From Clostridiales bacterium CHKCI006 (GTDB lineage Bacteria > Bacillota_I > Bacilli_A > Erysipelotrichales > Coprobacillaceae): 36,159 bases of DNA. The notes under the pieces were generated by a model that saw nothing but the letters and a program-made list of their open reading frames with translations, was not told where the DNA came from and did not search any database. Shown one piece after another: positions 1 to 36,159 of this stretch. Where the stretch lies: assembly GCA_900018345.1 (NCBI GenBank), contig FCNA01000122.1, positions 1-36,159 of the forward strand. Direction: 5' to 3'. The translations under genes were made by a program, and so were the position numbers. Within the stretch, counting starts at the first letter, position 1, and each line of letters starts with the position of its first letter.

Positions 1-200
<200 letters not shown>

Positions 201-365
201 GTTTGTCTTGTTGACTCTTTATGTTTTTAACTCATCTTCTTCAGATAAGCTTTCTGACGTTTCGTTTTGTCTTGAAACTTTGCGTTTCTGACGTGACTTT
301 CTTTGTCTTTCAGGTTTATGTTTCAGTTTTCAATGTTCCAGCGCTGTCTTCCTGACAGCTCGTTT

Positions 366-395
366 AGTCTATCACAGAACCCTTGGCTCTGTCAA
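366..395 (-). promoter_or_regulatory. rrn promoter P2 (proximal)
   Basis: Reading the minus strand, a perfect -35 box TTGACA (390-395) is followed by 18 nt and TAGACT (366-371) as -10, preceded by TGTGA, a partial extended -10. It lies about 170 nt upstream of the 16S start. Together with the upstream copy it gives the tandem P1-P2 arrangement common in Bacillota rRNA operons. Confidence 0.75.
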
Positions 396-459
396 GAAGT
401 TTTTGAAAAAAGTTTTCTTCACCTTTCTTCATCTTCCCTCTTTTTTCGACTGCTTTGCC

Positions 460-488
460 ATTATAGCTTCTTTTATTTCCTTTGTAAA
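460..488 (-). promoter_or_regulatory. rrn promoter P1 (distal)
   Basis: On the minus strand TTTACA (483-488), a 17-nt spacer and a perfect TATAAT (460-465) form a near-consensus sigma-A promoter. The DNA further upstream (489-600) is A/T-rich with T/A tracts and could act as an UP element. Its position about 94 nt upstream of P2 and its orientation toward the 16S gene make an rRNA promoter the natural reading. Confidence 0.8.
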
Positions 489-644
489 GCTTTTTTTAAA
501 AATATTTTCATTTCAATTCTCTGTTATAAACCATTCCTTTTGATTTTAAACGCAACATCAGCGTTGGTTTTCTTCAGGATCATTCGTTGCCTTAAAACAA
601 TTTTTTATATCATGATCCATGGATATTTAAGTCCAAATGATATT

Positions 645-681
645 CACTAAGATCCATCCTCTGCCAGATCTTAGTGTTTTT
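645..681 (+). terminator. Hairpin with plus-strand T-tract between rrn promoters and ABC remnants
   Basis: CACTAAGATC (645-654) and GATCTTAGTG (667-676) form a perfect 10-bp stem with a 12-nt loop, followed on the plus strand by TTTTT. The T-tract orientation is for plus-strand transcripts, yet no plus-strand gene is visible upstream. It may also insulate the rRNA promoters from transcription arriving from the ABC region on the minus strand, although that side lacks a U-tract. Confidence 0.55.
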
Positions 682-735
682 GATGTTCATCGACCCACTT
701 TAGAGTCTGAAGACCTGTTGATATGTGGACTCTTA

Positions 736-782
736 GAAACAAAGCCCTATACCATTGCCTTGATTAGCGCTTTGGTATAGGG
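736..782 (-). terminator. Terminator overlapping the end of the dppF/nikE-like pseudogene
   Basis: On the minus strand CCCTATACCA (773-782) and TGGTATAGGG (745-754) form a perfect 10-bp stem with an 18-nt loop, followed by CTTTGTTTCT. The stop codon TAG of the pseudogene (747-749) lies in the descending arm. The T-tract is interrupted, so termination may be moderate. Confidence 0.55.
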
Positions 783-1467
783 ATCTATTGGATGGTTGAG
801 GATATCCTCTGTATTTCCTGATTCTACGACCATTCCTTCATGCATGACAACCACTCGCGTGCATTAATGATGAACCAAATTGAAATCATGCGTGATCAAT
901 AAATAACTCATATGCGTAGTCCTTTGGATTTCCATAAGTAATTCCATGATTGCTTTTTGTGTGATCAGATCCAGCGCACTGGTTGCTTCATCTAAGATCA
1001 GCAATTCAGGCTGGTGTAATAAGGCCCGTGCGATGGCAGCCCGCTGGCACTGTCCACCGCTCAATTCGTGAGGATAACGTTTCAACAGGGAAGGGTCTAA
1101 TTGGCATTGGGCCAGCAATGTCTCCCCTTGTACGGGTGTCTTTATTCCTTCCTGAAGGCTTTTTCGATGGTTCGTCTAGGATCAAAAGATGCGCCCGGCT
1201 GCTGGAAGATCATCTGCACGATTTGATAGAGTTCCCCGGACTTCATATTTAAAATATTTTTTCCCTGTAAAAGAATCCTTCCTGACTGAGGTCTTGCCAG
1301 TCGTGGATTGCTCGAGCAAGTGTGCTCTTTCCTGAACCCGATCCACTGACTAATCCCACTACTTCTCCGCTTGCAAGCGTAAACGTCACATTCTTCACAA
1401 CAGGGTGTTCTTTTTGATAAGAAATGACCAGATCTTTAATGTCCAGCATCGGTTTCATGCCACTCAC
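747..1467 (-). pseudogene. ABC transporter ATP-binding protein, DppF/OppF/NikE type (decayed)
   Basis: Pieces in different frames make up one oligopeptide/nickel-type ATPase. The N-terminal part has Walker A GSGSGKST. The middle part has the Q-loop region [14 protein letters not shown]. The C-terminal part has the signature LSGGQCQR and Walker [13 protein letters not shown], and ends DPYTKALIKAMV. One frameshift lies near 1290-1310 and another near 1155-1165 at an A-run, where a lost A would restore the frame. An in-frame TAA (864-866) interrupts the region after [11 protein letters not shown]. The order and spacing of motifs are otherwise normal, so decay looks fairly recent. It follows the partner ATPase directly with a short overlap. 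Peptide versus nickel specificity cannot be decided from this protein. Confidence 0.88.
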
Positions 1468-2227
1468 TCCATTTCCATGCTTCGATTAATTGTCTGGTAA
1501 AAGGATGACACGGGAAATATAACAACGTCTCTGTCTTACCATATTCGATGCATTTTCCATCATGCAGGATCATGAGTTCGTCTGCCAGACGCACCAAAAC
1601 TTTTAACGAGTGACTGACGATGATCATGGATGTATGATTTTCTTGGACTAATGCTTTTAATCCCATGACCACCTGCTGCGACAAAAGATTATCCAGTGCA
1701 CTGGTGGGCTCATCTGCCAGCAGCAGATCAGGGTGGGACATCATGGCCAGGGCAATCGCTACCCTCTGATTCATGCCACCGGAAAGTTCAGCCGGGTAAC
1801 ACTGATAAATCGCTTCCGCATCCTGATAGCCAAGCTTTTCCAGCCAGGCTAAGGCCAGCTATTTAGCTGCCCGTCGGTCCCGCTTGTCAAGTGTCTCAAT
1901 CATCTGTTCACCTAATCGTCGAACCGGACAAAAGGAGGCAGTAGCATTCTGAAAGATCATTCCAATCGCTTTTCCCCGCAGTTTTTGCCACTGCTTTTCT
2001 GATAGTTAGCAGAGATCCTGTCCCTGATAGAGGATGTTGCCTGTGCGATAGTTTCCCTGCTCGCCCAAGATACCTAAGCAGGCTTTTAACAGCGTACTCT
2101 TCCCGCTGCCCGATTCACCGGCGATCCCTAAGATCTTCCCTTTTCCTAATGTGAAATGGATATTGTGAAGAATTTCCTGCTGATGGTATTCAACAGAAAG
2201 ATTTTGAACTTCAATACAATCCGACAT
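1436..2227 (-). pseudogene. ABC transporter ATP-binding protein, DppD/NikD type (two in-frame stops)
   Basis: One continuous frame encodes an ATPase of about 260 residues with Walker A GESGSGKST, Q-loop IFQNATASF, signature ELSGGMNQR and Walker B LLLADEPTSALD. It is broken by an in-frame TAA (about 2005-2007, after GQDLC) and an in-frame TAG (about 1859-1861, after DRRAAK), with no frameshift seen between. The stops lie on either side of the Q-loop, so no piece makes a working ATPase. The next gene is the second ATPase of the pair and the preceding gene is the solute-binding protein. Sequencing errors are unlikely because the damage is substitution-type and repeats in the neighbours. Confidence 0.88.
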
Positions 2228-2230
2228 ACA

Positions 2231-3200
2231 CTACTCCTTTTTTAAATCGACTGTTATTTCATAGTAATCACAGGGATGGGCCACCAGACCGCTCACATTA
2301 CTTTTGGCCACCATACTCATTCGCAGATGGGAGCAAAAGAGATAAGCACAATCATCTAAGATCAGCTGCTGCATCTCAATCGCGAGTTGTGCGCGTGCTT
2401 CGATATCAAAGGTGTTTTGCATCCTGACAGCTAAGACTTCTAACTGATCATTATGATAATGCCCGTCATTATTCACAGAACTATCCAGACAATAGTACTG
2501 AAAAAAGTAAAAGGGATCACCTGTAGGAGACGTCACCATCGCGCTGAAATAGACATCCCATGAAGCTGGATCCTGAACCAGACGCTGATGATCAGCGGTA
2601 CAGTTTATTTCGACTTTCATGCCTATTTCGCGCAAGGTAGCTTGAGCTGACTGCGCCAGAATGGGAAGTTCCTGACGACTCGGATAAGTCAGCCAACGAA
2701 TTGTCAGCTTTTCTCCGTCCTTTTCCCGAATACCATCGCCATCCTGATCGATCCAGCCGGCTTGCGCGAGCAATTCCTTAGCCTTTTCTGGATCATAGGC
2801 CTCGGCCTGAACTGCATCTTTACCAAAACGCATATATTCTGGAAAAGGTCCTATGGCCGATACCCCATTGCCTGATAATAGCTGCGTCGTAAACCGTTCC
2901 TTATCGATTCCCATAGCAATCGCCTGACGAATGACGGGATCCTGCATCCTTGCGCTTTGCATATTCATGATACCAAAGAACACACGACTGGTGGCCGTAC
3001 TAGTGAAAACATAATCCTCATTCTCAAAGAGTGGATAGCTGATATAAGGCAGACCATAAGCCGCATCAATCTCACCGGCCTGCAAAGCTAAAGTCAGAGT
3101 ATCCCCATCGCTAATCGTTCACACGGTAATGTTTTCCAGCTGCGGGGTCCTATTCCAGTAGTGTTCATTTTTCTTCAGGTCCACCAAACGTGTATTGGAC
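2231..3200 (-). pseudogene. Solute-binding protein of a nickel/peptide ABC importer (SBP_bac_5), 5'-truncated with internal stop
   Basis: The longest open piece (2231-3085, 284 aa) is the C-terminal half of a family-5 extracellular solute-binding protein. It has the DPVIRQAIAMGIDKE motif, the YDPEKAKELLAQAGW motif, a DQDGDGI loop and a closing region ending in YYEITVDLKKE. The same frame continues upstream to about 3200 (RLVDLKKNEHYWN..PQLENITV) across one in-frame TGA near 3119-3121. Homology then stops abruptly, without signal peptide or N-terminal lobe. Foreign DNA begins there. The gene abuts the two ATPase remnants on the same strand; the permease genes expected in such operons are missing. 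The tail resembles proteins often annotated as nickel-binding NikA-like, but peptide specificity is equally possible. Confidence 0.85.
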
Positions 3201-3363
3201 GAACACCTACTTCTTTAGCGGCGGCTTCGCCGTCAAGGTGATGCTCTGATACGAAACAGAAACCGCATCTTAGATGAAAGTCTAAGGTGGCGGGTTTTGT
3301 TATGTCCGCACATTCGTTAATTGCGCTTTCCTTTGTTACAATACAGGCAAAGGAGGATTCGAT
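3201..3363 (+). other. Island junction and promoter region
   Basis: The homology of the solute-binding pseudogene ends near 3200 and a different sequence begins. CTTAGA (3268-3273 region) and TCTAAG form a small hairpin flanked by partly complementary CCGC/GCGGG and a GTTTTGTT tail, possibly a terminator from the donor element. A TGTTACAAT extended -10 (3334-3342) precedes a strong AAAGGAGG site for the first plus-strand gene. No target duplication or inverted repeat was recognised. Confidence 0.45.
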
Positions 3364-3549
3364 ATGCGAGATAAGAAGTATTACATAGTGCTTGATGATT
3401 TTGAACGGCGGGTGATTGTGAACTGCCTGAACGAAATGCGGAACAAGATTATTGCTGAGGGCAAGTACACCGATGCGGTGGATGAAGTTCTATTGAAAAT
3501 CATTGGTGCAAAACAAAAGAAATTCAAAGTAATTTACAAGGAGGCGTGA
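3364..3549 (+). CDS. Small hypothetical protein of clostridial mobile elements
   Basis: A 61-aa charged protein starting MRDKKYYIVLDDFERRV, with an AAAGGAGG site just upstream of its ATG. Its stop overlaps the region of the next start, so the two genes are translationally coupled. From memory, similar short ORFs often precede TnpV-type genes in clostridial integrative elements. I do not recognise a domain. It has no signal peptide or membrane segment and is probably cytoplasmic. Its role is unknown. Confidence 0.7.
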   Translation: MRDKKYYIVLDDFERRVIVNCLNEMRNKIIAEGKYTDAVDEVLLKIIGAKQKKFKVIYKEA

Positions 3550-3551
3550 TT

Positions 3552-3929
3552 ATGGAAAAGTACATTTATGACGAAAAGAACGGTCTTTGGTTCGAACTTC
3601 AAGGTGACTACTATATACCGTGTTTAAAACTGCCCGAAGGAGAACAACAGCCTGTCGGTTTATGGGGACAGCGACATTTGCAGTATATCAAGCAAAATCG
3701 TAAGGTCTTTTATCTCAATCTGCTGACAAGCGGTAAACTGAACGGCTACCTCTCAGATATTGACAAACAGGCTGAGGAGATGTTTTTTCGCTTGGTAAAA
3801 CAGATAGCGGAGCATGAGGGTGTTACCGAGAAACTCAAAGCGGATAATCAAATGAAATGGGTTGCTCAAATGAATAACATCCGCAGCAGAGCAAAGGAAG
3901 TCATAAATAATGAATTGATTTTTTCATAA
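3552..3929 (+). CDS. tnpV: TnpV family transposon-encoded protein
   Basis: A protein of about 125 aa with the pattern of the TnpV family of Tn4451-like clostridial elements. It has an opening YIYDEKNGLWFEL, a central GLWGQRHLQYIKQNRK block, the NLLTSGKLNGYLSDID segment and a closing MNNIRSRAKEVIN motif. The start I prefer is the ATG at 3552, behind AAGGAGG (3539-3545). The function of TnpV is not well established; it travels with serine-recombinase transposons but is not the recombinase. No recombinase is present here, so the element looks like a remnant. It is followed by a strong terminator and then by kdpE on the opposite strand. Confidence 0.85.
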   Translation: MEKYIYDEKNGLWFELQGDYYIPCLKLPEGEQQPVGLWGQRHLQYIKQNRKVFYLNLLTSGKLNGYLSDIDKQAEEMFFRLVKQIAEHEGVTEKLKADNQMKWVAQMNNIRSRAKEVINNELIFS

Positions 3930-3937
3930 AAGATTAA

Positions 3938-3978
3938 CGGTGCTGTAAAGATCAAAAGGATTTACAGCACCGTTTTTG
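3938..3978 (+). terminator. Intrinsic terminator after tnpV (possibly bidirectional)
   Basis: CGGTGCTGTAAA (3938-3949) and TTTACAGCACCG (3961-3972) form a perfect 12-bp stem with an 11-nt loop, followed by TTTTTG. It ends the plus-strand pair. It also lies just downstream of kdpE on the minus strand, where the flank is less T-rich. Confidence 0.88.
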
Positions 3979-4002
3979 CGTATTCATTTTTTGTTTAACA
4001 AA

Positions 4003-4704
4003 TTATTCAACCTTCACCATTCTGTAACCAACGCCGATATGCGTTTGGATATATTGTGGAGAATCTGCGTCCTTTTCCAGTTTTTTGCGGAGCGTTGCCA
4101 TAAAGACGCGCAGAGAGGCAATATCGTTATCCCAACAACTGCCCCAAATGCTCTGTGTAATAAAGGTATGGGTTAAAACCTTGCCTATATTTCTTGAAAG
4201 CAGACACAGAAGTTTATATTCAATAGGTGTAAGGTGCAATTCTTCATCGCCTAAATAGGCGCATCCTGCGGCATAATCTATACGAAGCTGACCGTTTGTG
4301 AAAACGGACGCTTCGGCGGCGGTCTCGTTCTGTATCATATTAAGCCGCCTTTGCGTTACCCTGAGCCTTGCCAAAAGTTCTTCCACCGAAAACGGTTTGG
4401 TCAGATAATCGTCGGCGCCTGCATCGAGTGCGTCAATTTTATCGGTATCTTCGCTTCGTGCGCTGATAACGATAATCGGCATATTCGACCAAGTGCGGAT
4501 TTTTTTAATAACATCAACGCCGTCAATATCGGGAAGTCCTAAATCTAAGAGGACAATATCGGGATTGTGCGATGACGCTTCCAAAATGGCGGTGGAACCG
4601 TTAGGTGCGGTTAAGTATCTGTAATCGTGCGCTTTAAGGGTTGTTGTAATAAGATTTTTGACCGAATTATCATCTTCAACAACCAATATCAATGGTTTAT
4701 TCAT
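4003..4704 (-). CDS. kdpE: Response regulator KdpE
   Basis: A 233-aa OmpR/PhoB-type response regulator. The receiver domain (about 1-115) has acidic residues Asp11/Asp12, phosphoacceptor Asp54 in VLLDLGLPD and Lys103 in LTKPF. A winged-helix DNA-binding domain (about 130-230) includes the ELHLTPIEYKLL and RVFMATLRKKLE segments. KdpE is phosphorylated by KdpD and activates the kdpFABC promoter under potassium limitation or turgor stress. Its ATG overlaps the end of kdpD by 8 nt (ATGAATAA), so the two are translationally coupled. It is the last gene of the kdp cluster here. Confidence 0.95.
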   Translation of the reverse strand: MNKPLILVVEDDNSVKNLITTTLKAHDYRYLTAPNGSTAILEASSHNPDIVLLDLGLPDIDGVDVIKKIRTWSNMPIIVISARSEDTDKIDALDAGADDYLTKPFSVEELLARLRVTQRRLNMIQNETAAEASVFTNGQLRIDYAAGCAYLGDEELHLTPIEYKLLCLLSRNIGKVLTHTFITQSIWGSCWDNDIASLRVFMATLRKKLEKDADSPQYIQTHIGVGYRMVKVE

Positions 4705-7399
4705 GAATTTCTACCTCCCCGGCAGGTAATGTAACAGTGAACACCGTGCCGTGCGGTGTGTTGTCTGAAACGGTTATTTTGCCGCCGTGTGCATTTACAA
4801 TGGAACGGCACAGCGACAAGCCCAGCCCCAAGCTGCGGCGGCTGTCGGCTATTTTATTTGCACCGCTGTAAAACATATCAAATACCCGCTCTTTCATATC
4901 ATCGGGTATCCCGTCGCCGTCATCGGCAATGGTTATAACAGCTTTATCTTCCTGCTTCCAAGTTTTAATCAAAATATTAGAACCTTTAGGCGTGTATTTA
5001 ATGGCGTTATCCACAATATTTATAATAACCTGTACCATAAGCTTTGCGTCCATTTTGGCGAGCAGATAATCTTCTTTATGCCGAACGGTAATATGATGTT
5101 CTACGCTTTTTCGGTTCACATGATGTAGCGCTTCTGTGATGACATCGTCTACTAAATCCTCTGTAATGTTAAGATTAAGCCGTCCTTCTTCGATTCTTGC
5201 GACCGAAAGCAGATTTTCCACCAAATTGATAAGCCACATAGAGTCATCGTAAATATCGGTATAAAGCTGATTCTTTGTCGCTTCGTCAAAGGAATTGCCG
5301 TTTGATATAAGGTTGCTTGCATTGCCTGAAATGGAAGTAAGCGGCGTTCGCAAATCGTGGGAAATAGCCCGCAAGAGATTGGCACGGAGCTGTTCATTCT
5401 TAGCGAGAATTGCCGCTTCTTCTTTCTCTCTTGCATTCTTTTCGTTTTCCAGCGACAAAGCACATTCGCCGAGTATAGACAAAAGAATACTCTTTTCAAA
5501 CGAATCAAGCGGCTCATTGCCTATATAAATGCCGACAACACCGTAGACTCGGCTGTTTACCCTTACTGCAAGGCATAGGCATTTTGCACTTGAAAGCGTT
5601 TCGGTAGTAGCGCCTGCGTGCTTGTTATTTTTCAGTACCCACTCTGCAACCGCCTTTTCATTTATACCGGTTATTTCCTCGTCCGTTTTGTCACCTGAAA
5701 CGGTAAAAATATGCGGCTCGCTTAAAGTTTCGTTTTCTGACAAATAGAACACAATATCCTTACCGAGCAGTTTAATAAGTTGATTTGCCGTTGCAGAAAC
5801 GATTTCGTTTTTACCCTTTGCCTGCTGTAAAAGCTGGTTTGTGTCAAACAGCACCTTGGTTCTGTAAGCAGCCTGCGCAGCCTGCTTTGCATGATTTTTG
5901 AGCTTTACGGCAAGAGAGCTTGTAAGCAGCGCCGCCAAAAACATAATCAAAAAGGTGACAGGATAGCCTTGATCGTAAGCCTGAAGAGTGAAGTGCGGTT
6001 CGGTGAAGAAAAAGTTGAAAACCAATACGCTGACAATAGAGGATATCAGACTGTAAATTCGATGCCTTGTCACAACCGAGGTTACAAGGACACCGAGAAC
6101 ATATACCGTTATAATATTGGCTTCTGCAAAGCCCAAGTATCGAAACAGCATTCCGATACAGCTTGACAAAATCAAAATAGCAACGCTTTTCAAGAGATCG
6201 GAAACCGAGAACACGATTTCATTTTTCTTCCTTGCTTTTTTGACACGGTATGCTACACTTTTCCCTTCTGTGTCCGGTATAATATGCACATCCAAATTCG
6301 GCGTACTTGCAATTAACTTATCTGTAAGCGTAGGTTTAGAGAATATGCTCCTTCGGGTTGCAGCGCTCCTGCCAATCACGATTTTCGACACGCCCGACAG
6401 CCTTGCAAACTCAGCTATTTGAAAAGGTACATCTTCCCCGTACACAGTTTCGATTTTTGCGCCGAGCTGTTCCGCAAGACGCATATTGCTCCGCAGTCGC
6501 TTTACATCTTCCTCGGACATGACCTGATAATCAGGGGTTTCCACAAACAGCGCGGTAAAAGCACCCTTAAAGGCATTCGCCATTCGGGCAGCAGTACGAA
6601 TGATTTTGGGATTGGACGGCGATGATGAAAGGCAGACAAGGATATGCTCGTCCGTATGATAATCGCTGTGGCTTTTAATTCTTACAGCTTCGGTAAGCAG
6701 ATTTACTCTATCAGCGCAGCGTCGCAAAGCAATTTCACGAAGCGCCGTAAGATTTTCCACGGTAAAGAAATTCTCTGTTGCACGCTCAGCCTGAGTCGGG
6801 TTATAAACTTTACCCGCTTGCAGCCGTTCAATCAATTCCTGCGGCTCAATATCAACAAGCTCAACCTGACCGGCATTATCAAATACCGAATCGGGGATAC
6901 GCTCGTGTACCATAATGCCCGTTATAGATGCAACGGTGTCATTGAGACTTTCAATATGCTGAACATTTACCGTGGTATAAACATCTATTCCCGCATTAAG
7001 CAGCTCTTCAATATCCTGATAACGCTTTGTATGTCGGCACACAGGCGCATTGGTATGGGCAAGCTCATCCACAAGGATTAACTGTGGGTGCCTGGCAAGC
7101 GCAGCATCAAGGTTAAATTCCGAAAGAGTAATTCCGTTATATTCCGAAACAAGATTCGGAAGACATTCCAGCCCGTTTACAAGTGCAGAGGTCTGCGGAC
7201 GGGCGTGCGGTTCAATGTAACCTGCAACAACATCAACACCGCGCCTCTTTGCCGAATGTGCGGCTTTCAGCATGGCATAGGTTTTGCCTACGCCTGCGGC
7301 ATATCCGAAAAATATCTTCAAATGCCCGCGATTAAGGCTTTGTTCTTCCTTTTCAATTTGCTTCAAAATCTGTTCCGGGCTTTGCCTTGTTTCGTCCAT
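4697..7399 (-). CDS. kdpD: Sensor histidine kinase KdpD
   Basis: A 900-aa kinase using the ATG at 7399, which has AGGAGGT seven nt upstream. An in-frame start 8 codons earlier would include that site and is rejected. The N-terminal KdpD domain has Walker A GYAAGVGKT (about 32-40) and a Walker-B-like ILVDELAHTN. A universal-stress-like domain (about 245-370) begins ILVCLSSSPSN. Four membrane segments follow (about 400-510), then a GAF-like region. The HisKA domain has His681 in AISHDLRTPLTS. The ATPase domain has an N box NIVDNAIKYTP, a G1 DDGDG and a G2 GLGLSL. All key kinase residues are present. It senses potassium/turgor at the membrane and passes phosphate to KdpE. Confidence 0.95.
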   Translation of the reverse strand: MDETRQSPEQILKQIEKEEQSLNRGHLKIFFGYAAGVGKTYAMLKAAHSAKRRGVDVVAGYIEPHARPQTSALVNGLECLPNLVSEYNGITLSEFNLDAALARHPQLILVDELAHTNAPVCRHTKRYQDIEELLNAGIDVYTTVNVQHIESLNDTVASITGIMVHERIPDSVFDNAGQVELVDIEPQELIERLQAGKVYNPTQAERATENFFTVENLTALREIALRRCADRVNLLTEAVRIKSHSDYHTDEHILVCLSSSPSNPKIIRTAARMANAFKGAFTALFVETPDYQVMSEEDVKRLRSNMRLAEQLGAKIETVYGEDVPFQIAEFARLSGVSKIVIGRSAATRRSIFSKPTLTDKLIASTPNLDVHIIPDTEGKSVAYRVKKARKKNEIVFSVSDLLKSVAILILSSCIGMLFRYLGFAEANIITVYVLGVLVTSVVTRHRIYSLISSIVSVLVFNFFFTEPHFTLQAYDQGYPVTFLIMFLAALLTSSLAVKLKNHAKQAAQAAYRTKVLFDTNQLLQQAKGKNEIVSATANQLIKLLGKDIVFYLSENETLSEPHIFTVSGDKTDEEITGINEKAVAEWVLKNNKHAGATTETLSSAKCLCLAVRVNSRVYGVVGIYIGNEPLDSFEKSILLSILGECALSLENEKNAREKEEAAILAKNEQLRANLLRAISHDLRTPLTSISGNASNLISNGNSFDEATKNQLYTDIYDDSMWLINLVENLLSVARIEEGRLNLNITEDLVDDVITEALHHVNRKSVEHHITVRHKEDYLLAKMDAKLMVQVIINIVDNAIKYTPKGSNILIKTWKQEDKAVITIADDGDGIPDDMKERVFDMFYSGANKIADSRRSLGLGLSLCRSIVNAHGGKITVSDNTPHGTVFTVTLPAGEVEIHE

Positions 7400-7440
7400 A
7401 AAAATACCTCCTGTAAGTCTCATATTTTAAGAGAGCGAAA

Positions 7441-8355
7441 TTAAAAGAATTTTTTCCTTTTGAAGTAAATATATTCGACGACTGCAATAATCAGCGCAAC
7501 AAGTATAACAACCGGGTAACCGTACCGCCATTTAAGCTCAGGCATATAGGCAAAGTTCATTCCGTACCATCCCGTGATTAAAGTAAGAGGCAGGAAAAAG
7601 GTTGTGACGATTGTGAGAATCCCCATAATTTTATTTTGCCGTGCGTCTTGCTTTGACTGATAAAGCTCACGAAGCTGAAGCATATTTTCACGAAGCAGCT
7701 GAACATGATTTTGCAATCTCTCGGCACGATAGGCAAATTTATCCCAGTCCTGCGTATCGTCTGCAAATGAAGAGCACGTGCGGGATTGAAACAACTCTCC
7801 GATATTCGTCAGTTGTTCATAGTAAGCGTTTAATTCGGACAGCTTTTGCCTGTGTTTTGTGAGCAAAGGGAAAAAGTCTGCCGAACCGCCGGAACCGATA
7901 TTTTCTTCCATTTTCTCTGTTTCTGACTCTATGTGAGAAAGATAGAGAACATCATCTTCTATCATTTGCTCCATAAACCGCAAAAGAAGCTGAGCCGGGC
8001 TGTTCAGTTCCTGAAGCATACCTATCCGTTTGTCTACCCATAATTTCAAATCGCCTACATCTTCGACAAATAAGAGCGACTGTCCCGTCAAATAAAAGCC
8101 GAAAGAAAGCTGCGGTGAACGCTGTTCGCTTTTCTGAGGCAGGCGTAAGGTCCCGATGATGCAGTTTTTGAACACTTCCGCTTTACAGTAACGAATCGAT
8201 CCGAGGCAGTGGAGAAGTTCTTTATAATACGGCAGTTGTTCTTTACATTCGTGAAATTCCGCCGTACTCATAACCGTGAAAAACGGTTTTCTATCGCCGC
8301 AGTTTTGGGCGGCTTGCAGACTCCCGTCTTTTGAATCAATGAAGTATTGCATCAT
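7441..8355 (-). CDS. CorA-like divalent cation transporter family protein
   Basis: A 304-aa protein with the CorA layout: a long soluble N-terminal part rich in helices, then two membrane segments near the C terminus with the signature YGMNF (about 264-268) between them, and a basic tail FKRKKFF. CorA proteins are homopentameric Mg2+ (Co2+, Ni2+) channels; the substrate here is not known. AAAGGAGG precedes two consecutive ATGs (8355 and 8352); the second has the better spacing. It sits between the CBS/LysR remnants and kdpD on the same strand, so it is probably cotranscribed with kdp. Similar CorA-like genes occur in some clostridial kdp clusters, from memory. Confidence 0.85.
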   Translation of the reverse strand: MMQYFIDSKDGSLQAAQNCGDRKPFFTVMSTAEFHECKEQLPYYKELLHCLGSIRYCKAEVFKNCIIGTLRLPQKSEQRSPQLSFGFYLTGQSLLFVEDVGDLKLWVDKRIGMLQELNSPAQLLLRFMEQMIEDDVLYLSHIESETEKMEENIGSGGSADFFPLLTKHRQKLSELNAYYEQLTNIGELFQSRTCSSFADDTQDWDKFAYRAERLQNHVQLLRENMLQLRELYQSKQDARQNKIMGILTIVTTFFLPLTLITGWYGMNFAYMPELKWRYGYPVVILVALIIAVVEYIYFKRKKFF

Positions 8356-8402
8356 AGTACCTCCTTTCCGCTCTTTATTATATCACAGTATGAAAGTGTT
8401 TT

Positions 8403-8840
8403 CTACTTTACATATTCCGCATTGATTGCCGCTTGATTTGACAAAAGCAAATCAGAAAAGCTATTGACAAGGGCGTTGCTTGAAGCCTTTTTCCATACCA
8501 CAGCGGTCTGACTTCCTGAAGGATTCAGCGGTTCTATCGTACATCCTGCTTGCTCACAGATAATACTATGTTGCTTTGTAGAAATGATAAGACAGTTGTA
8601 GGTATCGCCATTTGCAGAAGCATTGTTTTCTATAAAGCCAAAGTCAATGCGTTTTTTGTTTAGCTTATCATATATATCCTCTGTATTTCCAAACAGGAAA
8701 TGGAGCTGACAATTCGGATTTGCTTTTGAAAACTTTTCAAGCAGCGGCATCAGCGAATCTATTATCATAGGATTATCAAATGCAATTAAAAGACTGTTTT
8801 CTGCGATTTCAGCGTCAATTAAGCGGCGGTTATTTGCTAA
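8403..8840 (-). pseudogene. LysR-type effector-binding domain remnant (no HTH)
   Basis: The ORF from the first ATG (8768) gives 121 aa, but the same frame is open from just after the CBS stop (RFLANNRRLIDAEIAENSLL). The sequence PLLEKFSKANPNCQLHF, the KRIDFGFIEN strand and a second lobe ending in NSFSDLLLS match the first part of a LysR regulator effector-binding domain. The winged HTH that should precede it is absent. I see no ribosome binding site for an internal start. It most likely is the tail of a former regulator in the kdp cluster, now non-functional. The assignment rests on the general LysR pattern and is moderate. Confidence 0.55.
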
Positions 8841-8846
8841 AAAGCG

Positions 8847-9221
8847 TCAAGTTTTTTCATTAAAAAGTAACGACTGGCGGGTAATGATACCGCAGAGTGC
8901 GCCCCTTCCGTCAACAATAGGGACATAGTTTTGATTCAAAGCAACAGCAATAACCTGTTTTTCGTCCGCATCTATGGATAGGGCAAGATAACATTCTTTG
9001 CGCATGATGTCGCCAATTCGGTAACGCTCCTGAATTTTCAAATCCGTATTTCCGACAGCCAAAATGTGACGGAGGAAATCTCCCTCCTTCACACTTCCCA
9101 CATACTGTTCTTCTTCATTCAGCACGGGTATGGCAGTATATCCGTGCGCACGAAAGCGTTCCAGTCCCTGACGGACCGTATCATTCTCATGGAGGAACAC
9201 GGTGGAAATTTTCGGAATCAT
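8847..9221 (-). CDS. CBS-domain pair protein (possibly decayed)
   Basis: A 124-aa protein with two tandem CBS motifs: HGYTAIPVLNEEEQYVGSV (about 27-45) and NQNYVPIVDGRGALCGIITR (about 93-112). Small two-CBS proteins bind adenine nucleotides, and several in Bacillota bind c-di-AMP, a regulator of potassium uptake. A link to Kdp control is plausible but inferred. There is no ribosome binding site before the ATG, and the frame is open somewhat upstream (INIIKI), so the true N terminus may be damaged. It follows kdpC by about 25 nt on the same strand. Its stop TGA is followed in the same frame by a LysR-like remnant. Confidence 0.65.
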   Translation of the reverse strand: MIPKISTVFLHENDTVRQGLERFRAHGYTAIPVLNEEEQYVGSVKEGDFLRHILAVGNTDLKIQERYRIGDIMRKECYLALSIDADEKQVIAVALNQNYVPIVDGRGALCGIITRQSLLFNEKT

Positions 9222-9246
9222 GATTTTGATAATGTTAATAGTGTGA

Positions 9247-9855
9247 TTACTTCTCCAAAATTCCGTCCAGCATCAAATTCACTTTAAGAACATTAACGGT
9301 TTCTTCACCGAAAATACCTAAGAACTTACCGTCAGTGCATTTTTGAATAACCTCCCGCACCTCGTCCTCGGTCATATTGTTTGCTTTTGCAATTCTTGCT
9401 ACCTGATACTCAGCGGCGGCAGGTGAAATATGCGGGTCAAGTCCGCTGCCCGAGCAGGTTACAAGGTCAACGGGGATTGCTGTTTCGTCCATATCGGGAT
9501 TGGCCGCTCTGAGCTTTTCCACACGCTCCCGAACCAAAGCCTCATATTCTTCGCTTGCCGGGGAAAGATTGGACGGTGCGGCATACATCAGAGTTTTTCC
9601 GTTTTCGTCCTTGTAGGTTGAAACATCAATATTCATAATGCGCCCCCACATATGCCCGTCATCCGTATACTGTTGACCGAGCAGCTCACAGCCGTACTTT
9701 TTTCCGTCAACCTCAATAATACTTCCGTTTGCTTTATCAGGAAAAATAAGCTGTGCAATGCCTGTTACAATACCTGTATAAACCACGCCGCAGAGCAATG
9801 TAAAAATAAGAAAGATCATAGCCGCTCTCGGCAGTACATTTTTCAATGTTTTCAT
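9247..9855 (-). CDS. kdpC: Potassium-transporting ATPase subunit KdpC
   Basis: A 202-aa KdpC using the ATG at 9855 behind AAGGAGG; an upstream TTG start would overlap that site. One N-terminal membrane segment (about 10-35, AAMIFLIFTLLCGVVYTGIV) is followed by an extracytoplasmic domain. Family motifs include DLVTCSGSGLDPHISPAAAEYQVARIA. KdpC helps assemble KdpA with KdpB and raises potassium/ATP affinity. It begins 13 nt after kdpB. Confidence 0.95.
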   Translation of the reverse strand: MKTLKNVLPRAAMIFLIFTLLCGVVYTGIVTGIAQLIFPDKANGSIIEVDGKKYGCELLGQQYTDDGHMWGRIMNIDVSTYKDENGKTLMYAAPSNLSPASEEYEALVRERVEKLRAANPDMDETAIPVDLVTCSGSGLDPHISPAAAEYQVARIAKANNMTEDEVREVIQKCTDGKFLGIFGEETVNVLKVNLMLDGILEK

Positions 9856-9868
9856 TATAAATTCCTCC

Positions 9869-11938
9869 TTATGCAAGCCCGAAAAGAACTAGCAGCATAT
9901 CAATCAGCTTAATGAAGATAAAAGGTGCCGCAAAACCGCCGAGACCGTAAATTAACAGATTGCGTGACAAGAGCTTGCCTGCCGGCACCTCACGGTATTT
10001 AACGCCTTTGAGTGCCAGCGGAATCAACGCAATAATAATCAGCGCGTTGTAAATTATTGCCGATAAAACAGCGCTTTGCGGGGAATGAAGTCCCATAATG
10101 TTAAGTGCTGAAAGTCCCGGATAAAGCCCCATAAACAAGGCGGGGATAATGGCGAAGTACTTTGCCACATCATTAGCTATCGAGAAGGTGGTCAGACTGC
10201 CTCTTGTCATTAAAAGCTGTTTGCCGATGCGGACAATATCAATAAGCTTTGTCGGCGACGAATCAAGATCAACCATATTGCCTGCTTCCTTTGCCGCCTG
10301 TGTGCCTGTGTTCATCGCAACCGCCACATCGGCCTGCGCAAGTGCGGGAGCGTCGTTTGTGCCGTCGCCCGTCATTGCCACAAGGTGTCCCTTGGTTTGA
10401 AAATCCCGTATCATATGAAGCTTGCCTTCGGGCGTTGCTTCGGCAAGAAAATCGTCCACTCCGGCTTCTGCCGCAATAGCGGCGGCGGTCATCGGGTTAT
10501 CGCCCGTAATCATAATGGTTTTTATGCCCATTTTGCGAAGATCAGCAAATTTTTCCTTTACGCCCTGCTTGATAATGTCTTTCAGATGAATAACGCCTAA
10601 AATCTTATGATTTTTCGCTACAACAAGGGGAGTTCCACCTTGGTTCGCAATCTCTTTAACGATTCGGTCGCATTCATTAGAATAAATGCCGCCGTTTTCG
10701 GTCACATATTCCTGCATAGTGTCGGCGGCTCCCTTGCGGATTTCGTTGCCGTCGTAATCAACTCCGCTCATACGGGTTTTCGCCGTAAAGGGGATAAAGG
10801 TCATATTCTTGTCGAAAAGCTCTCTGCCGCGAATATTAAATTTTTCTTTTGCGAGAATAACTACACTTCTGCCCTCAGGCGTTTCATCGGCAAGCGAGGA
10901 TAGCTGCGCCGCATCGGCAAGCTCCTGTTCACTTGCACCGTCTACCGGAATAAAGGCGCTCGCCTTTCGGTTGCCAAGTGTAATCGTGCCTGTTTTGTCA
11001 AGCATAAGTATGTCCACATCGCCTGCGGCTTCTATAGCTCTGCCGCTCATAGCAAGAACATTTGCCTGATTAAGTCGGCTCATTCCCGCAATACCGATAG
11101 CCGAAAGCAAGGCGCCGATGGTGGTAGGGGCGAGGCAGACAAGCAGAGCTACCAGGGTGGTAACAGAGGTCGGATTATCAATTCCCGCCTGCTTTGCCGA
11201 GAATATGGAATAGGTATACAGCGACACAGTGACAAGAATAAATATAATGGAAAGTGCAACAAGGAAAATCTGCAACGCGATTTCATTAGGCGTCTTTTTT
11301 CTGGATGCGCCCTCGACCATTGCAATCATTTTATCAAGGAAGCTTTCGCCTGCTTCATTCGTTATCTGCACGACAATCCAATCGGAAAGTACGGTTGTAC
11401 CGCCTGTTACGGCGCTTCTGTCGCCGCCCGCCTCACGGATAACGGGTGCGGATTCGCCTGTGATAGCACTTTCGTCTACCGAGGCCGCACCCTCAATAAC
11501 CTCACCGTCGCCCGGAATTTGCTCTCCTGCTTTTACAATGACAATATCGCCTTTTTTAAGCAAAACGGAAGAAACGGCGGTTATCTGCTCCTTTTTATCG
11601 GCAGATGGTATTTTATGCGCCTCTACATCTTTCTTTGAAGCTCTCAGAGCGTCCGCCTGCGCCTTTCCGCGTCCTTCTGCAATTGCTTCGGCAAAATTTG
11701 CAAAAATACAGGTAAACCACAGAATAATGGCGATTGCCAAGGTGTAGCCGCTTGAAGCGTCTTTTAATCCGAACAGGGAAACAATCCACAGCCCGGTTGT
11801 CAGGATAGCTGAAATATACACCAAAAGCATAACAGGGTTTTGCACCTGTGTTTTGGGGTGTAGTTTTATAAATGAATCTTTTATGGCTCTGCCGAGCATC
11901 TTTTTATCGGCAAAAGCACTTTTTGTTTTCGATACCAT
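9869..11938 (-). CDS. kdpB: Potassium-transporting ATPase ATP-binding subunit KdpB
   Basis: A 689-aa P-type ATPase subunit. The phosphorylated aspartate is Asp314 in DKTGTIT. The actuator loop TGES is at 160-163; its serine matches the position phosphorylated to inhibit the E. coli enzyme. The hinge motif [12 protein letters not shown] is intact. Transmembrane helices lie near 37-80, 222-285 and in the C-terminal hundred residues. KdpB hydrolyses ATP to drive K+ import through KdpA. Its ATG has AAGGAGG at good spacing. It lies between kdpA and kdpC. Confidence 0.97.
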
Positions 11939-11950
11939 AACAGTGCCTCC

Positions 11951-13762
11951 TTAAATAACATTACTGAAAAATTCAGCCAGCGGTCCTAATGCCAACGCAG
12001 GGAAGAAGCTGAGCGCGCCTATAATAAGGACAATTAGTATCAGCAGGAATACAAACATACCGTTTGTGGTGGAAAGTGTACCCGCGCTTGTTGCAATCTT
12101 CTTTTTCCCTGCAAGACTTCCCGCAATCGCCAGCGTTCCGATGATAGGCAGGAAACGGGCAAACAGCATGACAAGACCGAGCGAAACATTTAAAAATACG
12201 GTATTTGCATTAAATCCGGCAAAGGCAGAGCCGTTATTACTGCCGCAGGAAGAATATGCGTATAGAATTTCGGAAAAGCCGTGCGCTCCGCCATTGTTAA
12301 GACTGTCCGCTACGCTCGGGACTACCGCCGCAATACCGCTGCCTATAAGAATGGCAATCGGCGTAGCAAGGCAAACAAGCACAGACCATTTCATCTCGTA
12401 AGGTTCAATCTTTTTGCTTAAAAACTCAGGTGTTCTGCCGACCATAAGCCCGGCTATAAATACCGTCAGAATGGCAAATGCAAGCATACCGTAAAGACCG
12501 CAGCCAACGCCGCCGAAGATAACCTCGCCGAGCTGCATCAGGAGCATTGTCACCATACCGCCGAGCGGCGTGTAGCTGTCGTGCATAGAGTTTACAGAGC
12601 CGTTGGAAGCTGCCGTTGTAAATGCCGCCCATGTTGAGGATGTTGCAATGCCGAATCGGGTTTCCTTACCCTCCATATTGCCGCCTGCTTGGTCGATCAT
12701 AGAGATGTTGACGCCATCCTGTGCAAGCTGCGGTGTTGCAACCTGTTCGCTGACGGCGATCGTGCCGAGCGCCAACACAAGGCATATAAACATCGCCATA
12801 AATATTGCATCGCCCTGTTTTTTGTTCTTTACCGCCTTGCCAAAGGTGAAGCACAGCGCCGCAGGAATAAGCAAAATTGAAAGCATTTCAATTAAATTTG
12901 TAAAGGCGTTCGGATTTTCGAGCGGATGAGCGGAGTTAACACCCATATAACCGCCGCCGTTTGTGCCTGATTGCTTAATGGCGACCTGACTTGCCGCAGG
13001 GCCCATAGGTACAAACTGTTCGGTAACAATTTCGGCGTCTTCTATTTTTTTGCCGTCAACTGTTACGGTATTTGTATCAAGGTCAATCTCGGCGTTTTCA
13101 AGGATTTCGCCGTCTGCGCTTACCGCAATCGGTTCAACGAGCGATACGGTTTCAGCTCCTTTAAGGTTTTGAATAACGCCGCCGCCTACAAGACAAAGTG
13201 AGATTACAAGATTAAGCGGAATCAAAATATGAATGATGATTCTCGTTATATCAACCCAAAAGCTGCCTAAGCCATCGGCTTTTACTTTTATAAATCCCCG
13301 TATCAGGGCAAACAGCACGGCAATGCCCGTAGCTGCGGAAACAAAGTTCTGCACGGTAAGTCCGAGCGCTTGCGTAAGATAGCTTAATGTAGACTCGCCG
13401 CTGTATGCCTGCCAGTTTGTATTGGTTACAAAGCTTGCCGCTGTGTTAAAGGACAAATCCCATTTTACACCCGAAAGCCCCTGCGGATTTCCGGGAAGAA
13501 CTCCCTGCAAAAGCTGAAGCAAAAACAGAAAAACAAGACCGATGCCTGAAAAAATCAGAACTGAAACGGCATATTTTTTCCAGTTCATTTGCTCGTCCTT
13601 TTTGACGCGCATAACCTTATACACAGCGTCTTCACAGGGCGTTAGAATTTTTGAAAGAAAGGTTTTCTCTCCGTTCATTACCTTCTTGATATAAGCACCG
13701 AGCGGAATCGCCAAAGCAATAAGAACGACGAGATAAAGTATGTATTGTATTACCGAACTCAT
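11951..13762 (-). CDS. kdpA: Potassium-transporting ATPase potassium-binding subunit KdpA
   Basis: A 603-aa polytopic membrane protein forming the K+ selectivity path. The four pore-loop signatures are present: FVTNTNWQAYSGES, QSGTNGGGYMGVNSAHP, ATSSTWAAFTTAASNG and SSCGSNNGSAFAGFNAN. It is about 45 residues longer than the E. coli protein. The extra length is largely an acidic extracytoplasmic stretch (around GEILENAEIDLDTNTV), as in many clostridial homologues. Its ATG overlaps the kdpF stop (ATGA), giving translational coupling. It works in the membrane with KdpB, KdpC and KdpF. Confidence 0.97.
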   Translation of the reverse strand: MSSVIQYILYLVVLIALAIPLGAYIKKVMNGEKTFLSKILTPCEDAVYKVMRVKKDEQMNWKKYAVSVLIFSGIGLVFLFLLQLLQGVLPGNPQGLSGVKWDLSFNTAASFVTNTNWQAYSGESTLSYLTQALGLTVQNFVSAATGIAVLFALIRGFIKVKADGLGSFWVDITRIIIHILIPLNLVISLCLVGGGVIQNLKGAETVSLVEPIAVSADGEILENAEIDLDTNTVTVDGKKIEDAEIVTEQFVPMGPAASQVAIKQSGTNGGGYMGVNSAHPLENPNAFTNLIEMLSILLIPAALCFTFGKAVKNKKQGDAIFMAMFICLVLALGTIAVSEQVATPQLAQDGVNISMIDQAGGNMEGKETRFGIATSSTWAAFTTAASNGSVNSMHDSYTPLGGMVTMLLMQLGEVIFGGVGCGLYGMLAFAILTVFIAGLMVGRTPEFLSKKIEPYEMKWSVLVCLATPIAILIGSGIAAVVPSVADSLNNGGAHGFSEILYAYSSCGSNNGSAFAGFNANTVFLNVSLGLVMLFARFLPIIGTLAIAGSLAGKKKIATSAGTLSTTNGMFVFLLILIVLIIGALSFFPALALGPLAEFFSNVI

Positions 13763-13851
13763 TTTTGTTCATCCCCTTTCATCAGTATATAGACATAATA
13801 GATTAGCAGTGCCGCAGCACAAAGACCGATAAATCCGATTAAAATATTCAT
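13759..13851 (-). CDS. kdpF: KdpF small membrane subunit
   Basis: A 30-aa peptide MNILIGFIGLCAAALLIYYV..., with a single membrane helix and a short charged tail KGDEQK. AAGGAGG lies 7 nt before the ATG, and the TGA overlaps the kdpA ATG. Size, hydrophobicity and position immediately before kdpA identify KdpF, which stabilises the KdpABC complex. Confidence 0.93.
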   Translation of the reverse strand: MNILIGFIGLCAAALLIYYVYILMKGDEQK

Positions 13852-13941
13852 AGTCTTACCTCCTTGCCTGATATTTTAACAGCATAAAGATTAAATTGGG
13901 ATTAGCAGAATTTACAGCGTATTAAAACTATATTAAGGCGC

Positions 13942-14136
13942 TTACAGCCACCCGAAAATCAAAGCAAAAGGAATCGTAATAATTACGGTGAAGAAAAACA
14001 CGGCAACGAGAACACAAATCGGCATACCGATAAATACCGCAAAAAAGGACAGATACGGATGCTTGAATGCGAAATGCTCCGCACGTGCTTCAATGCGCTT
14101 ATCAAATTCGTGTATAGCTTTAAATATGGCTGACAT
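13942..14136 (-). CDS. Small membrane protein upstream of kdpFABC
   Basis: A 64-aa protein with a soluble, charged N terminus (about 1-25, FDKRIEARAEHFAFKH) and a hydrophobic C-terminal segment (about 28-62) that could cross the membrane once or form a hairpin. TAAGGAGGG precedes the ATG at good spacing, so translation is likely. It is the first gene of the kdp cluster on this strand, 90 nt before kdpF. I do not recognise a family. It may be an accessory Kdp subunit or a regulator peptide; that is a guess from position only. Confidence 0.7.
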   Translation of the reverse strand: MSAIFKAIHEFDKRIEARAEHFAFKHPYLSFFAVFIGMPICVLVAVFFFTVIITIPFALIFGWL

Positions 14137-14340
14137 ATTTAATCCCTCCTTACGCTAACAGAATAGCACAGGAGAAATAAAAACGGGAAAAAGACCTCAT
14201 TGATTACTGTTAAGAAAAAATAAAGTCTCAATTAGTGGAACTTACCTGCCAAAATGGAAAGCGACGGCAGAAAGAATAGAATCTTCCTGCCGCCGCCGCT
14301 TTTTGCTAATTCATATTAAATTTTTTATTGCTTTTCTTAT
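14137..14340. other. Region upstream of the kdp cluster
   Basis: On the minus strand this should hold the kdp promoter. A weak candidate is TTGAGA, 17 nt, AGTAAT (about 14200-14230), which I do not regard as settled. CGGCAG and CTGCCG at about 14264-14293 flank an A/T-rich loop, and TTTTT follows on the plus strand, so this hairpin could terminate plus-strand transcripts. No c-di-AMP riboswitch motif was recognised. Confidence 0.4.
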
Positions 14341-14371
14341 CTTATCCAATGCTTTTTCGCACTTGTTACCA

Positions 14372-14660
14372 TGCCTCCAGCAGGAGGCACAAATGATGAT
14401 GAAAGATTTTTCTGTACAAATAAGTTGTCCTATAGTAATGTTAGTCTGGAAGCACCGGCACACTACAGAACACGATGTAACGTCTGGAGATCCAGAGCCC
14501 GAACTTTTATCAGTCGCCGCTATCCTTCATGCACAAATGATTGGTGGCTTTAAAGCCCGGATATTTATGAATACACCCACTTCATTAGGGTTCTCGCAGG
14601 GATAGCAGTCAATGCCGGTCTTTCCATCTTTTCAACCTTACTCATTACAGAAAGGAGAAA
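14372..14660 (+). ncRNA. Candidate bridge-RNA region of the IS110 element
   Basis: IS110-group elements encode a structured bridge RNA in the non-coding end 5' of the transposase. Here that region opens with a perfect hairpin TGCCTCC-AGCA-GGAGGCA (14372-14389). Further local inverted repeats follow: CTGGAGATCCAG near 14484, GGCTTTAAAGCC near 14547, and a GGATATT/AATACACC pair near 14559. No ribosome-bound ORF is convincing here. Assignment is by position and structure; the two guide loops were not resolved. Confidence 0.45.
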
Positions 14661-14663
14661 AAC

Positions 14664-16160
14664 ATGGAAACAAAAAGCAGAAAACAAGTTAAAAGGCTCA
14701 TGTCTGGCAGTTCTTACTCTTCCGAAGAGCTTAGCTCTCTGACAATGGATGACGGTACTACGGTCGTCTATTCAGTCAATGGAGATATCAAACGATCTAT
14801 TTGTGGCAGTGTTGACGTGCACAAGAAAATCCTCATGGCTGCTATCTGCATAACCGATCCTGCTTCGCTTAAGTCCACCTTTTTTGTCAGAAAGTTCACA
14901 ACGATGAATGCCGACATCCGCACGATGGCAGGCTGGTTCAAAGAACATGGTGTGCAGGATGTCTGCATGGAGTCAACCGGTAAATACTGGATCCCTGTAT
15001 TCAATATTCTGGAACAGAATGATATCAAACCCATCCTGACACATCCTAAATATGTCAAGCAGGCGAAGGGACATAAAACAGATTTCCGTGATGCTATCCA
15101 TATGGCAAGCCTGTTCCGCATGGATCTGGTGATTGCTTCTTTCATCCCGCCTGCTGAGATTCGTGATCTCCGTGAACTGTGTCGTTATCGCCTTAAGCTC
15201 ACCTATATCCGAACATCTGAAAAGAATCGTTTTCAGAATTCTATGACTATCTCTAAAGTGCGTTTGGATAGCGTCTTCACTGATCCTTTTGGCAAATCAG
15301 CATCCGCTATCATGGAATACCTCATTTCTACAGATCCTGAACAGGTCAACGATGACGATATCCTGGCACTGATCAGCCGTCGTGGGAATGTGAAGGCCTC
15401 CAACGAAGAAATTTTGGACAGCATTCATGGTTATGAATTGATTGGTGTGCAGCGCGATAAGCTTCAAATCATCAGGATGCACATTACCCAGATAGATGAA
15501 TGCATTGACATGATTGATAGTAAACTGGAGTACTACCGTCAGAAATATGCCAATATCATCAATCATCTTACAACAATGGTTGGAATCACATCAATGTCTG
15601 CACTGTATATCCTTGGTGAGATCGGCACAGATATGTCAGTATGGCGTGATGATCATTCTCTTGCGTGTTGGGCTGGACTTTCCCCTGCAAACAATGCAAG
15701 CGCAGGAAAAAAGAAATCTACCAAAGTAGGCAATGGTGGGCATTATCTTAAACCACTGCTTGTACAATGTGCGCTGGCAGCTGTAAAAAGCACAAAGAAA
15801 GACCCCTACTTTCATCATAAATATGAAACGCTGAAAAAACGTCGTGGCCATAAAAAGGCAATCATTGCCATTGCAAGGAAGATGCTTGTAGCAATCTATC
15901 ATATGATCAGGGATGATACAAATTTCCATCCGATCGACAAGGAAGAGGTCACACAAAAAACGAAAAAGACACAAGGGTTGAATTTAAAAAATGTCCTCAT
16001 TTTCTTAAAAGAACATGGCGCTGATGGAAATATGATCCGCATGGTTGAAGAACAGTGCTCCGAAAATACAGAAATAAAAGACGCAAAAGAAAAACAATCC
16101 AATTTAGCAATAACAGATGCGTCTCAACCAATACAGGAATCTGTAAACGGAATGTCCTGA
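14664..16160 (+). CDS. IS110-family transposase (DEDD, bridge-RNA-guided type)
   Basis: A 498-aa transposase with GGAG 6-7 nt upstream of the ATG. The RuvC-like DEDD domain shows Asp51 (GSVDVHKK), Glu103 (MESTGKYW), Asp140 and Asp143 (GHKTDFRDA). The C-terminal Transposase_20 domain shows MVGITSMSALYILGEIG, WAGLSPANNASAGKKKS and the GNGGHYLKPLLVQCA helix; Ser346 in NASAGKK is the likely catalytic serine. It is longer than many family members (often about 400-430 aa), with an extra hydrophilic C-terminal tail of some 70 residues. All catalytic residues are present, so it may be active. Confidence 0.93.
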   Translation: METKSRKQVKRLMSGSSYSSEELSSLTMDDGTTVVYSVNGDIKRSICGSVDVHKKILMAAICITDPASLKSTFFVRKFTTMNADIRTMAGWFKEHGVQDVCMESTGKYWIPVFNILEQNDIKPILTHPKYVKQAKGHKTDFRDAIHMASLFRMDLVIASFIPPAEIRDLRELCRYRLKLTYIRTSEKNRFQNSMTISKVRLDSVFTDPFGKSASAIMEYLISTDPEQVNDDDILALISRRGNVKASNEEILDSIHGYELIGVQRDKLQIIRMHITQIDECIDMIDSKLEYYRQKYANIINHLTTMVGITSMSALYILGEIGTDMSVWRDDHSLACWAGLSPANNASAGKKKSTKVGNGGHYLKPLLVQCALAAVKSTKKDPYFHHKYETLKKRRGHKKAIIAIARKMLVAIYHMIRDDTNFHPIDKEEVTQKTKKTQGLNLKNVLIFLKEHGADGNMIRMVEEQCSENTEIKDAKEKQSNLAITDASQPIQESVNGMS

Positions 16161-16324
16161 TCGACTTCCAACAGGGTCGCGCCCTAAATCATCATCATAG
16201 AAGATCCTGCGATGGCAACTGCTACAGCTTAAACTGGATTGCATCATTATTGTACCATACAGGACCTGATTTTAAAAGCTCCATTTTATGGGGTAGGGGC
16301 TTTATGCCCTTTTTTATCATTTTC

Positions 16325-17131
16325 TCATACATAATCTTTCATATTTCCTGAATGAAAACCATCAAGATCTAAAGTGACATATAAAAACCCTAAGCTTTTG
16401 AAATAAGGAACCACTTCTTGATAGATTTCCGGCTGCATAAAACGGGAAATTTGATCTTCCTCCAATTCTATACGCGCCAGCTGATCATGTACACGGACCC
16501 GATACTGCCTGAATCCATAGGAAGCAAGCTTTGCCTCAGCCTGTTCGACCATCCTGAGCCCTTCAGGGGTGATCGTCTGCCCGTAGGCAAAACGACTGGC
16601 CAGACAGGCAAACGAAGGCTTATTCCAGGTTGGCAGTCCCATTTCATTAGACAGCTCACGGATCTCCTGTTTCGTGAGTCCGGCTTCTTTGAGCGGACTC
16701 GCAATTCCCAGCTCGGAAATGGCACGCATACCCGGACGATAATCCTGCATATCATCGACATTGCTGCCTTCAACGACATGAGCAAAGCCCAGACCAGCCG
16801 CCGCCTCTATCAGTCTGGTAAACATCGCTTTCTTACAATGATAGCAACGATCCGAAGGGTTCTCACAGAAATGCGGAATCGTCAAGACGTCCACATCTAA
16901 AACAATCTGCCGGATCCCCTCTTTCTGACAGAATACCTTCGCCTCACATAACTCGTGGGATGGAATGGCCTGAAGATGGAGGGTGAAAGCCACCATCCTG
17001 TCCTTGAGAACCTCATGCGCCACCTTCAACAAAAAAGTCGAATCCACACCCGCTGAAAAAGCAACAGCGACCTTTTCCATCTCCTGCAGGTTCTTTTTAA
17101 GCATTTCTAATTTTTGATGTAAGTGATCCAT
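16325..17131 (-). CDS. larE: ATP-dependent sacrificial sulfur transferase LarE
   Basis: A 268-aa PP-loop protein with the ATP-binding motif SAGVDS (26-31) and Cys176 in PSFACLASRF. Cys176 has the same number as the cysteine that donates its sulfur in the Lactobacillus plantarum enzyme. A DRCYHCK motif (95-100) adds two cysteines. LarE adenylates the bis-carboxylated pyridinium made by LarB and inserts two sulfurs, giving the ligand of the nickel-pincer nucleotide used by lactate racemase. It starts 4 nt after larC2 and is the last lar gene here; the IS110 element lies immediately downstream. Length is normal, so the IS did not truncate it visibly. Confidence 0.95.
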   Translation of the reverse strand: MDHLHQKLEMLKKNLQEMEKVAVAFSAGVDSTFLLKVAHEVLKDRMVAFTLHLQAIPSHELCEAKVFCQKEGIRQIVLDVDVLTIPHFCENPSDRCYHCKKAMFTRLIEAAAGLGFAHVVEGSNVDDMQDYRPGMRAISELGIASPLKEAGLTKQEIRELSNEMGLPTWNKPSFACLASRFAYGQTITPEGLRMVEQAEAKLASYGFRQYRVRVHDQLARIELEEDQISRFMQPEIYQEVVPYFKSLGFLYVTLDLDGFHSGNMKDYV

Positions 17132-17135
17132 GCTC

Positions 17136-17876
17136 CTACTCCTTATTCATGAAAACTTTTCTGACCTCATCTAAACTCAGATCTTTCTCTCTGGCTATTT
17201 TGGCGAGATCCTCGTATTCATATTTCAGGCGTTTCACACCATAACCCGTTGACACTTTGCGTCTGGCTGAACCCAGTTCACTTTCCACCGTTTCTTCACG
17301 ACGCTCCAGCACATAGCGCTGGGTAGGAATTTCACGCACACCAATAGTTGTCGTGTGTTTAAAAAGACAGGCAAGGATCTTTTCACGATCCTGCTCCTTA
17401 CACATCACCCGAATGAGCGTTCCTGGACGCGATTTCTTCATTCCGATAGACATCGTGTACACTTCATGTGCGCCCTCTGCAAACAGGCGCTCCATCGCAA
17501 AACCTATCGCTTCTGCGCTCATATCATCGACATTGCAGGACAACTCCAAAATCTGATCCATCCGATTTTCACTGCTTCCCAGCATGGCTCGCACACAGTT
17601 CGCCATTGGGAAATCCTTCGTGCCCATGCCATAACCGATGGCCATGGTCTTCATGGCCGGCATCGAACCAAAGCGTGTCGCAAAATGTTTCAGTAAAGCC
17701 GCCCCGGTTGGCGTACATAACTCGCCCTTGATCTCTCCTCCATAAATAGGCACATCCTTTAAGATCGTCGCCGTCGCAGGCGCCGGAACAGGCAGGATTC
17801 CATGTGCACAATGCACCTGTCCGCTACCGACATGGATCGGTGACACAACGACTTCATCAGGCTGAATGGCTTCCAT
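17136..17876 (-). CDS. larC2: Nickel insertion protein LarC, C-terminal part (LarC2)
   Basis: A 246-aa ORF for the C-terminal two thirds of LarC. Family landmarks are DEVVVSPIHVGSGQVHCAHGILPVPAPAT near the start, ELCTPTGAALL, the metal-site region LELSCNVDDMSAEAIGFAMERL, and the late RREETVESELG. LarC inserts nickel in the pyridinium-bisthiocarboxylate nucleotide using CTP. The ATG overlaps the larC1 stop (TAATG) in the -1 frame. In L. plantarum, larC1 and larC2 are joined by programmed frameshifting, and the -1 frame here restores the family sequence (ADVT-GLSLLMEAIQPDEV). It may therefore never be made from its own ATG. Confidence 0.93.
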   Translation of the reverse strand: MEAIQPDEVVVSPIHVGSGQVHCAHGILPVPAPATATILKDVPIYGGEIKGELCTPTGAALLKHFATRFGSMPAMKTMAIGYGMGTKDFPMANCVRAMLGSSENRMDQILELSCNVDDMSAEAIGFAMERLFAEGAHEVYTMSIGMKKSRPGTLIRVMCKEQDREKILACLFKHTTTIGVREIPTQRYVLERREETVESELGSARRKVSTGYGVKRLKYEYEDLAKIAREKDLSLDEVRKVFMNKE

Positions 17877-18385
17877 TAATAGACTGAGGCCGTTACATCT
17901 GCCACGGCATCCATGCTGCCCACCTCATGAAAGTGAATTTCTGAAACTGGCATTCCATGTGCCTGACTTTCAGCCTCGGCAATCAGCCGATAGACAGCCA
18001 AGACATTCGCTTTGACCTGCTCACTCACCGCTAAATGCGAAACGATATGTTCGATGTCATGTAAACTGGTGTGATGATGATGACCATGTTCATGGGAATG
18101 ATCATGTTCGTGGTCATGATGGTGGTGATGCTCGTGTTCATGATGATGGTGGTCGTGATGATGATGCACCATCACCTCTTCTTCCTCACCATTGATCAAA
18201 ACATGCATATGTGTCCCGACGATCCCGCATTTCGTCGATGCTTCTGGCTCAAATCTTACACCGGGCAAGCCTAAATGATTCAATTTCGCAATGAAAGCTT
18301 CTTTATCTTCCAGCAGTTCTAAAAGGGCTGCAGTCAGCATATCGCCGGCTGCTCCCATTTGACAATCCAAATATAATGTTTTCAT
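17876..18385 (-). CDS. larC1: LarC N-terminal part (LarC1) with a histidine-rich insert
   Basis: A 169-aa ORF beginning MKTLYLDCQMGAAGDML, the standard LarC N terminus. It ends HFHEVGSMDAVADVTASVY, where the -1 frame would continue with GLSLLMEA as in full-length LarC. Residues 74-105 hold 23 histidines among Asp/Glu, a metal-binding stretch found in many LarC/nickel proteins, here unusually dense. AGGAGAG precedes the ATG. It follows larB by 16 nt. The His-rich run probably binds or stores Ni2+ for insertion (inference). Confidence 0.93.
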   Translation of the reverse strand: MKTLYLDCQMGAAGDMLTAALLELLEDKEAFIAKLNHLGLPGVRFEPEASTKCGIVGTHMHVLINGEEEEVMVHHHHDHHHHEHEHHHHHDHEHDHSHEHGHHHHTSLHDIEHIVSHLAVSEQVKANVLAVYRLIAEAESQAHGMPVSEIHFHEVGSMDAVADVTASVY

Positions 18386-18401
18386 CTTAGCTCTCCTCTC
18401 G

Positions 18402-19151
18402 TTATTTCTGAATATGATTGATCATACTGGCCAAATAACCAGCGCCAAATCCATTATCGATATTGACGACACTGAGCCCGCTGGCACAGGAATTCAACAT
18501 GGACAACAAAGCTGATAAGCCATGAAAATTCGCTCCATAGCCAACACTGGTAGGAACTGCAATGACTGGGCAATCCGCCAGCCCGCCAATTACACTTGCC
18601 AAAGCCCCTTCCATGCCAGCCACAGCCACGATGACCGTTGCCTGCATGATATCATCCTTATGGGATAATAGACGATGCAAACCGGCAACACCCACATCAT
18701 AGAGACGAACGACCGCATTACTTAACGCTTCAGCAGTCAACGCTGCTTCTTCGGCAACGGGTAGATCACTTGTCCCACCGGTGGCTACCACGATCTTTCC
18801 AATGCCATTGGCTTCAGGCATTGCTCCGTAAATACCCACTCTAGCCAATTCGTGATACTGAATAGGCCAAACTTCTCCAACCAACTTAGCTGCTTCCTTC
18901 GACAAACGGGTAATCAAAATCTCATCCTGCCCATGCGCAATCATCGATTTCATGATCCCGATGATCTGCTCCGGAGTCTTGCCGGCCCCATAGATGACTT
19001 CCGGCACACCCTGACGGATCTTACGATGCAGATCCACCTTGGCATAACCCAGATCATCAAAAGGTTCTGTCTTTAGTTTCAGCAAAGCCTCATCCACACT
19101 GAGTGAGCCGCTCGCTAAAGACTCCAATATTTCTCTAGTCGATGTATTCAT
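18402..19151 (-). CDS. larB: Pyridinium-3,5-biscarboxylic acid mononucleotide synthase LarB
   Basis: A 249-aa PurE-related protein using the ATG at 19151 behind AAGGAGG; an upstream in-frame start would pass through the leader terminator and is rejected. Motifs include VVATGGTSDLPVAEEA, GMEGALASVIGG and VPTSVGYGANFHGLSAL. Cys222 in NSCASGLSVVNIDNGFGAG lines up with the active-site cysteine of L. plantarum LarB. LarB carboxylates nicotinic acid adenine dinucleotide and releases AMP, the first step to the nickel-pincer nucleotide. It is the first gene of the lar operon. Confidence 0.95.
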   Translation of the reverse strand: MNTSTREILESLASGSLSVDEALLKLKTEPFDDLGYAKVDLHRKIRQGVPEVIYGAGKTPEQIIGIMKSMIAHGQDEILITRLSKEAAKLVGEVWPIQYHELARVGIYGAMPEANGIGKIVVATGGTSDLPVAEEAALTAEALSNAVVRLYDVGVAGLHRLLSHKDDIMQATVIVAVAGMEGALASVIGGLADCPVIAVPTSVGYGANFHGLSALLSMLNSCASGLSVVNIDNGFGAGYLASMINHIQK

Positions 19152-19168
19152 AAGCTCCTCCTTCCAAC

Positions 19169-19300
19169 AAAAAAAGGCATACAACTATTCTTTCCAAAAT
19201 AGCAGTATACCTTCCTGGTATCATTTTCAAATCATTAAACATAAATCCATACAAATGAATGCACTTCTGTGCCTTGCCATGACTTCCTGTCACTGTCTCT
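19169..19300 (-). promoter_or_regulatory. lar operon leader RNA with terminator and competing hairpin
   Basis: Between the promoter and larB lies a transcribed leader of about 140 nt. Near its end GGTATAC-TG-CTATT (19198-19211) pairs with AATAG-TT-GTATGCC (19176-19189) around a 9-nt loop and is followed by seven U's (19169-19175), an intrinsic terminator just before the ribosome binding site. ATACC (19217-19221) can instead pair with GGTAT (19207-19211), the 5' arm of that terminator. Two small hairpins lie further upstream: TGAC/GTCA (19280-19292) and GCAC/GTGC (19261-19272). I do not recognise a known riboswitch class. An attenuator is the simplest reading. Confidence 0.65.
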
Positions 19301-19329
19301 ATTTTATACAAAAGTGAGGGGATTGTCAA
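19301..19329 (-). promoter_or_regulatory. lar operon promoter
   Basis: TTGACA (19324-19329), a 17-nt spacer and TAAAAT (19301-19306) form a near-consensus sigma-A promoter on the minus strand. The start of transcription would fall near 19294, giving the leader described for 19169-19300. Confidence 0.8.
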
Positions 19330-19419
19330 TAAGGATGAATCCGTGACATATCACTTTTTATTTTAGAAATATCGTAAATCAAGTAACCAAAGATTAGAGG
19401 GGTGAACCGTGATCCTCCC

Positions 19420-19715
19420 CTAAGATCCCCTTCGAATCAAAGACTCACATATGGAAGAATGTCTGATGAAGGATGCGTTTGTGTTCTTTCTTTCATTCAT
19501 CCCTTCAGTAACCAGTCGTTCGCGTACCATCATCAATGCATAGCCAAGCAAATTTTGGCCCAACCATTGATGCATCATCCATCTATCAGGATCACTCATG
19601 GATAAACCAATCCCCCAGATACGATCCGTCACTGCACATTCAGCAAGGATGGCTTTTCCTGTAGCTAAAAGCCATTCTTTCAGTCTTGGATTTTGAATGA
19701 ATTTAGCGTCTAAAT
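19420..19715 (-). pseudogene. Truncated NADAR (YbiA-like) fragment
   Basis: The frame reads KFIQNPRLKEWLLATGKAIL, then LAECAVTDRIWGIGLSMSDPDRW, then WLGQNLLGYALMMVRERL and a 30-residue tail. This matches only the C-terminal half of a NADAR domain. The N-terminal half with the conserved glutamate is missing; upstream sequence past about 19715 belongs to the recombinase flank. It is clearly diverged from the intact NADAR at 25599-26072 at both protein and DNA level, so it is not a fresh duplicate. It lies between the lar promoter and the recombinase. Confidence 0.8.
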
Positions 19716-19776
19716 CTTATCATTTTACATATTTCATTTTTAATCGATGAGGCATGTATCCAACTTTATTTCTTTT

Positions 19777-19807
19777 CTTATCCCCCTTCATCAACGTAAG
19801 CTTGTTG
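19777..19807 (+). repeat. Inverted copy of the hsdS recombination repeat
   Basis: This 31-bp segment matches, in reverse orientation, 20763-20793 at 29 of 31 positions. Those bases encode the LITLHQRKLV end of the hsdS TRDs; on the plus strand this copy reads LIPLHQRKLVEGF then stop. Similarity to hsdS stops sharply at 19777. The two copies flank the recombinase gene and could be its crossover sites. Confidence 0.8.
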
Positions 19808-19814
19808 AAGGATT

Positions 19815-20741
19815 TTAACTGAGACCTGCTAGAGAACGCATCACTAAATCAACGTCTTGATTTTCTAATTCCTGAATAATATGCAGATATGTTTTTTGCG
19901 TTGTTGTCATGCTCGCATGACCTAATCGCCTAGCTACACTCGCAATCGATACACCAGCAAACAGGAGGACTGAAGCATGTGTATGGCGTAAACCGTGTAT
20001 AGTAATTACAGATATATTTGTCTTCTTACAATGTCTTGCCAAAATGTCATTCACAGTAGAATTATAAACCTTATCTTTTACAAAAATGGGTTCATCTTTA
20101 TCTAAATCTTTGGTTAACTCAGAAAAACGAATCACAGTCTGCCAATCAATCTGTATTTTTCTGACCGAAGATTTATTCTTTGTCGGTAAGAAACCACCCT
20201 CACCTTTATAATCCCATGTCTTACTTATTGAAAGCATTTGATGTCCAAAGTCAAAGTCATTTGGAGTTACAGCTAATGCTTCAGAAAAGCGAATGCCTGT
20301 TTTAGCAATTAGAAAAATAAACCAATCCCAATTAACCTCAGGACCTAAATCCAAATCCTTTAATAATGTATGTAATTCAAATTGATTCAAATATTTTATC
20401 TTCTTCACTCTTGGTGGTTTTCCCTTAATGATTGCCTTTCTTGTCGGATCTCTTTCAATTAGGCCATCATCCACAGCATCCAATATTGCACCTTTTAATT
20501 GATGATGGAAATCCATGGTCGTTTGTCTTTCATGAAACTGTGCATATTCATTCAATAACTGCTGATATGTAATACGATTTAAATCACCGAGCGTTACATT
20601 TGGAATCAATCGCTCTAGCCATTTCTGTGTCATCCAGTATTTATCCAAAGTGACCTTACGAATAGCACCTTCTTTATAAACTTTTACCCATGTTTTATAA
20701 TATTCACAGAATAAATCAGCATTTTTAAATTCATTTAACAT
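19815..20741 (-). CDS. Tyrosine recombinase of the type I R-M locus
   Basis: A 308-aa phage-integrase-family recombinase. An N-terminal core-binding domain (about 5-100) precedes the catalytic domain. Catalytic residues are Arg151 (TGIRFSEAL), Lys188 or Lys190 (PTKNK), His249 and Arg252 (HGLRHTHAS), His275 (LGHASMTTT) and Tyr285 (KTYLH). The set is complete. GGAGG lies upstream of the ATG, which overlaps the end of the hsdS cassette by 11 nt. Similar recombinases beside hsdS genes in streptococci and other Bacillota switch target-recognition domains. An inverted hsdS-type repeat lies beyond its stop. It probably acts on the hsdS repeats (inference). Confidence 0.92.
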   Translation of the reverse strand: MLNEFKNADLFCEYYKTWVKVYKEGAIRKVTLDKYWMTQKWLERLIPNVTLGDLNRITYQQLLNEYAQFHERQTTMDFHHQLKGAILDAVDDGLIERDPTRKAIIKGKPPRVKKIKYLNQFELHTLLKDLDLGPEVNWDWFIFLIAKTGIRFSEALAVTPNDFDFGHQMLSISKTWDYKGEGGFLPTKNKSSVRKIQIDWQTVIRFSELTKDLDKDEPIFVKDKVYNSTVNDILARHCKKTNISVITIHGLRHTHASVLLFAGVSIASVARRLGHASMTTTQKTYLHIIQELENQDVDLVMRSLAGLS

Positions 20742-21282
20742 CGATATTTCCTCCTACATAAACAACAAGCTTACGCTGATGAAGGGTGATAAGGTTATCG
20801 AGTTTTTCAAAATACTCTGCAATTTGTGCCTGCTCATGTTCATTTCTTGAAACAAATACTTCTATCTCACTCAAAGCAGGATACTTCAAATTCCAGTTAT
20901 CTGATGTTATTCCCTGCGAATTAATTTGAAAAGTATGTATCATTTCAGGCAACTTAAATTGATAGGCCAAGCACTTGGAATTGATGCCTGAATTTGGAGA
21001 AAGCACCGTATATGCGGGACTTACAATGCCTTCGTAGGGAGAATAGCCGCTTGCTCCTTGCCACATTCTCATTGAGTTGTAAGCAATGTCGCCGACACAT
21101 ACTTTTTTATATTTTGACTTATCGTCATTTGAATTATCATGTCTTCCAAGCTCAGAAAATTTCTTGATACCATTATTGATAGTCACCGAAAGCAATTCTC
21201 CTTCAGGCATACTTTCTACTCGTTCTGTTAAGCAATCCCCCAGCTTACGCTGTTCCCAAGTTAAAGTCATATTTGTAGGCAA
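20731..21282 (-). CDS. Partial hsdS: single-TRD cassette S3 (probably silent)
   Basis: This encodes one half of a type I specificity subunit: the opening LTWEQRKLG, one target-recognition domain (about 15-150), then AEYFEKLDNLITLHQRK and an unrelated short tail VVYVGGNIDVK. A complete HsdS has two such halves. The apparent start is TTG at 21282, an ATG follows at 21270, and neither has a good ribosome binding site. It is separated from hsdR by a terminator. It overlaps the recombinase start. I read it as a stored TRD. Confidence 0.8.
   Translation of the reverse strand: MPTNMTLTWEQRKLGDCLTERVESMPEGELLSVTINNGIKKFSELGRHDNSNDDKSKYKKVCVGDIAYNSMRMWQGASGYSPYEGIVSPAYTVLSPNSGINSKCLAYQFKLPEMIHTFQINSQGITSDNWNLKYPALSEIEVFVSRNEHEQAQIAEYFEKLDNLITLHQRKLVVYVGGNIDVK
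20763..20793 (-). repeat. hsdS repeat, copy in S3
   Basis: This encodes the LITLHQRKLV end of the S3 TRD. It is shared in direct orientation with 24758-24779, 27216-27240 and 27828-27852, and in inverted orientation with 19777-19807. It is a candidate crossover site for the adjacent recombinase. Confidence 0.8.
21239..21265 (-). repeat. 27-bp direct repeat at the start of S3, shared with S2
   Basis: Identical to 25254-25280. It encodes LTWEQRKLG, the entry to the TRD. With the end repeat it brackets a TRD on both sides, so a TRD could be exchanged as a unit. Confidence 0.85.
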
Positions 21283-21365
21283 AATAACTGTTCTCTTATC
21301 TAAAACGGCATCATAGTTTACAAAAAGAAATATTATTTATACATATTACCTGCTTATACAATAGT

Positions 21366-21404
21366 AAAATAAAAGGACAGATTACTCATCAAGAGCTCCT
21401 GTCC
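21366..21404 (-). terminator. Terminator after hsdR
   Basis: On the minus strand GGACAG (21399-21404) pairs with CTGTCC (21375-21380) around an 18-nt loop and is followed by TTTTATTTT. It lies 12 nt after the hsdR stop, separating hsdR from the S3-recombinase pair. Confidence 0.75.
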
Positions 21405-21415
21405 AACTTATTTTT

Positions 21416-24400
21416 TCATTTTTCCGCTTTAGCCAACTCATACCCGCCAGATAAAATAAATTTTCTTAGCAACGAATCAATTTTTATATTTAATGTAGGA
21501 ATCTTGATTTTTGTGTTTTCCAATTCTTCAAAGTACTTTCTAGCTTTCTGCCTATCAATCGATTTTTTTAAATCATCTAATCGACCAAACTCATTAATAT
21601 TTGCATCGGTCAATTTATGACCCATCATATTTCTGAGTTTATCCTCATCCAACCCAAACAACACTGCTAATTGATGAATTTGATCATCTTTTGCACGAGT
21701 TTGATATTCCACGATATAATCTTTTAAGGTTTTTCCTTCCTCAACCACTGCCTCACCACTTTGCACATCGTGTAAGAATATATTTGCATATTTTTGGTCT
21801 TCTTGGGATAAGGTAGCAAAAGTTTTATGTAATTCATTTAGCGCTTCTTCAAGTGATACTTGTGAAGAACCCTCCTGTTTTAATAATTTATAGTATTTTT
21901 CAAAACGAGTATTCATGTAATCGGCATCAATCATACCTGTATCAATTTCTGATAAATGGCCATCTAAGTCATATGCCGGTTCTTCGCCTCCACCCTGTGT
22001 ACCATCAGATGGAACTAGTAACTCCTTATATCTTTGAAGCAAGCTATCATAATCTGTTTTATCAAACGCTAATCGAATTGAAGAGTCTTCAAAAAAATAT
22101 TCATTTTGATCCCATCGAAATCCTTGAATCTTAGCAGCATCTAAATACCCAGAAAATTGATTAAACATTTTTACAAATTGACCAACTACCGCAGAATCAT
22201 CTGGTAATTTAGAGAAGTCTTTAATTCCAGCGTTATCGAACAATATTCTAATTTCATTAAAACGTTTATTTAACATCCTTAAATTATCTGGTAGTTTCTG
22301 CACAAACAAACCAATTGGTTTATCTCCAGAATACATTTTTACAGCTTTCTCAATATTTTGTCTCATCGTATATGGATAGCGATAATATCGAATAGATCCA
22401 AAACGCTTTTCTGGTCCAAACAATCGATTAGTCCTTGAAAAAGCCTGAATGATATTTTCATATTCGAGTACTTTATCTAAATATAATGTATTTATCCACT
22501 TAGAATCAAAACCCGTCAACATTTGATCAACAACAATTAATAGGTCTAATTCTTCATCTGGTTTATTAACAATTCGCTTATATGCATCTTTATGTGCTAG
22601 TCGAGAAGCAACATCTTTTTTAAAAGCAGCATGAGTAGCGATAGTAAAATCGCAATGATATCTTTCATTATAGTCATTCAAAATTTCAACTAACCCGTCC
22701 TCTTTAGCAACAGCCCCCTCAGTGTTATCGATATTAGAATCAAACAGGCTTGTAACTTTTAAGTCCGGTTTTTCTTGTTTAAATAAGTGATAGTATTCTA
22801 TTGCTTCTTGAATACTACTCGTTGCGAAAATAGCATGAAATTTGCCAAATAAACTCATCCGATTCCAGTTGTAGCAAATATCTTCAACTACCATCTTCTG
22901 ATGTTCGAATGATCTATATTGACTTTTAGGGATATTATCTTCTATGCCTTCAAATTTCTTACCATTTTTATCAATGTATCCTGCCATTGGTATACGTGAA
23001 GAGTCCATATACTTTAAGTAAATTTCATAGCGCTTAGTATCATTTATTATATCCACAACAGATTTAGCTTTTGCCTTATCTAAGGCAACCGCCTCACGCA
23101 GATCACTAGCCTTGAAAGTTTCAATCATATCCGGATCAAAGCCAAGAATATTACCGTCTCGTATTCCATCAGCGATACTATATCGATGAAGCTCATTACC
23201 AAACACTGTTTCTGTTGTATTCATTTTCTTCTTATTTTCTTCACCGATTGGTGTGCCTGTGAAGCCAAAGAAAATAGCTCTTGGGAAAGTGTTTTTAATT
23301 GTAATCAACATCTCACCAAAGGTAGAACGATGGGCTTCATCTACAATAAATACTAATCTTTTCGCGTTGATCTGATCAATATCGAATTGATTATAAACAC
23401 TATCTTCTTTGATATTACTCATCTTTTGAATAGAAGTAACAATTAGCGTTTCAGATGGATCATTACTTTTCAATTTAGAAATAAGCACCCCTGTATTTTC
23501 CGTTGCTTGCACACTCTCGTTATCATCAGCAAAAGAACGATACTCTTTTAAAGACTGTGTTCCCAATTCAATACGGTCGGTTAAGAAGACAACCTTATCT
23601 GCATCTTTAGAATTAGCGATTAATTGAGCAGACTTAAAACTGGTCATTGTTTTACCAGATCCAGTAGTATGCCAAACATAACCACCTAATTGGTTTTTGT
23701 CATCCCATTTCGTTTTAGCTACTTTATCAGAGATAGCGTTAGCTGCATAGTATTGATAGCTACGCATCACTTTTAAAACGCCATCTGAATCATCAGCTAC
23801 TGTATAGAACCCAATTAACTGATGAGCCATAGGAATAGATAAAAAAGAAGAAGCGATGTCTTTCCAATCATTTATCGGTTCGTTATTGAAATCAGCCCAG
23901 TGAAAATAATATGCTTTATTGAATGTACTCTCTGGTCCAGGATTCGCAAAATATAATGTTTCTTCTGGAGTCATCGCAACAAACACTTGAATTAGTGAAA
24001 ATAGGCCGGTAAAGATCCCTTCGTGTGCATATTTTTCAATTTGATTACATGCTTGACTAATTGGGACACTACTGGATTTCAATTCAATATGAATGACAGG
24101 CATTCCATTAATCAAAAGCATTAAATCCCCTCGACGATTATTTAACATTTTAGATTTACTCTTAAATACAGGTTGTTCTGCAATTTGATATCGGCTTTGT
24201 CCAGCAGCAATTTCCATTCTATCATATATTTTTAAACTTACTTCTTTACCAAAATGCTCCTTGTCTAGCGGATTATCCCTAACGATTGTAATGACTCTTC
24301 CATTAATAAATCCATTCAATCTTAAAGGTGTTCTTAATTCAGTAATCTGCTCAAGAATTTGTTGCATCTCTCCCTTTGTCAATGGATAATCATTAAGACG

Positions 24401-24553
24401 ATCACGTTTCCTATTATTTTCAAACAAGATTTCAGCCCAGTTCCGAATCAAATCTTCTTCAGTAGGATACTTCAATACTTTTCTTTCCCACCCTTTATCA
24501 AATAGTAATGTTATTAAGTCATGCTCAAATCTTGCTTCATCACTATAAGGCAT
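21416..24553 (-). CDS. hsdR: Type I restriction endonuclease subunit HsdR
   Basis: A 1045-aa restriction and translocation subunit. The PD-(D/E)xK nuclease site is Asp143...Glu157-x-Lys159 (RRGDLMLLI..HIELKSS). The SF2 motor has Walker A TTGSGKT (about 297-302) and a DEAH box VDEAHRS (405-408), then TGTPIG and the FSRTNRLFG motif. The long C-terminal part should contact HsdM2S. All main motifs are intact. GGAGGAGA lies upstream of the ATG. With HsdM and HsdS it cuts unmodified DNA after ATP-driven translocation. Unusually, it sits between two single-TRD hsdS cassettes. Confidence 0.96.
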   Translation of the reverse strand: MPYSDEARFEHDLITLLFDKGWERKVLKYPTEEDLIRNWAEILFENNRKRDRLNDYPLTKGEMQQILEQITELRTPLRLNGFINGRVITIVRDNPLDKEHFGKEVSLKIYDRMEIAAGQSRYQIAEQPVFKSKSKMLNNRRGDLMLLINGMPVIHIELKSSSVPISQACNQIEKYAHEGIFTGLFSLIQVFVAMTPEETLYFANPGPESTFNKAYYFHWADFNNEPINDWKDIASSFLSIPMAHQLIGFYTVADDSDGVLKVMRSYQYYAANAISDKVAKTKWDDKNQLGGYVWHTTGSGKTMTSFKSAQLIANSKDADKVVFLTDRIELGTQSLKEYRSFADDNESVQATENTGVLISKLKSNDPSETLIVTSIQKMSNIKEDSVYNQFDIDQINAKRLVFIVDEAHRSTFGEMLITIKNTFPRAIFFGFTGTPIGEENKKKMNTTETVFGNELHRYSIADGIRDGNILGFDPDMIETFKASDLREAVALDKAKAKSVVDIINDTKRYEIYLKYMDSSRIPMAGYIDKNGKKFEGIEDNIPKSQYRSFEHQKMVVEDICYNWNRMSLFGKFHAIFATSSIQEAIEYYHLFKQEKPDLKVTSLFDSNIDNTEGAVAKEDGLVEILNDYNERYHCDFTIATHAAFKKDVASRLAHKDAYKRIVNKPDEELDLLIVVDQMLTGFDSKWINTLYLDKVLEYENIIQAFSRTNRLFGPEKRFGSIRYYRYPYTMRQNIEKAVKMYSGDKPIGLFVQKLPDNLRMLNKRFNEIRILFDNAGIKDFSKLPDDSAVVGQFVKMFNQFSGYLDAAKIQGFRWDQNEYFFEDSSIRLAFDKTDYDSLLQRYKELLVPSDGTQGGGEEPAYDLDGHLSEIDTGMIDADYMNTRFEKYYKLLKQEGSSQVSLEEALNELHKTFATLSQEDQKYANIFLHDVQSGEAVVEEGKTLKDYIVEYQTRAKDDQIHQLAVLFGLDEDKLRNMMGHKLTDANINEFGRLDDLKKSIDRQKARKYFEELENTKIKIPTLNIKIDSLLRKFILSGGYELAKAEK

Positions 24554-24757
24554 TTACCGTCTCCTCCTTTCAAAAATATAACTAAAACCACTATATAGAA
24601 ATCTACCTTTACCAAAACCTATATACATAAAATTCACTTATTTCATCTATCTTTGAACAGTAAGAAAGAAAATGATATTGCTTCGTTAGCAATAATGAGC
24701 CACAGTCTTACCTGAAAAAATGCATTAATATATAATCGTGTTGCTTTTCTCATACTT
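24554..24757. other. Spacer between hsdS cassette S2 and hsdR
   Basis: This A/T-rich DNA probably contains the hsdR promoter, not clearly resolved. ATTGCT and AGCAAT near 24677-24695 form a small hairpin without a T-tract. No gene is seen. Confidence 0.4.
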
Positions 24758-24779
24758 TCACTGATGAAGGGTGATAAGG
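24758..24779 (-). repeat. hsdS repeat, copy in S2
   Basis: This end-of-TRD repeat is in the same orientation as the other hsdS copies. A change just before its end turns the arginine codon after Gln into TGA, so the frame stops at LITLHQ. Confidence 0.75.
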
Positions 24780-25253
24780 TTGTCGAGGCTACGTAGAAAT
24801 ACCCCTATTTTATATTGTTCATCATATGTCGGTAAATAAAATTCATAGTCAGCGTACTCTTGTGCGTTGACTCCGGGCTGTCCGGAACGCAGGGAGGTGA
24901 CTTGAATATATTTTCCATACGATTCGCTTAGAGTATTCTGAAAAACAAATTCAGCGTAACATTCCGGCTTAATTCTTGCCCTAATGAGAAATCCTGCAAA
25001 GTATACAATCCCATCTAATGTCCTATAAATATAGGATTTTCCAACACTCGCACCTGTTCGAGCAAAAAGAATGTCTCCATCATCTAACCGATAATTTCCG
25101 GCTGTTTCGAGTTCTATATCAGGCGAAGTCAGGTTATCTGTTTTGAATTTTCTTGACGCATCATCAATATCTGTTATTCTTAGATACTTATTAATGCCAT
25201 CGTACTCTTTGGCTGCGGAATTTAACCCGTACTCAAATGACTGAGCAACCTCT

Positions 25254-25280
25254 CCCAGCTTACGCTGTTCCCAAGTTAAA
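25254..25280 (-). repeat. 27-bp direct repeat at the start of S2
   Basis: Identical to 21239-21265, encoding LTWEQRKLG. Confidence 0.85.
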
Positions 25281-25598
25281 ATGTTACAAAATAATTTACC
25301 CAGTTCAACAAAGACATCTAAATCTACAAATGTATTCTCTATTGCTTCTAAATATTACCTCCCATACACATCATAAACAAATCCGGTTATATTATTTCTT
25401 TAATACATGATCCTTTGTTATGTTTTCACGCTGAGAATAACTTTCTAAAACACAAACGAAAACTATGTTGTGTTTGGAATCCAGTTACAAACAACTAAAT
25501 CCATTAACACTACTGACACACATTTACCCTCACGCTACTATCTCAAAATAATCGCGCTTCTGTATGAATCAACGTGATTCATTTTTCAGATATATACT

Positions 25599-26072
25599 CT
25601 ACAGTTGATCACGAACCATCATCAAAGCATAACCCAACAAATTTTTCCCTCTCCATTTGTTGATATCTAATCTATTTGGATCTGCCATTGATAAACCAAT
25701 GCCCCAGATGACATCTTTGACCGCACACTCTGCTAACACCGAACTTCTAGTTGATTTCAACTGTTTCTTTAATAGTTCATTCTGTGTAAATTTAGCAACT
25801 AACCCTTGGTAAACAATAATCTGTCGCACTCCATTCCAAATATGCTCATTATAATTCGATACCTGTCGTCCATATTGCTTGATTTTAAATGGATTACTTG
25901 TTGTAAGAATCTGTGCAGCAATATTTGAGTCATGGAAACATAAGGCTTTTTTATACATCATATACTGTTCCAAAGAAGAATAGGTTATACCATCTATTGT
26001 AAATTGGCTAAGATACCAGTTACTTAAATATCCATTCTCTTCATCTGGATTATGAAAACAAATAATGTTCAT
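25599..26072 (-). CDS. NADAR-family protein (ADP-ribose N-glycosidase fold)
   Basis: A 157-aa NADAR/YbiA-like protein, starting at the ATG at 26072. Family features are the early YLSNWYLSQFTIDG, the conserved Glu35 in YSSLEQYMMYKKAL, and the C-terminal DVIWGIGLSMADPN plus KWRGKNLLGYALMMVR. NADAR domains can remove ADP-ribose, notably from guanine in DNA in certain DarT-linked antitoxins. The gene begins right after an unrecognised gene that itself follows an ART-like gene. That order makes an ADP-ribosylation antitoxin role attractive but unproven. No strong ribosome binding site precedes it; translation is probably coupled to the upstream stop (TAG overlapping the spacer). Confidence 0.85.
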   Translation of the reverse strand: MNIICFHNPDEENGYLSNWYLSQFTIDGITYSSLEQYMMYKKALCFHDSNIAAQILTTSNPFKIKQYGRQVSNYNEHIWNGVRQIIVYQGLVAKFTQNELLKKQLKSTRSSVLAECAVKDVIWGIGLSMADPNRLDINKWRGKNLLGYALMMVRDQL

Positions 26073-26077
26073 CGTCA

Positions 26078-26491
26078 CTAAATGCCCACTTTCTTAACAG
26101 CAAGATCTAACTCTAAATCGTGCAACCCACCATAAGCCTTGAGAAGATATTCAACCGGTACTTTTTGAATCACCTTACTGCTTGGTATATTAAAATACCA
26201 TTGATAGTATGCATAAAACTCGCCAATCCAATCAGGTAAAAAGCCCTTCAAAGCATGTCCATCTTTTAGTATAAAATGATCCGTATCGCAAAAATAATTC
26301 CATAATTCTTCAGCATCCTTAGTATTCACATATGCTTGACCTTCATCAATACTCTTTCTTGTTTTGCTAGTCATATAGCTTTTAATAAAATCAACTGTAT
26401 CTTTTTCAGGATAATTCTGTGATACAAAATCAAATAATCTACCCTGATTCTCTACCACATCATCTAAATACGCTTCAGAATACGCTCTCAT
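26078..26491 (-). CDS. Unrecognised 137-aa protein between the ART-like and NADAR genes
   Basis: The start at 26491 has GAGAGGTG upstream and lies 4 nt after the ART-like stop, so the genes are coupled. The protein opens MRAYSEAYLDDVVENQG and has a central TRKSIDEGQAYVNTK and an aromatic stretch PDWIGEFYAYYQWYFNIPS, then AYGGLHDLELDLAVKKVG. It is predicted soluble and mostly helical, without signal peptide or membrane segment. I do not recognise the domain; I have the impression that similar proteins accompany DUF3990-type genes in gut Firmicutes. It could be a partner, an adaptor or a second antitoxin. Confidence 0.8.
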   Translation of the reverse strand: MRAYSEAYLDDVVENQGRLFDFVSQNYPEKDTVDFIKSYMTSKTRKSIDEGQAYVNTKDAEELWNYFCDTDHFILKDGHALKGFLPDWIGEFYAYYQWYFNIPSSKVIQKVPVEYLLKAYGGLHDLELDLAVKKVGI

Positions 26492-26495
26492 ATTT

Positions 26496-27149
26496 TCACC
26501 TCTCAAATAATGTACTAAACACGTGGGTTACTTTATTGGCATCAGAATTAATCAGATTACGCATCTGATTTCTTGCTTCTACATCTCTTTCATTGTACTT
26601 TTCATTAAATTCAGTATAACCAACGGGACATAATCCATCCTTGATCTCATTCAATTTTGAAAATGCCAACTCAGATTTTATACAATATTGAATGCCTAAT
26701 CCTCCCAAAGACAATAATTCCTCCAAAATATCTATATCGATGTTGTCACGTACAAACTCTTTAGCTATATAAAAATATGACGCATTGGCTCTCCAGCCCT
26801 TTATAACATCGTACTCACTAGTATCAAGCCCATATTCTTCAATAAATTTTGCAGATAGAATTTTATAACGTCTTGATTTATCAGCATCTCTATGCTTCAT
26901 TAGCTCAGCGAGCCAATGAAGAACGTTGTGTTCTTGAAAATCTAGTATTTTTAAATTCGTAATATCTAATTCATATTGATGAACCCAACCATTTGTCTCG
27001 TCAGGCCTACATACAGCCCACTCTTTTGCTAATTCAATACTTTCAGTTAAATAAAATCCTTTACCATAATCATGTCTATCTTCTCCTAATCCGTATTGAG
27101 GTACTATCACCTCATTGGGACTTCCGTGATATAAAATTATCTTTTTCAT
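26496..27149 (-). CDS. DUF3990-like putative ADP-ribosyltransferase
   Basis: A 217-aa protein. The N terminus ILYHGSPNEVI (His8) and the following DYGKGFYLTESIELAKEWA match the DUF3990/ART pattern in which the H and Y of an H-Y-[EDQ] triad bind NAD+. The rest includes HQYELDITNLKILDF and a helical C-terminal half; the third catalytic residue was not assigned with confidence. Members of this group are predicted ADP-ribosyltransferases, some as toxins. It begins 12 nt after the full hsdS stop, so it is probably in the hsdMS transcript. The downstream NADAR gene suggests a paired modification/removal function. Confidence 0.75.
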   Translation of the reverse strand: MKKIILYHGSPNEVIVPQYGLGEDRHDYGKGFYLTESIELAKEWAVCRPDETNGWVHQYELDITNLKILDFQEHNVLHWLAELMKHRDADKSRRYKILSAKFIEEYGLDTSEYDVIKGWRANASYFYIAKEFVRDNIDIDILEELLSLGGLGIQYCIKSELAFSKLNEIKDGLCPVGYTEFNEKYNERDVEARNQMRNLINSDANKVTHVFSTLFER

Positions 27150-27161
27150 AGTTTATCAATC

Positions 27162-28391
27162 CTATACAAACATCTTTTCTAATAACGATTTCTTTATATT
27201 TTGAAGAATTTCTACCTTACGCTGATGAAGGGTGATAAGGTTATCAAGGCTGGCAAAATACTGACCAATGGCTTTCTGCTCCACTAGTGTTGGAGGCATC
27301 ATTAACTCCATATTGGCCATCTGCTTACCTGATACTTCTGCAAATGTTGATCCTGCTCCGACGGTTTCTCCGTACTGCTTTAATTCATCTGCTCGTGAGA
27401 AAATGAAGTACGAGTCCAGTTCTTCTTTGTGTGGAACTATGGATTGAAAACCTTGATTTGTGCAACCTTTTCGCCCTAAAATAGCAGTTTTCCCTATTCC
27501 GGCACGAGAAGTAAACAGTACTGTCCCAACAGGCAACATTTTTGCTGAACTGTGATTATAGCCTTGTTCTGTTATCTTCCTCTGGCTTGAAGTCAAATAA
27601 ATTTGGTCTGCGATTTCGGCAGGAGCGTACCAATCAATATCGCCATCCCAAAACTCCGAAATGTTCGTGCTTGGCGTTCCGCCACCAACTATATCTGCCA
27701 TGCTCCCTAACTTACACTGTTCCCAAGCGTCAGTAAATCCTTTAAATCGTACTTCTGGATACAGAGAATCATTTTTCGGAAACATTTTTTCAAGTAACGA
27801 TTTTTTTGTATTTTTTAACAGGTCACACTTACGCTGATGAAGGGTGATAAGGTTGTCGAGGTTACGAAATACAGCAACAATCCGGTCTTGTTCTGCTCTT
27901 GTTGGAAACGAAATGGATACCTCTTGAATATCCGAATTATGGATATGAACAACTGATTTACCTTGTGCCTTTTTTGCCAGTTCTTTTTGTGGTTCGCCAC
28001 TTGAAATAGCAAGGGCTAAAAACAATGGGTTAATAAAGCTGAATGGACGAAGAATATTTAAGTCTCCACCAAGCAAAACCCCTGATTTTTCAATAGCTGA
28101 TGCTCTTGCGATGTCCTCGGCTGTCTCTCCCGAAGCAGGAATAATTACTTCATTGCCTTGGCTGTAAACAGAACCGTCTTTCGGAATAGCAAAGGTATCT
28201 ACTTCACTAATAGCAAATTGATATTTTGTATAGAGTCTGCCATACAAAATTATTGGTGTTCCAATGTCCACCAAATCACTTTTGGAATAGCCATTTCCTT
28301 TTGAATAATCAGCGATATCCATAGCCTTACGCTGTTCCCAATCATCAGTGAATCCTTTGAATCGAATTGCTGGTTTCATACTGTTAGCCAT
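27162..28391 (-). CDS. hsdS: Type I restriction specificity subunit HsdS (complete, two TRDs)
   Basis: A protein of about 409 aa with two target-recognition halves. Half 1 opens IRFKGFTDDWEQRKAM and ends VFRNLDNLITLHQRKCDLLKNTKKSLLEKMF. Half 2 opens VRFKGFTDAWEQCKLG and ends FASLDNLITLHQRKVEILQNIKKSLLEKMF. The two repeated helix regions bind the two HsdM copies and set the spacing of the split target site. I chose ATG at 28391, which overlaps the hsdM stop by 8 nt. An upstream GTG would also be in frame. It is the only HsdS here with a normal start and both domains, hence the expressed one. Confidence 0.93.
   Translation of the reverse strand: MANSMKPAIRFKGFTDDWEQRKAMDIADYSKGNGYSKSDLVDIGTPIILYGRLYTKYQFAISEVDTFAIPKDGSVYSQGNEVIIPASGETAEDIARASAIEKSGVLLGGDLNILRPFSFINPLFLALAISSGEPQKELAKKAQGKSVVHIHNSDIQEVSISFPTRAEQDRIVAVFRNLDNLITLHQRKCDLLKNTKKSLLEKMFPKNDSLYPEVRFKGFTDAWEQCKLGSMADIVGGGTPSTNISEFWDGDIDWYAPAEIADQIYLTSSQRKITEQGYNHSSAKMLPVGTVLFTSRAGIGKTAILGRKGCTNQGFQSIVPHKEELDSYFIFSRADELKQYGETVGAGSTFAEVSGKQMANMELMMPPTLVEQKAIGQYFASLDNLITLHQRKVEILQNIKKSLLEKMFV
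27216..27240 (-). repeat. hsdS repeat, end of TRD2
   Basis: This 25-bp segment is identical to 27828-27852 and shared with cassettes S2 and S3. Confidence 0.85.
27828..27852 (-). repeat. hsdS repeat, end of TRD1
   Basis: This 25-bp segment is identical to 27216-27240, in the same orientation, within one gene. Recombination with the S2 or S3 copies would exchange or delete downstream TRDs. Confidence 0.85.
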
Positions 28392-30957
28392 AATTATCAC
28401 CCGATAACAAGATTTTTAGCTCATTTAATCCTTTCATATCGAATTCACTTCCTTCTAAATCATCAATCATAGAACATAGACTTTTTTCAGTTTCACGAAT
28501 TTCTCTTTCAATATCAAGATATGTACTAGCATATTTCTTTTGAAGTGCTTGAACTTTTTGAACTAAATTATTAATGATCTGTTTTGGCAACTGATACAAG
28601 TTATTAATCAGACTAGTAATCCATTTCTTTTCAAGCAACATTTCAACTTGCTCATCCGCCAAAGATTCTATGGTATCCTTTGTCAGTTCATGCAAAGCTG
28701 CACTATCTTTTTTTATTTCTGCTTTAAGGACTTTTTCTTCTGAAAACAAATGATCTACATCGTTTAATTTCTTTAACAAAAGTTGATCTTCTGAAGAAGT
28801 TGATTTCTTTAATTCCTTTATTTTCTTTGTAACTTCTTTAGCAACAAAAGATTCGTCTACATAATAAGATCCGTCTTTTTCATCTTCACTCATCTCACCA
28901 GCTATTGCTTCTAATTCAGATGGGATCTGAGATAACCTAGACTCCTTTTCTTTTAATAAATCGCTCTCTTTTTTAAGCAATGTCTCTTGGACTAATGTGA
29001 ACGGCAAAACATGACCTGTCCATCCCTCTTGAATCTCCTCTTCTTTTCCACCTTTCTTTTTCAAAACCAGATTGGGATCAACTTTTTTAATAGACTCCGT
29101 ACCTTCAGTTTGAATCATCTCCAAATCGATAGCGATTTTACTCCATTCATCGTCCAACAATTGATAAGCATCATAAGGATCAACAAGTGGTATATTTTGC
29201 AATCTTTGAAAAATCTCATTACTTATCATACTTTCTGTTTTTGAAATATCTAAGGTTTCCATTTGATCCAATAAATTTGATTTTAAATATTGAGAAAAAC
29301 TATGGAAAATATCATCAAATTGAGTAGTGAAATTGAGCACATCTGAGTGCTTACGTATAAAAGACTGCACATCATCATGAAGAAGTGTTACATAAGGGGT
29401 TCCTGTATCCTGAAATAATTCCTGTTTTAACCTTGGAAAAGTGTTCCAATAAGCGTTCAGCTCATCGAGCTCTGATTTAGGAATCCCGCCAAACATCGTT
29501 GCGTAAACATCCCAAGACTCTGCCTTTTGGGATGAATCGACATAACGAGGTATATTCAGATTATAGTCATTAGCACGAATCTCTTCACGAGATACGACTT
29601 TAGAGAAACTTTCTATACTAACTCTTTTAGCTACTGTATCTGATATTTTTTTAATATCACAAGCGCGAAGTTTATTGTTCTTTCCTTCTTTCACAAACCC
29701 CTTACTAGCATCGATAATCAGCACATCTGTATTCTCACGTTTTTGTTTAAGGACCATAATAATGGTTGGGATTCCAGTTCCATAAAAGATATTTGCTGGT
29801 AACCCGATAATAGCATCAATATGATTATTCTCAATGAGATTTTTTCGAATTGTCCCTTCTTCTCCGCCACGAAAAAGAACTCCATGTGGCAAAACAATCG
29901 TCACAATACCATCGGGTTTAATATGGTATAAATTATGTAATAGAAAAGCATAATCGGCTTTGCTTTTTGGCGCCAAACCGAATCGTTTGAAACGAGGGTC
30001 TTGTTCTTTCCCTGATGGATCCCAGTTCTGAGAATACGGCGGATTAGAAACCACTGCATCTACATATAAAGGCTCATAGGTATTTTGAGGATCATTATCC
30101 TCAAAATAAGGCCAGTCATCTTCCAACGTATCGCCATTTCGAGTCACTATATTGGCAGGTATGATCCCTCTCATTATTAAATTCATACGTGTAAGGTTAT
30201 AGGTATTCTCCTTTAATTCCTGTGCATAGTACTTAATATTGTTTTTATTTGACATGTATTTTGATACACTATGACCAATATTGATCAACAATGAGCCAGA
30301 TCCGCTAGTCGGGTCATATATCTTAATTTCTTCATGTCCTTTTAGATGATTTGCTACAATCTCAGACATTAAGAGTGAGACTTCATGAGGTGTGTAGAAT
30401 TCTCCTGCTTTCTTGCCTGCGTTAGCAGCAAAGTTGCTGATGAGGTATTCATAAATAAAGCCTAATACGTCATAATCCTGTTTACCATCCATTGGAATAT
30501 CTTTAATTAACTGCAATAATCCACTAATTGCTTTTGTCCTCGCTCCTGAGCTATCTCCTAGTTTACTTAAACCAGTCTCTAATGTCTGGAATATATTCTC
30601 AAAGACTTTTTTATAGCTAGGATGGATAAGACGACTAAATGCAGAAAGAGCATCTGTAACATTGGACACATCAAAATCTTTTCCCTTCTTAAGCCAAGTA
30701 GAGTATAAATTGTCATACGCAATAAAATACCCTAGATTCTGGCGAACATATTGTGTCGTCTCATCATCTTCTTCACTTAACGCTTCAATATCTTCCTCTG
30801 CAAAGCCTTCTTCTTTTAGCAACCGCACCTCATAATCAGACAAATATTTATAAAATATGAACCCTAGAATATAGTCCTTATATTCATTCGCCTCAATTTT
30901 TGATCTCATTTTATTGGCTGATTCCCATATTTTATTAGCTAACTGCTGTTTATTCAT
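28384..30957 (-). CDS. hsdM: Type I DNA methyltransferase subunit HsdM (extended C terminus)
   Basis: An 857-aa N6-adenine methyltransferase using the ATG at 30957, with GGAGG 7 nt upstream. An HsdM_N helical domain (about 5-140) precedes the catalytic domain with SAM motif YDPTSGSGSLL (about 214-224), the adenine-methylation motif NPPY (305-308) and FYTPHEVSLLM. The catalytic part ends near 470. Another 380 residues follow, charged and largely helical with probable coiled coils (about 640-790). Many HsdM proteins are near 500-530 aa, so this one has a large extension, seen in some type I families. It works with HsdS and HsdR. It is the first gene of the operon. Confidence 0.95.
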   Translation of the reverse strand: MNKQQLANKIWESANKMRSKIEANEYKDYILGFIFYKYLSDYEVRLLKEEGFAEEDIEALSEEDDETTQYVRQNLGYFIAYDNLYSTWLKKGKDFDVSNVTDALSAFSRLIHPSYKKVFENIFQTLETGLSKLGDSSGARTKAISGLLQLIKDIPMDGKQDYDVLGFIYEYLISNFAANAGKKAGEFYTPHEVSLLMSEIVANHLKGHEEIKIYDPTSGSGSLLINIGHSVSKYMSNKNNIKYYAQELKENTYNLTRMNLIMRGIIPANIVTRNGDTLEDDWPYFEDNDPQNTYEPLYVDAVVSNPPYSQNWDPSGKEQDPRFKRFGLAPKSKADYAFLLHNLYHIKPDGIVTIVLPHGVLFRGGEEGTIRKNLIENNHIDAIIGLPANIFYGTGIPTIIMVLKQKRENTDVLIIDASKGFVKEGKNNKLRACDIKKISDTVAKRVSIESFSKVVSREEIRANDYNLNIPRYVDSSQKAESWDVYATMFGGIPKSELDELNAYWNTFPRLKQELFQDTGTPYVTLLHDDVQSFIRKHSDVLNFTTQFDDIFHSFSQYLKSNLLDQMETLDISKTESMISNEIFQRLQNIPLVDPYDAYQLLDDEWSKIAIDLEMIQTEGTESIKKVDPNLVLKKKGGKEEEIQEGWTGHVLPFTLVQETLLKKESDLLKEKESRLSQIPSELEAIAGEMSEDEKDGSYYVDESFVAKEVTKKIKELKKSTSSEDQLLLKKLNDVDHLFSEEKVLKAEIKKDSAALHELTKDTIESLADEQVEMLLEKKWITSLINNLYQLPKQIINNLVQKVQALQKKYASTYLDIEREIRETEKSLCSMIDDLEGSEFDMKGLNELKILLSGDNYG

Positions 30958-31000
30958 TTTCATTCCTCCAAAACCACTCAATCCTATCCCTGATAAGTAT

Positions 31001-31028
31001 ATCATAACACAAAACACCAAATAGTAAA
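31001..31028 (-). promoter_or_regulatory. hsdM operon promoter
   Basis: TTTACT (31023-31028), a 16-nt spacer and TATGAT (31001-31006) with a preceding TGT (extended -10) on the minus strand lie about 44 nt upstream of the hsdM start. Just upstream, ATATTAC and GTAATAT (31037-31056) form an inverted repeat that could bind a regulator. Confidence 0.65.
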
Positions 31029-31134
31029 TGAGTTTTATATTACCAAAAAGTAATATGATTTTATGTCATACTGTGTATACGATTTTTATATGTCATAATT
31101 TAGATACTCATTTATATCAAGCCCTTATTTATGG

Positions 31135-31166
31135 CATTATAAAAGGTCTCACGCAAAGGAGACCTT
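31135..31166 (-). terminator. Terminator at the end of mnmG
   Basis: AAGGTCTC (31159-31166) and GAGACCTT (31143-31150) form a perfect 8-bp stem followed on the minus strand by TTATAA. The mnmG stop codon lies at the stem base. It separates mnmG from the restriction island. Confidence 0.75.
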
Positions 31167-33030
31167 AAGCTTCGCTATTCTGTTGTTTGAGATAGATCAA
31201 TAAGACTGAGATATCTGCGGGATTGATACCTGAAATACGACTGGCCTGACCAACCGTACGTGGGCGGATCTCAGATAATTTCTGTAAAGCTTCCAGAGAT
31301 AAATTTTTGATATCCTCATATTGGATATTTTCAGGAATATGCTTCTCCTCCATCTTGCGCATCTTTTCAACCTGGCGCTTGGCTTTTTCGATATAGCCGG
31401 CATATTTGATCTGCGTATTGACTGACTGCTTCTGTTCTACAGTCAGAGAAACAGGTTCAAGATAAGGCTCAATATCGAAATAAGTGATTTCCGGCCTTTG
31501 CATCAGCACTTTCGCTGAAATTCCTTCATTCAAACGGGTGGAACCTTTGGCTTCGATCATCTCATTGATTGGATGTTTAGGTGTAAAGCGGATAGATTCA
31601 AGACGTACCATTTCATCCTGAATGCCTTTTACTTTATCAAGATACACCTGATAGACCTCATCACTCACCAGTCCGACATCATGTCCGTATTTGGTCAGTC
31701 TCTCGTCCGCATTATCATGTCTTAACAAGAGACGATATTCCGCTCGACTCGTCAATAAGCGGTAAGGCTCTTCCGTTCCTTTGGTCACCAGATCATCGAT
31801 CATGACCCCAATATAGGCTTCGTCTCTGCCCAATACCAATGGATCCTGGCCCCTGACTTTCAAAACGGCATTGATTCCGGCTATTAAACCTTGTCCGGCA
31901 GCTTCTTCGTAACCGGAGGTTCCGTTGATCTGACCGGCGGTAAAGAGATTTGATAGCTTTTTCGTTTCTAAAGAAGGTTTGAGCTGTAAAGGATCGATCG
32001 CATCATATTCAATGGCATACGCATATTTCAGAATGCGACAATGCTCCAGACCCGGAATCGTACGTGTCATCTCCTCCTGGACATAGGCCGGCATAGAGTT
32101 GGAAAAGCCCTGAACATAGATGGTATCCATTTCTAATGATTCTGGCTCCAAAAAGATCTGATGTCTCTCTTTATCGGCAAAGCGCACGATCTTGGTCTCA
32201 ATCGAAGGACAGTATCTTGGTCCCACCCCGGTAACCAAGCCTGAATACATCGCACATTCGTTTAAATGATCCTGAATGATCTGATGTGTTTGTGGATTCG
32301 TATAGGTCAGATAACAAGGAATTTGTTCCTCAATGGGCATGAAGGTCTTCGTCTGAAAGCTGAAAGCTAATGGTGCATCGGTTCCTGGCTGCAAGGTTGT
32401 TTTATCATAATCGACGCTGTCTTTAGCCACCCGAGGCGGCGTCCCCGTCTTCAAGCGCATCAGTTTAAAGCCATAATCCTCTTCCAGATGTTTGGACAAA
32501 AACTTCGATTCTTTTTGCTGATCGGGTCCGCTTGGTGTCGCCTGATCTCCCACCAGCACCATGGCACGCATATAGGTTCCCGTGGTCAGGATCACGGTTT
32601 TACCTTCAATTTTGGTTCCATCCGCTAAGATGACCCCTTTCACGCTTTGATTGCACACATCGAGATCCTCAACCATTCCTTCAAGGATCGTTAAATTTTC
32701 CTGAGAACGCAGGATCTCCTGCATGCGTCTAGGATATTTTTTCTTATCCACCTGCGCACGCAAAGACTGCACGCCCGGTCCTTTTGCTGTATTCAACATC
32801 TTCATCTGCAAATAAGTTTCATCCGTCGTTTTCCCCATCTGTCCGCCTAAAGCATCGATCTCACGGACCACGATGCCTTTAGCCGGTCCCCCAATGGATG
32901 TATTACACGGTAAAGAGCCCACATTTTCAAAATTACCAGTCACCAATAACGTCTGGCAACCCATTCGACTGGCAGCAAGACAGGCCTCGATCCCGGCATG
33001 TCCGCCACCGACAACAATCACATCATACAT
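31165..33030 (-). CDS. mnmG: tRNA uridine-5-carboxymethylaminomethyl modification enzyme MnmG (GidA)
   Basis: About 621 aa from the ATG at 33030; an in-frame GTG 4 codons earlier overlaps the GGGGTG element that likely serves as ribosome binding site. The N-terminal FAD motif is [22 protein letters not shown]. Characteristic blocks are [40 protein letters not shown] and the [18 protein letters not shown] motif. MnmG works with MnmE and FAD to modify U34 of certain tRNAs. It is complete and housekeeping, and marks the chromosomal border of the restriction island. It follows the DUF2207 gene by about 60 nt. Confidence 0.96.
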
Positions 33031-33090
33031 ATCATCTATCACCCCAATTGTGCTTCATTATAATCACTTTTGCGCATTTTAGCAATCCTT

Positions 33091-34926
33091 TTAATCAAAG
33101 CTTCCGCCTCCGCCACCGGAACTTCCGCCGCCACCAAAGCTGGAGAAACCACCACCATGTCCACCATGGTTAGCCGTATAGTGCATCGCTGTCACTAAGT
33201 CATTAGAAAAAGTAGAAATGCCATCAAACAGATCCAGGTTTGGCATACGCATATTTGAGAAATAGAAGAAACGCACATAACTATGATAGTAGAAATCACT
33301 CTCATAGAAATCCGGATATACTTCCGGTAAACGCTTCAACACGGTATCGGCCACGCCTAAGGCCGCTGCATACACCAGGTATTGTTCCCACATCACAAGC
33401 TCCGGCAGATCTTTTTCGTCCATTAAAGTAAATTCATTGAGGAAATGCTCGAAAGCTTTCCACAACACGTATTCATTCTCTCCCTTTTGGCTTAAACGTT
33501 TACGGGTGGAGGCATAGATAAAGCCAATGATGCTCACGATGACTAAGGCAATCAGCAACCAGGCCTGAAAGAATACAATTCCCAAAATCGCTAAAGCAAA
33601 GATAGCGATCATGGCGCCCGCATATTTCATCGTGTACCTGGAAATCGTATGATCGGTCATTCCATCCATCTCCAGCAGGGCCTTGCTGCCTTCTTTGAAA
33701 GATTCCAACTGACTTCTGGCTCTTTCCGGATGACGATTCATCTTTTTCTTTAATTCACCCAGCTCCAAAGTCATATCATGACCCGCATAGCCACGCAAGA
33801 ACTGATAAAATTCTTTTTCGTAGTCCTGAAGATCCAAATCAACGAGCGGAACATCTTTAAAAAGAATACGCGTTTGCTGTTTGCTCTTAAATAAACCATC
33901 TTCCTCATACGTTTCGAATTCCAGCATGCCATATAGACAGAAACGCAGTAAAGTTGAGGCAAACTTATTATCTTCTTTGACATGATCAAGACGATAATTA
34001 AACAAATCAATCAATTCACTAGGCGGCATGTGACTAGGCAGATCACGATAATATGCAGGTGCCATATCCGTTTGATAAGGACGCGTCAGCTTACGAACCT
34101 TCAACATCAGCCAGATAACAACGGCAATCCCCACTGCGCTGACGATTGCCCCAACAATCCACTGCATACGGATCCGATCTTGCCGTGCTTCCTCTTGTAA
34201 CACATAATTTTCTTCTTCCGCAACGATCGCATCTAATTCATTTCCACTAGTGGTTGGCATAGTGAAAAGATCAGAAGGCAGTAATAAGCGAATAGAGAGT
34301 TCTGTGTTTTCAGGTAAATGCTGACAGCTGTAGCTGACGGATTGGTTATCATTGATCTGCACCGTTCCGTTTGCTGGGCCATGTCCCCAAACGCGGATAT
34401 CTTCGGTGCTGCTTGCTGCTGGGAAGGCAATGGTTCCCTCCACACGTTCGATCTCATAATCCCAGCCGTCTCCGATCATCGCATGATTCAAATCAATCAC
34501 ATCATCATAAGCAATGAACGCATTCGTCAACGTATAAGAGATATTCACTATTTTCGTCTCATCGTTGGCATCCAGGTATATTTCCATATTCGACTCTGTG
34601 GAGCTCATTTCATTCGCAAAATTGCCAATTGGCCGTCTCGAATCAAAAGCCGGCAGCTCTCGATAGGCAACCCCGTCCACACTGACTGAGACATCCGACA
34701 TCTCAATCCTTGCACCATCGCTGCGAACCAATGGCAGATTTTTGGAAAAACGCGTGAACTCGCCATCAAAATCGATGGTCCATGTTTCACTGACTTGCAT
34801 GCTTCCATCCTCTAGTAGGGTCACATCAACACGCGCCGCTTCCAGCGAAACATCTCTGGCTTGGACCGGGCTGACCAGCCCTAAAATCAGTCCCAGGCTG
34901 ACTAGACAAAATAAGATTTTTCGCAT
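33091..34926 (-). CDS. DUF2207-family membrane protein with glycine-rich C-terminal tail
   Basis: A 611-aa protein. A signal peptide (about 1-23, ending VQA-RD) precedes an extracytoplasmic beta-rich DUF2207 domain (about 24-220). A membrane segment follows near 255-277 (VGAIVSAVGIAVVIWLML). A cytoplasmic part and two more membrane segments (about 435-475) come next, then a region ending in a low-complexity tail GGHGGGFSSFGGGGSSGGGGGSFD. Such tails are common in the family. Its function is unknown. It is probably in the cell envelope. It precedes mnmG on the same strand. Confidence 0.88.
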   Translation of the reverse strand: MRKILFCLVSLGLILGLVSPVQARDVSLEAARVDVTLLEDGSMQVSETWTIDFDGEFTRFSKNLPLVRSDGARIEMSDVSVSVDGVAYRELPAFDSRRPIGNFANEMSSTESNMEIYLDANDETKIVNISYTLTNAFIAYDDVIDLNHAMIGDGWDYEIERVEGTIAFPAASSTEDIRVWGHGPANGTVQINDNQSVSYSCQHLPENTELSIRLLLPSDLFTMPTTSGNELDAIVAEEENYVLQEEARQDRIRMQWIVGAIVSAVGIAVVIWLMLKVRKLTRPYQTDMAPAYYRDLPSHMPPSELIDLFNYRLDHVKEDNKFASTLLRFCLYGMLEFETYEEDGLFKSKQQTRILFKDVPLVDLDLQDYEKEFYQFLRGYAGHDMTLELGELKKKMNRHPERARSQLESFKEGSKALLEMDGMTDHTISRYTMKYAGAMIAIFALAILGIVFFQAWLLIALVIVSIIGFIYASTRKRLSQKGENEYVLWKAFEHFLNEFTLMDEKDLPELVMWEQYLVYAAALGVADTVLKRLPEVYPDFYESDFYYHSYVRFFYFSNMRMPNLDLFDGISTFSNDLVTAMHYTANHGGHGGGFSSFGGGGSSGGGGGSFD

Positions 34927-34975
34927 CCCAATTCCCCCGCTTTCTTTTCTTTAGTATATCATTTTTTACAAAGAA

Positions 34976-35006
34976 AGACAGCAAAAAAGAGCCCGCAGGC
35001 TCTTTT
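34976..35006 (-). terminator. Terminator after rubrerythrin
   Basis: AAAAGAGCC (minus strand, 34998-35006) and GGCTCTTTT (34985-34993) form a 9-bp stem with a 4-nt loop and a T-rich 3' flank (TTTTTTGC). It lies 8 nt after the rubrerythrin stop. Confidence 0.88.
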
Positions 35007-35013
35007 AAGATGC

Positions 35014-35556
35014 TTAATAATTTTCAGCTTTGATTTCGAAATAAGCTTTAGGATGAGAACATACAGGGCATACTTCTGGTGCTTTAGGACCAATCACGAT
35101 ATGACCGCAGTTAGAACATTGCCACATCATATCACCATCACGGCTGAATACTAATCCACCTTCGATGTTGGCCAGTAATTTTTTGTAACGTGCTTCATGT
35201 TCTTTTTCAATCTGACCTACAGATTCAAATAAGAAAGCGATGTGATCGAAACCTTCTTCTTTGGCTTCTTTAGCCATTCTGTCATACATATCTGTCCATT
35301 CATAGTTTTCACCGGCAGCAGCATCTTCCAGGTTTTCCATTGTACCAGGGATTTCTCCACCATGTAATAATTTGAACCAGATCTTAGCATGTTCTTTTTC
35401 GTTAGCTGCAGTTTCTTCAAAAATCTTAGCAATCTGTACATAACCATCTTTTTTTGCTTTAGAAGCATAGTAAGTGTACTTGTTTCTTGCCTGAGATTCA
35501 CCCGCAAAAGCTTCCTGTAAATTCTTTTCAGTTTTTGTTCCCTTTAATTCTTTCAT
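35014..35556 (-). CDS. rbr: Rubrerythrin
   Basis: A 180-aa non-haem iron protein. The N-terminal ferritin-like four-helix domain carries the diiron ligands in [26 protein letters not shown] and [13 protein letters not shown]. The C-terminal rubredoxin domain has two pairs: CSNCG and CPVCSHP. It reduces hydrogen peroxide in anaerobes in the cytoplasm, using rubredoxin-type electron transfer. GGAGGTC lies 10 nt before the ATG. It overlaps the 3' end of the PerR-like gene by 29 nt, so the two are one operon, with oxidative-stress repression likely. Confidence 0.96.
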
Positions 35557-35950
35557 CTTGCTTGACCTCCACTTTTCTGCAATTTGGACATGTTCCTTTA
35601 AAAACGATCGTCTGACTTTCTACCTCATAACCTAGATCTGACAGATACTCCACAATCATATGCTCCGGTAAAGGTAGATCACCCATTCGATGACAATGAC
35701 GGCAATAGAAATGACCATGCCACTGTGTTTGATCATCGAATCGATCCGGCCCTTCACCTACTCCCAGTTTTCTTAGGCGTCCTGTCTCGCACAACACATT
35801 TAAATTACGATAGACAGTGCCGCGACTGATGGTAGGATGACTTTGCTGTAATAGAGCATAAACTTCGTCAGCCGTTGGGTGTGTCGGATTCAGCTGGACA
35901 ACCGCTTCATAGACCGCCTCGCGTTGGGCCGTATTCCGAAGTTTTTTCAT
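35528..35950 (-). CDS. perR: Fur-family peroxide-type repressor (PerR-like)
   Basis: A 140-aa Fur-family regulator using the ATG at 35950 behind AAGGAG. The winged-helix DNA-binding half has [12 protein letters not shown] and [12 protein letters not shown]. The metal-binding half has [16 protein letters not shown] and CPNCRK, giving two Cys-x-x-Cys pairs for structural zinc. Residues equivalent to the PerR regulatory ligands (His in HPTA, Asp in RFDD, HGH, Asp in MGDL) are present, which favours PerR over Fur or Zur. It probably represses itself and rubrerythrin, derepressed by peroxide. Confidence 0.87.
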
Positions 35951-35965
35951 CAGAAACACTCCTTG

Positions 35966-35982
35966 TTAGGATTTTATCCTAA
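35966..35982 (-). promoter_or_regulatory. Palindromic operator of the perR-rbr operon
   Basis: TTAGGAT-AAA-ATCCTAA is a perfect inverted repeat just downstream of the -10 box, across the expected transcription start. Its size and place suit autoregulation by the Fur-family protein, although the sequence differs from the classical PerR box TTATAATnATTATAA. Confidence 0.65.
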
Positions 35983-35986
35983 TTAC

Positions 35987-36015
35987 ATTTTAGACCACTT
36001 TCCATGTAAAGTCAA
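35987..36015 (-). promoter_or_regulatory. perR-rbr promoter
   Basis: TTGACT (36010-36015), a 17-nt spacer and TAAAAT (35987-35992) form a strong sigma-A promoter on the minus strand, about 37 nt upstream of the ATG. Confidence 0.8.
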
Positions 36016-36082
36016 TGAATATTTCAGTTTTTGTTACTATTCACCGATAAAGAAGGTAAATAACCTTAGATAAAAAAGAGTA

Positions 36083-36148
36083 CAGAAAAGAGAACGCTTA
36101 GTTAGCAAGGATTTCGGCTAACCTGTTCAAAGCGCTCTCTTTATTCTG
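36083..36148. terminator. Long imperfect palindrome, probable terminator of a gene beyond the right edge
   Basis: CAGAAAAGAGAACGCTT (36083-36099) pairs with a near-perfect complement ending at 36148. GTTAGC and GCTAAC form an inner stem (about 36101-36122). On the minus strand TTTTCTG and CTCTTTTTT follow the outer stem, which fits termination of a minus-strand gene to the right. No coding frame is seen in the last 90 nt. Confidence 0.5.
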
Positions 36149-36159
36149 TAATGATGTTT

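What the first reader, a model, noticed from the sequence alone, without database searches (positions are those of the whole stretch)
14341..14663. Bridge-RNA candidate of an IS110 element
The non-coding 5' end has the size, position and hairpin content expected of IS110 bridge RNAs, and the transposase keeps D51/E103/D140/D143 and a likely catalytic Ser346. Programmable bridge-RNA recombinases are few, so a further natural example with a long C-terminal tail is worth a look.
Basis: partly seen in the sequence, partly recalled or inferred. Interest (0 to 1): 0.55.

Follow-up and report, generated by a model that had tools for sequence, protein, structure and literature searches.

The report
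Mobile element with reversed bridge RNA
A jumping DNA element in a gut bacterium encodes a probable guide RNA that, in its relatives, matches the DNA beside which they sit; its guides seem to lie in the opposite order from the best-studied example, and most relatives aim at the start signals of genes.

Summary
Confirmed and extended. Window 14365-16346 is a complete IS110-family element. Its 498-aa transposase keeps D51/E103/D140/D143/S346 and is predicted to fold like the IS621 bridge recombinase. The left end encodes a ~180-nt structured RNA (14447-14626) with compensatory changes in 21 of 27 pairs. Over 111 distinct insertions (window and relatives) a 7-nt guide in this RNA covaries with the DNA left of each insertion (633 of 777 positions paired, 475 expected, 0 of 20,000 permutations), also within the window's own subfamily (14 insertions). 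So it is very probably a bridge RNA. It departs from IS621: the left-target guide lies 3' of the hairpin, the order reported for IS1111, though the RNA is upstream as in IS110; and there are subterminal inverted repeats. Most other relatives carry a Shine-Dalgarno-like guide and insert at start codons (73 of 90; 24% of control ATGs), like IS900; the window's subfamily does not (0 of 14).

The parts
14358..14364 (+). left target CGCAC plus core TT (host DNA next to the left end)
   Evidence: boundary from truncated copies in the own genome and multi-copy relatives
14365..16346 (+). complete IS110-family element, left end GTTACCATGCC..., right end ...CTTTCATATTT
   Evidence: ends shared with Eubacterium plexicaudatum copies at different sites; joined flanks restore a plausible LarE C-terminus
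14373..14388 (+). terminal hairpin GCCTCC-AGCA-GGAGGC in the left end
   Evidence: sequence; hairpins in the same place in relatives were read by eye, not counted
14399..14408 (+). subterminal inverted repeat, left copy ATGAAAGATT
   Evidence: 10 bp perfect match to the right copy; permutation test over 31 elements
14447..14626 (+). predicted bridge RNA, closed by stem P0 (14447-14460 with 14613-14626)
   Evidence: P0: 12 of 13 pairs with changes on both sides; model R1 hit 113.7 bits (the window sequence is in the model)
14475..14484 (+). position of the right-target guide, AUGUAACGUC; Shine-Dalgarno-like in most relatives outside the subfamily, not here
   Evidence: homology; a register is supported only in start-codon-type relatives, p 0.0007 uncorrected, 9 registers tried
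14483..14496 (+). target-loop hairpin P1, UCUGG-AGAU-CCAGA
   Evidence: fold; an alternative P1 (columns 42-45 with 70-73 of A3) was the one counted
14502..14508 (+). left-target guide AACUUUU, 3' of P1
   Evidence: covariation with left flanks; position on the RNA found without assuming it
14519..14525 (+). donor stem P2, 5' arm GCUAUCC
   Evidence: 5 of 7 pairs with changes on both sides, 98% of cells paired
14542..14548 (+). possible right-donor guide UGGUGGC, could pair with left end GTTACCA (5 Watson-Crick, 2 G-U)
   Evidence: sequence; by eye not consistent in all subfamily members, weak
14560..14566 (+). left-donor guide GAUAUUU, matches right end CATATTT at 6 of 7
   Evidence: matching states in the subfamily: CATATTT, CATACTT, CGTACTT with matching guides; not permutation-tested
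14600..14606 (+). donor stem P2, 3' arm GGAUAGC
14664..16160 (+). transposase/recombinase gene, 498 aa, D51 E103 D140 D143 and S346
16333..16342 (+). subterminal inverted repeat, right copy AATCTTTCAT
16345..16346 (+). core TT at the right end
   Evidence: position shared by multi-copy relatives
16347..16356 (+). right target CCTGAATGAA, inside the larE gene (minus strand)

Best explanation
This is an IS110-family insertion sequence moved by an RNA-guided DEDD/serine recombinase. An RNA from its left end folds into a multi-branched structure closed by a long stem, with a target loop and a donor loop. In each loop the guide that copies the DNA left of the core (left target, or the element's own right end) lies 3' of the loop hairpin; the guide for the other side is expected 5' of it. 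The recombinase would bring the circular element's end junction and a target, mostly of the form YTCANNNTT with NNN chosen by the guide, together and exchange strands at the TT core. Supported by computation: element ends, RNA conservation and covariation, left-target guide covariation and its 3' position, left-donor match, subterminal repeats, active-site residues and a predicted IS621-like fold. Inferred: transcription, RNP formation, circle intermediate, chemistry, and the right-hand guides in this subfamily. The window copy probably entered the 3' end of larE at an imperfectly matched site, or its guide changed later.
For: 111 distinct insertions with junctions set by a left-end sequence pattern and not by the guide: 633 of 777 guide-target positions pair against 474.8 permuted (0 of 20,000); 72 unique pairs: 166 of 216 exact at positions 3-5 against 86.8 (0 of 20,000). 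Without four mis-anchored rows: 620 of 749 against 462.6, 0 of 5,000. Window subfamily alone, 14 insertions: 36 of 42 against 16.2 (0 of 20,000); 11 unique pairs 27 of 33 against 11.6 (1 of 20,000). In 77 of 111 insertions target positions 2-7 occur exactly in the own RNA, and 67.3 of those 77 (ties split) fall in one 5-nt bin, the 3' side of the target loop. Two truncated copies in the same genome differ in guide and flank together: L002 AACACTT/CACACTT, L003 AACTTTT/CACTTTT. Structure covariation in 21 of 27 pairs. Guide T against target C in several copies (AATTGTT/CATCGTT; TATTTTT/CATCTTT three times) fits U-G pairs and a sense-strand RNA. Fold: best PDB hits IS621 8wt9/8wt6 (E 3e-12, TM 0.75 by target) and ISCro4 9t56. 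Joined flanks give LarE ...DGFHSGSAKKHWIR, in line with SGS or SGG in 9 of 11 homologs.
Against: The window copy's own guide pairs at only 4 of 7 with its flank. Twelve right targets of the window subfamily show no consensus and do not fit the nearly constant right-guide region. Right-guide support in relatives is modest (p 0.0007 in one of nine registers). Right-donor pairing is inconsistent by eye. No transcript evidence. Rfam holds no such family (one sub-threshold U6 hit). Several G014 copies have one or two mismatches in the variable guide positions.
Confidence: 0.88

Rival explanations
1. The structured left end is a 5' untranslated regulator (attenuator or riboswitch-like leader) of the transposase gene, not a guide RNA.
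For: It lies directly upstream of the gene and has a moderately stable fold (z -1.99).
Against: Seven of its bases covary with host DNA outside the element; a leader has no reason to do so. The donor-guide bases follow the right end 1.8 kb away.
Confidence: 0.05
2. The recombinase alone reads the target, and guide-flank similarity reflects shared ancestry or left-end capture.
For: YTCA before the guide-matched bases is found in 10 of 14 targets of the subfamily and resembles the right end TTCATAYTT; its first bases lie outside the guide match.
Against: The variable bases change with the guide among close copies in one genome (G014 copies; L002 and L003). Permutation within classes argues against simple ancestry.
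Confidence: 0.04
3. The RNA is an ordinary IS621-type bridge RNA and the guide order has been misassigned.
For: The right-target guide is only weakly supported, so one half of the order rests on homology to start-codon-type relatives.
Against: The left-target guide is placed by data 3' of the hairpin and the left-donor guide lies 3' of its hairpin. [quoted passage not shown]
Confidence: 0.1
4. The window copy is a dead remnant, and only relatives use the RNA.
For: One complete copy and three left-end fragments in the genome; poor guide-site match.
Against: Open reading frame, active-site residues, both ends, repeats and RNA structure are intact.
Confidence: 0.3

Closest known systems
IS621 and its bridge RNA (IS110 group; PMC11208160 sections 6, 7, 12; PMC11208158 passages)
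   Same: RNA upstream of the recombinase gene, two guide-bearing loops, left non-coding end (299 nt) longer than the right (186 nt), DEDD plus serine, predicted same fold; core ending in T (TT reported to work for IS621)
   Different: left guides lie 3' and not 5' of the loop hairpin; a long closing stem makes a multi-branched RNA; subterminal repeats longer than the 2-3 bp given for IS110; protein 498 aa against 326
IS1111 group seekRNA elements such as ISEc11 (PMC11187229, passages and section 13)
   Same: top-strand complement reported to precede bottom-strand match; multi-loop donor region reported for many IS1111 members (PMC11208160 section 12); subterminal inverted repeats
   Different: RNA upstream and not downstream of the gene; larger protein; repeats start 31-48 bp from the left end and, in 29 of 31 elements, 3-8 bp from the right end, not about 7 and 3; full-length relation to IS1111 transposases not established
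IS900 of Mycobacterium avium subsp. paratuberculosis (PMC8141618, passages)
   Same: reported target motif CATGNNNNNNTCTCCTT reads as start codon and Shine-Dalgarno on the other strand, like the sites of most relatives of the window element outside its subfamily
   Different: no guide RNA was described in the passages seen; the window's own subfamily does not use such sites (0 of 14)
TIGR-Tas (9mty and others)
   Same: weaker fold match; RNA-guided (PMC12045711, search listing and abstract start only)
   Different: not an insertion sequence; matches the model over fewer columns and with lower TM

Membership tests
IS110 family (broad) | DEDD RuvC-like domain plus Transposase_20 domain | tested here: met
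IS110 family (broad) | catalytic residues corresponding to IS621 D11, E60, D102, D105, S241 | tested here: met
   D51, E103, D140, D143, S346 invariant in 13 and 38 sequences; IS621 numbering from passages of PMC11208158
IS110 family (broad) | IS621-like fold | tested here: met
   AlphaFold2 model pLDDT 80.5, best hits IS621 and ISCro4; a prediction, not a structure
Bridge RNA | conserved structured RNA in a non-coding end | tested here: met
Bridge RNA | guide matching the left target | tested here: met
   poor at the window copy itself (4 of 7)
Bridge RNA | guide matching the right target | tested here: inconclusive
   modest in start-codon-type relatives, not seen in the window subfamily
Bridge RNA | guides matching the donor junction | tested here: inconclusive
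   left-donor guide matches in three states; right-donor guide inconsistent; no permutation test
Bridge RNA | RNA expressed and bound by the recombinase | not testable with these tools
   needs RNA sequencing or pull-down
IS110 group (IS621-like) | RNA in the left end, upstream of the gene | tested here: met
IS110 group (IS621-like) | left-target guide on the 5' side of the loop | tested here: not met
   it lies on the 3' side
IS110 group (IS621-like) | no or very short subterminal repeats | tested here: not met
   perfect runs of 6-11 bp in 21 of 31 elements; summed score 233 against 182.7 permuted, maximum of 200 permutations 200.5
IS1111 group | subterminal inverted repeats with about 7-bp and 3-bp extensions | tested here: not met
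   repeats present but 34 bp and 4 bp from the ends in the window
IS1111 group | RNA downstream of the gene | tested here: not met
   upstream; exceptions are reported within IS1111
IS1111 group | transposase related to IS1111 over its full length | tested here: inconclusive
   no labelled IS1111 sequence at hand; two unlabelled elements with long downstream gaps (L226, L229) fall far off, on long branches
Start-codon-targeting relatives (IS900-like sites) | insertion between Shine-Dalgarno and start codon | tested here: not met
   window subfamily 0 of 14; other relatives 73 of 90 at an ATG that opens 50 or more codons

The most novel reading that the evidence does not exclude
The window element belongs to a large Bacillota lineage of RNA-guided elements with a third bridge-RNA layout: RNA upstream as in IS110, guide order and subterminal repeats as in IS1111. 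Most of the lineage carries a guide RNA that imitates a Shine-Dalgarno sequence on one side and the complement of a start codon plus 2-3 selectable bases on the other. It would therefore recognise the translation-start signal of very many genes. The window's subfamily is a natural reprogramming of that RNA that gave up the Shine-Dalgarno mimic and selects its target by the left guide alone.
Probability: 0.6. Interest if true: 0.75.

Novelty: new variant of a known kind. Interest (0 to 1): 0.62.

Why it matters
Few bridge-RNA recombinases are characterised, and IS110 and IS1111 are described as distinct in RNA place, guide order and end repeats. A lineage that mixes the two layouts helps to trace how the RNA moved and how its loops were rewired. 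A guide that reads translation-start signals would explain by RNA pairing why some IS110-family elements, IS900 perhaps among them, sit at start codons. The window subfamily, which varies about three bases of its left guide and seems to ignore the right side, would be a natural case of short, relaxed targeting. It can be tested in a small plasmid assay.

Tried and rejected
Rfam scan: nothing above threshold. First protein scan of genome contigs with the window protein alone: no relative confirmed. Phage records: no DNA match; plasmids: only short matches inside the gene, 13 records. A regex for the RNA misfired and was replaced by a profile search. RNAalifold on the mixed alignment missed stem P2, probably because subclades are offset; a hand-set structure was counted instead. 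Right-target pairing was tried in nine registers and is unconvincing for the window subfamily. Placing the element in IS110 or IS1111 by tree failed for want of labelled IS1111 references and because of long branches. An apparent match of the right-guide region to the element's own left end (GTTAC) was dropped, as it weakens in E. plexicaudatum. Promoter scan: 7 found, 5.7 expected.

Rows and denominators. 194 loci have an RNA profile hit; sets of 36, 80 and 111 insertions are what remained after merging identical flanks and leaving out loci with no recognised left end, no recognised guide, a partial RNA hit or a flank shorter than 12 bases. Listed as failed: 70 (one for lack of a guide), 29 (one likewise); among them are L093 and L147 of the window's subfamily. 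Mis-anchored rows that passed were kept in those calls (for example L018, L030, L097, L206; L096, L097, L135, L163 and several rows off by one base). One search gives the figures without those four: guide pairing 620 of 749; start codons 73 of 90 instead of 75 of 94 (two of the 75, L096 and L097, were false). The right-end pattern picks wrong sites for L015, L018, L159 and L162; they were kept. One search used 31 non-redundant of 94 elements with both ends found.

Full report
What is there. Window 14664-16160 encodes a 498-aa IS110-family transposase. AlphaFold2 gives a model with mean pLDDT 80.5. Its best matches in the PDB are the IS621 and ISCro4 bridge recombinases (E 3e-12, TM 0.75 by target length). 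The loop around S346 (344-356) has pLDDT under 50; the matching S241 loop is disordered in two of the four IS621 protomers (passages of PMC11208158).

Ends. The own genome holds one complete copy and three truncated left ends, at C113, C124 and C133. All share the left end from GTTACCATGCC on; the bases before it differ. The closest relatives (69-81% identity) are in Lachnospiraceae and Eubacterium; E. plexicaudatum ASF492 gave six loci at five target sequences, L086 and L095 sharing one. Their right ends finish in TTYATACTT before the flanks diverge. This sets the window element at 14365-16346, with a TT core. Joining the flanks at the core gives a LarE that ends DGFHSGSAKKHWIR; the interrupted gene ends HSGNMKDYV. 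Of 11 homologs, nine have SGS or SGG at that place and two (L215, L216) MGS, so the joined form is the likelier original.

The RNA. The left end holds an RNA shared with many relatives. In a search of 395 genomes of the class, 13, the own genome included, had the RNA at E <= 0.001; the own genome had six matches. RNAalifold found a long closing stem with compensatory changes (11 of 17 pairs). A hand-set structure of 27 pairs on 24 sequences pairs in 84.8% of cells (shuffled 74.7%, 0 of 500; slid structures 33-51%), with changes on both sides in 21 of 27 pairs. Rfam has no match above threshold.

The left-target guide. Seven bases 3' of the first hairpin (AACUUUU in the window) copy the top strand left of the insertion. 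In a set of 80, the window subfamily taken alone (14 insertions) matched exactly at 36 of 42 positions 3-5 (permuted 16.2; 0 of 20,000; 11 unique pairs 27 of 33 against 11.6, 1 of 20,000). In the largest set, 111 insertions whose junctions were set by a left-end pattern and not by the guide, 633 of 777 positions paired (permuted 474.8; 0 of 20,000). The guide's place was then found without assuming it: target positions 2-7 occur exactly in the own RNA in 77 of 111 cases (rows without the anchor motif count as misses), and 67.3 of those 77 (ties split) lie in one 5-nt bin on the 3' side of the target loop.

Other guides. The left-donor guide lies 3' of the second hairpin and follows the right end: GAUAUUU with CATATTT in the window, UAUACUU with CATACTT in E. 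plexicaudatum, UGUACUU with CGTACTT in L090. This was not permutation-tested. The right-target guide is supported only in start-codon-type relatives, in one of nine registers (own guide against permuted, p 0.0007 uncorrected). Twelve right targets of the window subfamily show no consensus and do not fit its nearly constant right-guide region. Right-donor pairing is inconsistent by eye.

Order. [quoted passage not shown] The IS1111 seekRNAs are reported in the opposite order, with the RNA downstream of the gene (PMC11187229, passages). Here the RNA is upstream, as in IS110, but the left guides are 3', as reported for IS1111. An antisense RNA would not restore the IS621 order (reasoning), and the U-G pairs seen (guide U against target C) favour the sense strand.

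Subterminal repeats. Left ends and right ends of the same element share inverted repeats beyond chance: summed score 233 over 31 elements (permuted 182.7, SD 6.6; maximum of 200 permutations 200.5). That is 7.5 per element against 5.9, so single short matches mean little. In the window it is a perfect 10 bp, ATGAAAGATT at 14399-14408 and its complement at 16333-16342. IS1111 elements are defined by such repeats (usually 11-13 bp), but with extensions of about 7 and 3 bp (PMC11187229). Here they lie 34 and 4 bp from the ends.

What the relatives aim at. Outside the window's subfamily the left target begins with CAT in 79 of 97 insertions; without four mis-anchored rows 75 of 93, and 86 of 93 if an anchor one base off is allowed. 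The ATG on the other strand opens a frame of at least 50 codons in 75 of 94, or 73 of 90 without the mis-anchored rows; 3 flanks were too short. Control ATGs in the same flanks do so in 874 of 3,643 (24%). The right-guide region holds a strict Shine-Dalgarno-like motif in 70 of 97 (9.8 expected in shuffled regions) and in 0 of 14 of the window's subfamily. C is the commonest base at right-target positions 4-6 (20, 20 and 21 of 35), as CCTCC would give, though natural spacing to the start codon would put it there too. In one group the element's left end (TCCTCC) brings a new Shine-Dalgarno sequence next to the start codon, so that the gene may stay translated (inference from sequence). IS900, another IS110-family element, has the reported target motif CATGNNNNNNTCTCCTT (PMC8141618, passages), so start-signal targeting as such is not new. 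Searches for IS110 with Shine-Dalgarno, ribosome binding site or start codon listed no paper whose title or abstract start describes a guide RNA reading such signals. Of the listed papers I saw passages of three (PMC11187229, also its section 13; PMC8141618; PMC7823733). Preprints and most subscription papers are not held.

The window's subfamily. It is a separate line within the same clade (tree) and lacks the Shine-Dalgarno-like guide. Ten of its 14 targets read YTCANNNNT, mostly with a TT core (AT in L084); the exceptions are the window copy, L002, L086 and L090. The window copy is the poorest fit but one of the 14: guide AACTTTT, flank CGCACTT, 4 of 7. Either it landed off target or the guide changed after insertion; L002 in the same genome carries AACACTT, which would pair with the window flank at 5 of 7 (own count).

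Verdict. The bridge-RNA reading is right for the family by covariation and very probably for this element. The element is a new variant within a known kind. Expression, RNP formation and recombination remain to be shown.

Noticed in passing
L002:1501-1808, L003:1501-1740, L004:506-589: Three left-end fragments of the same element in the own genome, 84-308 bp long, with no right end found. L002 and L003 keep the target guide and match their own flank at 6 of 7.
   Followed up: partly
window 16325-16351: The element's right end supplies the last codons and the stop of the interrupted larE gene (...NMKDYV).
   Followed up: yes
L043, L049, L053 (G015): Three copies of a relative spaced exactly 3,582 bp apart, as in a tandem array.
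   Followed up: no
L078 and L082 (G263), upstream of the gene: Both copies of a distant relative carry the same stretch upstream that reads HHDRDLNAAINIRKL by eye, like the end of a TnpB protein (recalled motif).
   Followed up: no
L086 and L095 (E. plexicaudatum): Two copies sit in the same target sequence. L086 has seven extra bases at the left junction; in L095 the RNA lies about 724 bases further from the gene than in L085, as if something had inserted between them.
   Followed up: partly
L056, L067 and other start-codon-type relatives, first 6 bases of the left end: The left end TCCTCC gives GGAGGA on the other strand, at Shine-Dalgarno distance from the start codon next to the insertion.
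   Followed up: partly
upstream of the RNA, window 14431-14436 (TATAGT); L056 TATAAT: A TATAAT-like sequence lies shortly before the RNA in relatives read by eye; it may be an internal promoter.
   Followed up: no
L083 (G163): A truncated relative with the right-guide region UAAUUUCAG and a left flank GTATATT after a T-run, perhaps a second natural reprogramming.
   Followed up: no
L163-L183 (IMG/VR): 21 relatives in viral contigs; some sit at start codons of genes there.
   Followed up: partly
own genome G000: C164, C103, C146, C6: Other matches to the RNA model in the same genome, one of them (C164, L005/L050) a start-codon-type relative with left target CATATTT.
   Followed up: partly

Follow-up and report, generated by a model that had tools for sequence, protein, structure and literature searches.

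The question raised by this locus is why the gene of a tyrosine recombinase, situated within a type I R-M locus, should be enclosed by a pair of inverted repeats, and whether the enzyme may use these repeats to turn its own gene around. The window, that is, the whole stretch of 36,159 nucleotides that was analysed, derives from Clostridiales bacterium CHKCI006, and the original prediction had pointed to an inverted match around the recombinase gene and to a sharp end of the hsdS similarity at the outer edge of the distal copy, here called the stub. Both observations were recovered: a repeat search of the window independently found 29 of 31 positions identical between 19777-19807 and the reverse complement of 20763-20793 (31 nt, 94% complementary, 955 nt separating the arms), and outward of the repeat hsdS runs on as ...AAACTCGATAAC while the stub diverges as ...TTTATTTCTTTT. 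From base composition, an inverted pair of this quality within 2 kb is expected about 1e-7 times anywhere in the window, which rules out a product of chance. One arm is the conserved 3' end of hsdS cassette S3 (the LITLHQRK codons plus 7 bp), and the other lies just past the recombinase stop codon and is non-coding. They differ at two positions, A/C in CTTATC(A/C)CCC and G/A in CATCA(G/A)CGTAAG, the latter being a one-base difference between the two cores (CAGCG/CAACG). A search of the 3.33-Mb genome with the 24-bp motif (at most 3 mismatches) returned five copies, none outside this locus: those at 20770, 24755, 27216 and 27828 are on the minus strand, and the fifth, inverted copy is the stub; because there is no further copy beyond those five, this search of the single assembly reveals no flipped junction.

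The locus unites hsdR, hsdM and hsdS, as expected of a type I R-M system, and the recombinase gene lies inside it, as in inverting type I loci; on the minus strand the order is hsdM, hsdS1, a three-gene PDC-M42-like module, S2, hsdR, S3, recombinase and stub (Table 1). The recombinase carries all the catalytic residues of PF00589 tyrosine recombinases (Arg, Lys, His-x-x-Arg, His and Tyr), in motifs located by sequence at TGIR 148, KNKSS 188, HGLRH 249, LGHAS 273 and TYLH 284, and its start is overlapped by S3 over 11 bp. An inverted second hsdS cassette with a TRD is absent from the locus, where all TRD cassettes occupy the minus strand and only the 31-bp stub is inverted; the cassettes are bounded by direct repeats and share one orientation, as in tvr-like loci with excision and reintegration. 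The PDC-M42 A/B/C genes obtained very strong PADLOC scores and form a candidate defence module within the type I R-M locus. About 130 bp past the stub, a C-terminal remnant of a NADAR gene (19513-19644, ORF 19420-19632) aligns over 132 nt with the intact NADAR gene (25599-26078) at 71% identity, and it is a vestige of either a second PDC-M42-like module or a duplication. An IS110-family RNA-guided transposase gene lies near the locus (14664-16160).

Table 1. Features of the type I R-M locus and of the inverted sites around its recombinase gene.
Feature	Position	Strand	Basis or detail
Distal (stub) inverted site	19777..19807	+	outer arm CTTATCCCCCTTCA, core TCAACGTAAG, inner arm CTTGTTG
Tyrosine recombinase, 308 aa	19815..20741	-	PF00589, E 1e-18
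hsdS half gene S3, one TRD	20731..21282	-	PF01420
Proximal inverted site, 3' end of hsdS cassette S3	20763..20793	-	outer arm CTTATCACCCTTCA, core TCAGCGTAAG, inner arm CTTGTTG
5' core CAGCGTAAG of cassette S3 (WEQRK)	21244..21252	-	core motif search
Strong hairpin with U-rich tail, gap from hsdR to S3/recombinase	21366..21414	-	z -5.2
hsdR	21416..24553	-	gene annotation
hsdS cassette S2, one TRD, apparently silent	24755..25354	-	frame open, no ATG/GTG/TTG-started ORF listed
S2 5' core	25259-25267	-	S2 degenerate 3' core at 24755-24763 (CAGTGAAAG, two mismatches)
Candidate defence module PDC-M42 A/B/C (DUF3990, unknown, NADAR), gap from hsdS1 to S2	25599..27149	-	PADLOC
Full-length hsdS1, two TRDs	27162..28400	-	cores at 28326-28334, 27828-27836, 27711-27719 (1 mismatch) and 27216-27224
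hsdM	28384..31020	-	gene annotation

The core of the repeat recurs at the cassette boundaries. CARCGTAAG is present in seven mismatch-free copies in the window, six at TRD-cassette ends and one in the stub, with near-copies at 27711 (5' end of the second TRD of hsdS1) and 24755 (3' end of S2), so that direct copies of the core mark the TRD ends, with WE-QRK codons at the 5' end and LH-QRK codons at the 3' end. Across related loci the QRK codons are nearly always CAG-CGT-(A/G)AG at 136 WEQR and 140 LHQR motifs (n=276), and the CGT codon is used in 91-93% of cases at core motifs versus a background of 26% in hsdM and hsdR of the same loci, which indicates a constraint on the DNA beyond that on the protein alone.

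The survey of flanks of related recombinase genes, whose products are about 71-83% identical, covered 80 loci of named genomes together with a few loci of relatives; the loci with enough flank (n=84) were testable, and the core was scored out of 10 with a cut-off of at least 8.5. The 10-bp core TCARCGTRAG was found inverted on both flanks of the recombinase gene in 46 of the 84 loci, as against 0.002 expected from shuffled flanks, with medians of 28 bp between the upstream core and the start codon and of 23 bp between the stop codon and the downstream core, while 12 of the 84 had a recognisable core on neither side. In the gene labelling of these loci, S labels overlapping the recombinase were left out, the home-made hsdS profile having matched recombinase ORFs too. 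Site classes were set by whether an hsdS reading frame enters the core: hsdS lies on both sides, in inverted orientation, in 7 loci, upstream only with a stub downstream in 13 (the window included), downstream only with a stub upstream in 11, and on neither side of two cores in 19, the remaining loci having one or no recognisable core.

The extent of the site can also be read from these comparisons. The 13 stubs opposite a docked hsdS agree with the hsdS consensus at 9.1 of their outer 14 nt, versus 4.4 after shuffling (maximum 5.9 in 2000), and the next six nt are like hsdS only at chance level. The two arms resemble each other more within than between loci in the inner arm, the core and the outer arm (0 of 5000 permutations each, with relatedness of the loci corrected for only in part), this matching holds also in loci without hsdS on either side, and inner-arm identity drops to background after 6 nt; taken together, these limits outline a site of about 14+10+6 nt, nearly the length of the 31-bp repeat in the window. 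Variant cores are likewise paired, the same variant occurring on both sides in L127 and L132.

Judged from the sequence comparisons, the 31-bp arms are probably the recombinase's own paired recombination sites, the stub being a distal site that has been kept. Each site would have three parts, an outer arm (about 14 bp), the core (10 bp) and an inner arm (about 6-7 bp), and the two sites are inverted around the recombinase gene; their core recurs, directly oriented, at the TRD cassette ends. Either site could join a TRD cassette, and, as relatives carry a cassette upstream, downstream, on both sides or on neither, the stub is most likely an unoccupied site of this kind. Since all TRD cassettes share one orientation, cassette exchange in this locus would need excision and reintegration, or successive inversions through the stub.

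Alternatively, an inverted hsdS cassette past the recombinase may have been deleted, leaving its last 24-31 bp as a scar and the two arms as passive relics. This seems unlikely, even though seven loci do have inverted hsdS on both sides, the stub retains almost the whole hsdS-type outer arm, and the broken NADAR gene beyond it indicates that this flank suffered deletion. Stubs stopping at about the same point occur in 12 other loci, several of them from distant genera, a stub core CAACG stands opposite CAGCG in 7 of the 13 upstream-only loci, and the paired core persists where hsdS is found on neither side. With stubs of much the same extent in so many loci, the old inversion boundary envisaged in the original prediction is less likely to be nothing but a scar, and a dedicated distal site appears to be the most likely identity of the stub, a random scar less so. 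By the same recurrence and the paired cores without hsdS, the repeat is also disfavoured as a mere coding remnant of hsdS.

The repeats could also be likened to terminal inverted repeats: they would bound a small mobile cassette by which the recombinase moves between R-M loci, and inversion would be incidental. Close relatives do occur in distant taxa, including Bacillota, Coriobacteriales, Succinivibrionaceae and Pasteurellaceae, and paired ends are kept in loci without hsdS on either side; however, type I R-M genes adjoin the recombinase in nearly every locus with enough flank, and no other copy of the ends exists in the genome, which leaves this interpretation very improbable.

If the arms are paired recombination sites, recombination between them would flip the recombinase gene. 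In 48 loci the recombinase shares its strand with hsdM/hsdR and in 15 it lies opposite to them, and at least 8 orientation changes are required on the recombinase tree versus 13.6 with shuffled labels, so that orientation shifts in evolution yet is non-random. Within one well-supported clade, L062 and L067 have hsdR 76% identical beside the recombinase and the recombinase reversed, and L071/L093 are likewise opposite in orientation to L045/L046/L050, with an operon region about 77-83% identical; pairs of the L062/L067 type are not strain-level flips, because their other flanks differ. The related loci L007, L008 and L127 are all in one orientation, and this uniform trio, together with the clustering of orientation, implies that flipping is too infrequent to randomise it. 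A larger segment, of about 2.25 kb and holding a 65%-identical recombinase and hsdS parts, is inverted in Listeria between flanks about 97% identical (L123/L124 versus L125), the partners being L. monocytogenes-associated contigs and L. innocua. L123 and L124 were deposited as Listeria phage and share 10,131 bp at 100% identity; this stretch, whose type I R-M locus is almost the same as one in L. innocua, is probably host DNA. Among six records of L. salivarius megaplasmids with a 55% relative, neither such a repeat nor a strain-level flip was found, all six being oriented alike; a copy on another plasmid (L122) has no such repeat either, and a search of E. coli genomes with a Rodentibacter relative gave no match. 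The original prediction asked whether related strains carry the gene flipped: relatives carry it in both orientations with respect to homologous operons, and no flip was seen among the records compared within L. salivarius.

As regards expression, the gap between core and start codon (median 28 bp) fits a ribosome-binding site and is too short for a full promoter. A terminator-like hairpin occupies the hsdR-recombinase gap in 17 of the 36 loci with hsdR directly upstream, versus 1.1 expected, and the one in the window, imperfect but strong, is terminator- or attenuator-like; together with the S3 overlap it suggests that the recombinase is expressed by read-through. A look-alike terminator (GAGTCAAGG..CCTTGGCTCTTTT) in this gap recurs across genera, in L041, L047, L055, L070, L077, L100 and others. 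Inversion would detach the recombinase gene from the operon and leave it facing the operon, and the flipped gene would lose transcription from the hsdR-S3 side, because only about 28 bp with the ribosome-binding site separates the upstream core from the start; the outcome could be a self-limiting switch. As read from the sequence, the S3 tail would change too, LVEGF replacing LVVYVGGNIDVK.

A stronger form of the paired-site explanation, compatible with it, holds that the switch is active in this strain, with frequent flipping of the gene toggling both its expression and the S3 tail. We regard this as possible but rather doubtful: the inner interval that fits a ribosome-binding site only, the signs of read-through and the two orientations among relatives speak for it, whereas a single assembly without a flipped junction, stable orientation within clades and the one-base mismatch between the cores speak against it. 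That mismatch, G in the upstream core and A in the downstream one, is seen in 9 of 50 loci, always in this sense; frequent exchange across this base should erase the difference, which means that either the crossover spares the base or inversion is rare. Self-inversion of the recombinase gene with the end of S3, as originally proposed, is structurally plausible on the strength of paired conserved cores, recurrent site length and arms matching within the locus, while activity of such a switch here is weakened by clade-stable orientation and the core mismatch.

The locus belongs with recombinase-driven shuffling of type I specificity (hsdS), a known general kind. Pneumococcal cod/SpnIII with PsrA shares with it a type I R-M locus, a tyrosine recombinase and short inverted repeats in hsdS parts; its 15-bp IR1 also requires adjoining upstream sequence, and hsdSA-hsdSC rearrangements span psrA (PMC4948785, PMC7096588). 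IR1, however, joins two hsdS genes and swaps TRDs, whereas the pair in the window encloses the recombinase gene alone and the TRD cassettes all point one way. The SpnIV tvr locus with TvrR resembles the window in its one-way TRD cassettes, direct repeats, recombinase inside the locus and other genes between cassettes, and an upstream hairpin limits tvrR expression in pneumococcus (PMC6265443); in contrast, direct repeats have been described there and no inverted site pair around tvrR, and excision circles have been demonstrated for tvr (PMC6265443). Inverting loci of a REBASE survey, e.g. in Listeria and Enterococcus, likewise have duplicated hsdS, inverted repeats and a recombinase (PMC7394358), and natural inversion is seen in a Listeria relative. 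That survey required exact 20-bp hsdS repeats in inverted orientation (PMC7394358), while the inverted partner here, a non-coding stub of 31 bp, carries two mismatches. The literature searched yielded no R-M locus in which the recombinase gene is enclosed by its own sites, a result that does not prove that there is none; with its bracketed recombinase and non-coding distal site, the locus is a variant for which that literature gave no description.

It may be proposed, although we consider it more doubtful still, that a widespread family shuffles type I specificity from a site-bracketed cassette with a ribosome-binding site only, each inversion toggling the recombinase as a self-limiting switch. 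If the paired sites work, recombinase expression would be tied to its own reaction, which could explain how runaway shuffling is avoided, and there would be a defined 31-bp site and a simple PCR test for the two orientations, applicable to dozens of bacteria from gut and rumen. The constraint that acts at DNA level on QRK codons at TRD ends offers a simple marker for loci that this recombinase family shuffles. Many contigs of the survey (L036, L037, L038, L048, L058, L063, L085 and L095; L043, L049, L061 and L064) end less than 200 bp from the recombinase, mostly on the hsdS-joined side; repeats, or a mixture of arrangements in the sample, would be expected to cause such ends.
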